Assembly: GCA_902761755.1 (NCBI GenBank)
Contig: CACWLP010000026.1
Coordinates: forward strand, 1-45,195
DNA from: an uncultured Eubacteriales bacterium
GTDB taxonomy: Bacteria > Bacillota > Clostridia > Christensenellales > Aristaeellaceae
Direction: 5' to 3'
DNA: 45,195 nucleotides
Shown: positions 1 to 45,195 of the stretch, piece after piece
How the letters are laid out: every line of letters begins with the position of its first letter
How positions within the stretch are numbered: position 1 is the first letter of the stretch
Translations under genes and position numbers: made by a program
Notes under the pieces: generated by a model
The model's database searches: none
What the model saw: the letters and a program-made list of their open reading frames with translations, nothing else
What the model was told of the DNA's origin: nothing

Positions 1-123
<123 letters not shown>

Positions 124-143
124 TCAATGAAGCAAACAAAAGA

Positions 144-2213
144 TCAATGCTTGCCAACGACCTTTTCCGCCACGCTCCGGGGCACTTCCTCGTAGTGGTC
201 GAACTGCATGGTGTACATGCCGCGGCCCTGGGTGCGGGATCTCAGGTCGGTAGCGTAGCCAAACATTTCGCTCAGGGGGACGAAGCAATGGACGCTCTGC
301 TCGCCCAGGCGGGTTTCGATGTTGTCGATCCGCCCCCGGCGGGCGTTGATATCGCCCACCACGTCTCCCAGGTACTGATCGGGAACGATGGCTTCCACCT
401 TCATCATGGGCTCCAGCAGCCTTTCCTCCGCCTTCGCCAGGGCTTCCTTGAAAGCCATGGACCCGGCGATCTTGAAGGCCATTTCCGAGGAGTCCACTTC
501 GTGGTAGCTGCCGTCGATGACCGCGGCCTTGAAGTCCACCACCTCGAAGCCGCCCAGCAATCCGCTGCCCGCCGCTTCCCGGATGCCCGCGTCGATGGGC
601 GCGATGAATTCCTTGGGAATCACGCCGCCCACGATCTTGTTTTCAAAGGCATATCCGGCGCCGGGCGCCTGGGGAGACACTTCGATGACGCAGTGGCCGT
701 ACTGGCCGTGGCCGCCCGTTTGACGGACGAAACGGCCCTCCGCGGTGACCGGCTTCGTAATGGTCTCCTTGTAGGCCACCTGGGGCTTGCCCACCACGGC
801 TTCCACCTTGAACTCGCGCATCATGCGGTCCACGATGATTTCCAGGTGCAGCTCGCCCATGCCGGCGATGATGGTCTGGCCCGTTTCCTGATCGGTGTAG
901 GTCTTGAAGGTGGGATCTTCCTCCGCCAAACGCTGCAGCGCCAGGCTCATCTTGTCCTGACCGGCTTTGGTCTTGGGCTCGATGGCCACCTGGATCACAG
1001 GATCGGGGAATTCCATGGATTCCAGCACGATGGGATGGCTCTCGTCGCACAGGGTATCGCCGGTGGTGGTTTCCTTAAGGCCCACCGCCGCGGCGATCTC
1101 GCCGGAATACACCGTTTCCACGTCTTCCCGGTGATTGGCGTGCATCATCACGATGCGGCTGAAGCGTTCCCGCTTCTTCTTGGTAGAGTTGTACACGTAG
1201 CTGCCGGAGCTGATGGTGCCCGAGTAGACCCGGAAGAAGGCCAGCTTGCCCACGAAGGGATCCGCGGCGATCTTGAAGGCCAGGGCAGAGAAGGGCTCCT
1301 TGTCGTCCGCGTGGCGGACGGCTTCCTTCTCCCCGTCCTTGGTGACGCCGTGCACCGGCGGCACATCCAGGGGGGAGGGCAGATACGCCAGCACCGCGTC
1401 CAGCAGGGGCTGAACGCCTTTGTTGCGGTAAGACGTGCCGCACAGCACGGGCGTCAGGGCACAGCTTAAGGTGCCCGCGCGCAGGGCGTCCATGATTTCT
1501 TCCTGGGTCAGCTCTTCCCCGCCCAGGAATTTTTCCATCAGGTCGTCCTTCTGTTCGGCCGCCGCTTCCAGCATTTCCTCCCGCAGGGCCTGGGCTTCGT
1601 CCACCAGCTCGGAGGGGATCTCCTCCTCGCGGATGTCCTTGCCTTCGTCGTCGTAATAGACTTCCGCCTTCATCTTCACCAGGTCGATGATCCCCCGGAA
1701 GGAAGCTTCCTTGCCGATGGGCAGCTGGATCGGCACCGCTTTGGTGCCCAGGCGGGTGCGCATCATATCCACCACGCGATGGAAGTCCGCGCCGGTAATA
1801 TCCATTTTATTGACGTAGGCGATGCGGGGAACGTGGTATTTGTTGGCCTGGCGCCAGACGGTTTCGCTCTGGGGCTCCACGCCGCCTTTGGCGCAGAACA
1901 CGGCCACGGCGCCGTCCAGTACGCGCAGGGAGCGTTCCACCTCTACCGTGAAGTCCACGTGGCCGGGCGTGTCGATCAGGTTGATGCGATAGCCCTTCCA
2001 CTGGCAGGTCGTAGCGGCAGAAGTGATGGTGATCCCGCGCTCCTGCTCTTCTTCCATCCAGTCCATGGTGGCCGCGCCTTCATGCACTTCGCCCATGCGG
2101 TGCGTCCTGCCGGTATAGAACAGGATGCGTTCGCTGGTGGTGGTTTTTCCGGCGTCGATGTGCGCCATGATGCCGATGTTGCGGACCTTGTCAAGGGGGT
2201 GACTTCTGGGCAT
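144..2213 (-). CDS. fusA: Elongation factor G
   Basis: A 689-residue translational GTPase that drives ribosome translocation and, with RRF, recycling. The G1 motif AHIDAGKTT is near residues 17-25, the G3 motif DTPGH near 80-85, and the G4 motif NKMD near 137. Length is normal for EF-G, and the C-terminal domain IV/V sequence is intact ([10 protein letters not shown]-type segment, then [16 protein letters not shown] near the end). It lies between rpsG (60 bases upstream) and tuf (47 bases downstream) in the classical str order. Only one EF-G is visible here, so paralogues elsewhere cannot be excluded. Confidence 0.98.
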
Positions 2214-2273
2214 AACGGGGAATTCTCCTCTTCTAAAACCTTGAAACTTGCAGGACCGTGCGTCGCCCGCCGA

Positions 2274-2756
<483 letters not shown>

Positions 2757-2933
2757 TCAAAATTCGTAACGCTTCCCACCGGGCCGACCGCAGCATGTCA
2801 GCATCATGCCGCTCCGCTTTCTCGGTGCGCGGCGGGGGATCGGGCGGCCTGCCGGCGGATGTTCCTTTCCGCAGGCGGTTCCTGTTCTCTTCCCCGGCCG
2901 GGGCAGCAGCCCATGCGATGGCGAAGGCGTTCC

Positions 2934-3308
2934 TTACTTCTTCGGGCGCTTGGCGCCGTAGAGCGAGCGGCCCTGGTTGCGCTTGGCAACGCCGGCCGTG
3001 TCCAGCGCGCCGCGAATGATGTGGTAACGGACGCCGGGCAGATCGCGCACACGGCCGCCGCGGATCAGCACGACGGAGTGCTCCTGCAGATTGTGACCGA
3101 TTCCGGGAATGTAGCAGGTACCTTCGATGGAATTGGTCAGACGGATCCTCGCGATTTTGCGCAGAGCCGAATTGGGCTTCTTGGGCGTCGTGGTCTTGAC
3201 GCTCAGGCATACGCCGCGCTTTTGCGGGCAACCCTGCAGGATGGGCGCGGTTGACTTGTTGACAACCTTTTCTCTTCCCTTGCGGATCAACTGATTGATC
3301 GTTGGCAT
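2934..3308 (-). CDS. rpsL: 30S ribosomal protein S12
   Basis: A 124-residue uS12, the decoding-centre protein. It starts [15 protein letters not shown] and contains the conserved [11 protein letters not shown] loop, the site of streptomycin-resistance changes in other species, and the later [10 protein letters not shown] segment. The start is set at 3308 because AGGAGGTGCTTCC directly precedes this ATG and the known family N-terminus begins here. An open frame continues 28 codons upstream but reads non-family sequence. The 287 bases up to ybxF contain the hairpin element at 3400-3604. Confidence 0.97.
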
Positions 3309-3399
3309 GGAAGCACCTCCTGATAATTGTTCGGAGCCGTTTTGCGGTCTCCTCCTATAACATCCCCGCAACCCTCGGGAATATATAGTCATTGCTGGA

Positions 3400-3604
3400 C
3401 CGATAAAACGGGCACGCCTGTTTTATCGGGTTTGCAGATTTTCCTGCGGTGCAGGCACCGCGGCCGGAAAATCTGAGAAGAATGAAAATTTCCTCCCGCA
3501 TCAGAGATGCTCCGGAAATTTTCTCCTCGAACCGGCAAAGCCGGTTCTGCGGATTTCAATCGAAGGTTTGGCCAGCCTTCGAAGCATCCGGCGGATCAGT
3601 CCGC
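3400..3604 (-). other. Hairpin-array element, copy A (candidate structured RNA)
   Basis: Read on the minus strand, this stretch between ybxF and rpsL forms at least six consecutive hairpins with almost no unpaired sequence. They are: a 5-bp stem over the ybxF stop (3591-3604); TCGAAGG/CCTTCGA (3560-3582) enclosed by CGGAT/ATCCG; AACCGGC-TTT-GCCGGTT (3530-3546); GGAAATTTTC/GAAAATTTCC (3484-3523) enclosing CATC-TCT-GATG; a 10-bp stem at 3435-3475 with an inner GCGGTG/CACCGC; and CCGATAAAAC/GTTTTATCGG (3400-3429), extendable to 13 bp. Linkers AATCCGCAG (3547-3555), CGAGGAG (3523-3529), GGAG (3510-3513) and CGGGAGG (3492-3498) recur in the same order in copy B at 21933-22107. It lies sense-oriented inside the str operon. 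I do not recognise the family. Confidence 0.6.
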
Positions 3605-3868
3605 TTTGGGTTCTTCTGCGTCAGTGCGGAGCACGCCCGCAGCGGCGGAAGGCACGTCCACCCGGCAGAGCTGGGACAGCTCCTCCATGGTGGCCACGGT
3701 CCGAAGCGCCGTCCCGGTTTCCCGGGCCGCCTGCTCCACCTGCTGCCGCAGATGCGGCGCCGCATCCAGGGAGAGAAACACGCAGTCCAGCTTGTTTTCC
3801 TTCAGGCCGCGCAGCACCTGCCGCACGCCTACCACCCGCATGGACCGCTTTTTCAGCCGCTCCGGCAT
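3596..3868 (-). CDS. ybxF: L7Ae/YbxF-type ribosomal protein
   Basis: A 90-residue member of the bacterial L7Ae family (YbxF/YlxQ), small RNA-binding proteins that recognise kink-turn RNA. The segment GVRQVLRGLKENKLDCVFLSLDA matches the family's conserved first half. In Bacillus subtilis ybxF sits just before rpsL, which is exactly the position here and supports the assignment. ATG at 3868 is chosen because GGAGGA lies ten bases upstream; a longer frame starting at 3961 would overlap the promoter. The C-terminal tail ending TDAEEPKAD is acidic. The stop codon lies inside the first hairpin of the downstream array. rpoC, which precedes ybxF in B. subtilis, is not adjacent. Confidence 0.85.
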   Translation of the reverse strand: MPERLKKRSMRVVGVRQVLRGLKENKLDCVFLSLDAAPHLRQQVEQAARETGTALRTVATMEELSQLCRVDVPSAAAGVLRTDAEEPKAD

Positions 3869-3932
3869 GTCCCTTTTCCTCCGTTCTTCGGCGCAGGAAC
3901 GCAGTCGCCCGCATAATGCAGACAACTTTAAC

Positions 3933-3961
3933 ATAATAACATCGGCAAAATCAATTGTCAA
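3933..3961 (-). promoter_or_regulatory. Promoter of the ybxF-rpsL-rpsG-fusA-tuf operon
   Basis: On the minus strand TTGACA (3956-3961) is followed after 17 bases by TATTAT (3933-3938). This is a near-consensus housekeeping promoter in a locally AT-rich stretch. The predicted start near 3926 gives a leader of about 58 bases to the ybxF ATG, and excludes the in-frame codon at 3961 as a start. Confidence 0.85.
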
Positions 3962-4015
3962 CTGATTTTCCCGGAAAAAATCTGAAAAAACCTGAATTTT
4001 TCTTATATTTTCCCA

Positions 4016-4046
4016 TCAGAAAAGCCGTCCGGGGCCACCGGACGGC
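4016..4046 (-). terminator. Intrinsic terminator after the SIMPL gene
   Basis: Minus-strand GCCGTCCGG, a five-base loop and CCGGACGGC (4024-4046) are followed by TTTTCTG. A perfect 9-bp GC stem with a U-run, 20 bases past the stop of the SIMPL-domain gene. It ends the ECF sigma operon. Confidence 0.85.
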
Positions 4047-4065
4047 TCAATGCGGCCTGAAAGCC

Positions 4066-4776
4066 TTATTTCAGCGCGTATTCCAGCACCACCGAGGCGT
4101 TCACCGATACGTCGCCGCTGACGATGGCGGTGCCGCCAGCGCGATCCGCGGCTTCTTCCTTAAAGGTGTTGCTGATGCCGTAGAAGCCGCCGCTTTGGCT
4201 GGCGTCCACCAGCTTCAGTTCGCCCAATTCCATTCCGGCAGCCTCGGCCAGCACCTGGGCTTTCGTCCTGGCGTCCTCCACGGCGCGGCGGAGGGCCTTC
4301 AGGTACGCTTCATTTTCCTGGGTGGAAGAAAACACGATGCCGTAGGTGGTGTTGGCCCCGGCTGCCATGGCGGCGTCCAGGATGGGCCCCACCTGGCTCA
4401 GATCCCGCACCTTCACGCTCAGCATGTTTTCCACCTGGTAATAGCTGGTGCGCTTTTCCTTCCCCGTGTCGTCATAGCTGTAATCGTACAGCATGTTCAC
4501 GTTGAACATGCTGGTGATCACGTCCTTTTCCTCCAGGCCCATGCCGTAGAGCGCTTCCAGCACCGCGTTCATCAGCCGGGCATTCTCCGCCTGGGCCTCC
4601 CCCACGGTGTCCGCCCGGGTGGTGACCCCCACCTGCAAGGTGGCGGTATCCGCCGCCAGGGCAATGGTGGCGTTTCCGGATACCCTCACCACCGGGGCGT
4701 TTTCCTCCGCCAGGGCGGGGGCGGCCAGCGTCAGGGCCATCATCAGGCACAGCGCGGCAGCGATCAGCTTTTTCAT
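4066..4776 (-). CDS. Secreted SIMPL-domain (DUF541) protein
   Basis: A 236-residue protein with a signal peptide (residues 1-23, ending APALA) and a SIMPL domain over almost all of the mature chain. The start VVRVSGNATIALAADTATLQVGV, the VLEALYGMGLEEKDV segment and the late region with TKAQVLAEAAGMELG are typical. SIMPL proteins are periplasmic or extracellular proteins of poorly defined function; some relate to envelope stress or signalling. It follows the anti-sigma gene by 30 bases and ends at a strong terminator, so it is probably the third gene of the ECF operon and part of its regulon. There is no lipobox, so it should be released. Confidence 0.88.
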   Translation of the reverse strand: MKKLIAAALCLMMALTLAAPALAEENAPVVRVSGNATIALAADTATLQVGVTTRADTVGEAQAENARLMNAVLEALYGMGLEEKDVITSMFNVNMLYDYSYDDTGKEKRTSYYQVENMLSVKVRDLSQVGPILDAAMAAGANTTYGIVFSSTQENEAYLKALRRAVEDARTKAQVLAEAAGMELGELKLVDASQSGGFYGISNTFKEEAADRAGGTAIVSGDVSVNASVVLEYALK

Positions 4777-4806
4777 TTCAGATTCCTTCCTTTCCGTACA
4801 GGCTGT

Positions 4807-5802
4807 TTATGCTTTGCCTTTTTTCAGATGGCGGATCAGCAGGAACGCCAGCGCGGCGATCCCCGTTACGCAGACGGCCAGCCCCAGCCAGAACAGCCAC
4901 GAAAGCGTTTCCCCTTCCGCGGTTTCCGCTTCCGACGGTTCCTCCGGGGCCGGAGCATCCGTTTCCTCCGGCACAGGCGCAGGCACGGCCGTCGGTTCGG
5001 GCGTGGGCTGGGCCGTAGGCGCGGAGGTCGGTTCGGGCGTGGGCTGGGCCGTAGGCGCGGAGGTCGGTTCGGACGTGGGCAGGGCGGTGGACATCACGGG
5101 GGCGGCTGCGTATTCCCGCTGGGCCTTCCTGGCCTCCGCGGGCGCGGCCTCCATCGCTTCTGCGGCCATATACGCGTTCTCCTCTTGGCTTTCCGCCGCC
5201 CAGTCCATCATCGGCGCTTCCTCGCAGGCGATCTCCTCGCTCTCCTCCGCGTCCTCGTACAGCACGTTGGACAGGCTCCCCGAAGCAAACAGGGAAAGCA
5301 CCGCGCCGGCGTCGTTTTCCGCGGCCTTCTGCTCCGGCGCAGGCGCTTCGTTCACCGCAGGCGCTTCGTTCGCCGCGATCGATTCATTCGCCGCAGGCGC
5401 TTCATCCGTCGTGGTGGCGGTTTGGGCAACGGCTGCCGGGGCCTTGGCGGATCCGGCGGTGCGGTAAACCGTGGGCAGCTTGCCCCGGCTCATGGCCAAA
5501 GCGCCGCCGAAGATCATCACCAACGCCGCGGCCGCGGCCATCCAGGATTGCCGGAAAGCACGCGCCGGGCTGCGCTTGCTGCCCGTCGCTTCCGCCCGCA
5601 CCGCTTCGCGCCAGGACGCGGAAAACTCGTCTGGCACCTCCACCTCGTCCTCCAGAGCGCGCAGGTCCCGCCGCAGGGCCAGCAGCGCAGCGCACTCGGC
5701 GCACTCCGCCGCGTGCCGCCGCATTTGCTCCGCCTGCTCTTCCGTCAGTTCTCCATCCAAAAAGGCATCGAGAAGATCAGAAAATTCTTTGCAGTTCATC
5801 AT
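4807..5802 (-). CDS. Zinc-finger (zf-HC2) membrane anti-sigma factor
   Basis: A 331-residue predicted anti-sigma factor. The N-terminal ZAS domain has the pattern H-x3-C-x2-C (HAAECAEC, residues 30-37), which in this family binds the partner ECF sigma factor. A transmembrane segment follows near residues 80-103 (SWMAAAAALVMIFGG). A long Ala/Glu-rich outer region contains Thr/Pro repeats encoded by a 36-bp tandem repeat (units start at 4991, 5027, 5063). A second transmembrane segment lies near the C-terminus, then a basic tail. Start 5802 is chosen because AGGAGGAG precedes it; the frame start at 5823 would lie upstream of the predicted RNA start of the 5825-5850 promoter. The outer region has no domain I recognise. 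Confidence 0.88.
   Translation of the reverse strand: MMNCKEFSDLLDAFLDGELTEEQAEQMRRHAAECAECAALLALRRDLRALEDEVEVPDEFSASWREAVRAEATGSKRSPARAFRQSWMAAAAALVMIFGGALAMSRGKLPTVYRTAGSAKAPAAVAQTATTTDEAPAANESIAANEAPAVNEAPAPEQKAAENDAGAVLSLFASGSLSNVLYEDAEESEEIACEEAPMMDWAAESQEENAYMAAEAMEAAPAEARKAQREYAAAPVMSTALPTSEPTSAPTAQPTPEPTSAPTAQPTPEPTAVPAPVPEETDAPAPEEPSEAETAEGETLSWLFWLGLAVCVTGIAALAFLLIRHLKKGKA
4991..5074. repeat. 36-bp tandem repeat inside the anti-sigma gene
   Basis: Two full units plus a partial third, with starts at 4991, 5027 and 5063, nearly identical. It encodes 12-residue Thr/Pro-rich units (TSAPTAQPTPEP type) in the extracytoplasmic part of the protein. Such repeats change copy number readily. 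They are coding and have no CRISPR-like spacers. Confidence 0.85.
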
Positions 5803-5822
5803 TTTCTCCTCCTCTCTCTGCA

Positions 5823-6383
5823 TTAGACGGAACGGTCCGAAAAAAGTTCCGAAGATTTTCGCAAAATCAGCGCCAGTTTTTCCCTCGCCCGGCTGATCCG
5901 GCTTTTCACCGTGCCCAGGGACAATTCCAGGATCCCGGCGATCTCCTCATAACTGCGGCCCTGAATGTCCCGCAGCACGATCATCCTGCGCATGTCCTCC
6001 GGCAGCAGCGCCATGCCCTCCCGGAGGAGGCGCATCCTTTCCTTCTGCTCCAGGCGGGCGTAAGCCCCCGGGCTTTCGTCCCGGAGCTCGTATCCCGTGT
6101 CCTCCCGCATGGCGTCCAGGGATACGGCGTCCCGGCGCTTGCGCAGCTCGTCGGTGCACACGTTCATGGCGATCCGGGTGATCCAGGTGCCGAAAGCCGC
6201 GTCCCCCCGGAAGGAGGAAAAAGCCCGGAACGCCCGCAGCATGGTTTCCTGGGCGCAGTCCATGGCGTCCTCCCGGTTGCCCATCATGTGATAGCACGCG
6301 GCGTATACGCGCTTTTCCTCCCGGGCGGCCAGCGCTTCAAATTCTTCGGCGGGCTGTCTGCGTTTCAGCAGCCTGATTTCCAT
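5823..6383 (-). CDS. ECF-family RNA polymerase sigma factor
   Basis: A 186-residue sigma-70 family protein with only regions 2 and 4. Region 2 includes NREDAMDCAQETMLRAFRA and the FGTWITRIAMNVCTDELRKR segment; region 4 has LLPEDMRRMIVLRDIQGRSY followed by EEIAGILELSLGTVKSRISR, a clear helix-turn-helix. ATG at 6383 is preferred because GGAGGG precedes it and the promoter at 6416-6441 places the RNA start near 6408, downstream of the alternative start at 6413. The stop overlaps a possible start of the anti-sigma frame (TAATG), and the 3' end of the gene carries a second ECF-type promoter. The group and the inducing signal cannot be told from sequence alone. Confidence 0.93.
   Translation of the reverse strand: MEIRLLKRRQPAEEFEALAAREEKRVYAACYHMMGNREDAMDCAQETMLRAFRAFSSFRGDAAFGTWITRIAMNVCTDELRKRRDAVSLDAMREDTGYELRDESPGAYARLEQKERMRLLREGMALLPEDMRRMIVLRDIQGRSYEEIAGILELSLGTVKSRISRAREKLALILRKSSELFSDRSV
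5825..5850 (-). promoter_or_regulatory. ECF-type promoter for the anti-sigma gene
   Basis: Minus strand GGAAC (5846-5850), 16 bases, then CGTCT (5825-5829). The first eleven bases, GGAACTTTTTT, and the CGTCT with its spacing are identical to the promoter at 6416-6441. It sits within the last codons of the sigma gene, about 23 bases before the anti-sigma ATG. AAC and CGTC are the elements known for Bacillus ECF promoters; recognition by this particular sigma factor is inferred. Confidence 0.65.
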
Positions 6384-6415
6384 GCTTGCCCTCCTTTCGG
6401 CAGACGGCATCATTC

Positions 6416-6441
6416 AGACGGGATTGCCGCAAAAAAGTTCC
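6416..6441 (-). promoter_or_regulatory. ECF-type autoregulatory promoter of the sigma gene
   Basis: Minus strand GGAACTTTTTT (-35 side, GGAAC at 6437-6441), 16 bases between GGAAC and CGTCT, and CGTCT (6416-6420). The predicted start near 6408 leaves a short leader with the GGAGGG ribosome site. Autoregulation by the encoded ECF factor is the usual arrangement and is supported by the copy at 5825-5850. Confidence 0.7.
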
Positions 6442-6549
6442 CGATATGGGCCGGTCAGTTTTTTGCCGCGGGAACAGCCGCTCCTGCGGCAGCAAATTTC
6501 GTTCATATTGTAACAGGAAAAAGGCCAATATGCAAGCGGCCGGCCACCC

Positions 6550-6578
6550 TTGCGGTGCCGTGGGAGGAATGGTATAAT
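6550..6578 (+). promoter_or_regulatory. Promoter of the ylmH-like gene
   Basis: TTGCGG (6550-6555), 17 bases, TATAAT (6573-6578), ending 20 bases before the GTG start at 6599. It is divergent from the ECF sigma promoter. Confidence 0.75.
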
Positions 6579-6598
6579 CGAAGGCGGAGGGATGGCGC

Positions 6599-7345
6599 GT
6601 GGAGGAAGATTTGACCCGCCGTATTTCGGATCTGGCCAGCCGGGCTTGGGCCCAGGGCGTTTATTGCTTCACCCATTTTCTGTCCCTGGCGGGCATTTCC
6701 GATTTTTTCCGGGTGCTGCCCGCCCTGCCCCCCGCGCCCTGGCGGCTCTTCGGCGGGGCGGAGGGATGCGAAAGGCAGATGCTGCGCTTCGGCGACGAGG
6801 CGCTCTGCGGGTACGACGTGCCCTTCCCCATCGCGTGCCTGCGCATTTTCCCCCTGAACGAAAAGTTTTCCGAGCCCCTCACCCATCGGGATTACCTGGG
6901 GGCGCTGATGGGGCTGGGGATCGAAAGGGAGCTGCTGGGGGATATCGCGGTGCGGGAGAAGGAAGCGTACCTGTTCTGCGAGGAGCGCATCGCGCCGTAT
7001 ATCCGGGAGCACCTCGTCCAGGTCCGGCGCACGTCCGTTTCCTGCGAAGCGTCCGCGCCGCCGGAAGGCGCGCTGTACGAAACCCGGCCGCTGAGCGTGC
7101 AGGTGTCCTCCCAGCGGCTGGACGCGCTGATCGCCCGGGTGTTCAGGCTGAGCCGGGGCGACGCCCAGGCCCTTTTTCCCGCCGGAAAGGTGTTTGTTTC
7201 CGGCCGCCTGTGCGAAAGCCCAAGCCACGTGCCCAAGGCGGGCGACGTGGTTTCCGTCCGGGGCTTCGGCCGCTTCCGGTACCGGGGCATGGAAAGCCTG
7301 AGCAAGAAAGGAAAAGAGAATACCGCCGTGGAGCTGTTCGTCTGA
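6599..7345 (+). CDS. YlmH-like S4-domain RNA-binding protein
   Basis: A 248-residue protein resembling YlmH of Gram-positive bacteria. The N-terminal half (residues 1-110) has the family's 'FLsP..q' type region with RIFPLNEKFSEPLTHRDYLGALMGLGIERELLGD, a highly conserved block. The C-terminus (about 172-235) is an S4 RNA-binding domain. YlmH proteins bind the 50S subunit and peptidyl-tRNA-obstructed ribosomes in quality control, from published work on B. subtilis; this role is transferred by family. The gene usually lies in the dcw/sep cluster, but here it is a single transcription unit with its own promoter and terminator. The GTG start at 6599 follows GGAGGG by seven bases. Confidence 0.87.
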   Translation: MEEDLTRRISDLASRAWAQGVYCFTHFLSLAGISDFFRVLPALPPAPWRLFGGAEGCERQMLRFGDEALCGYDVPFPIACLRIFPLNEKFSEPLTHRDYLGALMGLGIERELLGDIAVREKEAYLFCEERIAPYIREHLVQVRRTSVSCEASAPPEGALYETRPLSVQVSSQRLDALIARVFRLSRGDAQALFPAGKVFVSGRLCESPSHVPKAGDVVSVRGFGRFRYRGMESLSKKGKENTAVELFV

Positions 7346-7368
7346 AGCGAAAAATCAAGTCAAAATCG

Positions 7369-7416
7369 GCGGCGCGCCTTCACTCGCACAGGATGAAAGC
7401 GCGCCGCTTTTTCTTT
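7369..7416 (+). terminator. Intrinsic terminator after the ylmH-like gene
   Basis: GCGGCGCGC (7369-7377) pairs with GCGCGCCGC (7399-7407). Inner TTCA/TGAA pairing extends the stem, and TTTTTCTTT follows. It lies between converging genes. Confidence 0.85.
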
Positions 7417-7459
7417 GCCGTTCAGCTCTGCATGCTGCACACCGGGCAGCAGGCAACCA

Positions 7460-8101
7460 TCATCCTTCCCGCGCCTCCCGGCCGTTTTCATCCGGCTGAC
7501 CGTTCAATATCAGCCAGTCCAGCGTCTCCCGGGAAAGGAAGGGCGCCAGCTTGAAGGCCAGGCTCCGCCTGGCATGGAGCAGCTTTCTCACCATCCGATC
7601 CAGGCAGGCTTTCGATACGAAGGGCGCCAGGTCGCAGATATGGCTCTCGTCCGCCTGCTCCAGGCAGCGCTCGGCCAGCCGGTCCAGAACGTCCCGGCTC
7701 GCAAAAGGGGCCAGGTCCAGGATCTGCTCCCAGCTCAGCGCCGGCGCATCCGGCACATCCGGCGCGGGCGGCGCTTCCGGGGCCGGCAGCGTTTCCGGGA
7801 TTGGCGGAGCCGGCGGCGTTTCCGGGATTGGCGGAGCCGGCGGCGTTTCCGGCACGGCGGGCAGGGCCGCTTCCTCCTCCGCGTCCAGGCTGATCCTGCC
7901 CGTCAGGATCTGTTCCATGGATACGCCGTAATAGGCGCTGAGAAACAGCAGCGTCTGCACGTCCGGCAGGGCCGCGCCGTTTTCCCATTTGCTCACCGCC
8001 TGGTGGGTCACATTGCACAGCTCCGCCAGGCCCTGCTGGCTCAGGCCCCTTTGCAGCCGCAGCAGCATCAGGTTCCGTCCCGCCTGTTGATTGTCGATCA
8101 T
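7460..8101 (-). CDS. XRE-family transcriptional regulator with three C-terminal LAPF repeats
   Basis: A 213-residue protein. Residues about 8-65 are an XRE/Cro helix-turn-helix (LRLQRGLSQQGLAELCNVTH then QAVSKWENG). A Pro/Ala-rich linker follows, encoded by a 27-bp tandem repeat (PAPPIPET units). The C-terminal third has three similar units of about 28 residues, each centred on LAPFxSrxxLDrl: DLAPFASRDVLDRL, DLAPFVSKACLDRM and KLAPFLSRETLDWL. The unit resembles protein-protein interaction repeats, but its function is unknown to me. ATG at 8101 is chosen because AAGGAGAG precedes it. The gene is monocistronic and converges with the ylmH-like gene. No target operon is evident. Confidence 0.88.
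   Translation of the reverse strand: MIDNQQAGRNLMLLRLQRGLSQQGLAELCNVTHQAVSKWENGAALPDVQTLLFLSAYYGVSMEQILTGRISLDAEEEAALPAVPETPPAPPIPETPPAPPIPETLPAPEAPPAPDVPDAPALSWEQILDLAPFASRDVLDRLAERCLEQADESHICDLAPFVSKACLDRMVRKLLHARRSLAFKLAPFLSRETLDWLILNGQPDENGREAREG
7791..7850. repeat. 27-bp tandem repeat in the XRE regulator linker
   Basis: Units start at 7791, 7818 and 7845 (two full and one partial) and encode nine-residue Pro-rich units between the DNA-binding domain and the C-terminal repeats. Nearly identical copies indicate recent expansion. Confidence 0.85.
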
Positions 8102-8147
8102 GGTTTTCTCTCCTTCCCGTATGATGGCACCGGCCGGGCGCATATTC

Positions 8148-8176
8148 AGCATAGGGGATTTTTTGTTTTCCGGCAA
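8148..8176 (-). promoter_or_regulatory. Promoter of the XRE regulator gene
   Basis: Minus strand TTGCCG (8171-8176), 17 bases, TATGCT (8148-8153). The predicted start near 8141 leaves about 40 bases to the ATG. Confidence 0.6.
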
Positions 8177-8200
8177 GAAACCGTTGGTTGAATGTCCGGA

Positions 8201-8219
8201 TTGCAACCGGCGGTTGCAA
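8201..8219. promoter_or_regulatory. Perfect 19-bp palindrome upstream of the XRE promoter
   Basis: TTGCAACCG, one base, CGGTTGCAA. It begins 24 bases upstream of the -35 element and is not followed by a T-run, so it looks like an operator for a dimeric regulator rather than a terminator. The XRE protein itself is the simplest candidate binder (inference). Confidence 0.45.
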
Positions 8220-8252
8220 AGCGGAGCTTTTTCAGGGAGGAAATACAGGAAA

Positions 8253-8283
8253 GGGCGCTTCCTTGCCCCGCAAAGAAACGCCC
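8253..8283 (-). terminator. Intrinsic terminator after sigH
   Basis: On the minus strand GGGCG-T-TTCTTTGC, a three-base loop, and GCAAGGAA-G-CGCCC form a 14-bp stem with one wobble pair, followed by TTTCC. It lies 16 bases past the sigH stop and closes the araC-to-sigH unit. Confidence 0.75.
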
Positions 8284-8298
8284 CCGATAAACGTTCTT

Positions 8299-8949
8299 CT
8301 AATTATCATTGTCCTCCCGGAATTTGAACAGCTTGCGCTTCACCCGCTGCAGCGCGTTATCGATGGATTTCACGTGGCGGCCCAGCAGTTCCGCGATCTC
8401 CTGATAGCTTTTGCCGTCCATGAACGCCTCCAGCACCCGGCGCTCCAGATCGGAAAGCACCTCGGAGATCTGGGTCTGGATGCGGCTTAAATCCTCCTGG
8501 CTGATGTAAAGGTCCTCCGGGTTGGTGACCCGGCCCTCAATCACGTCCATCAGCGTGCGGTCCGATTCCTCGTCGTAGAGGGGCTTATTCAGGGAAACGT
8601 AGCTGTTCAGGGGCACGTGCTTCTGCCGGGTGGCCGCTTTGATGGCGGTGATGATCTGGCGCTTGACGCACAGCTCCGCAAAGGAGCGGAAGGAGGCCAG
8701 GCGCTCGGGCTGAAAATCCCGGATGGCCTTGTACAGCCCGATCATGCCCTCCTGCACGATGTCTTCATGGTCCGCGCCGATGAGGAAATAGCTGCGGGCC
8801 TTCGACCGCACGAAGTTCTTATATTTGTTCAGCAAATAAGCCAGGGCCTGGCCGTCCCCCTGCTGGGCCAGGGCGGCCACTTCCTCGTCCGTCATGGGCA
8901 CGTACTGTTCAAATTCCCTGTCTTCATCCATCATGGGTTCGTCCGCCAT
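8299..8949 (-). CDS. sigH: RNA polymerase sporulation sigma factor SigH
   Basis: A 216-residue sigma-70 family factor of the Spo0H type. Typical features are DEEVAALAQQGDGQALAYLL, KNFVRSKARSYFLIGADHED, IVQEGMIGLYKAIRDFQ, and the region-4 segment LSDLERRVLEAFMDGKSYQE, then IAELLGRHVKSIDNALQRVK. SigH directs early sporulation and transition-state genes in Bacillota. The immediate upstream gene is rlmB (25-base gap), the order known in B. subtilis and many Clostridia, which strongly supports the name. The ATG follows GGGAGGCGCGCC. Together with yabP-yabQ later in the window it indicates a spore-former. Confidence 0.95.
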   Translation of the reverse strand: MADEPMMDEDREFEQYVPMTDEEVAALAQQGDGQALAYLLNKYKNFVRSKARSYFLIGADHEDIVQEGMIGLYKAIRDFQPERLASFRSFAELCVKRQIITAIKAATRQKHVPLNSYVSLNKPLYDEESDRTLMDVIEGRVTNPEDLYISQEDLSRIQTQISEVLSDLERRVLEAFMDGKSYQEIAELLGRHVKSIDNALQRVKRKLFKFREDNDN

Positions 8950-8974
8950 GGCGCGCCTCCCGGGAAAAATAGAT

Positions 8975-9994
8975 TCAGCCGCGGCCCGTCATCGCCGCGT
9001 AGAGCAGGATCCCCGCGGCCACCGACGCGTTCAGGGATCCCACGCCTCCCTTCATGGGAAGCGATACCTTGTAATCGCTGTTTTCCAGCACCAGGCGGCT
9101 GACGCCCTCGCCCTCGGCCCCCACGATCAGCGCCATGGGGCCGGAGAAATTCACGGTGCGGTAGTCCTCGCCCTCCATGTCCGCGGCGTAGAGCCACACG
9201 CCCTTTTCCTTGAGCATTTCCAGGGTGCGGTTCAGGTTGGTCACCCGGGCCACCTTCACGGTTTCAATGGCCCCGGCGCTGGCCTTCACAGCGGAAGGGG
9301 TGAGCCCCGCGGCCCGGCGCTCCGGCACGATGACCCCGTGGGCGCCCACGCAGGCGGCGGTGCGGATCACGGCCCCCAGATTCTGGGGATCGGTGACTCC
9401 GTCCAGGATCACCAGGAAGGGAGGCTCGCCTTTTTCCTCGGCGTCGCGGAGCATGTCCTCCACGTCGTAATACCGGTAGGCGGAGGCAAACGCCAGCATG
9501 CCCTGGTGGTTCCGGGTGATTTCGTCCAGGCGGCTGCGTTCCACCGTCTGGATGGGGATGTGCCGCTCCCGGGCCATCGCTACGATCTCCCGGGCCGTGC
9601 CGCTCAGATCGCCCTTCGCCACCAGCAGTTTTTCTATATCCCGGCCGGACTTGATGGCCTCCCGGATGGGATTGCGGCCGGACAGCAGGTTTTCGGGAAG
9701 CAGGGCTTCCTCCCGCCGCACATCCGCGCGGGGCGCGGCTTTCCTTTCCGCCGGCTTTTCCTGCCGGGGTGCGGGGCGCTCGGCCTGCTCCCTGGGGACG
9801 GGGGGCTTTTCCCCCCGGAAGGCGGGCCTGCCGCCGGGCCGGCGGGCGTCGGCACGCTGGCTTTCCCGGCGCTGTTCGTCCGCCTTCGCGGTGCTGCGGC
9901 GGTAGCGGGCGCCCTCCTCTTCCCATTTGCTCTCGGCCCGCAGGTGATCCTTCCTGGTCATTTTCTTTTTCGTCAGATCCTTATAGAATGCCAT
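8975..9994 (-). CDS. rlmB: 23S rRNA (guanosine-2'-O-)-methyltransferase RlmB
   Basis: A 339-residue TrmH/SpoU-family methyltransferase. The substrate-binding domain starts near residue 101 (ENLLSGRNPIREAIKSG). The SPOUT domain has motif 1 LDGVTDPQNLGAVIRTA (197-213), motif 2 IVGAEGEGVSR (290-300) and motif 3 LPMKGGVGSLNASVAAG (312-328), all with the expected residues. An N-terminal extension of about 95 residues, very rich in Arg, Pro, Ala and Glu, is not part of the enzyme core and is probably disordered; RlmB relatives in this phylum often carry such tails. It modifies a conserved guanosine in 23S rRNA in Escherichia coli; the exact target here is inferred. The start follows GAGGAAAGC. Confidence 0.93.
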   Translation of the reverse strand: MAFYKDLTKKKMTRKDHLRAESKWEEEGARYRRSTAKADEQRRESQRADARRPGGRPAFRGEKPPVPREQAERPAPRQEKPAERKAAPRADVRREEALLPENLLSGRNPIREAIKSGRDIEKLLVAKGDLSGTAREIVAMARERHIPIQTVERSRLDEITRNHQGMLAFASAYRYYDVEDMLRDAEEKGEPPFLVILDGVTDPQNLGAVIRTAACVGAHGVIVPERRAAGLTPSAVKASAGAIETVKVARVTNLNRTLEMLKEKGVWLYAADMEGEDYRTVNFSGPMALIVGAEGEGVSRLVLENSDYKVSLPMKGGVGSLNASVAAGILLYAAMTGRG

Positions 9995-10018
9995 TTCAGC
10001 TTTCCTCGTTTCTGTATT

Positions 10019-11062
10019 CTACCGATCCCTCCGCCCGGCGGGCGCTTCGTCCACCACGGCGATGGAAACCGTATAGGAGCTTTGGGCAAAATACCGGTCC
10101 GCGCGGCTGCCCCGCACCACGATGATCGCCGGGTCCGCGTCCCGGCCGTCAAAGGCGTAATCCCCGAACACCACCACGCTGGGGGGAACGAACAGGGAAA
10201 GATCGTAGCAGCACAGGAACGCGAAGGGCCGGATGATGGTCACCGTGTCCGGCAGGTCGATGGTTTTCAGCGATTCGCACGCATAGAACGTATGATCCCG
10301 GATCACCGCGATCCCCTGGGGAACGGTGATGGCGGAAAGGCTCCGGCAGTAGCTGAACGCCCAGCTCCCGATATCCGTCATGCGCTCGGGCATCGTGACG
10401 GAAGCGAGGTTCACGCACTCGGCGAACGCATACGGCCCGATCACCGTCACGCTGTCCGGCAGCACCAGGGAGGTCAGCGATTCGCAGCTGCAGAACGCCC
10501 CCTCTTCAATAAATCGGAGGCCCTCCGGGAGCGTCACGGAGGACAGGGCCGTGCAGTAGCTGAACATGCTTTTCCCCACGGCGGGGACCCCCGGCTCCAG
10601 CACGGCGGAGGAAAGGGAAGAACACAGCGAGAAAGCCGAATCGCCGATCTGCTTCACGCTGCCCGGGATCGTCACGGCGGTCAGGCGCGGGCAGGCCTGG
10701 AACGCCTGTTTCCCGATCACGGCCACGCCGTCCTCCAGCTCCACCGCGGCCAGATCCTGGCAGTTTGCGAAAGCGCCCCACCCGATCTCCTTCACGCTGC
10801 CCGGGATCTTCACGGCGGTGAGCCCGTCCCGGCCAAAGAAAGCAAACCTCCCGACGGCGGAAACGGGATGGCCCTCCAGCTCCGCAGGCACGGCCGCTTC
10901 CCCGCCCTCGCCCCTGTAGGCGGTGATTTCCGCGGTGCCGTCCTCCCGCAGGGCGTATTCGTAATCCCCGCAGCGCAGGGCCGCCGCTTCTTCCTCCGCC
11001 CCGGCGCAGCAGCCGCACAGCAGCATCACCGCGCACAGCGCCAGGCTCAGCGCCTTTCTCAT
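10019..11062 (-). CDS. Secreted BspA-type leucine-rich-repeat protein
   Basis: A 347-residue exported protein. After a signal peptide (residues 1-22; the mature chain starts near AEEEAAAL) comes a short entry domain, then about nine LRR_5/BspA repeats of 23 residues with the signature 'IgxxAFxxCxsLxsvxlPxsv', for example GSVKQIGDSAFSLCSSLSSA and DSVTVIGPYAFAECVNLASV. BspA-like repeats mediate adhesion or protein contacts on the cell surface in several gut bacteria. No cell-wall sorting signal or C-terminal anchor is visible, so it is probably released; a CGCCAGAE segment in the signal peptide could be read as a weak lipobox. Start 11062 is chosen for the preceding AAGGAGGA. It interrupts the thyX-rlmB pair within an otherwise housekeeping cluster. 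Confidence 0.87.
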   Translation of the reverse strand: MRKALSLALCAVMLLCGCCAGAEEEAAALRCGDYEYALREDGTAEITAYRGEGGEAAVPAELEGHPVSAVGRFAFFGRDGLTAVKIPGSVKEIGWGAFANCQDLAAVELEDGVAVIGKQAFQACPRLTAVTIPGSVKQIGDSAFSLCSSLSSAVLEPGVPAVGKSMFSYCTALSSVTLPEGLRFIEEGAFCSCESLTSLVLPDSVTVIGPYAFAECVNLASVTMPERMTDIGSWAFSYCRSLSAITVPQGIAVIRDHTFYACESLKTIDLPDTVTIIRPFAFLCCYDLSLFVPPSVVVFGDYAFDGRDADPAIIVVRGSRADRYFAQSSYTVSIAVVDEAPAGRRDR

Positions 11063-11101
11063 CGATTTCCTCCTTCCGCGCATCCGGGCGCGGCAAGCCC
11101 G

Positions 11102-11824
11102 TCACAGGGCTTTGAACATTTTCCGCATTTCCGCCGCTTTTCCGCAGGATTTCGCGCCCTCCGGGCAAGGGCCGCCGACACAGCCGGGGCCCGCGTTTTC
11201 AAAGATCACCGGGGCGATCTGCTTGCACAGCCGCAGCATTTCCACCGCCATGCCCCGGATTTCCCACTGGGCGCGGCTGCAGCAGCGCAGGGAGAAAAAG
11301 TGCAGCAGCTCCCGGGCGTTCATGGTCATCGTGATATGGGTCTCGCAGGCGTTGGGCAGCACGAACCGGGCGTCCTCGTTGCTGCCCTCGCCGCTGCCGC
11401 CCAGCTTTTCCTGCCATTCCACGTACCAGCGCTGCATTTCTTCCATCTGCCGGGCAAATTCCTTTTCGGCCTCTTCCCCCAGGGCTTTGATCCGGGGCGG
11501 CACGATATAGCAAAAGCCTTTGTCCAGGGAGACGTAGCGCTGGCTCTGCACGGAAAAGCTGGCGATGCGGTGCCGCGTCACCTGGGCCAGCAGCGCCCGG
11601 CTGACGCCGGAAATGCCGAAGGTGAAGCTGGCGTGCTCCAGCACCGAAAGATGCCCGGAGGCCACGATCCGGCGCAGGAACGCCGCCTGGTCCTTTTCCT
11701 CCACCAGCGCCCGGAGCTCTTCGTATCCCAGGGCGGAATAGCAGGTCCGGGCCGCCAGGGCGCAGGTCTTTTCCGGGTCCGGCGTGTGGGAAAGGAGGGT
11801 CACTTGCAGTTTTGCTTCAGGCAT
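11102..11824 (-). CDS. thyX: FAD-dependent thymidylate synthase ThyX
   Basis: A 240-residue flavin-dependent thymidylate synthase, which makes dTMP from dUMP using methylene-tetrahydrofolate and NAD(P)H. The diagnostic RHRX7S motif is complete (R84-H85-R86 to S94, within RHRIASFSVQSQRY). The substrate-binding region near the C-terminus (NARELLHFFSLRCCSRAQWE) is also typical. It overlaps mrnC by eight bases and so is probably translationally coupled. In Clostridia thyX commonly lies between mrnC and rlmB, as it does here apart from the inserted LRR gene. Confidence 0.96.
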   Translation of the reverse strand: MPEAKLQVTLLSHTPDPEKTCALAARTCYSALGYEELRALVEEKDQAAFLRRIVASGHLSVLEHASFTFGISGVSRALLAQVTRHRIASFSVQSQRYVSLDKGFCYIVPPRIKALGEEAEKEFARQMEEMQRWYVEWQEKLGGSGEGSNEDARFVLPNACETHITMTMNARELLHFFSLRCCSRAQWEIRGMAVEMLRLCKQIAPVIFENAGPGCVGGPCPEGAKSCGKAAEMRKMFKAL

Positions 11825-12239
11825 CGTTTTTTTCCTCCGATTGCAGGTATTCGGCCAGGATCAGCAGCCTGTCCGTCCGCCCGGTCAGATACAGGTAGCC
11901 CAGCAGCGCCTCCAGCCCCGTAGCCCCGGCGTACTCGCCGGCGCTGGCGGACCTGGGCCCGGCGTGATGGGGATGGGCGTTGCGCCCCCGGCGGAACACG
12001 TCCGATTCCTCTTCCGTCAGCAGGGGGGCGATCCTCTGGGCTTCCCGGGCCTGGGATACGGCGCTCACCGCCCGGTTCGCATCGGCGTGCATATCCCGCA
12101 CGGGCAGATTTTTTTCCATTAAGTATGTGCGCACCAGCAGGGCGTGCACGCTGTCCCCCACGTAGGCCAGCTGCAGGGGGGATAGCAGCCGCGCCTGCTC
12201 CGGCGCCATCGCCGGCTCGGCGGTCAGAAGCGCCCTCAT
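11817..12239 (-). CDS. mrnC: Mini-ribonuclease 3 (MrnC)
   Basis: A 140-residue RNase III-like catalytic domain without a double-stranded RNA-binding domain, as in MrnC of B. subtilis, which matures 23S rRNA. The signature LAYVGDSVHALLVRTYL is near residues 20-36; FRRGRNAH and the late ATGLEALLGYLYLTG segment carry the second set of acidic catalytic residues. The start codon overlaps the stop of the upstream araC gene as ATGA, and the 3' end overlaps thyX. No ribosome site of its own is obvious, so coupling to araC translation is likely. cysS, the usual upstream neighbour, is not present. Confidence 0.92.
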   Translation of the reverse strand: MRALLTAEPAMAPEQARLLSPLQLAYVGDSVHALLVRTYLMEKNLPVRDMHADANRAVSAVSQAREAQRIAPLLTEEESDVFRRGRNAHPHHAGPRSASAGEYAGATGLEALLGYLYLTGRTDRLLILAEYLQSEEKNDA

Positions 12240-13111
12240 TTCAGCGCCGTCTTGCTGTAGGCGGAGGGGCTCATGCCCACGATGTTCTTGAAGGTCTTGC
12301 TGAAATGATAGGGGTCGTTCATGCCCACTTCGATGCCCGCTTGGCGCACGGTGTAGCCCTCCTTGAGGAGCACCTTGGCCCGCTCCATCTTGCAGAAGAG
12401 CTGGTAGCTCTGGGGCGGCATGCCCACCTCGGCCACGAACCGCTTGCGGAACGTCTCCACCGGCATGCGGCTCAGGGCCGCCATATCGCTCAGGGAGAAG
12501 CTGTCCCGGTACTGGTTCTTGCGCATGGCGTCCACCACCTTGGCGATCTCGTGGGAGAGCACCGCGTCCATGGCCACCGGCTGGCCGGAATGGGAGGCCA
12601 GCATGGCCCACAGCAGCTGCTGCAGCTGGGCGCTGGACGCATCCTGCGCCGCCGCCACCCGCACCGTGGCCTGCACGATGTGCTTGGCCAGATTCAGCTG
12701 GCTGGGCAGCGCGCCCTGCTTCATGATCCGGTGGGGCAGCGCGCCCATCCGCTGCAGGAACGCGCCGCTGAGGGTGCCACCCACCATGATCCACAGCACC
12801 CGGGCTTCCTGGCTCACATCCAGCACCACGTCCGCCGTGGCGGGGGGCAGCATGCAGCACTCGCCGGAGCGCAGCGTCGTGGGATTTTCCGGGGTTTTCA
12901 GCGTCAGGCTGCCGCTTTCCAGCGCCAGCCACAGCCAGTGATCCACCGTCTTGAGGGCCTGCGGGCCATTCTGCAGCATGGCTGAGCCGCTGGCCGCGAT
13001 ATATACGCCGCTGGCGCCGGCCAGGGCATCCGGGGTGTGCGCCCCTTCCACCAGCACCGCGGGCATGTCCGTCTGATCCGGCTTCGTCTGAAACAGCAAT
13101 GATTCCGCCAT
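12236..13111 (-). CDS. AraC-family transcriptional regulator
   Basis: A 291-residue regulator with a divergent N-terminal sensing domain and a C-terminal AraC DNA-binding domain. The second helix-turn-helix region has VRQAGIEVGMNDPYHFSKTF then KNIVGMSPSAYS, a canonical ending. The N-terminal part has cupin-like features (HWLWLALESGSLTL, LRSGECCMLPP). It is the first gene of a long unit ending in sigH and overlaps mrnC by four bases. Its target cannot be told; no metabolic gene is adjacent on its strand, and the gene at 13323 starts divergently. Placement at the head of a conserved RNA-processing and sporulation-sigma cluster is unusual. Confidence 0.9.
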   Translation of the reverse strand: MAESLLFQTKPDQTDMPAVLVEGAHTPDALAGASGVYIAASGSAMLQNGPQALKTVDHWLWLALESGSLTLKTPENPTTLRSGECCMLPPATADVVLDVSQEARVLWIMVGGTLSGAFLQRMGALPHRIMKQGALPSQLNLAKHIVQATVRVAAAQDASSAQLQQLLWAMLASHSGQPVAMDAVLSHEIAKVVDAMRKNQYRDSFSLSDMAALSRMPVETFRKRFVAEVGMPPQSYQLFCKMERAKVLLKEGYTVRQAGIEVGMNDPYHFSKTFKNIVGMSPSAYSKTALK

Positions 13112-13143
13112 GGTTCTCTCCTCCGTTTCCTGTGTACGGCCCT

Positions 13144-13172
13144 ATTTTACATCCCAAATCTTACATTGTCAA
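13144..13172 (-). promoter_or_regulatory. Promoter of the araC-mrnC-thyX-LRR-rlmB-sigH unit
   Basis: Minus strand TTGACA (13167-13172), 17 bases, TAAAAT (13144-13149). It lies 32 bases before the araC ATG, which has a GGAGGAG ribosome site. No other strong promoter was seen before sigH. Confidence 0.8.
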
Positions 13173-13241
13173 TACGGGTGACCACATGGAACAAATAAAT
13201 CCGGCGGATTTCCGCAGAGAACAGAAAATTTTCAAACCCGT

Positions 13242-13268
13242 GGGACAAAACCGGGCCCCGCGGCGTCT
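13242..13268 (+). promoter_or_regulatory. Possible third ECF-type promoter
   Basis: GGGAC (13242-13246), 17 bases, CGTCT followed by AATT (13264-13268). It resembles the two ECF promoters at 5825-5850 and 6416-6441 but has one mismatch and a spacer one base longer. It stands about 55 bases before the start of a secreted protein gene. Weak evidence. Confidence 0.3.
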
Positions 13269-13322
13269 AATTATATGGAAAAAGGTTTTTCCAATCCATT
13301 CCAAGAAAGGAAGCGCATCCCC

Positions 13323-14240
13323 ATGACCCGACTGACCCGCTTTTTGATCCTGCTGACGGCGGCCGTTCTTCTTCTGCCCGGCATCGCCCTGGCGGAGGAC
13401 AGGCCCCTCGCCGTTTCCTTTTCCGGGCCGGTGACCCTCTCGCCGGGGCAGCAGGCCCAGGCCGTCACCGTGGCCAATATATCCGGCGACGTGGTGTATT
13501 CCATCACCGATATGCAGAAGAAAACCGTGGTGTATACCGAGCAGCGCGCCGGCGTCCAGGCGGGCGAGCGCCTGACCTGGCCTGTCCCCGCGGACATCGC
13601 CGGGCTGGACGCCGCCCATCCCGTAAAGCAGATTCGTCTTTCCTTCGTGCTGAACGGAAAGGCCTGCGCCCTCGACCTGTATTTTTCCCTGGAAAAAGGA
13701 AAGGGCCCCGGCATCGTGATCGAGCAGGGCGCCTGGTATCACAACAACACCGCCTGCGTTTTCGGCCCCGCCTTCCGGGACGTGAAGCCGGGCCTTACGG
13801 ACAAATGGTACACCTTCGCCCCCGTGGATCTGACCGTCCAGGGCCGGCAGGAATTTGAGTATATCGCTTCCAGCCTGTACGTCATCGGGACGGTCTGTGT
13901 GGATGTGAACGGCGACAGCGTCACCGTAACGTACCGGAATTTTTACGACGGGAAAGGCGGCCGCACCGAAACGAAGGAGGAGTTTTTCACCTTCTTTCCG
14001 GATCTGGACGCCGTTTCCCAGGTGGAGCCCGAAATGCTGCAGGATCGGGCGCGGGCCTTCGGCGTGCCCCTGAGCATTGAAAACGATCTGAACGGGGACG
14101 CCCGGGTGCTTCTGTACGTGCGCAACCGGGTCACCTACTGCAATTACGTCACCCCCACCCGCCAGCTCACCCGCTACTGGCCCAATCTGCCGGAGAGGAA
14201 GGCCCTGCGGGAAGAGATGCTGCGCATGATGGACCCGTAA
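13323..14240 (+). CDS. Secreted protein of unknown function
   Basis: A 305-residue protein with a clear signal peptide (residues 1-24, RLTRFLILLTAAVLLLPG then IALAED). The mature part begins with a beta-rich segment (PLAVSFSGPVTLSPGQQAQA then VTVANISGDVVYSI) like an immunoglobulin-type fold, followed by a second region with many aromatic residues (DKWYTFAPVDLTVQGRQEFEY and later TYCNYVTPTRQLTRYWPNLP). I do not recognise a family. ATG at 13323 is preferred because the signal peptide starts here; the frame opens at 13275. The upstream site is only a moderate AAAGGAAG. It is a single gene, divergent from araC, with a terminator just past a new promoter. Confidence 0.75.
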   Translation: MTRLTRFLILLTAAVLLLPGIALAEDRPLAVSFSGPVTLSPGQQAQAVTVANISGDVVYSITDMQKKTVVYTEQRAGVQAGERLTWPVPADIAGLDAAHPVKQIRLSFVLNGKACALDLYFSLEKGKGPGIVIEQGAWYHNNTACVFGPAFRDVKPGLTDKWYTFAPVDLTVQGRQEFEYIASSLYVIGTVCVDVNGDSVTVTYRNFYDGKGGRTETKEEFFTFFPDLDAVSQVEPEMLQDRARAFGVPLSIENDLNGDARVLLYVRNRVTYCNYVTPTRQLTRYWPNLPERKALREEMLRMMDP

Positions 14241-14246
14241 GGCCGA

Positions 14247-14275
14247 TTGACACCCGGCGGCAAAGCCTGTACAAT
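14247..14275 (+). promoter_or_regulatory. Promoter of the RluD-type gene
   Basis: TTGACA (14247-14252), 17 bases, TACAAT (14270-14275), starting only seven bases after the upstream stop codon. The predicted RNA start near 14282 lies inside the terminator hairpin at 14279-14301. Confidence 0.8.
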
Positions 14276-14278
14276 GAA

Positions 14279-14306
14279 CGGGCGGAAGCAGTTTCCGCCC
14301 GTTTTT
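14279..14306 (+). terminator. Intrinsic terminator overlapping the next gene's RNA start
   Basis: CGGGCGGAA, five-base loop, TTCCGCCCG, then TTTTT. It ends transcription of the secreted-protein gene. RNAs starting at the adjacent promoter would lack about the first three stem bases and so have a weakened hairpin. Confidence 0.75.
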
Positions 14307-14329
14307 GATTGGCAAAGGAGGGAGCAGCC

Positions 14330-15214
14330 GTGCCCACGGTCCGCCACACCGTCGGGCCCGCGGAAGCGGGCCGCACGGTGAAATCCCTGGCCCTGAAGGA
14401 AATGGGGCTGTCCCGGGGCCTGTTTTCCAGCCTGAAATTCCGCGGCGGCATCACCCTGGACGGCGCGCCGGTCCATGCGGACGTGCGCCCCGCCCCCGGC
14501 CAGGTGCTCTGCGCCCAATGGGAGGAGGCGGGCGGCGGATTCATTCCCGCCCCGGTGGACGCTGATTTTGCCATTGTCTATCAGGACGAAGCCTATTTCG
14601 TGCTGGATAAGCCCGCGCCGCTGCCCACCCTGTCCTCCCCCCGGCAGGGCGGCGCGTCCCTGGAAAGCGCGCTGTACGCCCGCCTGGGCTGCCCCGAAAA
14701 CTATCTGTTTCGCCCGGTGAACCGGCTGGACAAGGGCACCAGCGGCCTTCTGGCTGCGGCCCGGGACCGCAACGCCCAGCAGCGGCTGCAGAAGCTGCTG
14801 CACACGGAGGATTTCGTGCGGGAATATCTGGCCGTCTGCCGCGGCTGTCCGCCCCGGGACGCCGGCACGGTGGATCTGCCCATCGCCAAGGGCGCGGGCG
14901 TCCGGCGGGAGATCCGCCCCGACGGGCGGCGGGCCGTGACCCGCTACCGCCTGGAAGCGGAGAAAAACGGCCTGTGCCTGCTGCGTCTCCGGCTGGAAAC
15001 GGGGCGCACCCATCAGATCCGGGTGCACATGGCGGCCCTGGGCTGCCCCGTGCTGGGGGATTACCTCTACGGCGAAAAAGACCCCCGCCTGCCCGGGCGC
15101 TTTGCCCTGCACGCCTGCCGCCTCGCTTTCACCCATCCGTTTACCGGCCGGCGGATCGGTTTTTTCTCTCCCCTGCCCCACGACCTGGGCGCCCTGCTGG
15201 AAGAAAACGAATAA
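14330..15214 (+). CDS. RluD/RluA-family pseudouridine synthase
   Basis: A 294-residue pseudouridine synthase of the RluA family. An S4-like N-terminal region (residues 5-60) precedes the catalytic domain. The catalytic motif RLDKGTSGLLA is present with its invariant Asp, and GRTHQIRVHMAALGCPVLGD, then YLYG is the conserved late block. Family members isomerise uridines in 23S rRNA or tRNA; the target here is not known. GTG at 14330 is chosen over the TTG at 14309 because AAAGGAGGG is seven bases upstream of the GTG. It stands alone between its promoter and the terminator at 15216. Confidence 0.92.
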   Translation: MPTVRHTVGPAEAGRTVKSLALKEMGLSRGLFSSLKFRGGITLDGAPVHADVRPAPGQVLCAQWEEAGGGFIPAPVDADFAIVYQDEAYFVLDKPAPLPTLSSPRQGGASLESALYARLGCPENYLFRPVNRLDKGTSGLLAAARDRNAQQRLQKLLHTEDFVREYLAVCRGCPPRDAGTVDLPIAKGAGVRREIRPDGRRAVTRYRLEAEKNGLCLLRLRLETGRTHQIRVHMAALGCPVLGDYLYGEKDPRLPGRFALHACRLAFTHPFTGRRIGFFSPLPHDLGALLEENE

Positions 15215-15215
15215 A

Positions 15216-15270
15216 AACAGCGTAGCCCCGCCGATCCCGGCAGTCCGCTGCGCTGTTGTTTTGTATTTTT
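15216..15270. terminator. Bidirectional terminator between converging genes
   Basis: AACAGCG (15216-15222) pairs with CGCTGTT (15251-15257), with an inner GCCG/CGGC stem. GTTTTGTATTTTTTT follows on the plus strand and GTTTTTATTC on the minus strand. It serves both the pseudouridine synthase gene and the ABC permease gene. Confidence 0.75.
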
Positions 15271-17190
15271 TTACGCCGCCGCTTTTGCGGAGGGCTTTTT
15301 TGCTTTGCCCGTCAGGCGCATCAGCCGCTGCCTGCGTTTGGCCCGGCGCTCCAGCCTTTCGCCCAGGTCCCGGGCGCCCACGCCGTAGACCAGATACAGG
15401 ATCAGGCCGCTGACGATCATGATGAACACCGTAGAGGCGCACTGGCGGCCCGCGGCGTTGTAATCGTTCTGCAATTCCGGCGTGGACATGCTCTCAATGA
15501 CCTTGGCATAGGTATTGGCGTTGGGATTGAAGAAAGTTGCGCCCATATCGTATTCGGTGAACAGGGAATTGAAATTCAGCGCGAACACGGCCAGCACGCT
15601 GGGCAGGATGATGGGCAGTTTGATCCGCAGCAGCGTCCTGAACCCGGAGGCCCCCAGGTTCCTGGCCGCGTCCTCCAATTCTTCGTCGATGGCGTAGAAC
15701 GACGCCTTGATCATGCGCAGGGCGAAGGGCAGCTTCACCACCGTATAGGCGATGATCAGCAGCAGGCGCACATTCTCGCCTGTGTACAGGTTCTGACCGA
15801 ACACGTACCAGATGTTGTTGTTAAAGAATATTCGGTAGCTGTAACATATCAGGATGGTGGGCAGCAGCCATGGGAACAGCAGGCACGCCTCCACGATCAC
15901 CGCCCGTTTTTTATTCTTTTGCTTGAATATATAGTTCACCGCCGCCACCACGATCACGCAGGCCAGCGCCGCGGCGGAAGCCGCCAGGATGAAGCTCAGG
16001 CGGATCGCGTCTCCCGTCTTGGGGTTGGTAAACACGCCGGTGACTGCGTTTTCCTTGATTTTCGGCTTTCGTCCCTCCCGGGGGACCTCAACGTCCTCCG
16101 AACCATAATAGTTGATGGTGGTCACCGCTTCCACGCTGGGCTTTTTGGCGTTGACGGCGCCGTAATTCTGGAAGGAGAACAGAATGATTATCACCACGGG
16201 CAGCATATAGATCACGAACAGCAGATAGGCGTAGACGTGGGCCAGCACGTTGCCCACGGGGTTCTGGATCTTCTGCTTCACCAGCTTCGCCTTGGTTTTG
16301 CTGACGGACAGATAGTGGCCTTTGCGCTCGTAGTGGTTCAGGATGGTCAGCAGGATGATGGTGAACAGGGCCAGGATGATGCTCATCAGGGCCGCCTGGG
16401 CCTGGGGAAAATCGATTTCTCCTTTCGTTGTTCCCGCCAGCTCCACGATTTTCGGGTTGATGGAATTATAGCCAATCAGCTTGGGCGCGCTCATGGCGCA
16501 CAGGCCGGTAATGAAGGTCATGACCGTCAGGGAAAACAGCGTGGGCAGCAGCGTGGGCATGACCACCTTCATCAGCACCCGGAAGGGGTGCGCCCCCAGG
16601 TTCCGGGCGGCCTCCACGGTGTTGTAGTCGATGTTTCGGATGGCGTTGCGCAGGAAGAGGGCGTGGTTGGAGGTGCAGGCGAAGGTCATGGTGAACAGCA
16701 CCGCATAGAACCCGCCGAACCATTTTTCGTTAAACTGTGGGAACAGCCCCCGCAGCCACTGGGTCAGTATGCCGTCCCGGCCGTACAGGAACAGATACCC
16801 GGTCACCAGCGCCATGCCGGAGTAGATCAGGGTGGTCATGTAGCCCAGGCGCAGGATCTTGGCGCCCTTGATATCGAAATATTCCGTCAGCAGCACGATG
16901 CTGATGCCCACCACGTTCACCGTGATCACCAGCGCCACGGCCAGGATCACGGAACTGAGGATGAAGGAGGGCATGTTGCCGCTGAAGAAATAGCTGATGA
17001 CGCGGAACGGCTCGATCGCTCCCGTGGTGGGGTTCTTTTCCCGGAACACGGAAAGCAGCGTATTCAGGCAGGGAGCCACCATGAAGCCCAGGAACAGATA
17101 GGCGAAAAGCACCCCGCCGAATACCTTGTACAGCAGCGAAGCGTTCAGCCAGCCGGGTTTCCCGGAGCCGGGCAATGTGCGTTTCTCCAT
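15271..17190 (-). CDS. Fused two-domain ABC permease, iron(III)/thiamine/phosphonate type
   Basis: A 639-residue membrane protein made of two tandem BPD-type permease domains, as in FbpB/SfuB-like importers. The two ABC-contact EAA loops are EAARNLGAHPFRVLMKVVMP (about residue 200) and EDAARNLGASGFRTLLRIKL (about residue 525). I count about twelve hydrophobic segments. A soluble insert (residues about 345-390, rich in charged residues) lies early in the second half. ATG at 17190 is preferred to GTG at 17199 because GAGGTG lies just upstream of it. It is directly downstream of the ATPase gene. The substrate cannot be told from the permease. Confidence 0.9.
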   Translation of the reverse strand: MEKRTLPGSGKPGWLNASLLYKVFGGVLFAYLFLGFMVAPCLNTLLSVFREKNPTTGAIEPFRVISYFFSGNMPSFILSSVILAVALVITVNVVGISIVLLTEYFDIKGAKILRLGYMTTLIYSGMALVTGYLFLYGRDGILTQWLRGLFPQFNEKWFGGFYAVLFTMTFACTSNHALFLRNAIRNIDYNTVEAARNLGAHPFRVLMKVVMPTLLPTLFSLTVMTFITGLCAMSAPKLIGYNSINPKIVELAGTTKGEIDFPQAQAALMSIILALFTIILLTILNHYERKGHYLSVSKTKAKLVKQKIQNPVGNVLAHVYAYLLFVIYMLPVVIIILFSFQNYGAVNAKKPSVEAVTTINYYGSEDVEVPREGRKPKIKENAVTGVFTNPKTGDAIRLSFILAASAAALACVIVVAAVNYIFKQKNKKRAVIVEACLLFPWLLPTILICYSYRIFFNNNIWYVFGQNLYTGENVRLLLIIAYTVVKLPFALRMIKASFYAIDEELEDAARNLGASGFRTLLRIKLPIILPSVLAVFALNFNSLFTEYDMGATFFNPNANTYAKVIESMSTPELQNDYNAAGRQCASTVFIMIVSGLILYLVYGVGARDLGERLERRAKRRQRLMRLTGKAKKPSAKAAA

Positions 17191-17200
17191 ATTCGCCACC

Positions 17201-18214
<1,014 letters not shown>

Positions 18215-18274
18215 CCGCTCCTTCTTGTGTGGATCATGGACAGGGCCGCGCCCTCCTGCGGACGGGGCCCTGAT

Positions 18275-18306
18275 AAAAACGGGCGAGCCCGGGAAAGGGC
18301 CCGCCC
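18275..18306 (-). terminator. Attenuating terminator between binding-protein and ATPase genes
   Basis: Minus strand GGGCGGGCCC and GGGCTCGCCC form a 10-bp stem with one wobble, followed by GTTTTTATC. A second stem CAGGGCC/GGCCCTG lies just downstream (18241-18272). Partial read-through would give more binding protein than ATPase and permease, the usual stoichiometry of such importers. Confidence 0.75.
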
Positions 18307-18331
18307 ACCGACGTTGCGCCGGTTCGTTCCG

Positions 18332-19531
18332 TTACTGGGCCTGGGTCAGGGTCGCCCAATCCAGGTTCTCCCAATCGGGCTCCGCAGGGGCGTTGGAATT
18401 ATCCGGCCAGTAGAAGCCCAGGTTGGTCAGGATGTTGGTCCATTCCTTGGAATGCACGCCCACGTAGTCGGCGTAGCTCATGCCGGCGCCTTCCACCGTT
18501 TCCAGAGAGCAGTTCTTGATGGTGTAGATGGCGGGCACTTCATCGTACAGCTCGGCCGCGGCGTCCGCGTTGCAGGGATAGCTGTCGAATTCTTCGCCCC
18601 AGGCAGCCTGCACTTCGGCGCTGCCGAACCAGTCGGCAAAGGCCTTGACGATTTCGGTCTGCTCTTCGGTGCGGCCTTCCTTCTCCACGATGCCGATGTA
18701 TTCGGCGATGTAATAGGTGCCGTCGTCAATTTCCACCAGCGCCCAGTTCTGGGGGTTCAGCGTGCCCTTGAGGGGATTCTCAAAGCTGCCGGAAATCGCG
18801 GCGTCGTCGATCTGGCCGTACAGGGAGGAAGAATAGAAGGTGGACACCTGCACATCGCCTTTCATCAGGGGATCCAGGCCGTACTTATCGCCGGTGAAAT
18901 CGCCGTTGGCGCAGTAGTTCCACAGGGTCTTCCAGCCTTCGATGGAAATGCCGCCCGCGGGGGAAGCGGGATCGGTGAAGGCGTAGAGCATGGCGTTGTT
19001 GATATTCATGTTGGTGGTGCCGGTCACCTTGCCCTGGCGGTACCACTTATAGCCGCTGTTCACCAGGTCGGCCCAGTGGGCGAAATGCAGCGTTTCGCCG
19101 TTGGTGCCCAGTTCGTCCGTGCGGTACAGCATCAGGATGTTCTGGATCACCAGGCCGTAGGCCTTGCCGTCGAATTTGTAATCGCCCACCTTGTCGGCCC
19201 AGGAGGGAGTCCAGTCGATGATCTTCAGGTTCTCGTACACGCCGCCGCTCAGCAGCTGGCCCCAGCGCACTTCGTTCAGGCCGAAGATCAGGTCGGCGTC
19301 CTTGTTCTCATTGGCGGCCTGCACAGCCTGGGCGTCGCCGGAAATGACGCTGTTGTCGTCGATCTTGATGGTGAAGCCCGCTTGCTTGGCCTGTTCGATC
19401 AGCCAGGTGGTGCGTTCGGAAGAGTTGGAGTTGGAGTAGATGCGGATCACGTAATCCTCGGCGGATGCGGTGATCGTGCACAGCGACAGCATCATGGCCA
19501 GCGCCAGTGCGAGGGCAACAAATTTCTTCAT
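18332..19531 (-). CDS. ABC transporter extracellular substrate-binding protein (type 2 periplasmic-binding fold)
   Basis: A 399-residue exported binding protein of the iron(III)/thiamine/AEP group. It has a signal peptide (residues 1-24, ending ITASAED). The mature start YVIRIYSNSNSSERTTWLIE, then QAKQAGFTIKI and the later DADLIFGLNEVRWGQL resemble FbpA-type proteins. There is no lipobox with Cys at +1, so membrane retention is not explained by lipidation. Ligand residues cannot be judged, and iron, thiamine and phosphonates all remain possible. Strong promoter and AAGGAGG site, with a terminator directly after the gene. Confidence 0.88.
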   Translation of the reverse strand: MKKFVALALALAMMLSLCTITASAEDYVIRIYSNSNSSERTTWLIEQAKQAGFTIKIDDNSVISGDAQAVQAANENKDADLIFGLNEVRWGQLLSGGVYENLKIIDWTPSWADKVGDYKFDGKAYGLVIQNILMLYRTDELGTNGETLHFAHWADLVNSGYKWYRQGKVTGTTNMNINNAMLYAFTDPASPAGGISIEGWKTLWNYCANGDFTGDKYGLDPLMKGDVQVSTFYSSSLYGQIDDAAISGSFENPLKGTLNPQNWALVEIDDGTYYIAEYIGIVEKEGRTEEQTEIVKAFADWFGSAEVQAAWGEEFDSYPCNADAAAELYDEVPAIYTIKNCSLETVEGAGMSYADYVGVHSKEWTNILTNLGFYWPDNSNAPAEPDWENLDWATLTQAQ

Positions 19532-19574
19532 GGAAAAAACGCCTCCTTATTGTATTGGGTCCCCGTTTGTACGA

Positions 19575-19603
19575 ATCATATCACATTTTTCCCGTTTCGT
19601 AAA
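19575..19603 (-). promoter_or_regulatory. Promoter of the iron/thiamine-type ABC operon
   Basis: Minus strand TTTACG (19598-19603), 17 bases, TATGAT (19575-19580). The predicted leader of about 37 bases contains AAGGAGG. No riboswitch-like structure or Fur-box-like inverted repeat was seen in the leader, so regulation is unresolved. Confidence 0.65.
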
Positions 19604-19640
19604 GGGTTTTTCGGAAAATAGGCAAAAAACCTGCTTTCTT

Positions 19641-20321
19641 TCATGAAAGAATCACGGGGATTTCCCGATCCAGCGTCATGTCCGACGCGGTCACGGCGCA
19701 GTCGTACGCCAGGATCCGCACCCCCGCGTCCCGGGCCCGGCGGAGCGCCCGGGCAAAGGCCGGATCGGTGCGGGCGTTGGGCAGGAACCGCCCGGGCCCC
19801 TGCATCTGGATCACGAACAGCACCGCCGCCCCGAATCCCGCATCCGCGCAGCGCATCAGCTCCCGCAGGTGCTTTTCGCCCCGGGCCGTGGGCGCGTCCG
19901 GGAACAGAGCGTCGCCGTTTTCCTCCAGCGTCACGCCCTTGACCTCCAGATAGGTTTTCTTTTCCCCCTGCTCCAAATAAAAATCCAGCCTGGACGCGCC
20001 CAGCGGCGCTTCGGGCTTCATCCGCGTCAACCCCGGGAACAGCCATGGCAGCGCCTCCCCGGCGGCCCGGTTGGGGGCCTGGCTGTCCATATTGATCAGC
20101 AGCGCGCCCTTGCGCACCGCCACCAGATCGCAGCGCGTTTTCCGCGCCGGGTTTGCCGACACGGAAAGGTACACCGGCGCGCCGGGAACCAGCAGCTCCC
20201 GGCACCGCCCGGTGTTTTTCACGTGGCAGATCTCCTCCCCGTTTTCCGTCTGCACCCGGGCGATGAAGCGGTTGGGCCGCTCCAGAAAGATCCCCGGGAT
20301 CACCCGATCGTACAGCTTCAT
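19641..20321 (-). CDS. sfsA: SfsA family protein (sugar fermentation stimulation protein A)
   Basis: A 226-residue SfsA protein. The diagnostic segment CHVKNTGRCRELLVPGAPVY is near residues 32-51, followed by RKTRCDLVAV and the nuclease-like core with LDFYLEQGEKKTYLEVKGVT. SfsA has an OB-like N-terminal domain and a PD-(D/E)XK-like C-terminal fold (D...EVK here). Its physiological role is unclear; the name comes from a maltose phenotype in E. coli. ATG at 20321 is preferred because GGAGG lies five bases before it. The stop lies within TTCTTTC/GAAAGAA (19636-19651), and a T-rich stretch follows, perhaps a weak terminator. Confidence 0.9.
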   Translation of the reverse strand: MKLYDRVIPGIFLERPNRFIARVQTENGEEICHVKNTGRCRELLVPGAPVYLSVSANPARKTRCDLVAVRKGALLINMDSQAPNRAAGEALPWLFPGLTRMKPEAPLGASRLDFYLEQGEKKTYLEVKGVTLEENGDALFPDAPTARGEKHLRELMRCADAGFGAAVLFVIQMQGPGRFLPNARTDPAFARALRRARDAGVRILAYDCAVTASDMTLDREIPVILS

Positions 20322-20495
20322 CCGCGCCTCCGTATCCATGCACCGGCCCCGTCAACGGGCCGTTCGCTCTCCCTGTATCCCTTTTTCTTTTCCCTCTGCC
20401 GGCCAAAAAACCCTGCCATGCCCGGAAAAACGGAATATTTGAGAAGAAAATATTTCATTTTTTACAAAATAAATTAAAAAATATTAAAAAACGTA

Positions 20496-20524
20496 TTGAT
20501 TTTTTAATAATTTTGTAATATAAT
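20496..20524 (+). promoter_or_regulatory. Promoter of the peptidoglycan-binding protein gene
   Basis: TTGATT (20496-20501), 17 bases, TATAAT (20519-20524), within a very AT-rich stretch (20450-20525). This stretch is unlike the surrounding GC-rich DNA and could also hold the sfsA promoter on the other strand; no specific one was identified. Confidence 0.8.
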
Positions 20525-20558
20525 GATCCTGAATCCATAGAAAGGACAGGTGAAACGC

Positions 20559-21815
20559 ATGCGTCATTCGCTCAAACATGCGTCGGCACTGCTGTTGGCG
20601 CTTCTCCTTTGCATCAGCCTGATACCGACTGCGCTGGGAGAAACCTACACCGGCACAGTCAATGAAGACAAGGTGTTTTTCCGTACGCAGCCGAACACGG
20701 ACTGCGTATACTACTGCCAGCTGGCCAAGGGCACCAAGGTCAAAGTGACGGGCACCAGCGGCAATTTCTATAAGGTCACCTACGACGGATGCTCCGGCTA
20801 CGTGATGCAGAAATTCGTCACCCTGTCCGACAGCGCGAAGAACGCGCTGGGCACCGCCAAGAGCAGCAGCACCTACGCCTCCGCCACCAGCATTTCCCAG
20901 CTGGGCGGCCCGCCGGATTACACCCAGCAGGGCTCCAGCGGCAAAAACGTGGAAAAGCTGCAGCAGGCCCTGAAGATCAAGGGCTATTATAAGGGCACCG
21001 TGGACGGTAAATTCGGCCAGAACACCGAAAGCGCGGTAAAGGCTTATCAGAAAGCCGTGGGCATTCCCCAGACCGGCAAGGCGGACTACGCCACCATCCT
21101 GAAGCTGTTCGGCAGCGTGCAGAGCACTTCCGTGGCCAACGACCCCAAAATGAACGGCATCACCCGCATTTCCGAAATCGCCGTTCCGGCCACCACCCAG
21201 CCCGGCAGCAGCGGAAAGAACGTGGTGGCCCTGCAGCAGGCGCTGAAGATCAAGGGCTTCTTCAAAGCGCCCATCGACGGCAAATACGGCGACACCACCA
21301 AGGAAGCCGTGCTGGCGTTCCAGAAATCCCGGGGCCTGTATCAGGACGGCATCGCGGGGAACAACACCATCAAGGCGCTCTTTGGCAAGAACGCTTCCAA
21401 CTACACCTTCACCACCGAACGGCTGGATTGGTTCAACGGCGGCAGCAGCGTATTCAGCGGCAGCTGCATCTATACCGTCAAGGACATCTACACCGGCAAG
21501 ACCTTCCGCTGCCAGCGCCGCTTCGGCAGCAACCACCTGGACAGCGAGCCCCTGACCGCCGAGGACACCGCCACGCTGAAATCCATCTACGGCGGAGAAT
21601 GGAGCTGGAGCCGCAGGCCCATCCTGGTGAAATACAACGGCCACGTGTACGCCGCCTCCATGAACGGCATGCCCCACGGCACCTGCACCATCACCAACAA
21701 CAATTTCGACGGCCATTTCTGCATCCACTTCTACAACAGCAAAACCCACGAAACCAAGCGGGTGGACGAAGCGCATCAGCACTGCGTATCCGTGGCCATG
21801 AACAACGTGTGGTAA
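20559..21815 (+). CDS. Secreted peptidoglycan-binding protein with SH3b and two PG_binding_1 domains
   Basis: A 418-residue exported protein. Signal peptide about 1-27; an SH3b-like domain (28-90, with VFFRTQPNTDCVYYCQLAKG); two PG_binding_1 domains (about 122-180 and 210-270) with almost identical cores GSSGKNVEKLQQALKIKGYY and GSSGKNVVALQQALKIKGFF; then a C-terminal domain of about 140 residues with DGHFCIHFYNSKTHETKRVD and a final Cys-containing strand. The His- and Cys-rich C-terminal domain recurs in clostridial wall proteins and may be enzymatic, but I cannot name its reaction. ATG at 20559 is preferred over GTG at 20550 because AGGTGA is correctly spaced. It is a single gene with its own promoter and terminator. 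Confidence 0.9.
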   Translation: MRHSLKHASALLLALLLCISLIPTALGETYTGTVNEDKVFFRTQPNTDCVYYCQLAKGTKVKVTGTSGNFYKVTYDGCSGYVMQKFVTLSDSAKNALGTAKSSSTYASATSISQLGGPPDYTQQGSSGKNVEKLQQALKIKGYYKGTVDGKFGQNTESAVKAYQKAVGIPQTGKADYATILKLFGSVQSTSVANDPKMNGITRISEIAVPATTQPGSSGKNVVALQQALKIKGFFKAPIDGKYGDTTKEAVLAFQKSRGLYQDGIAGNNTIKALFGKNASNYTFTTERLDWFNGGSSVFSGSCIYTVKDIYTGKTFRCQRRFGSNHLDSEPLTAEDTATLKSIYGGEWSWSRRPILVKYNGHVYAASMNGMPHGTCTITNNNFDGHFCIHFYNSKTHETKRVDEAHQHCVSVAMNNVW

Positions 21816-21832
21816 ATTTCAAAATACTTTTC

Positions 21833-21873
21833 AGGGGATATTGCAGAAACCAATCTGCAATATCCTCTTTGTT
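21833..21873 (+). terminator. Intrinsic terminator after the peptidoglycan-binding protein gene
   Basis: GGATATTGCAGA (21836-21847), six-base loop, TCTGCAATATCC (21854-21865), extended by three more pairs and followed by TTTGTTT. A third copy of the arm, GGATATTGG (21879-21887), lies 13 bases downstream and could compete for the second arm. Confidence 0.85.
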
Positions 21874-21932
21874 TACAGGGATATTGGTTCTCATAGAAGA
21901 ATGAGCAACAGTGAATACCAGGAAAAAAGGAA

Positions 21933-22107
21933 ACCCCGGGGTGGATTGGAGGGGCCAAAAGCCCCTCCAAGCGGAATCCGCAGCAGCGAAGCGTGCGCTG
22001 CGAGGAGCATTTTTACGCCCGGGAGTCCCGCAGGGACGAGAGGAAAAGGCGTTTTATGTCGATCAAATGGAGGATCCATTTGATCGAAGGGGCTGTGCAA
22101 CAGCCCC
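21933..22107 (+). other. Hairpin-array element, copy B (candidate structured RNA)
   Basis: Consecutive stems on the plus strand: ACCCC/GGGGT (21933-21942); TTGGAGGGGC/GCCCCTCCAA (21946-21970); CAGCG/CGCTG (21984-22000); ACGCC/GGCGT enclosing TCCC-GCA-GGGA (22026-22036); TCGATCAAATGG/CCATTTGATCGA (22059-22087); GGGGCTGT-GCA-ACAGCCCC (22089-22107). Linkers AATCCGCAG (21975-21983), CGAGGAG (22001-22007), GGAG (22022-22025) and CGAGAGG (22037-22043) match copy A at 3400-3604 in order. The hairpins between the linkers are 17 and 11 nt long in both copies, while their arms differ. The first large hairpin carries GGCCAAA in or beside its loop in both. No gene is visible in 21869-22124. Confidence 0.6.
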
Positions 22108-22124
22108 TGCGGTTGCTTTCCCCG

Positions 22125-22154
22125 TTGACGCAGGCTTTCCCCCTGTGTTAAGAT
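22125..22154 (+). promoter_or_regulatory. Possible promoter of the amino acid ABC operon
   Basis: TTGACG (22125-22130), 18 bases, TAAGAT (22149-22154), just downstream of the hairpin array. A short TTATC-ACAG-GATAA stem follows the predicted RNA start. The -10 element is poor. Confidence 0.5.
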
Positions 22155-22226
22155 GCAGTCATCCCTTATCACAGGATAACGGCTTTCTGTTCCCCGCCGG
22201 AGAAACCGACAAGGAGGAAATCAAAG

Positions 22227-23033
22227 ATGAAAAAGTACCTGCCCATCATCGTGGCGGCCGCGCTGATCGTGGCCGGCGTGATCGTATTCCTGCTTATTCC
22301 CAAAACCCCGTCCTCCCAGGGGGACATGCTGGCCCGGATCCGGGAAAAGGGCAAGCTCACCATCGCCACGGAGGGCGACTGGCCGCCCTGGACCTACCAC
22401 GGCGATGACAACGCCCTCACCGGCTTTGACGTGGAGATCGGCGGCCTGATCGCCAAGGGCCTGGGCGTGGAGCCGGATTATCAGGAGGCCGCGTGGGATT
22501 CCTTGCTGGCCGGGCTGGAATCCGGCCGGTTCGACATCGTGTGCAACGGCGTGGATTACACGGAGGACCGGGCGAAAAAATACGCCTGTTCCGATCCTTA
22601 TGTGTACACGGAGATCGTGCTGGTGGTGGCCAAAGACAATGAGGACATTCATTCCATCGAGGGCCTGAAGGGCAAAACCACCTCCAACTCCCCCAATTCC
22701 ACTTACGCCCAGCGGGCGCTGGACGCCGGGGCCACTGTGGAATACGCCGACACCCTGGCCCAGACCCTGCGGCTGGTGGAGCAGGGCCGGGTGCAGGCCA
22801 GCATCAATTCCAAAGGCTCCGTGGACGAATACCTGGAAAACAATCCGAACGCCAACCTCAAGGTGGTGCTCACCATCCCCGGCGATCCGGTGTGCTTCCC
22901 CATGGTGAAGAGCGCGGATACCGATACCCTGGTCGCGGAGGTCAACCGCATCCTTTCCCAGCTCCGGGCGGACGGCACCCTGGCCGGGCTTTCGCAGAAA
23001 TACTTCGGGGCGGACATGACGGAAGCGAAATGA
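22227..23033 (+). CDS. Amino acid ABC transporter substrate-binding protein
   Basis: A 268-residue family 3 solute-binding protein. An N-terminal hydrophobic segment (residues 4-24) without lipobox probably anchors it in the membrane. The core starts KLTIATEGDWPPWTYHGDDN with GFDVEIGGLIAKGLG and YTEDRAKKYACSDPYV, the typical polar amino acid binding pattern; the Asp of GFDVEI and the Arg of EDRA are the usual ligand contacts. AGGAGG precedes the ATG. Permease and ATPase genes follow. The ligand (glutamine, cystine or another) cannot be resolved. Confidence 0.92.
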   Translation: MKKYLPIIVAAALIVAGVIVFLLIPKTPSSQGDMLARIREKGKLTIATEGDWPPWTYHGDDNALTGFDVEIGGLIAKGLGVEPDYQEAAWDSLLAGLESGRFDIVCNGVDYTEDRAKKYACSDPYVYTEIVLVVAKDNEDIHSIEGLKGKTTSNSPNSTYAQRALDAGATVEYADTLAQTLRLVEQGRVQASINSKGSVDEYLENNPNANLKVVLTIPGDPVCFPMVKSADTDTLVAEVNRILSQLRADGTLAGLSQKYFGADMTEAK

Positions 23034-23039
23034 TTTCCC

Positions 23040-23069
23040 TTGACAAGCCCCGCCGGCATGCTCTATATT
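23040..23069 (+). promoter_or_regulatory. Possible internal promoter before the amino acid permease
   Basis: TTGACA (23040-23045), 18 bases, TATATT (23064-23069), immediately after the binding-protein stop. The hairpin at 23072-23096 begins about where RNA synthesis would start. Confidence 0.5.
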
Positions 23070-23071
23070 CA

Positions 23072-23100
23072 GCCATGGAGGCTTTCCCTCCATGGCTTTT
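23072..23100 (+). terminator. Attenuating terminator between binding-protein and permease genes
   Basis: GCCATGGAGG, five-base loop CTTTC, CCTCCATGGC, then TTTT. A perfect 10-bp stem that should partly stop RNA polymerase and keep binding protein in excess over the permease. Confidence 0.75.
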
Positions 23101-23130
23101 CATTCTCTCGGAAGGGAACGTGGCGATAGC

Positions 23131-23805
23131 ATGGTCAACGAACACTGGCAAATGCTGACAGAAAGCTTCCCGCAGCTATTGGAATACGGGATCAAAGTAA
23201 CCATCCCCCTGTCCATCCTGTCTTTCGCGCTGGGGCTGGCCGTGGCGGTGACGGTGGCGCTGATCCAGTACGCCAACGTCCGTTTTCTGCGTCGGCTGTG
23301 CCGGTTTTACATCTGGATCACCCGGGGAACGCCCCTGCTGGTGCAGCTGTTCATCGTATTCTACGGCCTGCCGGACATCGGAATCAAGCTGAGCAATTAC
23401 CTGTCGGCCTTCCTGGTGCTGGGCTTCAACGAGGGCGCTTACATGGCCGAAACCATGCGCGGCGCCCTGGAAAGCGTGCCCCGGGGGCAGATGGAGGCCG
23501 GGTACTGCGCGGGGATGAATTACGTGCAGATCATGGGCCACGTGGTGCTGCCCCAGGCCTTCCGCACCGCTTTCCCCGCCCTGGGCAATTCCATGATCGC
23601 CATGGTGAAGGATACCTCCATGGCCGCCTCCATCACCATGGCGGAAATGTTCCGCCAGGCCCAGATCATCAGCGGGCAGCGGGGCGATGTGCTGCTGCTG
23701 TACTGCGAAGCGGCGGTGATCTACCTGCTGTTCTGCACGGCGCTGACCTGGCTGCAGCGGCTGGGCGAAAAGCTGCTGGCCAAGAGAGGGGGCGTCCGGG
23801 CATGA
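23131..23805 (+). CDS. Amino acid ABC transporter permease
   Basis: A 224-residue HisM/GlnP-type permease with about five membrane segments. The segment WITRGTPLLVQLFIVFYGLP and the ABC-contact region AGMNYVQIMGHVVLPQAFRT are diagnostic. ATG at 23131 (MVNEHWQML) is chosen because the longer frame from 23092 begins inside the terminator hairpin; the ribosome site before it is poor (GGAAGGGAACG). It overlaps the ATPase gene by four bases (ATGA), so the two should be translationally coupled. Confidence 0.92.
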   Translation: MVNEHWQMLTESFPQLLEYGIKVTIPLSILSFALGLAVAVTVALIQYANVRFLRRLCRFYIWITRGTPLLVQLFIVFYGLPDIGIKLSNYLSAFLVLGFNEGAYMAETMRGALESVPRGQMEAGYCAGMNYVQIMGHVVLPQAFRTAFPALGNSMIAMVKDTSMAASITMAEMFRQAQIISGQRGDVLLLYCEAAVIYLLFCTALTWLQRLGEKLLAKRGGVRA

Positions 23806-24548
23806 TGCTGGATATTCAGAACGTGCGCAAGCGCTTCGGCGACAGGGAGGTATTGAAGGGCATCAGCCTCACCGTGGACAAGGGCGACGTGGTGGCCATC
23901 CTGGGCCCCAGCGGCAGCGGGAAAACCACCTTCCTGCGGTGCCTGAATTTTCTGGAAAAAGCCGACGGCGGCGCCCTGGTATTCGACGGGGCGCATTTCG
24001 ATCTGCACACCGCTTCCAAGGCCGATATCGCCCGGGTGCGGAAAAAGACGGCCTTCGTATTCCAGAATTTCAATCTGTTCCTGAATAAGACCGTGCTGCA
24101 GAACGTGACGCTGGGCCTGGAAAAGGGCCGCGGCATGAAAAAAAACGACGCCCGGGCGGCCGCCCTGCGCGCCCTGGAGCACGTGGGCATGGCGGACCGG
24201 CTGGAAAGCTACCCTTCCCAGCTTTCCGGCGGCCAGCAGCAGCGGGTGGCCATCGCCCGGGCCCTGGCCTCCGATCCCGAGATCATTTATTTCGACGAGC
24301 CCACTTCCGCCCTGGACCCGGAATTGATCGGTGAGGTGCTGTCCGTCATGCGGCAGCTGGCCAAAGAGGGCATGACCATGCTGGTGGTCACCCACGAAAT
24401 GGATTTTGCCCGGAACGTATCCAACAAGGTGCTGTTCATGGCGGACGGCACGGCGGTGGAAACCGGCCCCTCCCGCGATTTTTTTGAAAACCCCAAAGCG
24501 GACCGGTCCCGGGACTTCATCCGCTCCATCCTGGCCGCCCGGGAATAG
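23802..24548 (+). CDS. Amino acid ABC transporter ATP-binding protein
   Basis: A 248-residue GlnQ-type ATPase. Walker A GPSGSGKTT, Q-loop FQNFNLF, signature LSGGQQQR, Walker B IYFDEPTSALDPE and H-loop VVTHEMDFA are all present. The start at 23802 overlaps the permease stop; a second ATG follows at once at 23805. It is the last gene of the importer operon and ends before the terminator at 24556. Confidence 0.95.
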   Translation: MMLDIQNVRKRFGDREVLKGISLTVDKGDVVAILGPSGSGKTTFLRCLNFLEKADGGALVFDGAHFDLHTASKADIARVRKKTAFVFQNFNLFLNKTVLQNVTLGLEKGRGMKKNDARAAALRALEHVGMADRLESYPSQLSGGQQQRVAIARALASDPEIIYFDEPTSALDPELIGEVLSVMRQLAKEGMTMLVVTHEMDFARNVSNKVLFMADGTAVETGPSRDFFENPKADRSRDFIRSILAARE

Positions 24549-24555
24549 CCCTTTC

Positions 24556-24585
24556 CGCCCGCTGCTGACGCGGGCGTTTTGTTTT
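24556..24585 (+). terminator. Intrinsic terminator after the amino acid ABC operon
   Basis: CGCCCGC (24556-24562), seven-base loop, GCGGGCG (24570-24576), then TTTTGTTTTT. Confidence 0.85.
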
Positions 24586-24590
24586 TCGTA

Positions 24591-24619
24591 TTGCGTCCCG
24601 GAAGCGCATCTGCTATAAT
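24591..24619 (+). promoter_or_regulatory. Promoter of the GH51 gene
   Basis: TTGCGT (24591-24596), 17 bases, TATAAT (24614-24619). The leader contains the perfect palindrome GCGGCGCGCCGC at 24629-24640, just after the predicted RNA start, which could be an operator or a small hairpin. The ribosome site AAGGAGA precedes the ATG. Confidence 0.75.
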
Positions 24620-24666
24620 CAAAGAAAAGCGGCGCGCCGCCAAAAAAAGAAAAGGAGACACCACCG

Positions 24667-26133
24667 ATGAACAAGCTGATCATCCAGCCGCAGGTGAAAA
24701 AAGGTCATATCCGCAAGGAGCTGCAGGGACATTTTTCCGAGCATCTGGGCCGCTGCATCTACGGCGGCGTGTACGTGGGCGAAAACAGCGATATCCCCAA
24801 CGAGAACGGCATGCGCAAGGACGTGGTGCAAGCCCTGCGGGACATCAGCATCCCCGTGCTGCGCTGGCCCGGCGGCTGCTTTGCCGACGAATACCACTGG
24901 AAGGACGGCATCGGCCCCAGGGAAGGGCGCAAAAAGATGATCAATACCCACTGGGGCGGCGTCACCGAGGACAATTCCTTCGGCACCCACGAATTCATGG
25001 AGCTGTGCCGGCAGCTGGGGTGCGAGCCGTATGTGAACGGCAACGTGGGCAGCGGCACCGTGCAGGAAATGAGCGAATGGGTGGAATACATGACCATGGA
25101 GGGCGTTTCCCCCATGGCGGACCAGCGCAAAGCCAACGGCCACGAAGCGGCCTGGAAGCTGCCCTTCTTCGGCGTGGGCAACGAAAGCTGGGGCTGCGGC
25201 GGCAACATGACGGCGGAGCACTACGCCAACGAATACCGCCGGTATCAGACCTATGTGCGCAATTACCGGCCCGGGGAAAAGATTTATAAGATCGCCTGCG
25301 GCCCCGGGGATTTCGGCACCGAATGGACCGAAACGCTGATGAAGGTGGCCGGCCGGTTCATGGACGGCCTGTCCGTGCACTATTACACCGTGCCCCACGA
25401 CTGGAACCACAAGGGCCACGCCCTGGGCTTCAGCCGGGAGGATTATGAAATCACCCTGAAAACCGCCCTGAACATCGAGCGCATGATCCGCACCCATGAG
25501 GTGATCATGGACCGCTACGACCCCGAAAAGCGGGTGGGCATGATCGTGGACGAATGGGGCACCTGGTACGATGTGGAGGAGGGCACCAACCCCGGCTTCC
25601 TCTACCAGCAGAGCTCCATGCGGGACGCCATGGTGGCCGCCCTGACGCTGAACATCTTCAACAAGCACTGCGACCGCATCCACATGGCCAACATCGCCCA
25701 GCTGGTGAACGTGCTGCAGTCCGTGATCCTCACGGAAGGCCCCCGGATGCTGCTGACCCCCACCTATTTCATCTTCAAGCTCTACAAGGACCATCAGGAA
25801 AACGACCTGCTGGAGAGCGTGCTGATCCCGGACGGCCCGGAAGGCGAGCTGCCCCTCCTGCAGGAATCCTCCTCCATCGCCGCCGACGGCGCGATCCATG
25901 TGACGCTGGTGAACCCCGGCTTGGACGACACCCGGGAGGTGGAGATCGCCCTGGGCGGCCGGGAGATCCGGGAGGCTTCCGCCCGCATCCTCACCGGGAA
26001 AATGGACGACCACAACACCTTCGACGCCCCGGACACCGTGAAGGACCGGGCGTTCACGGATTTCACCGTGAAGGACGGAAAGCTCACCGCCGCGCTGCCC
26101 CCCGTTTCCGCGGCGCATTTCATCCTCCGCTGA
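24667..26133 (+). CDS. Alpha-L-arabinofuranosidase, glycoside hydrolase family 51
   Basis: A 488-residue intracellular enzyme (no signal peptide) that releases arabinofuranose from arabinoxylan or arabinan oligosaccharides. The proton donor is E173 in GVGNESWGCGG and the nucleophile is E296 in VDEWGTWY. The N-terminal GHFSEHLGRCIYGGVYVG and VLRWPGGCFADEYHWKDGIG blocks are family hallmarks; the C-terminal beta domain (about 390-488) is complete. As the protein stays in the cytoplasm it should act on imported oligosaccharides; no sugar transporter is adjacent. A small zinc-ribbon-like gene follows directly. A GH31 enzyme lies 17 kb away. Confidence 0.95.
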   Translation: MNKLIIQPQVKKGHIRKELQGHFSEHLGRCIYGGVYVGENSDIPNENGMRKDVVQALRDISIPVLRWPGGCFADEYHWKDGIGPREGRKKMINTHWGGVTEDNSFGTHEFMELCRQLGCEPYVNGNVGSGTVQEMSEWVEYMTMEGVSPMADQRKANGHEAAWKLPFFGVGNESWGCGGNMTAEHYANEYRRYQTYVRNYRPGEKIYKIACGPGDFGTEWTETLMKVAGRFMDGLSVHYYTVPHDWNHKGHALGFSREDYEITLKTALNIERMIRTHEVIMDRYDPEKRVGMIVDEWGTWYDVEEGTNPGFLYQQSSMRDAMVAALTLNIFNKHCDRIHMANIAQLVNVLQSVILTEGPRMLLTPTYFIFKLYKDHQENDLLESVLIPDGPEGELPLLQESSSIAADGAIHVTLVNPGLDDTREVEIALGGREIREASARILTGKMDDHNTFDAPDTVKDRAFTDFTVKDGKLTAALPPVSAAHFILR

Positions 26134-26136
26134 GCC

Positions 26137-26388
26137 ATGGCGGCCCCCTCGAAATGCCGCCGGTGCCTGCTCAGGGACGTATCGCCGGAGGATTATCAGA
26201 AGTATGTGGAAAGCGTGCTTTTGAAAATCCCGGCCCGGGACCGCACACCGGACAGCGTGTACGCCGCCCGGCTGGACGCCTGCCGCCGCTGCGATCAGCT
26301 GAATGGCGGCACCTGCATGGGCTGCGGCTGCCTGGTGGAGCTCCGCGCCGCCTACGCCCGGCAGAAATGCCCCTTCCGCACCTGGTAA
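26137..26388 (+). CDS. Small Cys-rich protein, DUF6171-like
   Basis: An 83-residue protein with eight cysteines: CRRCLLRD at the N-terminus, CRRCDQLNGGTCMGCGCLVE in the middle, and a final CPF. The pattern CxxC...CxxC...CxxCGC-VELRAA...CP is that of a small family found in Clostridia that I associate with DUF6171 (from memory). The paired CxxC motifs suggest zinc binding. It starts three bases after the GH51 stop without a strong ribosome site, so it is probably coupled to GH51 translation, though a functional link is unproven. It ends before the terminator at 26399. Confidence 0.75.
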   Translation: MAAPSKCRRCLLRDVSPEDYQKYVESVLLKIPARDRTPDSVYAARLDACRRCDQLNGGTCMGCGCLVELRAAYARQKCPFRTW

Positions 26389-26398
26389 GGCAAAAAAG

Positions 26399-26433
26399 CA
26401 TCGCCCCGCCTGCGAACTGCAGACGGGGCGATG
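26399..26433. terminator. Bidirectional terminator
   Basis: CATCGCCCCG-C-CTGC, five-base loop, GCAG-A-CGGGGCGATG. On the minus strand it is followed by CTTTTTTGCC, a strong terminator for the PP2C gene; on the plus strand by TTTGTAG, weaker, for the GH51 operon. Confidence 0.85.
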
Positions 26434-26451
26434 TTTGTAGATTCAGAATAA

Positions 26452-28197
26452 TTATTCTGTTTTCCCCTTGTACGCCAGGCACAGCATGGTCAGATCGTCG
26501 AACTGCTCGGCGTCCTGAACGAAGCCGTCCACAGCCCGGCGCACGCCCCGGAGCACCTCCTGGGGAGGGGCGTCCCCGGTTTCGTTCAGGGCAGCCAGCA
26601 TCCTGTCCGTGCCGAAAAGCTCCCGCTCCCCGCTGGTGGCCTCCGGCACGCCGTCGGTATAGAGGAACAGCCGGTCCCCGGGCGAAAGGGTCATTTCGTA
26701 TTCCTTGTATTTCATGCCCGCCATGCCGCCGATGACGAAGCCGTGGCGGTCCTTATACAGCTCGTAGGGGCAGCCGGCGCGCTTGATCGCCGGGTATTCG
26801 TGCCCGGCGTTGGCACACTTCATTTTCCCGGTGGAGATCTCCAGGATGCCCAGCCACACGGTTACGAACATCTGCACCTGATTGTCGGAGCAGAGAGCTT
26901 CGTTGGTCTTGGTCAGGATCTCCCCGGCGGAGCGGCCCAGCATGGCGCAGCTCTGCAATATCACCTTCGATACCATCATGAACAGCGCCGCGGGCACGCC
27001 CTTGCCGCTGACGTCCGCCATCACCAGGCACAGGTGGTCATCGTCAATGAGGAAGAAATCGTAAAAATCGCCGCCCACTTCCTTCGCCGGGTCCATGGAG
27101 GCGTAGAGATCGAATTCATGCCGGTCCGGGAACGGCGGGAACACGTGGGGCAGCATGGAGCTCTGGATCTTGGCCGCCAGGTGCATTTCCGTGCCGATGC
27201 GCTCCTTTTCGGCGGTGACCCGGGTGATCTCCTTTTCGTGCTCGGCGAGGCTTTTCTCCATGCCCGCCATGATCCGGCTCAGGTTTTCCAATTCGTCGCC
27301 GGTATGGATGCCCAGGGAGGAGAAATGATCGCTGTTGTCCGCGCCGCTTTGCTTATCCTGCACGTAGGCCACCGCCGCGCTGGCAATGGCGTCGATGGGC
27401 TCCGCCACGGATCTTTTCATCCGCCGCGCCATCAGCCAGGCGATCAGCACCGTGGCGGCCAGCAGGGCCACGCCGATCTGCAGGGCGTACTGGGTCAGTT
27501 TCGCGGCGACGCTGCCGATGGAAACGTCCACCAGCAAAAATTCGCAGATTTCCCCGTCCTGATCCCGGATGGGACATCCGGCCGTGCACAGCCAGCCGTA
27601 TTTTTCCGTATTGCCGATGGCGTACAGATCGCCCTCGCCGTCCCAGTTCAGGAACCGCATCATTTTGTCCCGGTCCACTTTTTCCCATTCCCCGGGGGCC
27701 AGCGGATCCACCTGATCGGAGTCCGCAATGTAGACCATGGCGCTGGTTTCCTCGTCGTACATGGCCAGATAGACGAAATCCACGTCGTTCTTATACCCTC
27801 TGAGCATATGCCTCAGCACGTCGTAGGCGCCGCCCTTGCGCGTCACACTGTCCAGAACGGTATAAAACCCGCGGTACGTTTCTCTGTCCGCTTCCGCATC
27901 GCTTTCCATCAGGCTGCGCTGTTCGGGCGTCAGGCCTCTGTAAATGCCCATGATCTCCTTGGACAGGCCGATGGAATCCGCCGCGTTGGTCGCCGAGGCG
28001 ACCGCCAGCCTGGCCGTTTTGCAGGCCCGGTCGATGGACTGCCGGAACAGATTGGACCCATAGATGAGCAAACCGATCAGCAGCGCCACCGCGCCCAGGA
28101 GAAAGCTGCTCAGGATGATCCTGCCCACCGTTTTCGCGGCCAGCGAATGACGTTTCTTCTCCCGTTCGCTCATTTGCGCTACGCTTTTCTTTCCCAT
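26452..28197 (-). CDS. Membrane sensor PP2C (SpoIIE/RsbU-type) serine phosphatase
   Basis: A 581-residue protein. Transmembrane segment about 25-48, an extracytoplasmic Cache-like sensor (about 50-235), a second transmembrane segment (about 237-258), a HAMP-like region and coiled linker (about 258-345), and a C-terminal PP2C phosphatase domain. The metal-binding residues are present: KEVGGDFYDFF, VMADVSGKGVPAALFM, and the terminal DDLTMLCL. Such enzymes dephosphorylate a STAS anti-sigma antagonist in partner-switching systems. The STAS gene and an ATPase-like gene lie just upstream in the same unit, which fits. The signal sensed is unknown. A weak ribosome site makes the exact start uncertain. 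Confidence 0.92.
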   Translation of the reverse strand: MGKKSVAQMSEREKKRHSLAAKTVGRIILSSFLLGAVALLIGLLIYGSNLFRQSIDRACKTARLAVASATNAADSIGLSKEIMGIYRGLTPEQRSLMESDAEADRETYRGFYTVLDSVTRKGGAYDVLRHMLRGYKNDVDFVYLAMYDEETSAMVYIADSDQVDPLAPGEWEKVDRDKMMRFLNWDGEGDLYAIGNTEKYGWLCTAGCPIRDQDGEICEFLLVDVSIGSVAAKLTQYALQIGVALLAATVLIAWLMARRMKRSVAEPIDAIASAAVAYVQDKQSGADNSDHFSSLGIHTGDELENLSRIMAGMEKSLAEHEKEITRVTAEKERIGTEMHLAAKIQSSMLPHVFPPFPDRHEFDLYASMDPAKEVGGDFYDFFLIDDDHLCLVMADVSGKGVPAALFMMVSKVILQSCAMLGRSAGEILTKTNEALCSDNQVQMFVTVWLGILEISTGKMKCANAGHEYPAIKRAGCPYELYKDRHGFVIGGMAGMKYKEYEMTLSPGDRLFLYTDGVPEATSGERELFGTDRMLAALNETGDAPPQEVLRGVRRAVDGFVQDAEQFDDLTMLCLAYKGKTE

Positions 28198-28213
28198 GCG
28201 TTTTTCCCGGCGG

Positions 28214-28819
28214 TCAAGCCATCTTTTTTTCCAGGGTCATTTCCACCGTGCGCCCGCGGATGGACACCTTCACATCGTCCGCCACCCGGGCCACCACGGA
28301 TTTTTCCAGTTCGTCCCAGGCTTCCAGCGCTTCCTTCTCCTGCCGCTGCACGGAGGGCGCCAGCGCTTCTTCGTACCGCATCATGGACCATTCCCAGTCC
28401 ATCGTGGGCAGGCTGGATTCCTCGTACATGCCGGGCAGGATCAGCGGACTGGTGAGGGCGACGACGTCCTCATCCGCGCCCCGGTCGAAGAAATCCCGCA
28501 GCTTGCCCATGAGCCCCCGGGCGGATTCGTTTTTCCCGGAGCTGGCGGCGGAAAGCAGCTGCGTGCGCTTGTCGCTGTCCATGCGGGTGGTCACCTGCAG
28601 GTGCAGCCGGTACACGTCGTTTTCGTCCTCGATCCAGAAAACGCCTTCCGTTTCGCCGGTAATGGAGCGCATCATGCCCATCATTTCCTCGGTGAGCAGC
28701 CTAAGATGCAGCGCGTTCTTTCCGGACAGGCCCTTGTACGCCGCCACTTTCTCCGCCTGTTCCAGCGCCTTTTCCATCTGGCTTCCCTTGCTGGAAACCA
28801 CGATCATATCAGTTTTCAT
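28214..28819 (-). CDS. Degenerate HATPase-like (anti-sigma kinase-like) protein
   Basis: A 201-residue cytoplasmic protein located between STAS and PP2C genes, the position of the anti-sigma serine kinase. The segment LHLRLLTEEMMGMMRSITGE looks like the N-box helix of GHKL ATPases, but the Asn expected after the Glu is replaced, and no DxGxG motif follows. A long insertion includes SAASSGKNESARGLMGKLRD, and the end VSIRGRTVEMTLEKKM is a plausible last strand. Related clostridial proteins are, from memory, annotated simply as ATP-binding proteins. ATP binding is doubtful here. The ATG follows GAGGGAGAG. Confidence 0.7.
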   Translation of the reverse strand: MKTDMIVVSSKGSQMEKALEQAEKVAAYKGLSGKNALHLRLLTEEMMGMMRSITGETEGVFWIEDENDVYRLHLQVTTRMDSDKRTQLLSAASSGKNESARGLMGKLRDFFDRGADEDVVALTSPLILPGMYEESSLPTMDWEWSMMRYEEALAPSVQRQEKEALEAWDELEKSVVARVADDVKVSIRGRTVEMTLEKKMA

Positions 28820-28831
28820 GCTTTCTCTCCC

Positions 28832-29128
28832 TCATTCGATTTCCAGGATGTCGCAAAAGCCGGTGACCTCGAATACTTCCGATACGATCTCGTTGACGTG
28901 AATGACCTTCATGCCGCCCTTGCCGCTCATCGCCTTGTGCGCGGACAGGAGCACCCGCAGCCCCGCGGAGGAAATGTACTCCAGCTTTTCAAAGTCCAGC
29001 GTCAGGCTGTCCGCACCGTTCAGGGACGCGTTCAGCTCCCTTTCCAGCTCCGGGGCGGTCACGGTGTCCAAACGGCCCTCCAGGGCCAGGGTCAGCGCGC
29101 TTCCGTTCAGGGTCTTGCTGATGGTCAT
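28832..29128 (-). CDS. STAS-domain anti-sigma factor antagonist-like protein
   Basis: A 98-residue single STAS domain like SpoIIAA/RsbV. The core LTLALEGRLDTVTAPELERE and DFEKLEYISSAGLRVLLSAH are typical; S54 in the YISSAGL loop is at the phosphorylation position. ATG at 29128 follows GGAGGAG. The PP2C phosphatase downstream is the likely partner that removes the phosphate, and the kinase would be the neighbouring ATPase-like protein, which however lacks motifs. The output target (sigma factor or other) is not in the window. Confidence 0.92.
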   Translation of the reverse strand: MTISKTLNGSALTLALEGRLDTVTAPELERELNASLNGADSLTLDFEKLEYISSAGLRVLLSAHKAMSGKGGMKVIHVNEIVSEVFEVTGFCDILEIE

Positions 29129-29174
29129 ATGAATCTCCTCCTTATTCTTCCGGTTCATTCCGCGAAAACCGCAA

Positions 29175-30608
29175 TCACTTTTTCACCACGCCGTCGCCGT
29201 AAATGGTGGTCCAGTCGTCCTTCATGGATACGGGGATCCAGCCGTAGGCCTCGCAGTAGCCGTACATCTGGTCGGCCTTTTTCTGGTTGCCGTTTTCCCG
29301 CTCCAGATCGTCGCAGCAGAGCATAAAGGCCAGGCTGGCGTTGGGATTGCTGCAGGTGACGTATTCCGCCATGCTGCTGTCGCCCATGCTGTTGCCGAAG
29401 GACAGCACCGGCTGCTGGCCGATTTCCTGCATGATGACGGAAACCTTGTTCATTTTCAGGTTCTTGATGATGAAATCGCCGCCCAGCTGCAGCACGTCGT
29501 CCTCGGTAAACATATAGCTCAGCCCGTCGTTGTCGCCCTGCTTGCTGGCCACCACCGTTTCATCCGAGCCGATGATCTGCCGCGGCGGGATGGAGATGGG
29601 CGCGCCGTCGTTCATGATGCCGCGGACGATGAAGCGGTCCGTGCCGCTGATGATGTACACGATGAAATCGTTGGCCTGCAGGTATTCCACCACCTGCACC
29701 ATGGGCAGATAGAACCCGCCGCCCCGGGTCATGCCCTCATAGCTGGGCATGGGCAGCTTCTTGAATTCGTGCACATAATCGTAGAATTCCTCCAGGGTCA
29801 TGCCGGAGAAGGCGGAGGCGATGCACTTGCCGTGATCCACCTCCAGGCCGGAAAAGGACGCGCCGGTTTCGTTCTGATAGGCAATCTTCAGCGCGGTCAC
29901 CTTTTCGAAATCGCTGGCCTTGTCCTTGTAATCCGGGTCCTCCAGCACGCGGTGCACCAGCAGCATGTAATCGAAATAGTTGGGATCAGTCTCGCAGAAC
30001 AGGGTGCCGTCAAAGTCAAACACGGCGATGCGGTCCTTGGGCGGGATATAATCCTCTCCGCCCTCTCGGGTGATGGCGTCGATGTAGCTCACCAGCATCT
30101 CCTTGGCGGGGGAATCCGCCGTCCAGAGGGAAAGCGGATCTTCCCCGGCTTCCGGGTTTTCCGCTTCCGCCCGTTCAAACCGCATCCCGTCCCCGGCGTT
30201 TTCCTTCTCGTCCTGCCAGATCAGGCAGCCTTCCGCATCCAGGCTGAATACGGCCTCGCCGTCGTCATACTTCTGATCCGCGGAAGCGACGGTCCCATCC
30301 TCGTTATAGGCATAATCCGTGCGCAGACCGAAGGGCATGGACACCAGCGTGCCGTCGTCTTCGTGGTAGAAGCAGGCGTATTCCCATGTGCTTTCTTCCC
30401 AGGCGCTGCTGCCCCAGGTGATCAGCACCCGGAATCCTTCTTCTTCCCAGATCAGTTCCGCCGTCGCCCGGCCGCAGACCCAGACGCCCTCATAGGCCGC
30501 CGCTTCCTCCGGCATTTCCTCCGTTACGGGCTCCGCCTCCGCCAGCACGGCGGATGCCGTTCCCAGGATCAAGGCCAGCGCCAGCAGCGCAGCCAGCAGT
30601 TTTTTCAT
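29175..30608 (-). CDS. Secreted HAD-superfamily phosphatase with unknown N-terminal domain
   Basis: A 477-residue exported protein with a signal peptide (1-24, ending VLAEAE). Residues about 40-150 form a beta-rich domain with a repeated E-W-x-x-x pattern (TAELIWEEEGFRVLITWGSS) that I do not recognise. The rest is a HAD hydrolase of the phosphoserine-phosphatase-like type: motif I DFDGT with D198 and D200, and a late GNSMGDSSM motif IV; a large cap region lies between. The substrate is unknown. The ATG at 30608 is chosen for the AAGGAGGAAAT site and the signal peptide. It is followed by the STAS gene after 46 bases, which may put it in the partner-switching unit. Confidence 0.85.
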   Translation of the reverse strand: MKKLLAALLALALILGTASAVLAEAEPVTEEMPEEAAAYEGVWVCGRATAELIWEEEGFRVLITWGSSAWEESTWEYACFYHEDDGTLVSMPFGLRTDYAYNEDGTVASADQKYDDGEAVFSLDAEGCLIWQDEKENAGDGMRFERAEAENPEAGEDPLSLWTADSPAKEMLVSYIDAITREGGEDYIPPKDRIAVFDFDGTLFCETDPNYFDYMLLVHRVLEDPDYKDKASDFEKVTALKIAYQNETGASFSGLEVDHGKCIASAFSGMTLEEFYDYVHEFKKLPMPSYEGMTRGGGFYLPMVQVVEYLQANDFIVYIISGTDRFIVRGIMNDGAPISIPPRQIIGSDETVVASKQGDNDGLSYMFTEDDVLQLGGDFIIKNLKMNKVSVIMQEIGQQPVLSFGNSMGDSSMAEYVTCSNPNASLAFMLCCDDLERENGNQKKADQMYGYCEAYGWIPVSMKDDWTTIYGDGVVKK

Positions 30609-30990
30609 TGAATATTTCCTCCTTGCGTGTGTAATCAGTGGCAGTACAGTATATTTTATCCGTTCGTGTCCAATAAATGTCCAAAAGATCATTTCGCCAC
30701 GCCGGGCCAAAAATCCTTCCGGGGCGCCGTGCTGTTCGATCCACACGTACCGGACCCAGTCCATGGGGAAAAGGAATACCCGGGCAGCCACGCAGGGATG
30801 CCGGAAGCTGCCGTCTCAGTCCATGATCTGCTCAAACTGCTTTTCCCCCGCGCGCTGCCGGAAAAAGTCCAGCGCTTCCCTGCGGAGTTTTCCCGGGCGA
30901 TACGCGCCGCCGGCAGCCCGGGCAGTCTGTCCGGGGGCCGCCGCGCAGTTTCTCCCGTTCTCCATACTTTCTTCTCTCCCGCGTCGTCTG
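30609..30990 (-). other. 382-base gap with possible promoter and a doubtful small ORF
   Basis: No confident gene lies between preA and the HAD gene. On the minus strand TAAAAT (30653-30658) preceded by direct repeats TGGAC (30668-30672 and 30679-30683) may be the HAD promoter. The same paired repeat with the same 11-base period lies in the promoter at 35180. A 49-codon frame at 30816-30965 is listed separately. Confidence 0.4.
30816..30965 (-). CDS. Doubtful 49-residue ORF downstream of preA
   Basis: The ORF begins 25 bases after the preA stop with a GGAGAG site at eight bases. The C-terminal half KLRREALDFFRQRAGEKQFE is a plausible amphipathic helix, but the N-terminal half is Ala/Gly-rich and uninformative. 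The same frame stays open after the TGA as far as the HAD start, so this may be the remnant of a longer gene. No family recognised. Confidence 0.3.
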   Translation of the reverse strand: MENGRNCAAAPGQTARAAGGAYRPGKLRREALDFFRQRAGEKQFEQIMD

Positions 30991-32490
30991 TTATTTCCTG
31001 ATCCGCTTCCTGCCGGACACGATGGCGTTCTGCGGGCAGACCAGCAGGCAAAGATGACAGCCCACACACTTTTTGCCATTGAGCACCGGGCGCCGTTTTT
31101 CATCCAGGCGGATCGCCTGATGGCCGCCGTCCATGCAGCTGATCTCGCACCGCCCGCAGCCGATGCAGCGATCCCGCACGAACCGGGGAAATACCACGGT
31201 ATCCCTTTCCAGCGCGTCGGTGGTGCTGCTCAGGGTATCCAGCCCCAGACCGATGGCCTCTTTCACGCCCGAAAAGCCCTTTTCCTTCAGGTACAGGTTC
31301 AGCCCCGCCTTCAGATCGTCGATGATCCGGTAGCCGTACTGCATCACGGCGGTGGTGATCTGGATGGAGCCGCCCCCCAGCAGGATGAATTCCGCGGCGT
31401 CCTGCCAGGTTTCGATGCCGCCCATGGCGGACAGGTGCATGCCCTGCAGGGCCGGATTCTGCCCCAGCTCGGCAATGAAGCGCAGGGCGATGGGCTTCAC
31501 CGCGTTTCCGCTGTACCCGCCTACGGCGCTTTGCCCGTGAACGGCGGGAGAGGACACATAGGTGTGCGGGTTCACGCCTACGATGGATTTGATGGTGTTG
31601 ATGGCCGCAATGCCGTCCGCGCCGCCCCGCTTCGCCGCCTCCGCCGCCGGGCTCATGGCCGCCACGTTGGGGGTCAGCTTGGCCAGCACCGGGATACGGC
31701 AGTTCTCCTTCGCCGCCCGGGTGAACCGTTCCACCAGCTCCGGCACCTGGCCGATATCGCTGCCCAGACCGCCCTCCGCCATATTGGGGCAGGAAAAATT
31801 CAATTCCACCGCGTCCGCGCCGTTTTCCTGGCACAGCCGGGCCAGATCGCCCCATTCCTGTTCGTTCTGCCCCATGATGGAAGCCAGGATGAATTTGGCC
31901 GGATAATTCTTTTTCAGACGGCGGAAGATCTCCATGTTCTCCGCCACGCCGTGGTCAGACAACTGCTCGATGTTCTTAAAGCCGATGATGCTGCCGTCGC
32001 TGCCGGAAAGGGCGGAAAAGCGGGGCGACGCCTCGTGGATATCCAGGGTGCAGATCGTTTTGAAGCAGATCCCCGCCCAGCCCGCCTCGAAAGCCCGGGC
32101 GCACATATCGTAGGTGCTGGCCACCACGGAGGAAGACAGGAGGAAGGGATTCTCAAGGGGGATGCCGCACAGATCGCACCTGAGAAGGTTCTCGTTTCCC
32201 GGAAGCGGCGTTTCGCACTCCGGCTTCACCTGGTAATACAGCCGGTTCATCAGGTCCCTTACAGGCACGTCTCCCGCCCGGACGCAGGCCCTTTCGCAGG
32301 GCGCGGAGCAAACGAGACAGGGGTTCTTTTCCGGCAGGCGCAGCGCGGCGGTCTGCTCATTCCTGAACCAGATGCTGCGCAGCAGCCCGGAGGGGGCCAG
32401 CTTCTCGCAGGCGGCGTCGCAGGGCGCGTTCCGGCACAGGACGCAGCGGATCATATCGGAACGGGAAATCAGGGGTTCGGTACAGATCAT
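30991..32490 (-). CDS. preA: PreA-like dihydropyrimidine dehydrogenase with added N-terminal Fe-S domain
   Basis: A 499-residue protein. Residues about 105-400 are the FMN-binding dihydroorotate/dihydropyrimidine dehydrogenase barrel (ENPFLLSSSVVASTYDMCAR, AVELNFSCPNM, and the flavin-phosphate region near ALQGMHLSAMGGIETWQDAA). The C-terminus has two [4Fe-4S] motifs, CIGCGRCEISC and CVGCHLCLLVCP. In front is an extra domain with eight Cys: C16, C19, C24, C28 (spacing as in cluster one of mammalian DPD and PreT) and C58, C61, C65, C69. The FAD/NAD(P)H part of PreT is absent. The Cys expected as general acid in the DPD active loop (ACGQ) reads SDIGQ. The pyrimidine substrate is therefore not assured. 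Start 32490 follows AAAGGAG. Confidence 0.85.
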   Translation of the reverse strand: MICTEPLISRSDMIRCVLCRNAPCDAACEKLAPSGLLRSIWFRNEQTAALRLPEKNPCLVCSAPCERACVRAGDVPVRDLMNRLYYQVKPECETPLPGNENLLRCDLCGIPLENPFLLSSSVVASTYDMCARAFEAGWAGICFKTICTLDIHEASPRFSALSGSDGSIIGFKNIEQLSDHGVAENMEIFRRLKKNYPAKFILASIMGQNEQEWGDLARLCQENGADAVELNFSCPNMAEGGLGSDIGQVPELVERFTRAAKENCRIPVLAKLTPNVAAMSPAAEAAKRGGADGIAAINTIKSIVGVNPHTYVSSPAVHGQSAVGGYSGNAVKPIALRFIAELGQNPALQGMHLSAMGGIETWQDAAEFILLGGGSIQITTAVMQYGYRIIDDLKAGLNLYLKEKGFSGVKEAIGLGLDTLSSTTDALERDTVVFPRFVRDRCIGCGRCEISCMDGGHQAIRLDEKRRPVLNGKKCVGCHLCLLVCPQNAIVSGRKRIRK

Positions 32491-32542
32491 GGGGCGGCTC
32501 CTTTCTGTTCTCCGGGCGGCGCATCGGGAGCGAACCGCGCGT

Positions 32543-33340
32543 TCACGCCTGTGCCCGGCTCTTTTTTTCTTTCTTGTCTTCGTACATTCTCTGATCGGCC
32601 AGGGCGAACACTTCCTCCAGGTCGAATTCTCCCTCCCCGAAGGCAAAGCCGCAGGCGATCACGCAGGGGATGCCGTCCTCCCGCCGGTTCAGCTCCGCTA
32701 ATCCGCGCTCCCATTCCCGCCGGATCTGCTCCGCTTCCCCGCGGCTTACGTGAATGGCCGCAACGATGAATTCGTCCCCGCCCACCCGGAAGGGGATCAC
32801 GTTCCGCGCCTCGATCCTTTTCAGGCTTTCTGCGGCCTTGACGATCAGCGCGTCCCCGGCCTCGTGGCCGTATACGTCGTTCATGTGCTTTAAGTTGTTC
32901 ACGTCCATGTTGAATACGGCGATCCGGGGCTGCTTTGCGAACAGCGCCCGCTTCATCTCCATGAACTTGCCCTTGTTGTACAGGCCCGTCAGCCCGTCCC
33001 GCTCCTTTTCCTGCTTCAGCGTCTTGGAATACCCGCTCATATCCCGGTACAGATCCATATACAGGCTGGTATCCACCAGATGATGGATCTGGATCAGCCC
33101 GCCTTCCTGCTGATACGCGGAGGAGGTCACCATGTAGGTCTTCCCGTTTTCCGCGCGCAGCAGATCCCACATTTCCCCGTGCTGGTCCGGCCGGGGCGGC
33201 GGGCAGGCGGTTTTCCAGTTGGTCTTTTCCCTTTGGACAAAGGCCGTTTTTGCATCCTCGTACAGCACGTTTCCCTCCGCGTCCACGATCAGGATGCCTC
33301 CGATATCGTCGCGAAAGAACCGAAGGATCAAATCGTCCAT
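32543..33340 (-). CDS. GGDEF-domain diguanylate cyclase with N-terminal PAS-like domain
   Basis: A 265-residue cytoplasmic protein. An N-terminal PAS-like region (1-95, GGILIVDAEGNVLYEDA) is followed by a short helix and a GGDEF domain (about 110-262). The catalytic GGDEF is intact at residues 187-191; D115-GLTGLYNK starts the domain. There is no RxxD I-site at the usual position before GGDEF (the sequence is ARNVIPFRV), so product inhibition of that type is not expected. It should make cyclic di-GMP. It lies between the DUF218-PheC fusion gene (37 bases) and preA (52 bases) on the same strand. The start at 33340 has only AAGAGAAGC upstream. Confidence 0.9.
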   Translation of the reverse strand: MDDLILRFFRDDIGGILIVDAEGNVLYEDAKTAFVQREKTNWKTACPPPRPDQHGEMWDLLRAENGKTYMVTSSAYQQEGGLIQIHHLVDTSLYMDLYRDMSGYSKTLKQEKERDGLTGLYNKGKFMEMKRALFAKQPRIAVFNMDVNNLKHMNDVYGHEAGDALIVKAAESLKRIEARNVIPFRVGGDEFIVAAIHVSRGEAEQIRREWERGLAELNRREDGIPCVIACGFAFGEGEFDLEEVFALADQRMYEDKKEKKSRAQA

Positions 33341-33377
33341 GCTTCTCTTGCCCGCCTTCTTTCCGCTTGCCGCCGCT

Positions 33378-35027
33378 TTACGCCGCGGGCAGCGCTTCCT
33401 CCCGGGTGTACCGGTAAATATATTCTTCCGCCAGCGCATCGATCCTGCCGGATTCTTTCTCCCGCGCCAAAAAAGCGTTGACGTACTCCAGCAGGTCCAC
33501 GCTCTCCGGAGGGAGCAGCGCCCCCAGCTGGCCCTGGGTGAAGGGCGTATAAATCAGCGGCGCCGCCAGGCGGCTGTCCTGCCCCACGTAATAGCCCGCC
33601 TCCATGATCTCCGTGATCATCACGTCCGCTTCCCCCGCGGCCACCAGGCCGGGGATCTCCTGGTTCACATCGTGGATGATCAGCGTGGCGTCTGGCAGGT
33701 TTTCCCGGGCAAATTTTTCATTCAGCCCGCCCGGGTTCTCCATCACCCGGACCTCCGGGCGGTTGATGGCCGCCAGGCTTGTGTATTTTCCGGCGTCCTC
33801 CGCCCGGCAGAGCACCGTTTTCCCGTTGCCCAGGTAGCCGTCGCTCATCAGGGCCTGCTGCTTCCGGGCTTCCGTCACCGTGATGCCGCAGAGGGCCAGA
33901 TCGAACTTCCCCGCCAGGGTATCCTCCATCAGGGTGGGCCAGGAAGTTTTCACATACTCGATTTCCACCCCCAGGGCTGCGGCCAGGTCCTCCGCCAGCG
34001 CCGCGTCAAAGCCCACGTACGCGCCGCTTTCCGGGTCCAGGTAAGACATGGGCTGATAGTCCCCCGCCGTGCCCACCCGTATTACGCCCCGCGAAAGGAT
34101 CCGCTCCAGCGCGGACGATGCCCCTTCCCCGGGCTTGGGGAGCTCGTGGATATCGTAAGTGTCGTAATAGATCTCGAAGGCCGTCTGCTCATCCCCGGCA
34201 AGCTCGATCAGCGCGCCGGCCTGGAACATGCGGGAAAGCGCGCCGGCGGGCGCCGTGTACGCGGCGTTGGATACCACCGCCATGGCCTCCTGCCCCGCCG
34301 TTTCCGCCCGGAGGATCGCTTCCGCCTCAAACAGCAGCGTACCCGTGGCGATGTGATAATCGCTGGATACGATGGCCAGCTGCTTCACCTGGGGATAATT
34401 TTCCGTAAGGATATCGTAGGTGTACATGGCGTTCTGCGCCGTGGTCAGGGAGGCGTCCTCCACGATGACGCGGTCCGCGCTGACGCCGTGAGCTACGAGC
34501 CATTCCGCCATCCTCCCGGCTTCCGTGGCGCTCTCATTCCAGGCGGCGGTGCCGCCGCCGGTGCAGACGATGTAAGCGTTGGGATATTTCTCCGCGCTGC
34601 GGAGCAATACCTCCAGCCGCCGGATCAATTCATCCCGCATGGTGCCGTCCGGGTTCAATTGGAACCCCAGCGCCACCAGACACAGCGCGTCTGTGTCCGG
34701 CAGGCCGTCCGGCAGCACGTCCGCGTATACAGGCAGTGAATCCACATCCTTCCACAGCGCCAGGATGCGCTCCCATCGCGCCGCGGCGTCGGGGTTGATG
34801 GCCGCAAGTTCCTCAAGCAGCGCGGCGTTCGCTGCTTCCGCCTCTTCGCCGTACGCGCCGTAATTCACCGTCATGTCCCGGATCTGCTTCTGCCCGCTGT
34901 ACACGTTGCTCAGCACGCTCCCGTCAACGGTCCTTTCCGTTTCCGCCCGCGTTTCGCAGTTCCCCGCCAGGATCAGCAGCAGCGCCGCGGCCCACGCCAG
35001 CATCCGTTTGAGTATTTGGCTGTTCAT
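33378..35027 (-). CDS. Secreted fusion protein: DUF218 (YdcF-like) plus PheC/solute-binding domain
   Basis: A 549-residue exported protein (signal peptide about 1-28). Residues about 112-260 are a DUF218/YdcF-like domain: LCLVALGFQLNPDGTM, CTGGGTAAWNESATEAGRMA and VIVEDASLTTAQNAMYTYDI. Residues about 312-540 have the family 3 binding-protein fold and most resemble cyclohexadienyl dehydratase (PheC): VGTAGDYQPMSYLDP, KTSWPTLMEDTLAGKFDLAL, RPEVRVMENPGGLNEKFARE. E476 in ITEIMEAGYY aligns by eye with the catalytic Glu region of PheC (VTDASE). PheC converts prephenate to phenylpyruvate or arogenate to phenylalanine; binding or catalysis here is undecided. The ATG overlaps the stop of a 43-codon ORF (ATGA). 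The site GGGAAGGG precedes it. Confidence 0.85.
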   Translation of the reverse strand: MNSQILKRMLAWAAALLLILAGNCETRAETERTVDGSVLSNVYSGQKQIRDMTVNYGAYGEEAEAANAALLEELAAINPDAAARWERILALWKDVDSLPVYADVLPDGLPDTDALCLVALGFQLNPDGTMRDELIRRLEVLLRSAEKYPNAYIVCTGGGTAAWNESATEAGRMAEWLVAHGVSADRVIVEDASLTTAQNAMYTYDILTENYPQVKQLAIVSSDYHIATGTLLFEAEAILRAETAGQEAMAVVSNAAYTAPAGALSRMFQAGALIELAGDEQTAFEIYYDTYDIHELPKPGEGASSALERILSRGVIRVGTAGDYQPMSYLDPESGAYVGFDAALAEDLAAALGVEIEYVKTSWPTLMEDTLAGKFDLALCGITVTEARKQQALMSDGYLGNGKTVLCRAEDAGKYTSLAAINRPEVRVMENPGGLNEKFARENLPDATLIIHDVNQEIPGLVAAGEADVMITEIMEAGYYVGQDSRLAAPLIYTPFTQGQLGALLPPESVDLLEYVNAFLAREKESGRIDALAEEYIYRYTREEALPAA

Positions 35028-35155
35028 ATTTTTCCCTTCCCCCCAGTTTGATTGGAAAGCATCGGGATCACGTCAGGCCCAGGAATACGCGGTCCTATGG
35101 ATACGATATCTTGCAGCGCCAGCGCTTCATCCTCCGCGCACAGGACTTTCAGCAC
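35024..35155 (-). CDS. Truncated response-regulator receiver ORF (43 residues)
   Basis: A 43-codon GTG-started frame with a good site (GGAGGTG, nine bases upstream) and its own promoter. It begins MLKVLCAEDEALALQDIVSI, a typical receiver-domain start with the acidic pair (E8, D9, E10) before the first helix, then leaves the receiver pattern (GPRIPGPDVIPML). The TGA overlaps the ATG of the DUF218-PheC gene. It may be a remnant of a response regulator now serving as a leader cistron that couples translation, or a short real peptide. Confidence 0.6.
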   Translation of the reverse strand: MLKVLCAEDEALALQDIVSIGPRIPGPDVIPMLSNQTGGKGKI

Positions 35156-35179
35156 GGCTTTTGCACCTCCGCCGGTTAC

Positions 35180-35208
35180 ATTATCACCCAAAGTCCGGCA
35201 AATGTCCA
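35180..35208 (-). promoter_or_regulatory. Promoter of the receiver ORF / DUF218-PheC / GGDEF / preA unit
   Basis: Minus strand TGGACA (35203-35208), 17 bases, GATAAT (35180-35185). The -35 region carries paired TGGAC and CGGAC repeats 11 bases apart (35204-35208 and 35193-35197), as does the candidate promoter at 30653. Confidence 0.65.
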
Positions 35209-35463
35209 GTATAAAAAACAGCTCCCGGCCCTTTTATGCAAAAGCGGCCTGCAAACGTTTTCTGCTCCGCCAGGATATCCCGGAAAGAGCGAAGGGCCGC
35301 GATAAAACCTACTGAATGCCAAGGCTCCCAGGCCGCCTATGAAGGCAGTATGGGAGCCTTGGTGCGTATGTTTCGATATCCGGGCGTTTTCAATAATTAT
35401 TTGCTTGCGTCTGTAATGATTTTTTATGTCTTGAATTATTATAAATCCACAACCAGATCCGCG
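35209..35463. other. Gene-free stretch with large inverted repeats
   Basis: CCAAGGCTCCCA (35319-35330) pairs with TGGGAGCCTTGG (35351-35362), a 12-bp perfect stem with an inner GCC/GGC. On the minus strand CGGCCCTT and AAGGGCCG pair over about 60 bases further downstream, followed by GCTGTTTTTT. This probably ends transcription from the MBL gene. An AT-rich tract (35390-35455) follows the MBL stop. No ORF of note. Confidence 0.5.
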
Positions 35464-36333
35464 TCAGGAGAGCTGCACCGGCAGGTCCGTATCCGCGAAG
35501 GGATCGGAGGTGTTCAGGGCGCCCAGGTCCACTTCCTTGGGCGCGGCCGCCGGCATTTCTTCCCCGGCCGCGGGGGTGGCGTCCGTCACCCGGATGTGCA
35601 GCTCGTACTCGTCGAAGGTCAGCTCCGCCTGCTCCCGGGGCTTCGTCAGGGCCAGCACCTCGGTATACTTGGTGCGGCCTTTGCGGGCATAGGTCAGCGC
35701 CACCTCGGGGCGGTTCTGCCAGTGCATGGGGATGAACAGCCGGGGCTTCACCGCCATGATGAAATGATTGGCCCCCGCGTCGTACATGCCGCCCATCCGG
35801 GGGTCCACCGGGAACATGCAGATATCCATGGGCAGCCCTTCGATGGGCGCCACGGCGGCGTAGTAATCCTTTTCCGCTTTGGCGATCTCCCGCAGGGTGC
35901 TTTCATCCCGCCAGTGCCACAGGTTCAGATCCCCGGCGTGGAAAATGTGCAGCCCGCCCAGCGTCACGTAAAAGGACACGCCCTTGTCCGTGGAATCGAA
36001 GGCGCGGATCTGCGCGTCCCCCACGGTCATTTCGTCCCCGGGCTTCATGCGCTTGCCCCGCTTGCCGATGGGCAGATCGTCGGACACGATATAGGTCATG
36101 GGCAGATGCTCGTGATCCCAGGAATAGATCACCTCGTCCAGATGATCCTCGTGGTCGTGGGATACGAACACCAGGATCTGATCGTACCCCTCAAAATCCC
36201 GGGAGGAAAGCTGCGCGTTTTCGGGCAGCTCCCCGTTCTCGCCCCGCCAGTAATCAAACACCAGCAGCGTCTTTTCCACCGCCACGGTGAACCCCGAATG
36301 ATGAAAATACGTTACGATGGCTTTCCCGGCCAT
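35464..36333 (-). CDS. MBL-fold metallohydrolase, UlaG-like
   Basis: A 289-residue metallo-beta-lactamase-fold protein. Metal motif H59-x-H61-x-D63-H64 in SHDHEDHLDE; later metal ligands in HIFHAGDLNLWHW and FIPMHWQNR. The 'ITYFHHSGFTVAVEKTLLVFDYW' type start is that of the UlaG-like group of this fold. The substrate is unknown. A C-terminal tail of about 50 residues is Ala/Pro-rich and probably flexible. It is separated by 25 bases from the NPP-type gene upstream on the same strand. Confidence 0.9.
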   Translation of the reverse strand: MAGKAIVTYFHHSGFTVAVEKTLLVFDYWRGENGELPENAQLSSRDFEGYDQILVFVSHDHEDHLDEVIYSWDHEHLPMTYIVSDDLPIGKRGKRMKPGDEMTVGDAQIRAFDSTDKGVSFYVTLGGLHIFHAGDLNLWHWRDESTLREIAKAEKDYYAAVAPIEGLPMDICMFPVDPRMGGMYDAGANHFIMAVKPRLFIPMHWQNRPEVALTYARKGRTKYTEVLALTKPREQAELTFDEYELHIRVTDATPAAGEEMPAAAPKEVDLGALNTSDPFADTDLPVQLS

Positions 36334-36358
36334 ACAGACACCGCCTTTCCGCCGTCTC

Positions 36359-37543
36359 TCACTGAAACGCTTCCTCCAGCGCCCTGCCCTCCGCGTCGGG
36401 CAGCGACAGCCCCAGCGCCCGGGCCAGGGTGGGCGCGATATCCACCAGATCAGCTTCCTTCAGCTCCATCCCTTTCCGGATCCCCGGGCCTTTGAGCCAC
36501 AGCAGCGTCCGGGCGGCGGGACGGTCCAGGCCGAAGCCGTGCTCCCCCCGGGTTTCCCCGTCCCGGTCGATATAGCAGCAGCCGGGCTGTGCGTCCACCG
36601 CCAGGCGGACGTTTTCCGGCCCGCCCAGGGCACGGATTTCCTCTTCCCCCAGGATCCGGGCGATGCCCCATTCCTCCCGGCGGCTGTCCAGGGCGCGCCA
36701 AGCGGCGGTCAGATCGTCGGCGAAGATATACGCGCCCATGCCCAGGCTCTGGGCCCGGGCGCCACAGGCGGCCTGCAGCTCCCGGTCCAGCGGGATGCCC
36801 CGGGGGGCGTCCTCCTGTCCGTGATCGCTGACCACGCAGAACAGCGTTTCCTCCGTAAGCCCGGCCTTCTCCACCGCGTCCATGATCCTTTGCACCCGGC
36901 CGTCCAGCCGCTCCATGGCGGCGTGGGCCTCCCGGCTGTCCGTGCCGTAGCGGTGACGCATGGCGTCGCAGTCCACCAGGTGCACGGTGAGCACCCGGGG
37001 CGGACGGCGGGAAGCGTAGAGCTTTTCGCACAGCAGCGCCGCGTAATCGTCCAGGTCCGGCTGCAGGATGCTTTTGCGCCGTTTTCCGTAGAGGATCTCC
37101 ATTTTCAGGATCCACAGCCCGGCGTAGCGCAGCATTTTCAGCGCCGCGTTTTCCCCCGGCAGGGGCAGCACCTCCGGGAAATTCCTGCGCACATACGGGT
37201 TTTTCCCGGAAACCGGCCACAGGATGGAAGCGACGCTCATTTTTCTTTCCCGGGCCGCCTGATGCAGCGTTTTTCTTTTGATGTCCCCCACGCACCAGTA
37301 CCATTTCCGCATCGCAGGCAGCGTATCCGGCTGGAAGGGCTGGTTATGGCCGATGCCGTGGGAAAGGGGCCGGCAGCCCGTCAGCAGGGACGCATGGATG
37401 GGATAAGTGAGGGTGGGGTACACCGTTTTCACATTCCGGCAGAACACGCCTTCCGCCGCAAGCGCAGAAAGCGCGGGCAGGCCCAGAAGCCTGTCCGCGT
37501 CGGGCTGCGCCACCGCGTCCAGCGAGATCATGCACAGGCGCAT
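36359..37543 (-). CDS. Alkaline phosphatase-superfamily phosphodiesterase, NPP type
   Basis: A 394-residue enzyme with the nucleotide pyrophosphatase/phosphodiesterase pattern. ISLDAV gives the first metal Asp, VYPTLTYPIHASLLTG carries the nucleophilic Thr (aligned with FPTxTxPNH), HLVDCDAMRHRYG gives the second metal pair, VSDHGQ the Asp-His, and GEHGFGL the last His. No signal peptide, so it is cytoplasmic, unlike many relatives. The substrate is unknown. ATG at 37543 is chosen over the ATG at 37549, which lies too close to the GGAGG site. The gene starts at the TPM stop, suggesting coupling. Confidence 0.88.
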   Translation of the reverse strand: MRLCMISLDAVAQPDADRLLGLPALSALAAEGVFCRNVKTVYPTLTYPIHASLLTGCRPLSHGIGHNQPFQPDTLPAMRKWYWCVGDIKRKTLHQAARERKMSVASILWPVSGKNPYVRRNFPEVLPLPGENAALKMLRYAGLWILKMEILYGKRRKSILQPDLDDYAALLCEKLYASRRPPRVLTVHLVDCDAMRHRYGTDSREAHAAMERLDGRVQRIMDAVEKAGLTEETLFCVVSDHGQEDAPRGIPLDRELQAACGARAQSLGMGAYIFADDLTAAWRALDSRREEWGIARILGEEEIRALGGPENVRLAVDAQPGCCYIDRDGETRGEHGFGLDRPAARTLLWLKGPGIRKGMELKEADLVDIAPTLARALGLSLPDAEGRALEEAFQ

Positions 37544-37549
37544 TCTCAT

Positions 37550-38287
37550 TTACCTCCGCCCGCGGCGCTTTTTCCGGAAGAACAGGAAATAAATCACCAG
37601 GATCCAGATAATGATGGTGCGCCAGTTGGTTTTGTGCTCCTCCTGCTCCCAGATCTGATTCAGATCCTTGGATTCATCCTGATAATCGTTCTGGGCATAC
37701 ATGTTTTCCTGGCTCTGTTTGGCCTTTTCCCAGATCGTATCCCAGGAATCCTGGATGGACTGGGGCTGCTGCATTTCCTCCTGGCCGAGCAGCGCGGACG
37801 CATTGCCGCCCTGGGCCTTCACCAAAGCCTGCGCCAGCGTCTGGGCGGCCTCCACGGCGGCCCGGCTGTATTCCCGGTTCAGGAAAGCGGCGCGGAAATG
37901 ATTCGCCATCAGCATATCCACGCTTTCCTTGGTCATGCTGTTTTTCGCCAGATCGCCCATGGCCACGGCATAGGCTTCCTCGCCCACCACCATCAGGATC
38001 AGCGCGTCGTTCTCCTTCAGGCTCCACGCCTTGAACACCTGGTCCGCGTAGCTCTGGGGGGATGCGCCGCCCAGGAAATGCCGGGTGAGCACGTACACGC
38101 GGCCGTCCACCGCAGCTTCCATCTTCTCGGCCAGCTCCTTCAGCTCCTTAACCGCGTCCTCGCTGAGCACACCGTCGGCCATATCCGTCACGATGCCCTG
38201 GAAGGGAGGGTAATCCTCTGCCCGGGCCCCGGGCAGCGCCGCCGTGAACAGCAGCAGGATCAAAACGGCAGATACGATTTTCCGCAT
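37550..38287 (-). CDS. TPM-domain (TPM_phosphatase) membrane protein
   Basis: A 245-residue protein. Signal peptide about 1-23 (ending ARAED), then a TPM domain (about 30-150: GVLSEDAVKELKELAEKMEA, VYVLTRHFLGGASPQSYADQ and VGEEAYAVAMGD), a charged Gln-rich linker, and a C-terminal transmembrane helix (NWRTIIIWILVIYFLFF) with a basic tail. TPM proteins are often paired with LemA, as here (LemA 24 bases upstream). The function in this lineage is unknown; envelope maintenance is suspected. The ATG follows GAGGAGG. Confidence 0.88.
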   Translation of the reverse strand: MRKIVSAVLILLLFTAALPGARAEDYPPFQGIVTDMADGVLSEDAVKELKELAEKMEAAVDGRVYVLTRHFLGGASPQSYADQVFKAWSLKENDALILMVVGEEAYAVAMGDLAKNSMTKESVDMLMANHFRAAFLNREYSRAAVEAAQTLAQALVKAQGGNASALLGQEEMQQPQSIQDSWDTIWEKAKQSQENMYAQNDYQDESKDLNQIWEQEEHKTNWRTIIIWILVIYFLFFRKKRRGRR

Positions 38288-38310
38288 GACGCTTCCTCCT
38301 CTCCCCTCGC

Positions 38311-38865
38311 TCATTTCCGCAGAAATTCTTCCGCGGGCCGGATCCCCAGCACCCTGGCGATCATGCCGCTGAAGGTGCCGTTGAATTTCTTGTTAAATTC
38401 CGCCGCAGCGCTGTTATACTGGGCGCTCACGGTCTTTTCCCCGCTTTGCTCCATCATCTGGGGCAGGTAGGATTCTGCATACATCCGGTCCCGTTCGTCC
38501 GCCTGCACGGCGGGCAGGGCAGCCAGGCGCTGCAGAAGGGCCTGGGCGTCCACCGTCAGGTTTTCGTTGGCTTCCGCTTTATCCCGCAGGGGAGCGCTGC
38601 TCTCCAGCACGTCCTTGTCCGCTTTCACCCGGCTCACTGCGTCCAGATACTCCGCGTCCGCGTTTTTCGTATACGTTTCCCTTCCGGCGACGGCCAAAAG
38701 GTTATAGGCCGCCTCCACCCGGGCCTGCAGCATGGTTTCCAGGCCCGCGCGGGTTTCCTCCACCCGGGCGCGCTCCCCGCTCCAGCCCCGGTACGCGCCG
38801 AAGCACACGGAAAACACAATCATTGCAATCAACAGCACCACGGCCCATCCGGTACGCAGTTTCAT
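38311..38865 (-). CDS. lemA: LemA family protein
   Basis: A 184-residue LemA-like protein with one N-terminal membrane segment (residues 8-26) and a cytoplasm- or outside-facing helical bundle. Typical segments are RVEETRAGLETMLQARVEAA, YLDAVSRVKADKDVLESSAP and the ending FNGTFSGMIARVLGI. Family function is unclear. It pairs with the TPM gene downstream. A hairpin (38901-38930) separates it from telA. Confidence 0.85.
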   Translation of the reverse strand: MKLRTGWAVVLLIAMIVFSVCFGAYRGWSGERARVEETRAGLETMLQARVEAAYNLLAVAGRETYTKNADAEYLDAVSRVKADKDVLESSAPLRDKAEANENLTVDAQALLQRLAALPAVQADERDRMYAESYLPQMMEQSGEKTVSAQYNSAAAEFNKKFNGTFSGMIARVLGIRPAEEFLRK

Positions 38866-38900
38866 GGCAGCCTCCTCACGGTTCTAAAAGCAGTATGGAA

Positions 38901-38930
38901 CGGGGCTTCCCCCGGCAGGGAGAAGCCCCG
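38901..38930 (-). terminator. Hairpin between telA and lemA
   Basis: CGGGGCTTC-CCC and GGG-GAAGCCCCG form a stem of about 12 bp with one unpaired base. On the minus strand TTCCATACTGCTTTTAG follows, so the U-run is distant and termination would be partial at best. Confidence 0.5.
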
Positions 38931-38948
38931 GAAGGGGACAGCCCCCCG

Positions 38949-40148
38949 TTACATGGTCAGCAGCTTTTCTTTCAGGTTCCTTTCCATATCGGCCAGGGTC
39001 TTTTCGGCGGCGGCGCGCTTCTCGCGGCCTTCCTGTTGGATGCGGGACACCTCGTTGATGGTGTCGATCAGGCTCTGGTTGGTGGCCACCAGGGTCTCGA
39101 TGTCGATGATGCCGCGCTCGGATTCCTTGGCGGTTTCGATGGTGCCCATATGCAGCGTTTCGGCGTTCTTCTTGAGCAGCTCGTTGGTCATGTTGGTCAC
39201 GGCCTGCTGGGCCTTCATGGCCTGCTGGCTGTGATGCAGGCCCAGGGCCAGCACCATCTGGTTCTTCCACAGGGGCAGGGTATTGACCAGGGTGGACTGG
39301 ATGCGCTCCACCAGCAGGGAATTGTTGTTCTGCAGCAGACGGATCTGGGGCGCCATCTGCATGGAGATCTGGCGGGTCAGCTTCAGATCGTACAGCTTCT
39401 TTTCAAAGCGGTCGCACTGGGCAGCCAGGTCGTTGGCCTTCTGGGCGTCCATGGAATCGCCGGATTTTTCGGCGGCGTCCTGGAGGGCCTTGAGGTCGGT
39501 CTCCCGCACTTCCTTGAGGCGCTGTTCGCCGGCCACGATGTAGAGCGTCAGCTCATGGAAGTATTCCAGGTTCATATCGTACAGGCGGTTGAACATAGCC
39601 ACGTCCTTGAGCAGCTGCACCTGATGGCCTTCCAGGTCGGAGGCGATCTTTTCCACGTTGACGGACACGGTATCGTACTTGGCCTGGATGGAAGCGATCT
39701 GCTTCTTGGCGCCGAAGAACCAGCCGCGGATGCCCTTGGGCTTTTCGCCGGCGGTGTTGAATTCCTTGAGGTTGGCGATCAGATTGGCCAGCATATCGCC
39801 CACGTCGCCGGTATCGTCGGTCTTGACGGAGGCCAGCACGCTGTCGGCGAAGGAGGAGACCTTCTTCTGGGCGTCCGCGCCGTAGAGCATCACGTGATCG
39901 GGGTTGGTCAGGTCAATGGTCTTGGCGAAGGCCGCCACCTGCACCTTTTCCGCTTCGGTGAGGCTTTCCTCCAGGCTCTGGGCCGCTTCCACGGCCTTGC
40001 CGGCGTCGGGGGCTTCGGGGATCTTGAGGCTGTCCAGCATTTCCACAGCCTGCTCCAGGATCTTCTTGTCGCCGATCTCGGGGTTCAGCGTCAGGATCGG
40101 GGCGGAGTGAACGGCTTCCTGTTCCATGGGGGCACTGTTTTCAGACAT
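38949..40148 (-). CDS. telA: TelA/KlaA family (toxic anion resistance-like) protein
   Basis: A 399-residue, almost entirely helical cytoplasmic protein of the TelA family. The regions VNVEKIASDLEGHQVQLLKD, the LTRQISMQMAPQIRLLQNNN segment and ALGLHHSQQAMKAQQAVTNM are typical. Tellurite-resistance association is historical; in Bacillota the gene (yaaN) follows xpaC, as here after 47 bases, and a general envelope role is likely. The ATG follows AAAGGAGA. Confidence 0.93.
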   Translation of the reverse strand: MSENSAPMEQEAVHSAPILTLNPEIGDKKILEQAVEMLDSLKIPEAPDAGKAVEAAQSLEESLTEAEKVQVAAFAKTIDLTNPDHVMLYGADAQKKVSSFADSVLASVKTDDTGDVGDMLANLIANLKEFNTAGEKPKGIRGWFFGAKKQIASIQAKYDTVSVNVEKIASDLEGHQVQLLKDVAMFNRLYDMNLEYFHELTLYIVAGEQRLKEVRETDLKALQDAAEKSGDSMDAQKANDLAAQCDRFEKKLYDLKLTRQISMQMAPQIRLLQNNNSLLVERIQSTLVNTLPLWKNQMVLALGLHHSQQAMKAQQAVTNMTNELLKKNAETLHMGTIETAKESERGIIDIETLVATNQSLIDTINEVSRIQQEGREKRAAAEKTLADMERNLKEKLLTM

Positions 40149-40195
40149 GGGAACGATCTCCTTTCAGTTTCTGACGGAAGTATGCTTGAGCGCTT

Positions 40196-40870
40196 TTATT
40201 CGTTGGCTTGCTCACCCTTGATGCCGGATTCCACCAGGCCGTCCTGGCGCAGCATGGTCTCCATGACATCGATATCGGTGGACAAATCCAGCATATCGTC
40301 GTGATACAGGGCGTTGAGCTGCTTGTCGAAGGCCTTGAGCACCACGTCCATGGCCCGGCGGATCTGGGTGCGGGTGTTCTGGGCCTCCTGGCCGGAAACG
40401 TGCCGCTCCTCCATTTTGCGGTAGCCCTGCAGCATTTTCAGGGTGGTGGGCAGATAGTAATCCATGAAGCGGCGGATCTGGGGCGCCTTGCCCGGCTGCT
40501 CCGCCACGGTATGAAAGATGCGGCTGCTCACGTCGTCCAGGCGGTTCATCTGCTCCGTCAATTCCGCGTCCGGGATCTTTTCATTTTCTTCCCGGATCTG
40601 GGCCATCATTTCCTGGCCCTTTTCCACCAGGGAATCCGCCGCGGCGTCCCCCGTCTTGGGGATCTGCTGCTGCACCGGGGCTTCCTTGCTGGTATCCAGC
40701 CCCTGGGCCATGACGTACACGATCCGCCCCACCAGCAGCGCCACGCCGGCGCAGATCAGATAATGCTGCCATTTGATCAAAGGAAAAATCAGGGAATAAA
40801 GCAGCACCGCCACGCCCATGGCCAGCAGGGCGTACACCATCGCCCTGGATTCCTTCTTCTTTTTCTGCAT
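40196..40870 (-). CDS. xpaC: XpaC-like membrane protein
   Basis: A 224-residue protein with two N-terminal membrane segments (about 12-32 and 35-53) and a long helical soluble part (MDYYLPTTLKMLQGYRKMEE is the conserved XpaC signature). XpaC was named from 5-bromo-4-chloroindolyl phosphate hydrolysis in B. subtilis; its biochemical role is unclear. It forms a two-gene unit with telA, the arrangement of xpaC-yaaN. The promoter at 41001 drives the unit; the site AAAGGAGA precedes the ATG. Confidence 0.9.
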   Translation of the reverse strand: MQKKKKESRAMVYALLAMGVAVLLYSLIFPLIKWQHYLICAGVALLVGRIVYVMAQGLDTSKEAPVQQQIPKTGDAAADSLVEKGQEMMAQIREENEKIPDAELTEQMNRLDDVSSRIFHTVAEQPGKAPQIRRFMDYYLPTTLKMLQGYRKMEERHVSGQEAQNTRTQIRRAMDVVLKAFDKQLNALYHDDMLDLSTDIDVMETMLRQDGLVESGIKGEQANE

Positions 40871-41000
40871 CGTTGCATCTCCTTTCCGTCAGATCCTGCA
40901 TCCTGAAGGATAGCAGATCGCGGAAAAATCGCAAGCAAAAGGCGCCGAACGATACGTTTTTCCTGCCGAAAGCATCAAAACGGCGCTCTTTTCCGCGTGT

Positions 41001-41029
41001 AGTATACCACAATCCTCCCCCGTTTTCAA
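41001..41029 (-). promoter_or_regulatory. Promoter of the xpaC-telA unit
   Basis: Minus strand TTGAAA (41024-41029), 17 bases, TATACT (41001-41006). The leader to xpaC is about 120 bases. A second weaker possibility, TTGCGA with TATCCT, lies nearer the gene. Confidence 0.7.
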
Positions 41030-41054
41030 CGCTTTGCGCGCGGAAAAGTGGCGG

Positions 41055-41082
41055 GATATTCCATCATTTTTCCGCATAAGGT
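41055..41082 (+). promoter_or_regulatory. Sigma-E-like promoter of yabP-yabQ
   Basis: GATATT (41055-41060), 14 bases, CATAAGGT (41075-41082), against a sigma-E pattern of ATATT-N14/15-CATACA-T. The start near 41088 leaves a very short leader with GGAGGTGAG. yabP and yabQ are mother-cell genes in known spore-formers, which supports it. The xpaC promoter lies back to back. Confidence 0.55.
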
Positions 41083-41100
41083 GGTTCTGGAGGTGAGCCC

Positions 41101-41394
41101 ATGGAAAAAGCAGCATCCGCCCCCCGCCCGCGTCCGGCGCCGAAGCCTCACGCCCTCACCCTGGACAACCGCCAGCGGGCCGCCCTCACCGGCGTCAGCG
41201 AGGTGCTGGCGTTCGACGAAGGCCAGGTGGTCCTGATGACGGAGGCGGGCGAAGTGACCCTCGCCGGGGAAGGCCTGCACGTGACCCGCCTGAACCTGGA
41301 GGAGGGGCAAATGGCGGTGGAGGGAAAGATCGACAGCATCGCCTACCCGCCCCGTTCGCCCCGGCGCGGCTGGTTCCGCCGGGCCAAGGGATGA
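41101..41394 (+). CDS. yabP: Sporulation protein YabP
   Basis: A 97-residue YabP/YqfC-family protein. HALTLDNRQRAALTGVSEVL, AFDEGQVVLMTEAGEVTLAG and LHVTRLNLEEGQMAVEGKID, then SIAY, are the family pattern, preceded by a Pro/Arg-rich tail and followed by a basic tail. YabP is made in the mother cell and supports spore formation in B. subtilis. It overlaps yabQ by four bases (ATGA). The expected downstream gene divIC is not here. Confidence 0.92.
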   Translation: MEKAASAPRPRPAPKPHALTLDNRQRAALTGVSEVLAFDEGQVVLMTEAGEVTLAGEGLHVTRLNLEEGQMAVEGKIDSIAYPPRSPRRGWFRRAKG

Positions 41395-41708
41395 TTTTCC
41401 AGGAAACGGCCCGGCAGGGGCAGGGCCTGCTTTTCCTGCTGTGCGCGGGCGGTGCCGCCGGGATGCTTTACGATCTGCTGTCTCCCCTGCGCCGCCGGGC
41501 GCCCCGCGCGGCCGTCCCCGCCCTGGATATCCTCTGGTGCCTGCTGTCCGCGGCGCTTTGCCTGGCCGCCCTGATCCTGTCCCAGGAGGATCAGGCGCGG
41601 CTGTACGCGCCCCTGGGAATGCTGTGCGGCTTTGCCGCCTACCGCCTGGCCGTGCGCCTGCCCCTGCGCGCCGCCGGAAAAAGGGCCCGTCGGTTCAGGA
41701 ATCAATGA
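41391..41708 (+). CDS. yabQ: Spore cortex biosynthesis protein YabQ
   Basis: A 105-residue membrane protein with about three hydrophobic segments; GQGLLFLLCAGGAAGMLYDL is the typical YabQ start, followed by LDILWCLLSAALCLAALIL. YabQ is needed for the spore cortex in B. subtilis. Its start overlaps yabP, so the two are translationally coupled. The C-terminus is short and basic. The gene is followed by a converging araC gene rather than divIC and yabR. Confidence 0.9.
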   Translation: MIFQETARQGQGLLFLLCAGGAAGMLYDLLSPLRRRAPRAAVPALDILWCLLSAALCLAALILSQEDQARLYAPLGMLCGFAAYRLAVRLPLRAAGKRARRFRNQ

Positions 41709-41826
41709 TATGGTATTTTCATTAAAATCATCCGCTGAAAACCATTATATTTGAATGAGAATCGTTTTTCCCGCGCCGCCTGCCTTTCCGGAAGGAGAAA
41801 GCTGCGGCCATTCCCGGGAAAACCGG

Positions 41827-42675
41827 TCATTTCATCGTTTCCCGCCGGTACTGCTGCGGGCTCATGCCCGTGTGGCGGCGGAAGACCTGGGAAAAATAGT
41901 TGCTGTCGGCATAGCCGCAGTCGAAGGCGATCTCGGTGATGGGCCGGTCGGTGCGCAGCAGGGCCCGGGCGCGGGCCATCCGCAGCCGGGCGATATAGGC
42001 CCGGGGCGTAAAATGGAACGCCTGGGCGAACACCCGGTCCAGATGCCGGGGAGACACCCCGGCCACCCGCGCCAGCTCCGCCAGGGGGATCTCCTCGGTG
42101 TAGTGATCCTCCAGATAGGCCAGGGCCCGGGCTGCGCCGCCGCCGGGCAGCGTGCCGGACTGCCCGGCGCTCAGGCGGCAAAGCTGCAGAAGCGTCATCT
42201 GCAGCCAGCCCCGCAGACAGGTTTTCCAGCCCGGGCGCTGCTGCCGGATTTCGGCGAGCACCGCGTCCATCCCGTCCTCCAGGGCCAGCCACGCGGCGCT
42301 GTCCGGCCGCAGGGGCCGCCGGGGGGCGGGGTTTTTTTTATGGGGCAGGAACAGCGCCCCGAACCCCGGCGCCTGCCGGATATCCGCCTCCCCGGGAATC
42401 ATCGCTTCCAGGCGGAAGCGCACCGTGAACGCCTTCAGATCCCGGACCTGCAGGAACGCGTGGGCCGATCCCTCCGCCGCCGTCAGCACGTCCCCCCGCC
42501 GCACCAGGCACTCCCCCGCGCCGTCCCGGCACAGGGCGCTGCCGCCGCGGACGAAGGTGATCTCCGTAAAATCCTGATGGGTGTGCAGCGGCACGTCGGC
42601 GGTGCAGACCGTTTCCTCCGCGTGGCAGGGAAAAGCCGCTTCCGGCGCGTAGGCGCTCAAGAGCTCCGTTCGCAT
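41827..42675 (-). CDS. AraC-family transcriptional regulator with cupin sensor domain
   Basis: A 282-residue regulator. The N-terminal AraC-type cupin domain (about 20-90) has LHTHQDFTEITFVRGGSALC and RRGDVLTAAEG, as in RhaS/RhaR-like sugar regulators. The C-terminal DNA-binding domain (about 180-280) has two helix-turn-helix units, LAELARVAGVSPRHLDRVFA and ITEIAFDCGYADSNYFSQVF, then RRHTGMSPQQYR. It lies 19 bases downstream of GH31 and has a GGAGGAG site, so it probably regulates that gene in response to a sugar. The ligand is not known. Confidence 0.93.
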   Translation of the reverse strand: MRTELLSAYAPEAAFPCHAEETVCTADVPLHTHQDFTEITFVRGGSALCRDGAGECLVRRGDVLTAAEGSAHAFLQVRDLKAFTVRFRLEAMIPGEADIRQAPGFGALFLPHKKNPAPRRPLRPDSAAWLALEDGMDAVLAEIRQQRPGWKTCLRGWLQMTLLQLCRLSAGQSGTLPGGGAARALAYLEDHYTEEIPLAELARVAGVSPRHLDRVFAQAFHFTPRAYIARLRMARARALLRTDRPITEIAFDCGYADSNYFSQVFRRHTGMSPQQYRRETMK

Positions 42676-42694
42676 GGGCTTTTCTCTCCTCCGG

Positions 42695-44716
42695 TCACAG
42701 CCGTTTGAATACGGGGATGGAATCGATGGGCGCGTCGGCTTCCACCGTGCGGCCGCCGTCCACGGTTTCCCCGGTGCGGATATCCTGCCATTTGCCGGCG
42801 GGCAGGTATACCGGGCGGCTGAAGGTGCGCGGCGTCAGCACGGGGGCCACCAGATAATCCGGACCGAACATGTACTGATCTTTGAGCTCCCAGCACGTTT
42901 GGTCTTCGGGGAATTCATAGAACATGGCCCGCAGCAGGGGGGAGCCGTTCTCGTGGGCCTCCCGGAAGATCTTTTTCAGATACGGCAGCAGGGACCGGCG
43001 CAATTCGTAATGCTTTTTCATGATGGCGAAGTTTTCTTCGCCGTAGCTCCACATTTCGTTGTCCTGGCCGGTGTGCAGGTATCCGCCGCCCCAGTCCCGG
43101 TCGTCCAGGGCGGGGATGGTGAAGGGCTCCCGGTCGCCGTGGAGGCGCATCACGGGCTGGAACACCGCCCATTCGTACCAGCGGATCAGCAATTCCCGGA
43201 ATTCGGGATCGAATACGTTGCCCTCCATGAATCCGCCGATATCGGTGTTCCACCAGGGGATGCCGGCCAGGCCGATGTTCAGCCCCGCCGCCACCTGATC
43301 CCGCAGGGATTCCCAGGTGGAGGGCACGTCGCCGCTCCACAGGACATTTCCGTATTTCTGGCTGCCCGCCCAGCCGGAGCGCAGCAGGTTCACCACCCCG
43401 CGGTTGCCCAGGGCGGTTTCGTTGTCGAAGAAAATGCGGCTGTACCACTGGGGATACAGGTTGCTGCATTCCAGGGCCGGGCCGATGTAATAGCGGAAAT
43501 TGTCGAAATCGTACTTGGTCAGGTCCGGCTCGGAATTATCCAGCCAGAAATAGTCGATGCCCAGGTCGTAATAGTGTTCCTTGCACTTTTCCCACACGTA
43601 TTGCCGGGTCTCGGGGTTGAAGGGATCCAGCTGCACGCAGTCGCCCTGGTAATCGTAGGTCTGCATGGCGCCGCGCTCGGTGCGCATGAGCAGGCCGCGC
43701 TCCGCCATTTCGTAGAAGTTTTCGCTGCGCCGGTCCACGCTGGGCCACACGGACACCATCACCTTGACGCCCATGGCGTGCAATTCGTCGATCATGGCCT
43801 TGGGGTCCGGCCAGTAGGTGCTGTCAAATTTCCAGTCGCCCTGGACGGTCCAGTGGAAAAAGTCGATCACGATCACGTCCAGCTGGATGCCCAGCTCGCG
43901 GTACTTCCGGGCTACGGAAAGCACCTCCTCCTGGGTGCGGTAACGCAGCTTGCACTGCCAGAAGCCCATGGCGTCCTCCCGCATCATGGGGGCGCGGCCG
44001 GTGACGGCGGTGTAGTTTTCCAGAAGGCCCTTGGGCGCGTCCGCCACGGTGAACCAGATGTCCATATCCTTGCAGGCCGCGGCCTCCCATTCGGTGAGGT
44101 TTTTGCCGAAAACGACCCGGCCCACCGCCGGATTGTTCCACAGCATGCCGTATCCCAGGGAAGAAACCAGGAAGGGCACGGTGGTCTGGCTGTTTTTCTG
44201 GGCCAGCTCCAGCACACAGCCCTTCAGATCCAGATCCGGCTGCTGATACTGGCCCATGCCGAAGAGCTTTTCCCCGTCGTTGGGCTCAAACCGCACGGTC
44301 AGGCGGTAATCCCCGCCCACGTAGGGCACCCACTCCCGGTTGACCACCTTGAGGCAGTGGCTTTCCTTGGTGATGCTGGCGCCGTAATTGCGGTAATGCT
44401 CCCGCAGCACCTTTTTCCCGTCCCGGTAAAAGGTCATGACCCCGCCGAAATTCACCGTGATTTTCAGCCGCCCGTTTTCGATGGACGCTGCGGGCAGCCG
44501 GTGCATGTTGCCGTCGCCCTCCCGGCGTTCTTCCTGATAAAATTCGATCTTCGCTTCGGCGCATCCGGGATCTTCCGTCAAGGCCCAGTCTTGGCCGGAA
44601 AAAGCGGGGAACATGGTGGCCCGGATGCGCAGGGCGTCCTTCCCCCACGGCTCGATGCGCAGGGTTTCTCCCTGCCGGCGGCAGACGAGGGCACCGTTGT
44701 CATTGATGAACTGCAT
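42695..44716 (-). CDS. Glycoside hydrolase family 31, alpha-xylosidase or alpha-glucosidase type
   Basis: A 673-residue cytoplasmic GH31 enzyme without signal peptide. The N-terminal beta domain (1-235) is followed by the catalytic barrel. The nucleophile is D393 in DYFWLDNSEP, the acid/base D463 in LWSGDVPSTW. GYGMLWNNPAVGR and the barrel-entry block FWQCKLRYRTQEEVLSVARK, then YRELG point to the alpha-xylosidase-like branch, but alpha-glucosidase activity cannot be excluded. It would act on imported xyloglucan or starch-type oligosaccharides. The true start is 44716, preceded by AAAGGAGA; upstream frame sequence is non-coding. The unit continues into araC. Confidence 0.93.
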   Translation of the reverse strand: MQFINDNGALVCRRQGETLRIEPWGKDALRIRATMFPAFSGQDWALTEDPGCAEAKIEFYQEERREGDGNMHRLPAASIENGRLKITVNFGGVMTFYRDGKKVLREHYRNYGASITKESHCLKVVNREWVPYVGGDYRLTVRFEPNDGEKLFGMGQYQQPDLDLKGCVLELAQKNSQTTVPFLVSSLGYGMLWNNPAVGRVVFGKNLTEWEAAACKDMDIWFTVADAPKGLLENYTAVTGRAPMMREDAMGFWQCKLRYRTQEEVLSVARKYRELGIQLDVIVIDFFHWTVQGDWKFDSTYWPDPKAMIDELHAMGVKVMVSVWPSVDRRSENFYEMAERGLLMRTERGAMQTYDYQGDCVQLDPFNPETRQYVWEKCKEHYYDLGIDYFWLDNSEPDLTKYDFDNFRYYIGPALECSNLYPQWYSRIFFDNETALGNRGVVNLLRSGWAGSQKYGNVLWSGDVPSTWESLRDQVAAGLNIGLAGIPWWNTDIGGFMEGNVFDPEFRELLIRWYEWAVFQPVMRLHGDREPFTIPALDDRDWGGGYLHTGQDNEMWSYGEENFAIMKKHYELRRSLLPYLKKIFREAHENGSPLLRAMFYEFPEDQTCWELKDQYMFGPDYLVAPVLTPRTFSRPVYLPAGKWQDIRTGETVDGGRTVEADAPIDSIPVFKRL

Positions 44717-44761
44717 GGCGATTCTCCTTTGATTATTGATTTCTTCCGCAATGCCGTTTTT

Positions 44762-44791
44762 ATGATACAGCCTGGGGCGGGAATTTGTCAA
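44762..44791 (-). promoter_or_regulatory. Promoter of the GH31-araC unit
   Basis: Minus strand TTGACA (44786-44791), 18 bases, TATCAT (44762-44767). It begins directly after the T-run of the upstream terminator, so the whole control region is very compact. Confidence 0.7.
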
Positions 44792-44796
44792 TCCGC

Positions 44797-44825
44797 AAAA
44801 AAAGCGCCCCGGCGAACCGGGGCGC
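44797..44825 (-). terminator. Intrinsic terminator after the partial OB-fold gene
   Basis: Minus strand GCGCCCCGG, four-base loop, CCGGGGCGC (44804-44825), then TTTTTTT. A strong terminator. Confidence 0.9.
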
Positions 44826-44849
44826 AAAGCAGATATTCGGAAAAGCGGC

Positions 44850-45195
44850 TTATTCGGCAGCCTTCACGGAAATGATGTGGGGATTGGCGCCGTTGTACCA
44901 ATACAGATAGCCTTCCAGGTCCACCACGTCGCCCACTTTCAGGCCTTCCACCGCCTTGTACACGTCGGTGTCGTTGCCCCGCAGATAGAACTCCACGCAG
45001 AAATCGTAGGTCGCGCCGTCCTTGGAGACTTTGAAGTACAGGTCGTCCGTCTTGCCCACGGGATCCTTGTACGCGAACGCTGCGCCGGTTTCGTCATAGG
45101 CTTCCACCGTCATGCCCTTGAACGCCACCAGCTTGTTCATGTTCTTGATCAGCTCGTCCGTCCCCAGCAGCGCCGTCACGTCTTCCGCTTCGGCG
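44850..45195 (-). CDS. C-terminal part of an uncharacterised OB-fold-like protein (partial)
   Basis: The open frame runs off the window end without a stop. The visible 114 codons end in a small beta-rich domain (MNKLVAFKGMTVEAYDETGA, later KVGDVVDLEGYLYWYNGANP, then HIISVKAAE). This looks like the OB-fold-type domains found at the ends of secreted clostridial proteins. The frame start at 45179 is an internal GTG without a ribosome site. The N-terminus and overall function cannot be judged. Confidence 0.6.
   Translation of the reverse strand, partial: AEAEDVTALLGTDELIKNMNKLVAFKGMTVEAYDETGAAFAYKDPVGKTDDLYFKVSKDGATYDFCVEFYLRGNDTDVYKAVEGLKVGDVVDLEGYLYWYNGANPHIISVKAAE

Follow-up and report, generated by a model that had tools for sequence, protein, structure and literature searches.

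Two intergenic hairpin arrays lie in the window, by which we mean the whole stretch of 45,195 nucleotides that was analysed. The first (21833-22107, forward strand) is flanked by genes for a peptidoglycan-binding-domain protein and a family-3 solute-binding protein, and the second (3400-3589, reverse strand) lies between an L7Ae-like gene (3599-3961, reverse strand) and rpsL, the gene for S12 (2937-3308, reverse strand). The stem-loop chain H1-GCAG-H2-CGAGGAG-H3-H4-H5 is common to both arrays, whose parts are given below; here and throughout, G-numbers denote genomes and L-numbers denote loci.

21833-22107, forward strand: copy of subfamily A, shortened
21833-21868, forward strand: left-hand terminal hairpin of subfamily A, which also has a terminator-like score
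21943-21979, forward strand: H1, with outer stem GGAT..ATCC and inner stem TGGAGGGGC/GCCCCTCCA
21980-21983, forward strand: linker GCAG
21984-22000, forward strand: H2, the 17-nt hairpin CAGCG-7-CGCTG
22001-22007, forward strand: linker CGAGGAG
22008-22051, forward strand: fused remnant of H3 and H4 that retains the inner hairpin TCCC-GCA-GGGA (compared with full copies by eye)
22059-22087, forward strand: H5
22089-22107, forward strand: H6, the right terminal hairpin GGGGCTGTGCAACAGCCCC
3400-3589, reverse strand: copy of subfamily D that lacks both terminal repeats
3551-3589, reverse strand: H1 of the D copy, with loop CTGGCCAAA
3530-3546, reverse strand: H2 of the D copy, AACCGGC-TTT-GCCGGTT
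3523-3529, reverse strand: linker CGAGGAG of the D copy
3484-3523, reverse strand: H3 of the D copy, with outer stem GAAAATTTCC/GGAAATTTTC and inner hairpin CATC-TCT-GATG
3435-3475, reverse strand: H4 of the D copy, with internal motif GGCCG
3400-3429, reverse strand: H5 of the D copy

Both arrays fold better than expected from their composition: the fold of 21836-22120 beats all 200 dinucleotide shuffles (z -7.1), and that of 3320-3620 on the minus strand beats all 100 (z -6.0). An earlier note on this DNA had described two arrays at these places and strands, with arms that pair, and we find them as described; GGAT..ATCC, GCAG, the 17-nt hairpin and CGAGGAG follow one another in the same order in both. 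The first array was indeed present where the note put it, but its start at 21933 was too short; judged by eye, the element really spans about 21833-22107 and includes the left hairpin at 21833-21868. The note had also paired off the 11-nt hairpins of the two arrays. These two may be homologous, as their GGAG..CGRGAGG surroundings are alike, but by position the hairpin of the first array (22026-22036) belongs to H4 and that of the second (CATC-TCT-GATG) to H3. The former falls in H4 because the first array is a deletion derivative, which, compared by eye with full copies such as G000:C1:115926-116186, has lost H3 together with a portion of the 5' arm of H4. Inside the first element there was no promoter-like match, the sole match lying downstream at 22125, and a promoter within the element was therefore rejected.

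The note had suggested a search for further copies in the genome and its relatives, and these were present in both, making this a dispersed family. In the window's genome (2.2 Mb in 46 contigs, 73% complete), BLASTN with 21900-22150 gave 73 matches, which after manual merging correspond to 36 places in addition to the window; a single place has the 21-bp end hairpin only, and several copies lack whole hairpins. The second array represents another subfamily, with 8 matches in the same genome including itself, and more subfamilies are present there. A covariance model of H1-H2 plus linker, denoted R1 and built from nine sequences, detected at least 2 to 78 copies per genome in 28 of the 29 genomes of the genus (E<=0.01), numbers that are lower bounds because only 150 candidates per genome were scored. 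Across the order, 8 of 200 genomes match R1 at E<=1e-4, six of them outside the genus: the eight are the window's genome, one more of the genus, three from other genera of the family and three from other families.

A pattern built on the H3-H4 linker was found in at least 112 stretches of named records, 80 of which are listed. Among the matches listed, the titles name uncultured Clostridia, Clostridiales or Christensenellaceae, with one archaeal record, and many titles refer to the rumen, colon, cecum or rectum of goat, sheep, water buffalo or deer. When ten such records were checked with R1, eight matched; the archaeal one (L234) did not, and since the 421 bases read from it also hold no array we take it as a chance match to the pattern. 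The viral_contigs collection gave 0 exact matches to the pattern CTTCCTNTATCAATTTNNGNCCG, and an origin from phage or virus was set aside on this search, which covers exact matches only.

Several further observations concern the integrity of the copies. Contigs often end inside the elements (C13, C17 and C20 of G000, and contig ends of G001 and G009), so that draft genomes probably understate the number of copies. By eye, further hairpin-rich inserts lie inside the element itself, for example within H1 and H4 (L104:862-1200, L083:1500-1830, L110:1500-1870, L078, L080 and L009), as if other small elements used its hairpins as landing sites. One chimeric copy, G000:C8:4487-4759 (L044), has a B-type left end (see below) beside an A-type end hairpin, with near copies of that hairpin flanking it; subfamilies therefore recombine or nest.

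The element is mobile, with terminal inverted repeats and a target duplication. Typical copies (B type) start with CAGACTGTCGACAAA and at their other end carry a near copy of it in reverse complement, which forms the 3' arm of the last hairpin, H6. One and the same hairpin flanks such a copy on both sides, and this hairpin differs from place to place. R1 matches yielded 175 distinct copies (179 before removal of duplicates), of which 152 remained after 23 copies with short flanks had been left out. By a criterion combining score and position, the flanking hairpin is duplicated in 45 of the 152 copies, compared with 4 of 1515 mismatched flank pairs. The other 107 copies are without a duplication by this criterion, and they include 36 of the 37 copies in the window's own genome, most of which are of A type; the duplication was thus seen in 1 of 37 copies inside that genome and in 44 of 115 outside it. 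Allowing shorter flanks, 46 copies with a duplication could be delimited, and their bodies measure 197-476 nt, too short for a transposase gene. The two hairpin copies can be identical over their whole length, as in L061 (38/38 bases), L168 (32/32) and L066 (30/30), and the same duplication is visible by eye in another genus (L207, L212).

What is duplicated is a hairpin, and its surroundings resemble those of a terminator. A stem of at least 7 pairs is present in 93% of the duplicated segments versus 29% of random segments, and segment length follows stem length (r=0.81), in part because longer segments allow longer stems. An A-tract (at least 4 A in the 8 nt before) precedes the left hairpin copy in 33 of 46 cases and the right copy in 2, and a T-tract (at least 4 T after) follows the right copy in 27 of 46 cases and the left in 1. 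These flanking tracts indicate that the target is an intrinsic terminator, often of the kind able to work both ways; the order A-tract, hairpin, element, hairpin, T-tract further means that insertion leaves the near hairpin without its T-tract. The neighbouring genes fit a terminator target as well: both could be called for 87 of the 175 copies, giving 39 convergent, 44 tandem (18 and 26) and 4 divergent arrangements. For this we used a codon model trained on six genes of the window, as simple longest-ORF calling had assigned neither neighbour for 51 of 79 copies; the model was right on 18 of 18 windows of its own training genes, which, being the same genes, provide no independent check.

Subfamily A differs from the B type in its ends, with a left hairpin that begins GGGGATGTTGC and the right hairpin GGGGCTGTGCAACAGCCCC. 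Among copies with a recognised end, 17 of 24 have a T-tract after the right end and 18 of 21 an A-tract before the left end. In the related genome G009, the place orthologous to 21815-22227 holds a plain terminator, CGGGAGCGAAAACGCGCTCCCG followed by eight T, and no element. This fits replacement: judging from this one orthologous site, the target hairpin seems to have given way to the inserted subfamily A element, the outcome reported for IS1272.

We searched the 29 genomes of the genus for transposases of the PF13751 type and found matches in 11. In G043 we identified an insertion sequence with an open frame of 487 aa that scores 431 bits as an IS1182 transposase (NF033551 transpos_IS1182, NCBIfam cut-off 270). 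It is bounded by the ends CAGACCATCAACAAA and CAACCCGTCAACAAA, outside which the same 33-bp terminator hairpin occurs, without a mismatch, on either side. G020 has a relative that is 89% identical, scores 420 bits against the cut-off of 270 and carries one internal stop within the matched region; its ends are similar, and it is flanked left and right by an exact 22-bp hairpin. The left and right ends agree at 12 of 15 bases in G043 and 13 of 15 in G020 and are thus terminal inverted repeats, and for both copies the target is itself an inverted repeat. The G043 ends match the CAGACTGTCGACAAA of our element at 12 and 11 of 15 positions, a likeness rather than an identity; a match of 11 of 15 is reached by 0.019% of 200,000 15-mers drawn from the fetched loci, which themselves hold copies of the element.

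On this sequence evidence, IS1182-family insertion sequences are the likely source of transposase, and we consider the element to be, probably, a non-autonomous, MITE-like mobile element that IS1182-family transposases move in trans. The transposase would nick the two strands at opposite feet of the target hairpin, and repair would then copy the hairpin, leaving a duplication as long as the hairpin itself. With the near hairpin copy severed from its T-tract, transcripts of the flanking gene could enter the element and stop at the far copy. A subfamily A element would instead bring its own terminal hairpins and replace the hairpin of the terminator.

The partner is more sparsely distributed than the element. 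An IS1182 protein was found in only 5 of the 29 genomes of the genus, intact in one of them, and not in the window's genome (as far as its 73% completeness goes), whereas the element is present in 28 of 29; for this reason the insertion sequence either comes and goes or is joined by other transposases in moving the element. Outside the genus, two of the six element-holding genomes have an IS1182 relative, G063 in pieces with stops and G217 at only 35-40% identity; no hairpin duplication was seen at the IS1182 pieces of either, and 15-mers like the element's ends lie near some of them. G063, assembled in 3 contigs, has at least 22 copies of the element. When 13 transposase loci were scanned for long direct repeats, a duplication was found only at the G043 and G020 places, which three of the loci represent (L195 and L222 are one place, and L221 is the G043 place). 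Several of the other scanned loci are fragmentary, and the best score of L199 and L201 is with the IS5 family. In G063 a CRISPR-like array (L370:120-1500), with repeats such as GTTTTCCCCACCCGCGTGGGGGTGAACCG, adjoins an IS1182-like piece.

Known RNA families account poorly for these copies, as the earlier note had supposed when it recognised none: no Rfam family matches at gathering score. Rfam 15 gave 0 matches in the window at gathering scores, and in 18 loci at E<=5 it gave 13 matches, of which the sole one above the gathering score lies outside the element. That one is a glmS ribozyme (L049:840-992, 63.7 bits against a gathering score of 37). A Yfr1 match overlapping one copy (L012) reaches 25.4 bits against 38, on the opposite strand, and was taken as chance. 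Stand-alone copies of a HEARO or omega RNA of the IscB kind would be alike in outline, being dispersed structured copies without an open reading frame, but the HEARO model (RF02033) matches 0 of 26 genomes at E<=1, the window's genome included, and neither the window nor the 18 loci at E<=5. Inverted ends and a target duplication fit a DDE transposase instead, and we regard the HEARO explanation as exceedingly improbable; the covariance-model searches of the window and the 18 loci, and for HEARO of the 26 genomes as well, rule out this and the other Rfam families. Hardly more credible are REP-type repeats moved by a TnpA/RAYT enzyme (IS200/IS605). These too are extragenic palindromes at gene ends, but terminal inverted repeats and long target duplications, both of which our element has, are not expected of REP/RAYT systems.

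We then turn to the body of the element, whose stems change while remaining paired. The covariation test proposed in the earlier note gave changes on both sides of pairs in excess of shuffled and slid controls. In the A2 alignment (71 distinct rows), 96.3% of 1417 cells pair, and 183 cells are changed on both sides versus 56.0 (sd 9.9) in shuffled and at most 32 in slid controls. In the A3 alignment (85 distinct rows), 87.1% of 1614 cells pair, and the corresponding numbers are 186 versus 65.5 (sd 10.5) in shuffled and no more than 31 in slid controls; 3 of 500 shuffles have at least as many pairs with a double change. Both alignments were fitted to the model and consist of copies related to each other. 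Among 17 diverse full copies aligned with MAFFT, a double change is seen in 46 of 74 predicted pairs, spread over H1-H6, and the fold of the copy L066 has a z of -12.8. The unpaired linkers are near-invariant and keep a fixed order, as they do in another family of the order too. For the same 17 copies RNAalifold pairs GGAT with a stretch after H3 rather than with ATCC, whereas GGAT-ATCC is retained when a single sequence is folded, so that an alternative pairing may, on these predictions, exist for the outer stem of H1.

The D copy upstream of rpsL allows orthologous copies to be compared. It is present at the same place in five other genomes (G021, G015, G014, G010 and G007; L352-L356) and, by eye, absent there in G024, G013, G018, G003, G044, G043 and G001, in a comparison that left out G004 and L360. 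In the six orthologous copies, with a structure written by hand from the G000 row, 93.8% of 387 cells are paired while the arms change. Changes on both sides affect 14 pairs and 22 cells, versus 7.1 and 8.5 in shuffled and at most 3 in slid controls; further pair types are not above chance in these six copies (21 versus 20.2, reached by 213 of 500 shuffles). Either the fold has been kept after insertion, or it was copied in by exchange between copies. Directly upstream of rpsL lies a separate conserved stretch, GACTATATATTCCCGAGGGTTGCGGGGATGTTATAGGAGGAGACCG (window 3335-3390, reverse strand), which recurs with few changes in all 13 loci read there, out of 14 (L351-L364), whether the element is present or not, and which may be a ribosomal-protein leader.

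Does the body act as RNA or as DNA? The earlier note had named two possibilities, selection on RNA structure and a family of hairpin-making repeats. The repeat family is real, and mobile, and the pair-preserving change is real too, but selection on RNA does not follow as readily, the G-U signal being inconsistent. A fold acting as RNA on one strand would be expected to show more G-U than A-C on that strand. Model-based counts show such an excess (23 versus 4, and 75 versus 23), though they lean to the model. A strand-symmetric stem finder gave 82 G-U versus 54 A-C among unique helices. A stricter strand-symmetric count of distinct events gave 44 versus 29 (p=0.10, not significant; 34 and 35 with the same finder on 79 flanks, not made distinct), with 5 versus 6 in the window's genome, and the six orthologous D copies show no excess (8 versus 10). 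Strand polarity was assessed in three ways and in the orthologues, and as the results disagree it is not relied on.

The likeliest reading of the body, at a little under an even chance, is that it acts as RNA: the conserved stem chain and its conserved linkers would be kept as the fold of a transcribed element. In one form of this, a new structured non-coding RNA or 3'-UTR module rides in the transposable element, with selection on the RNA fold and on the linkers as contact sites, which is compatible with mobility. The double changes throughout H1-H6, the near-invariant linkers, the model-based excess of G-U and the pairing of the rpsL-upstream orthologues despite their changing arms all argue for such a module; the strict G-U count, the orthologues' own G-U count, the lack of any sense/antisense bias among tandem genes (18 versus 26) and the lack of a promoter-like match in the window's first element speak against it, and we hold it as a tentative proposal. 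An equally serious candidate, also short of an even chance and also compatible with mobility, is that the palindromes are kept at the DNA level by template switching, by exchange between copies or by a transposase that reads DNA hairpins, and need no RNA function. It would suit the arms, which by eye differ in whole blocks between subfamilies, the partner's target, itself a hairpin, and mismatches without clear strand preference, but it leaves unexplained both the model-based G-U excess and the conserved unpaired linkers in their fixed order, found even in another family of the order. These linkers speak for a role specific to sequence and structure, but not for RNA alone.

A more far-reaching version of the RNA reading is that the element represents a mobile structured RNA of a new class. 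Insertion would place it in the 3' UTR of a neighbour, since the terminator hairpin is duplicated without a U-tract on the near side; the RNA would come from the host promoter and end at the far hairpin, and its fold would serve the element as RNA, for instance in transposase recognition or transcript stability, with uptake by the host upstream of rpsL. We think this composite proposal rather unlikely as a whole. The structured module, which lies outside Rfam and has strong covariation and six rpsL-upstream orthologues, could help to separate RNA-level from DNA-level causes.

Returning to the element as a putative passenger of IS1182 transposases, it can be compared with several known systems. 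Bacterial MITEs are short, occur in many copies, have inverted ends and no transposase, and are mobilised in trans. Our element shares the first four traits, and the last would follow from its proposed partner, but its body is a conserved, covarying multi-stem module rather than a decayed remnant of an insertion sequence, and it duplicates a whole target hairpin. Like Rho-independent terminators and REP-like extragenic palindromes, it lies at gene ends, and subfamily A carries terminator-like hairpins; unlike them, it is a composite, ordered array with terminal repeats that is mobile as a unit. What the element selects is not a sequence but a structure, the terminator hairpin; as each insertion leaves one hairpin on either side, the damage may be slight. 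Its many copies, spread over the majority of the genomes in one genus and reaching several further genera, form a large natural set for studying hairpin cutting by IS1182 enzymes.

The closest likeness is to IS1272 and TnSha1, staphylococcal elements of the IS1182 family. These are described as inserting at inverted repeats, many of them intrinsic terminators, with no preference for primary sequence (PMC5678879, PMC4923244). Terminator targeting by IS1182-family elements is thus already known from these sources (PMC5678879, PMC4923244). IS1272 is reported there to delete or replace the target hairpin, with no target duplication (PMC5678879, PMC4923244), and one IS1182 member is listed with a 4 in a column that appears to give duplication length (PMC3281130). 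In searches of the openly accessible literature, no report was found of a whole-hairpin duplication or of a covarying multi-stem body. As in these accounts of IS1272, the target here is a hairpin or terminator, the partner scores as an IS1182 transposase, and the subfamily A site (one site) resembles replacement of the target hairpin. Unlike what these excerpts describe for IS1272, the whole hairpin is duplicated in 45 of 152 elements and at both near-complete copies of the insertion sequence, and the element has a structured multi-stem body, of which they make no mention. Duplication here, and replacement in IS1272 and perhaps in subfamily A, may reflect a single reaction that can end in two ways.
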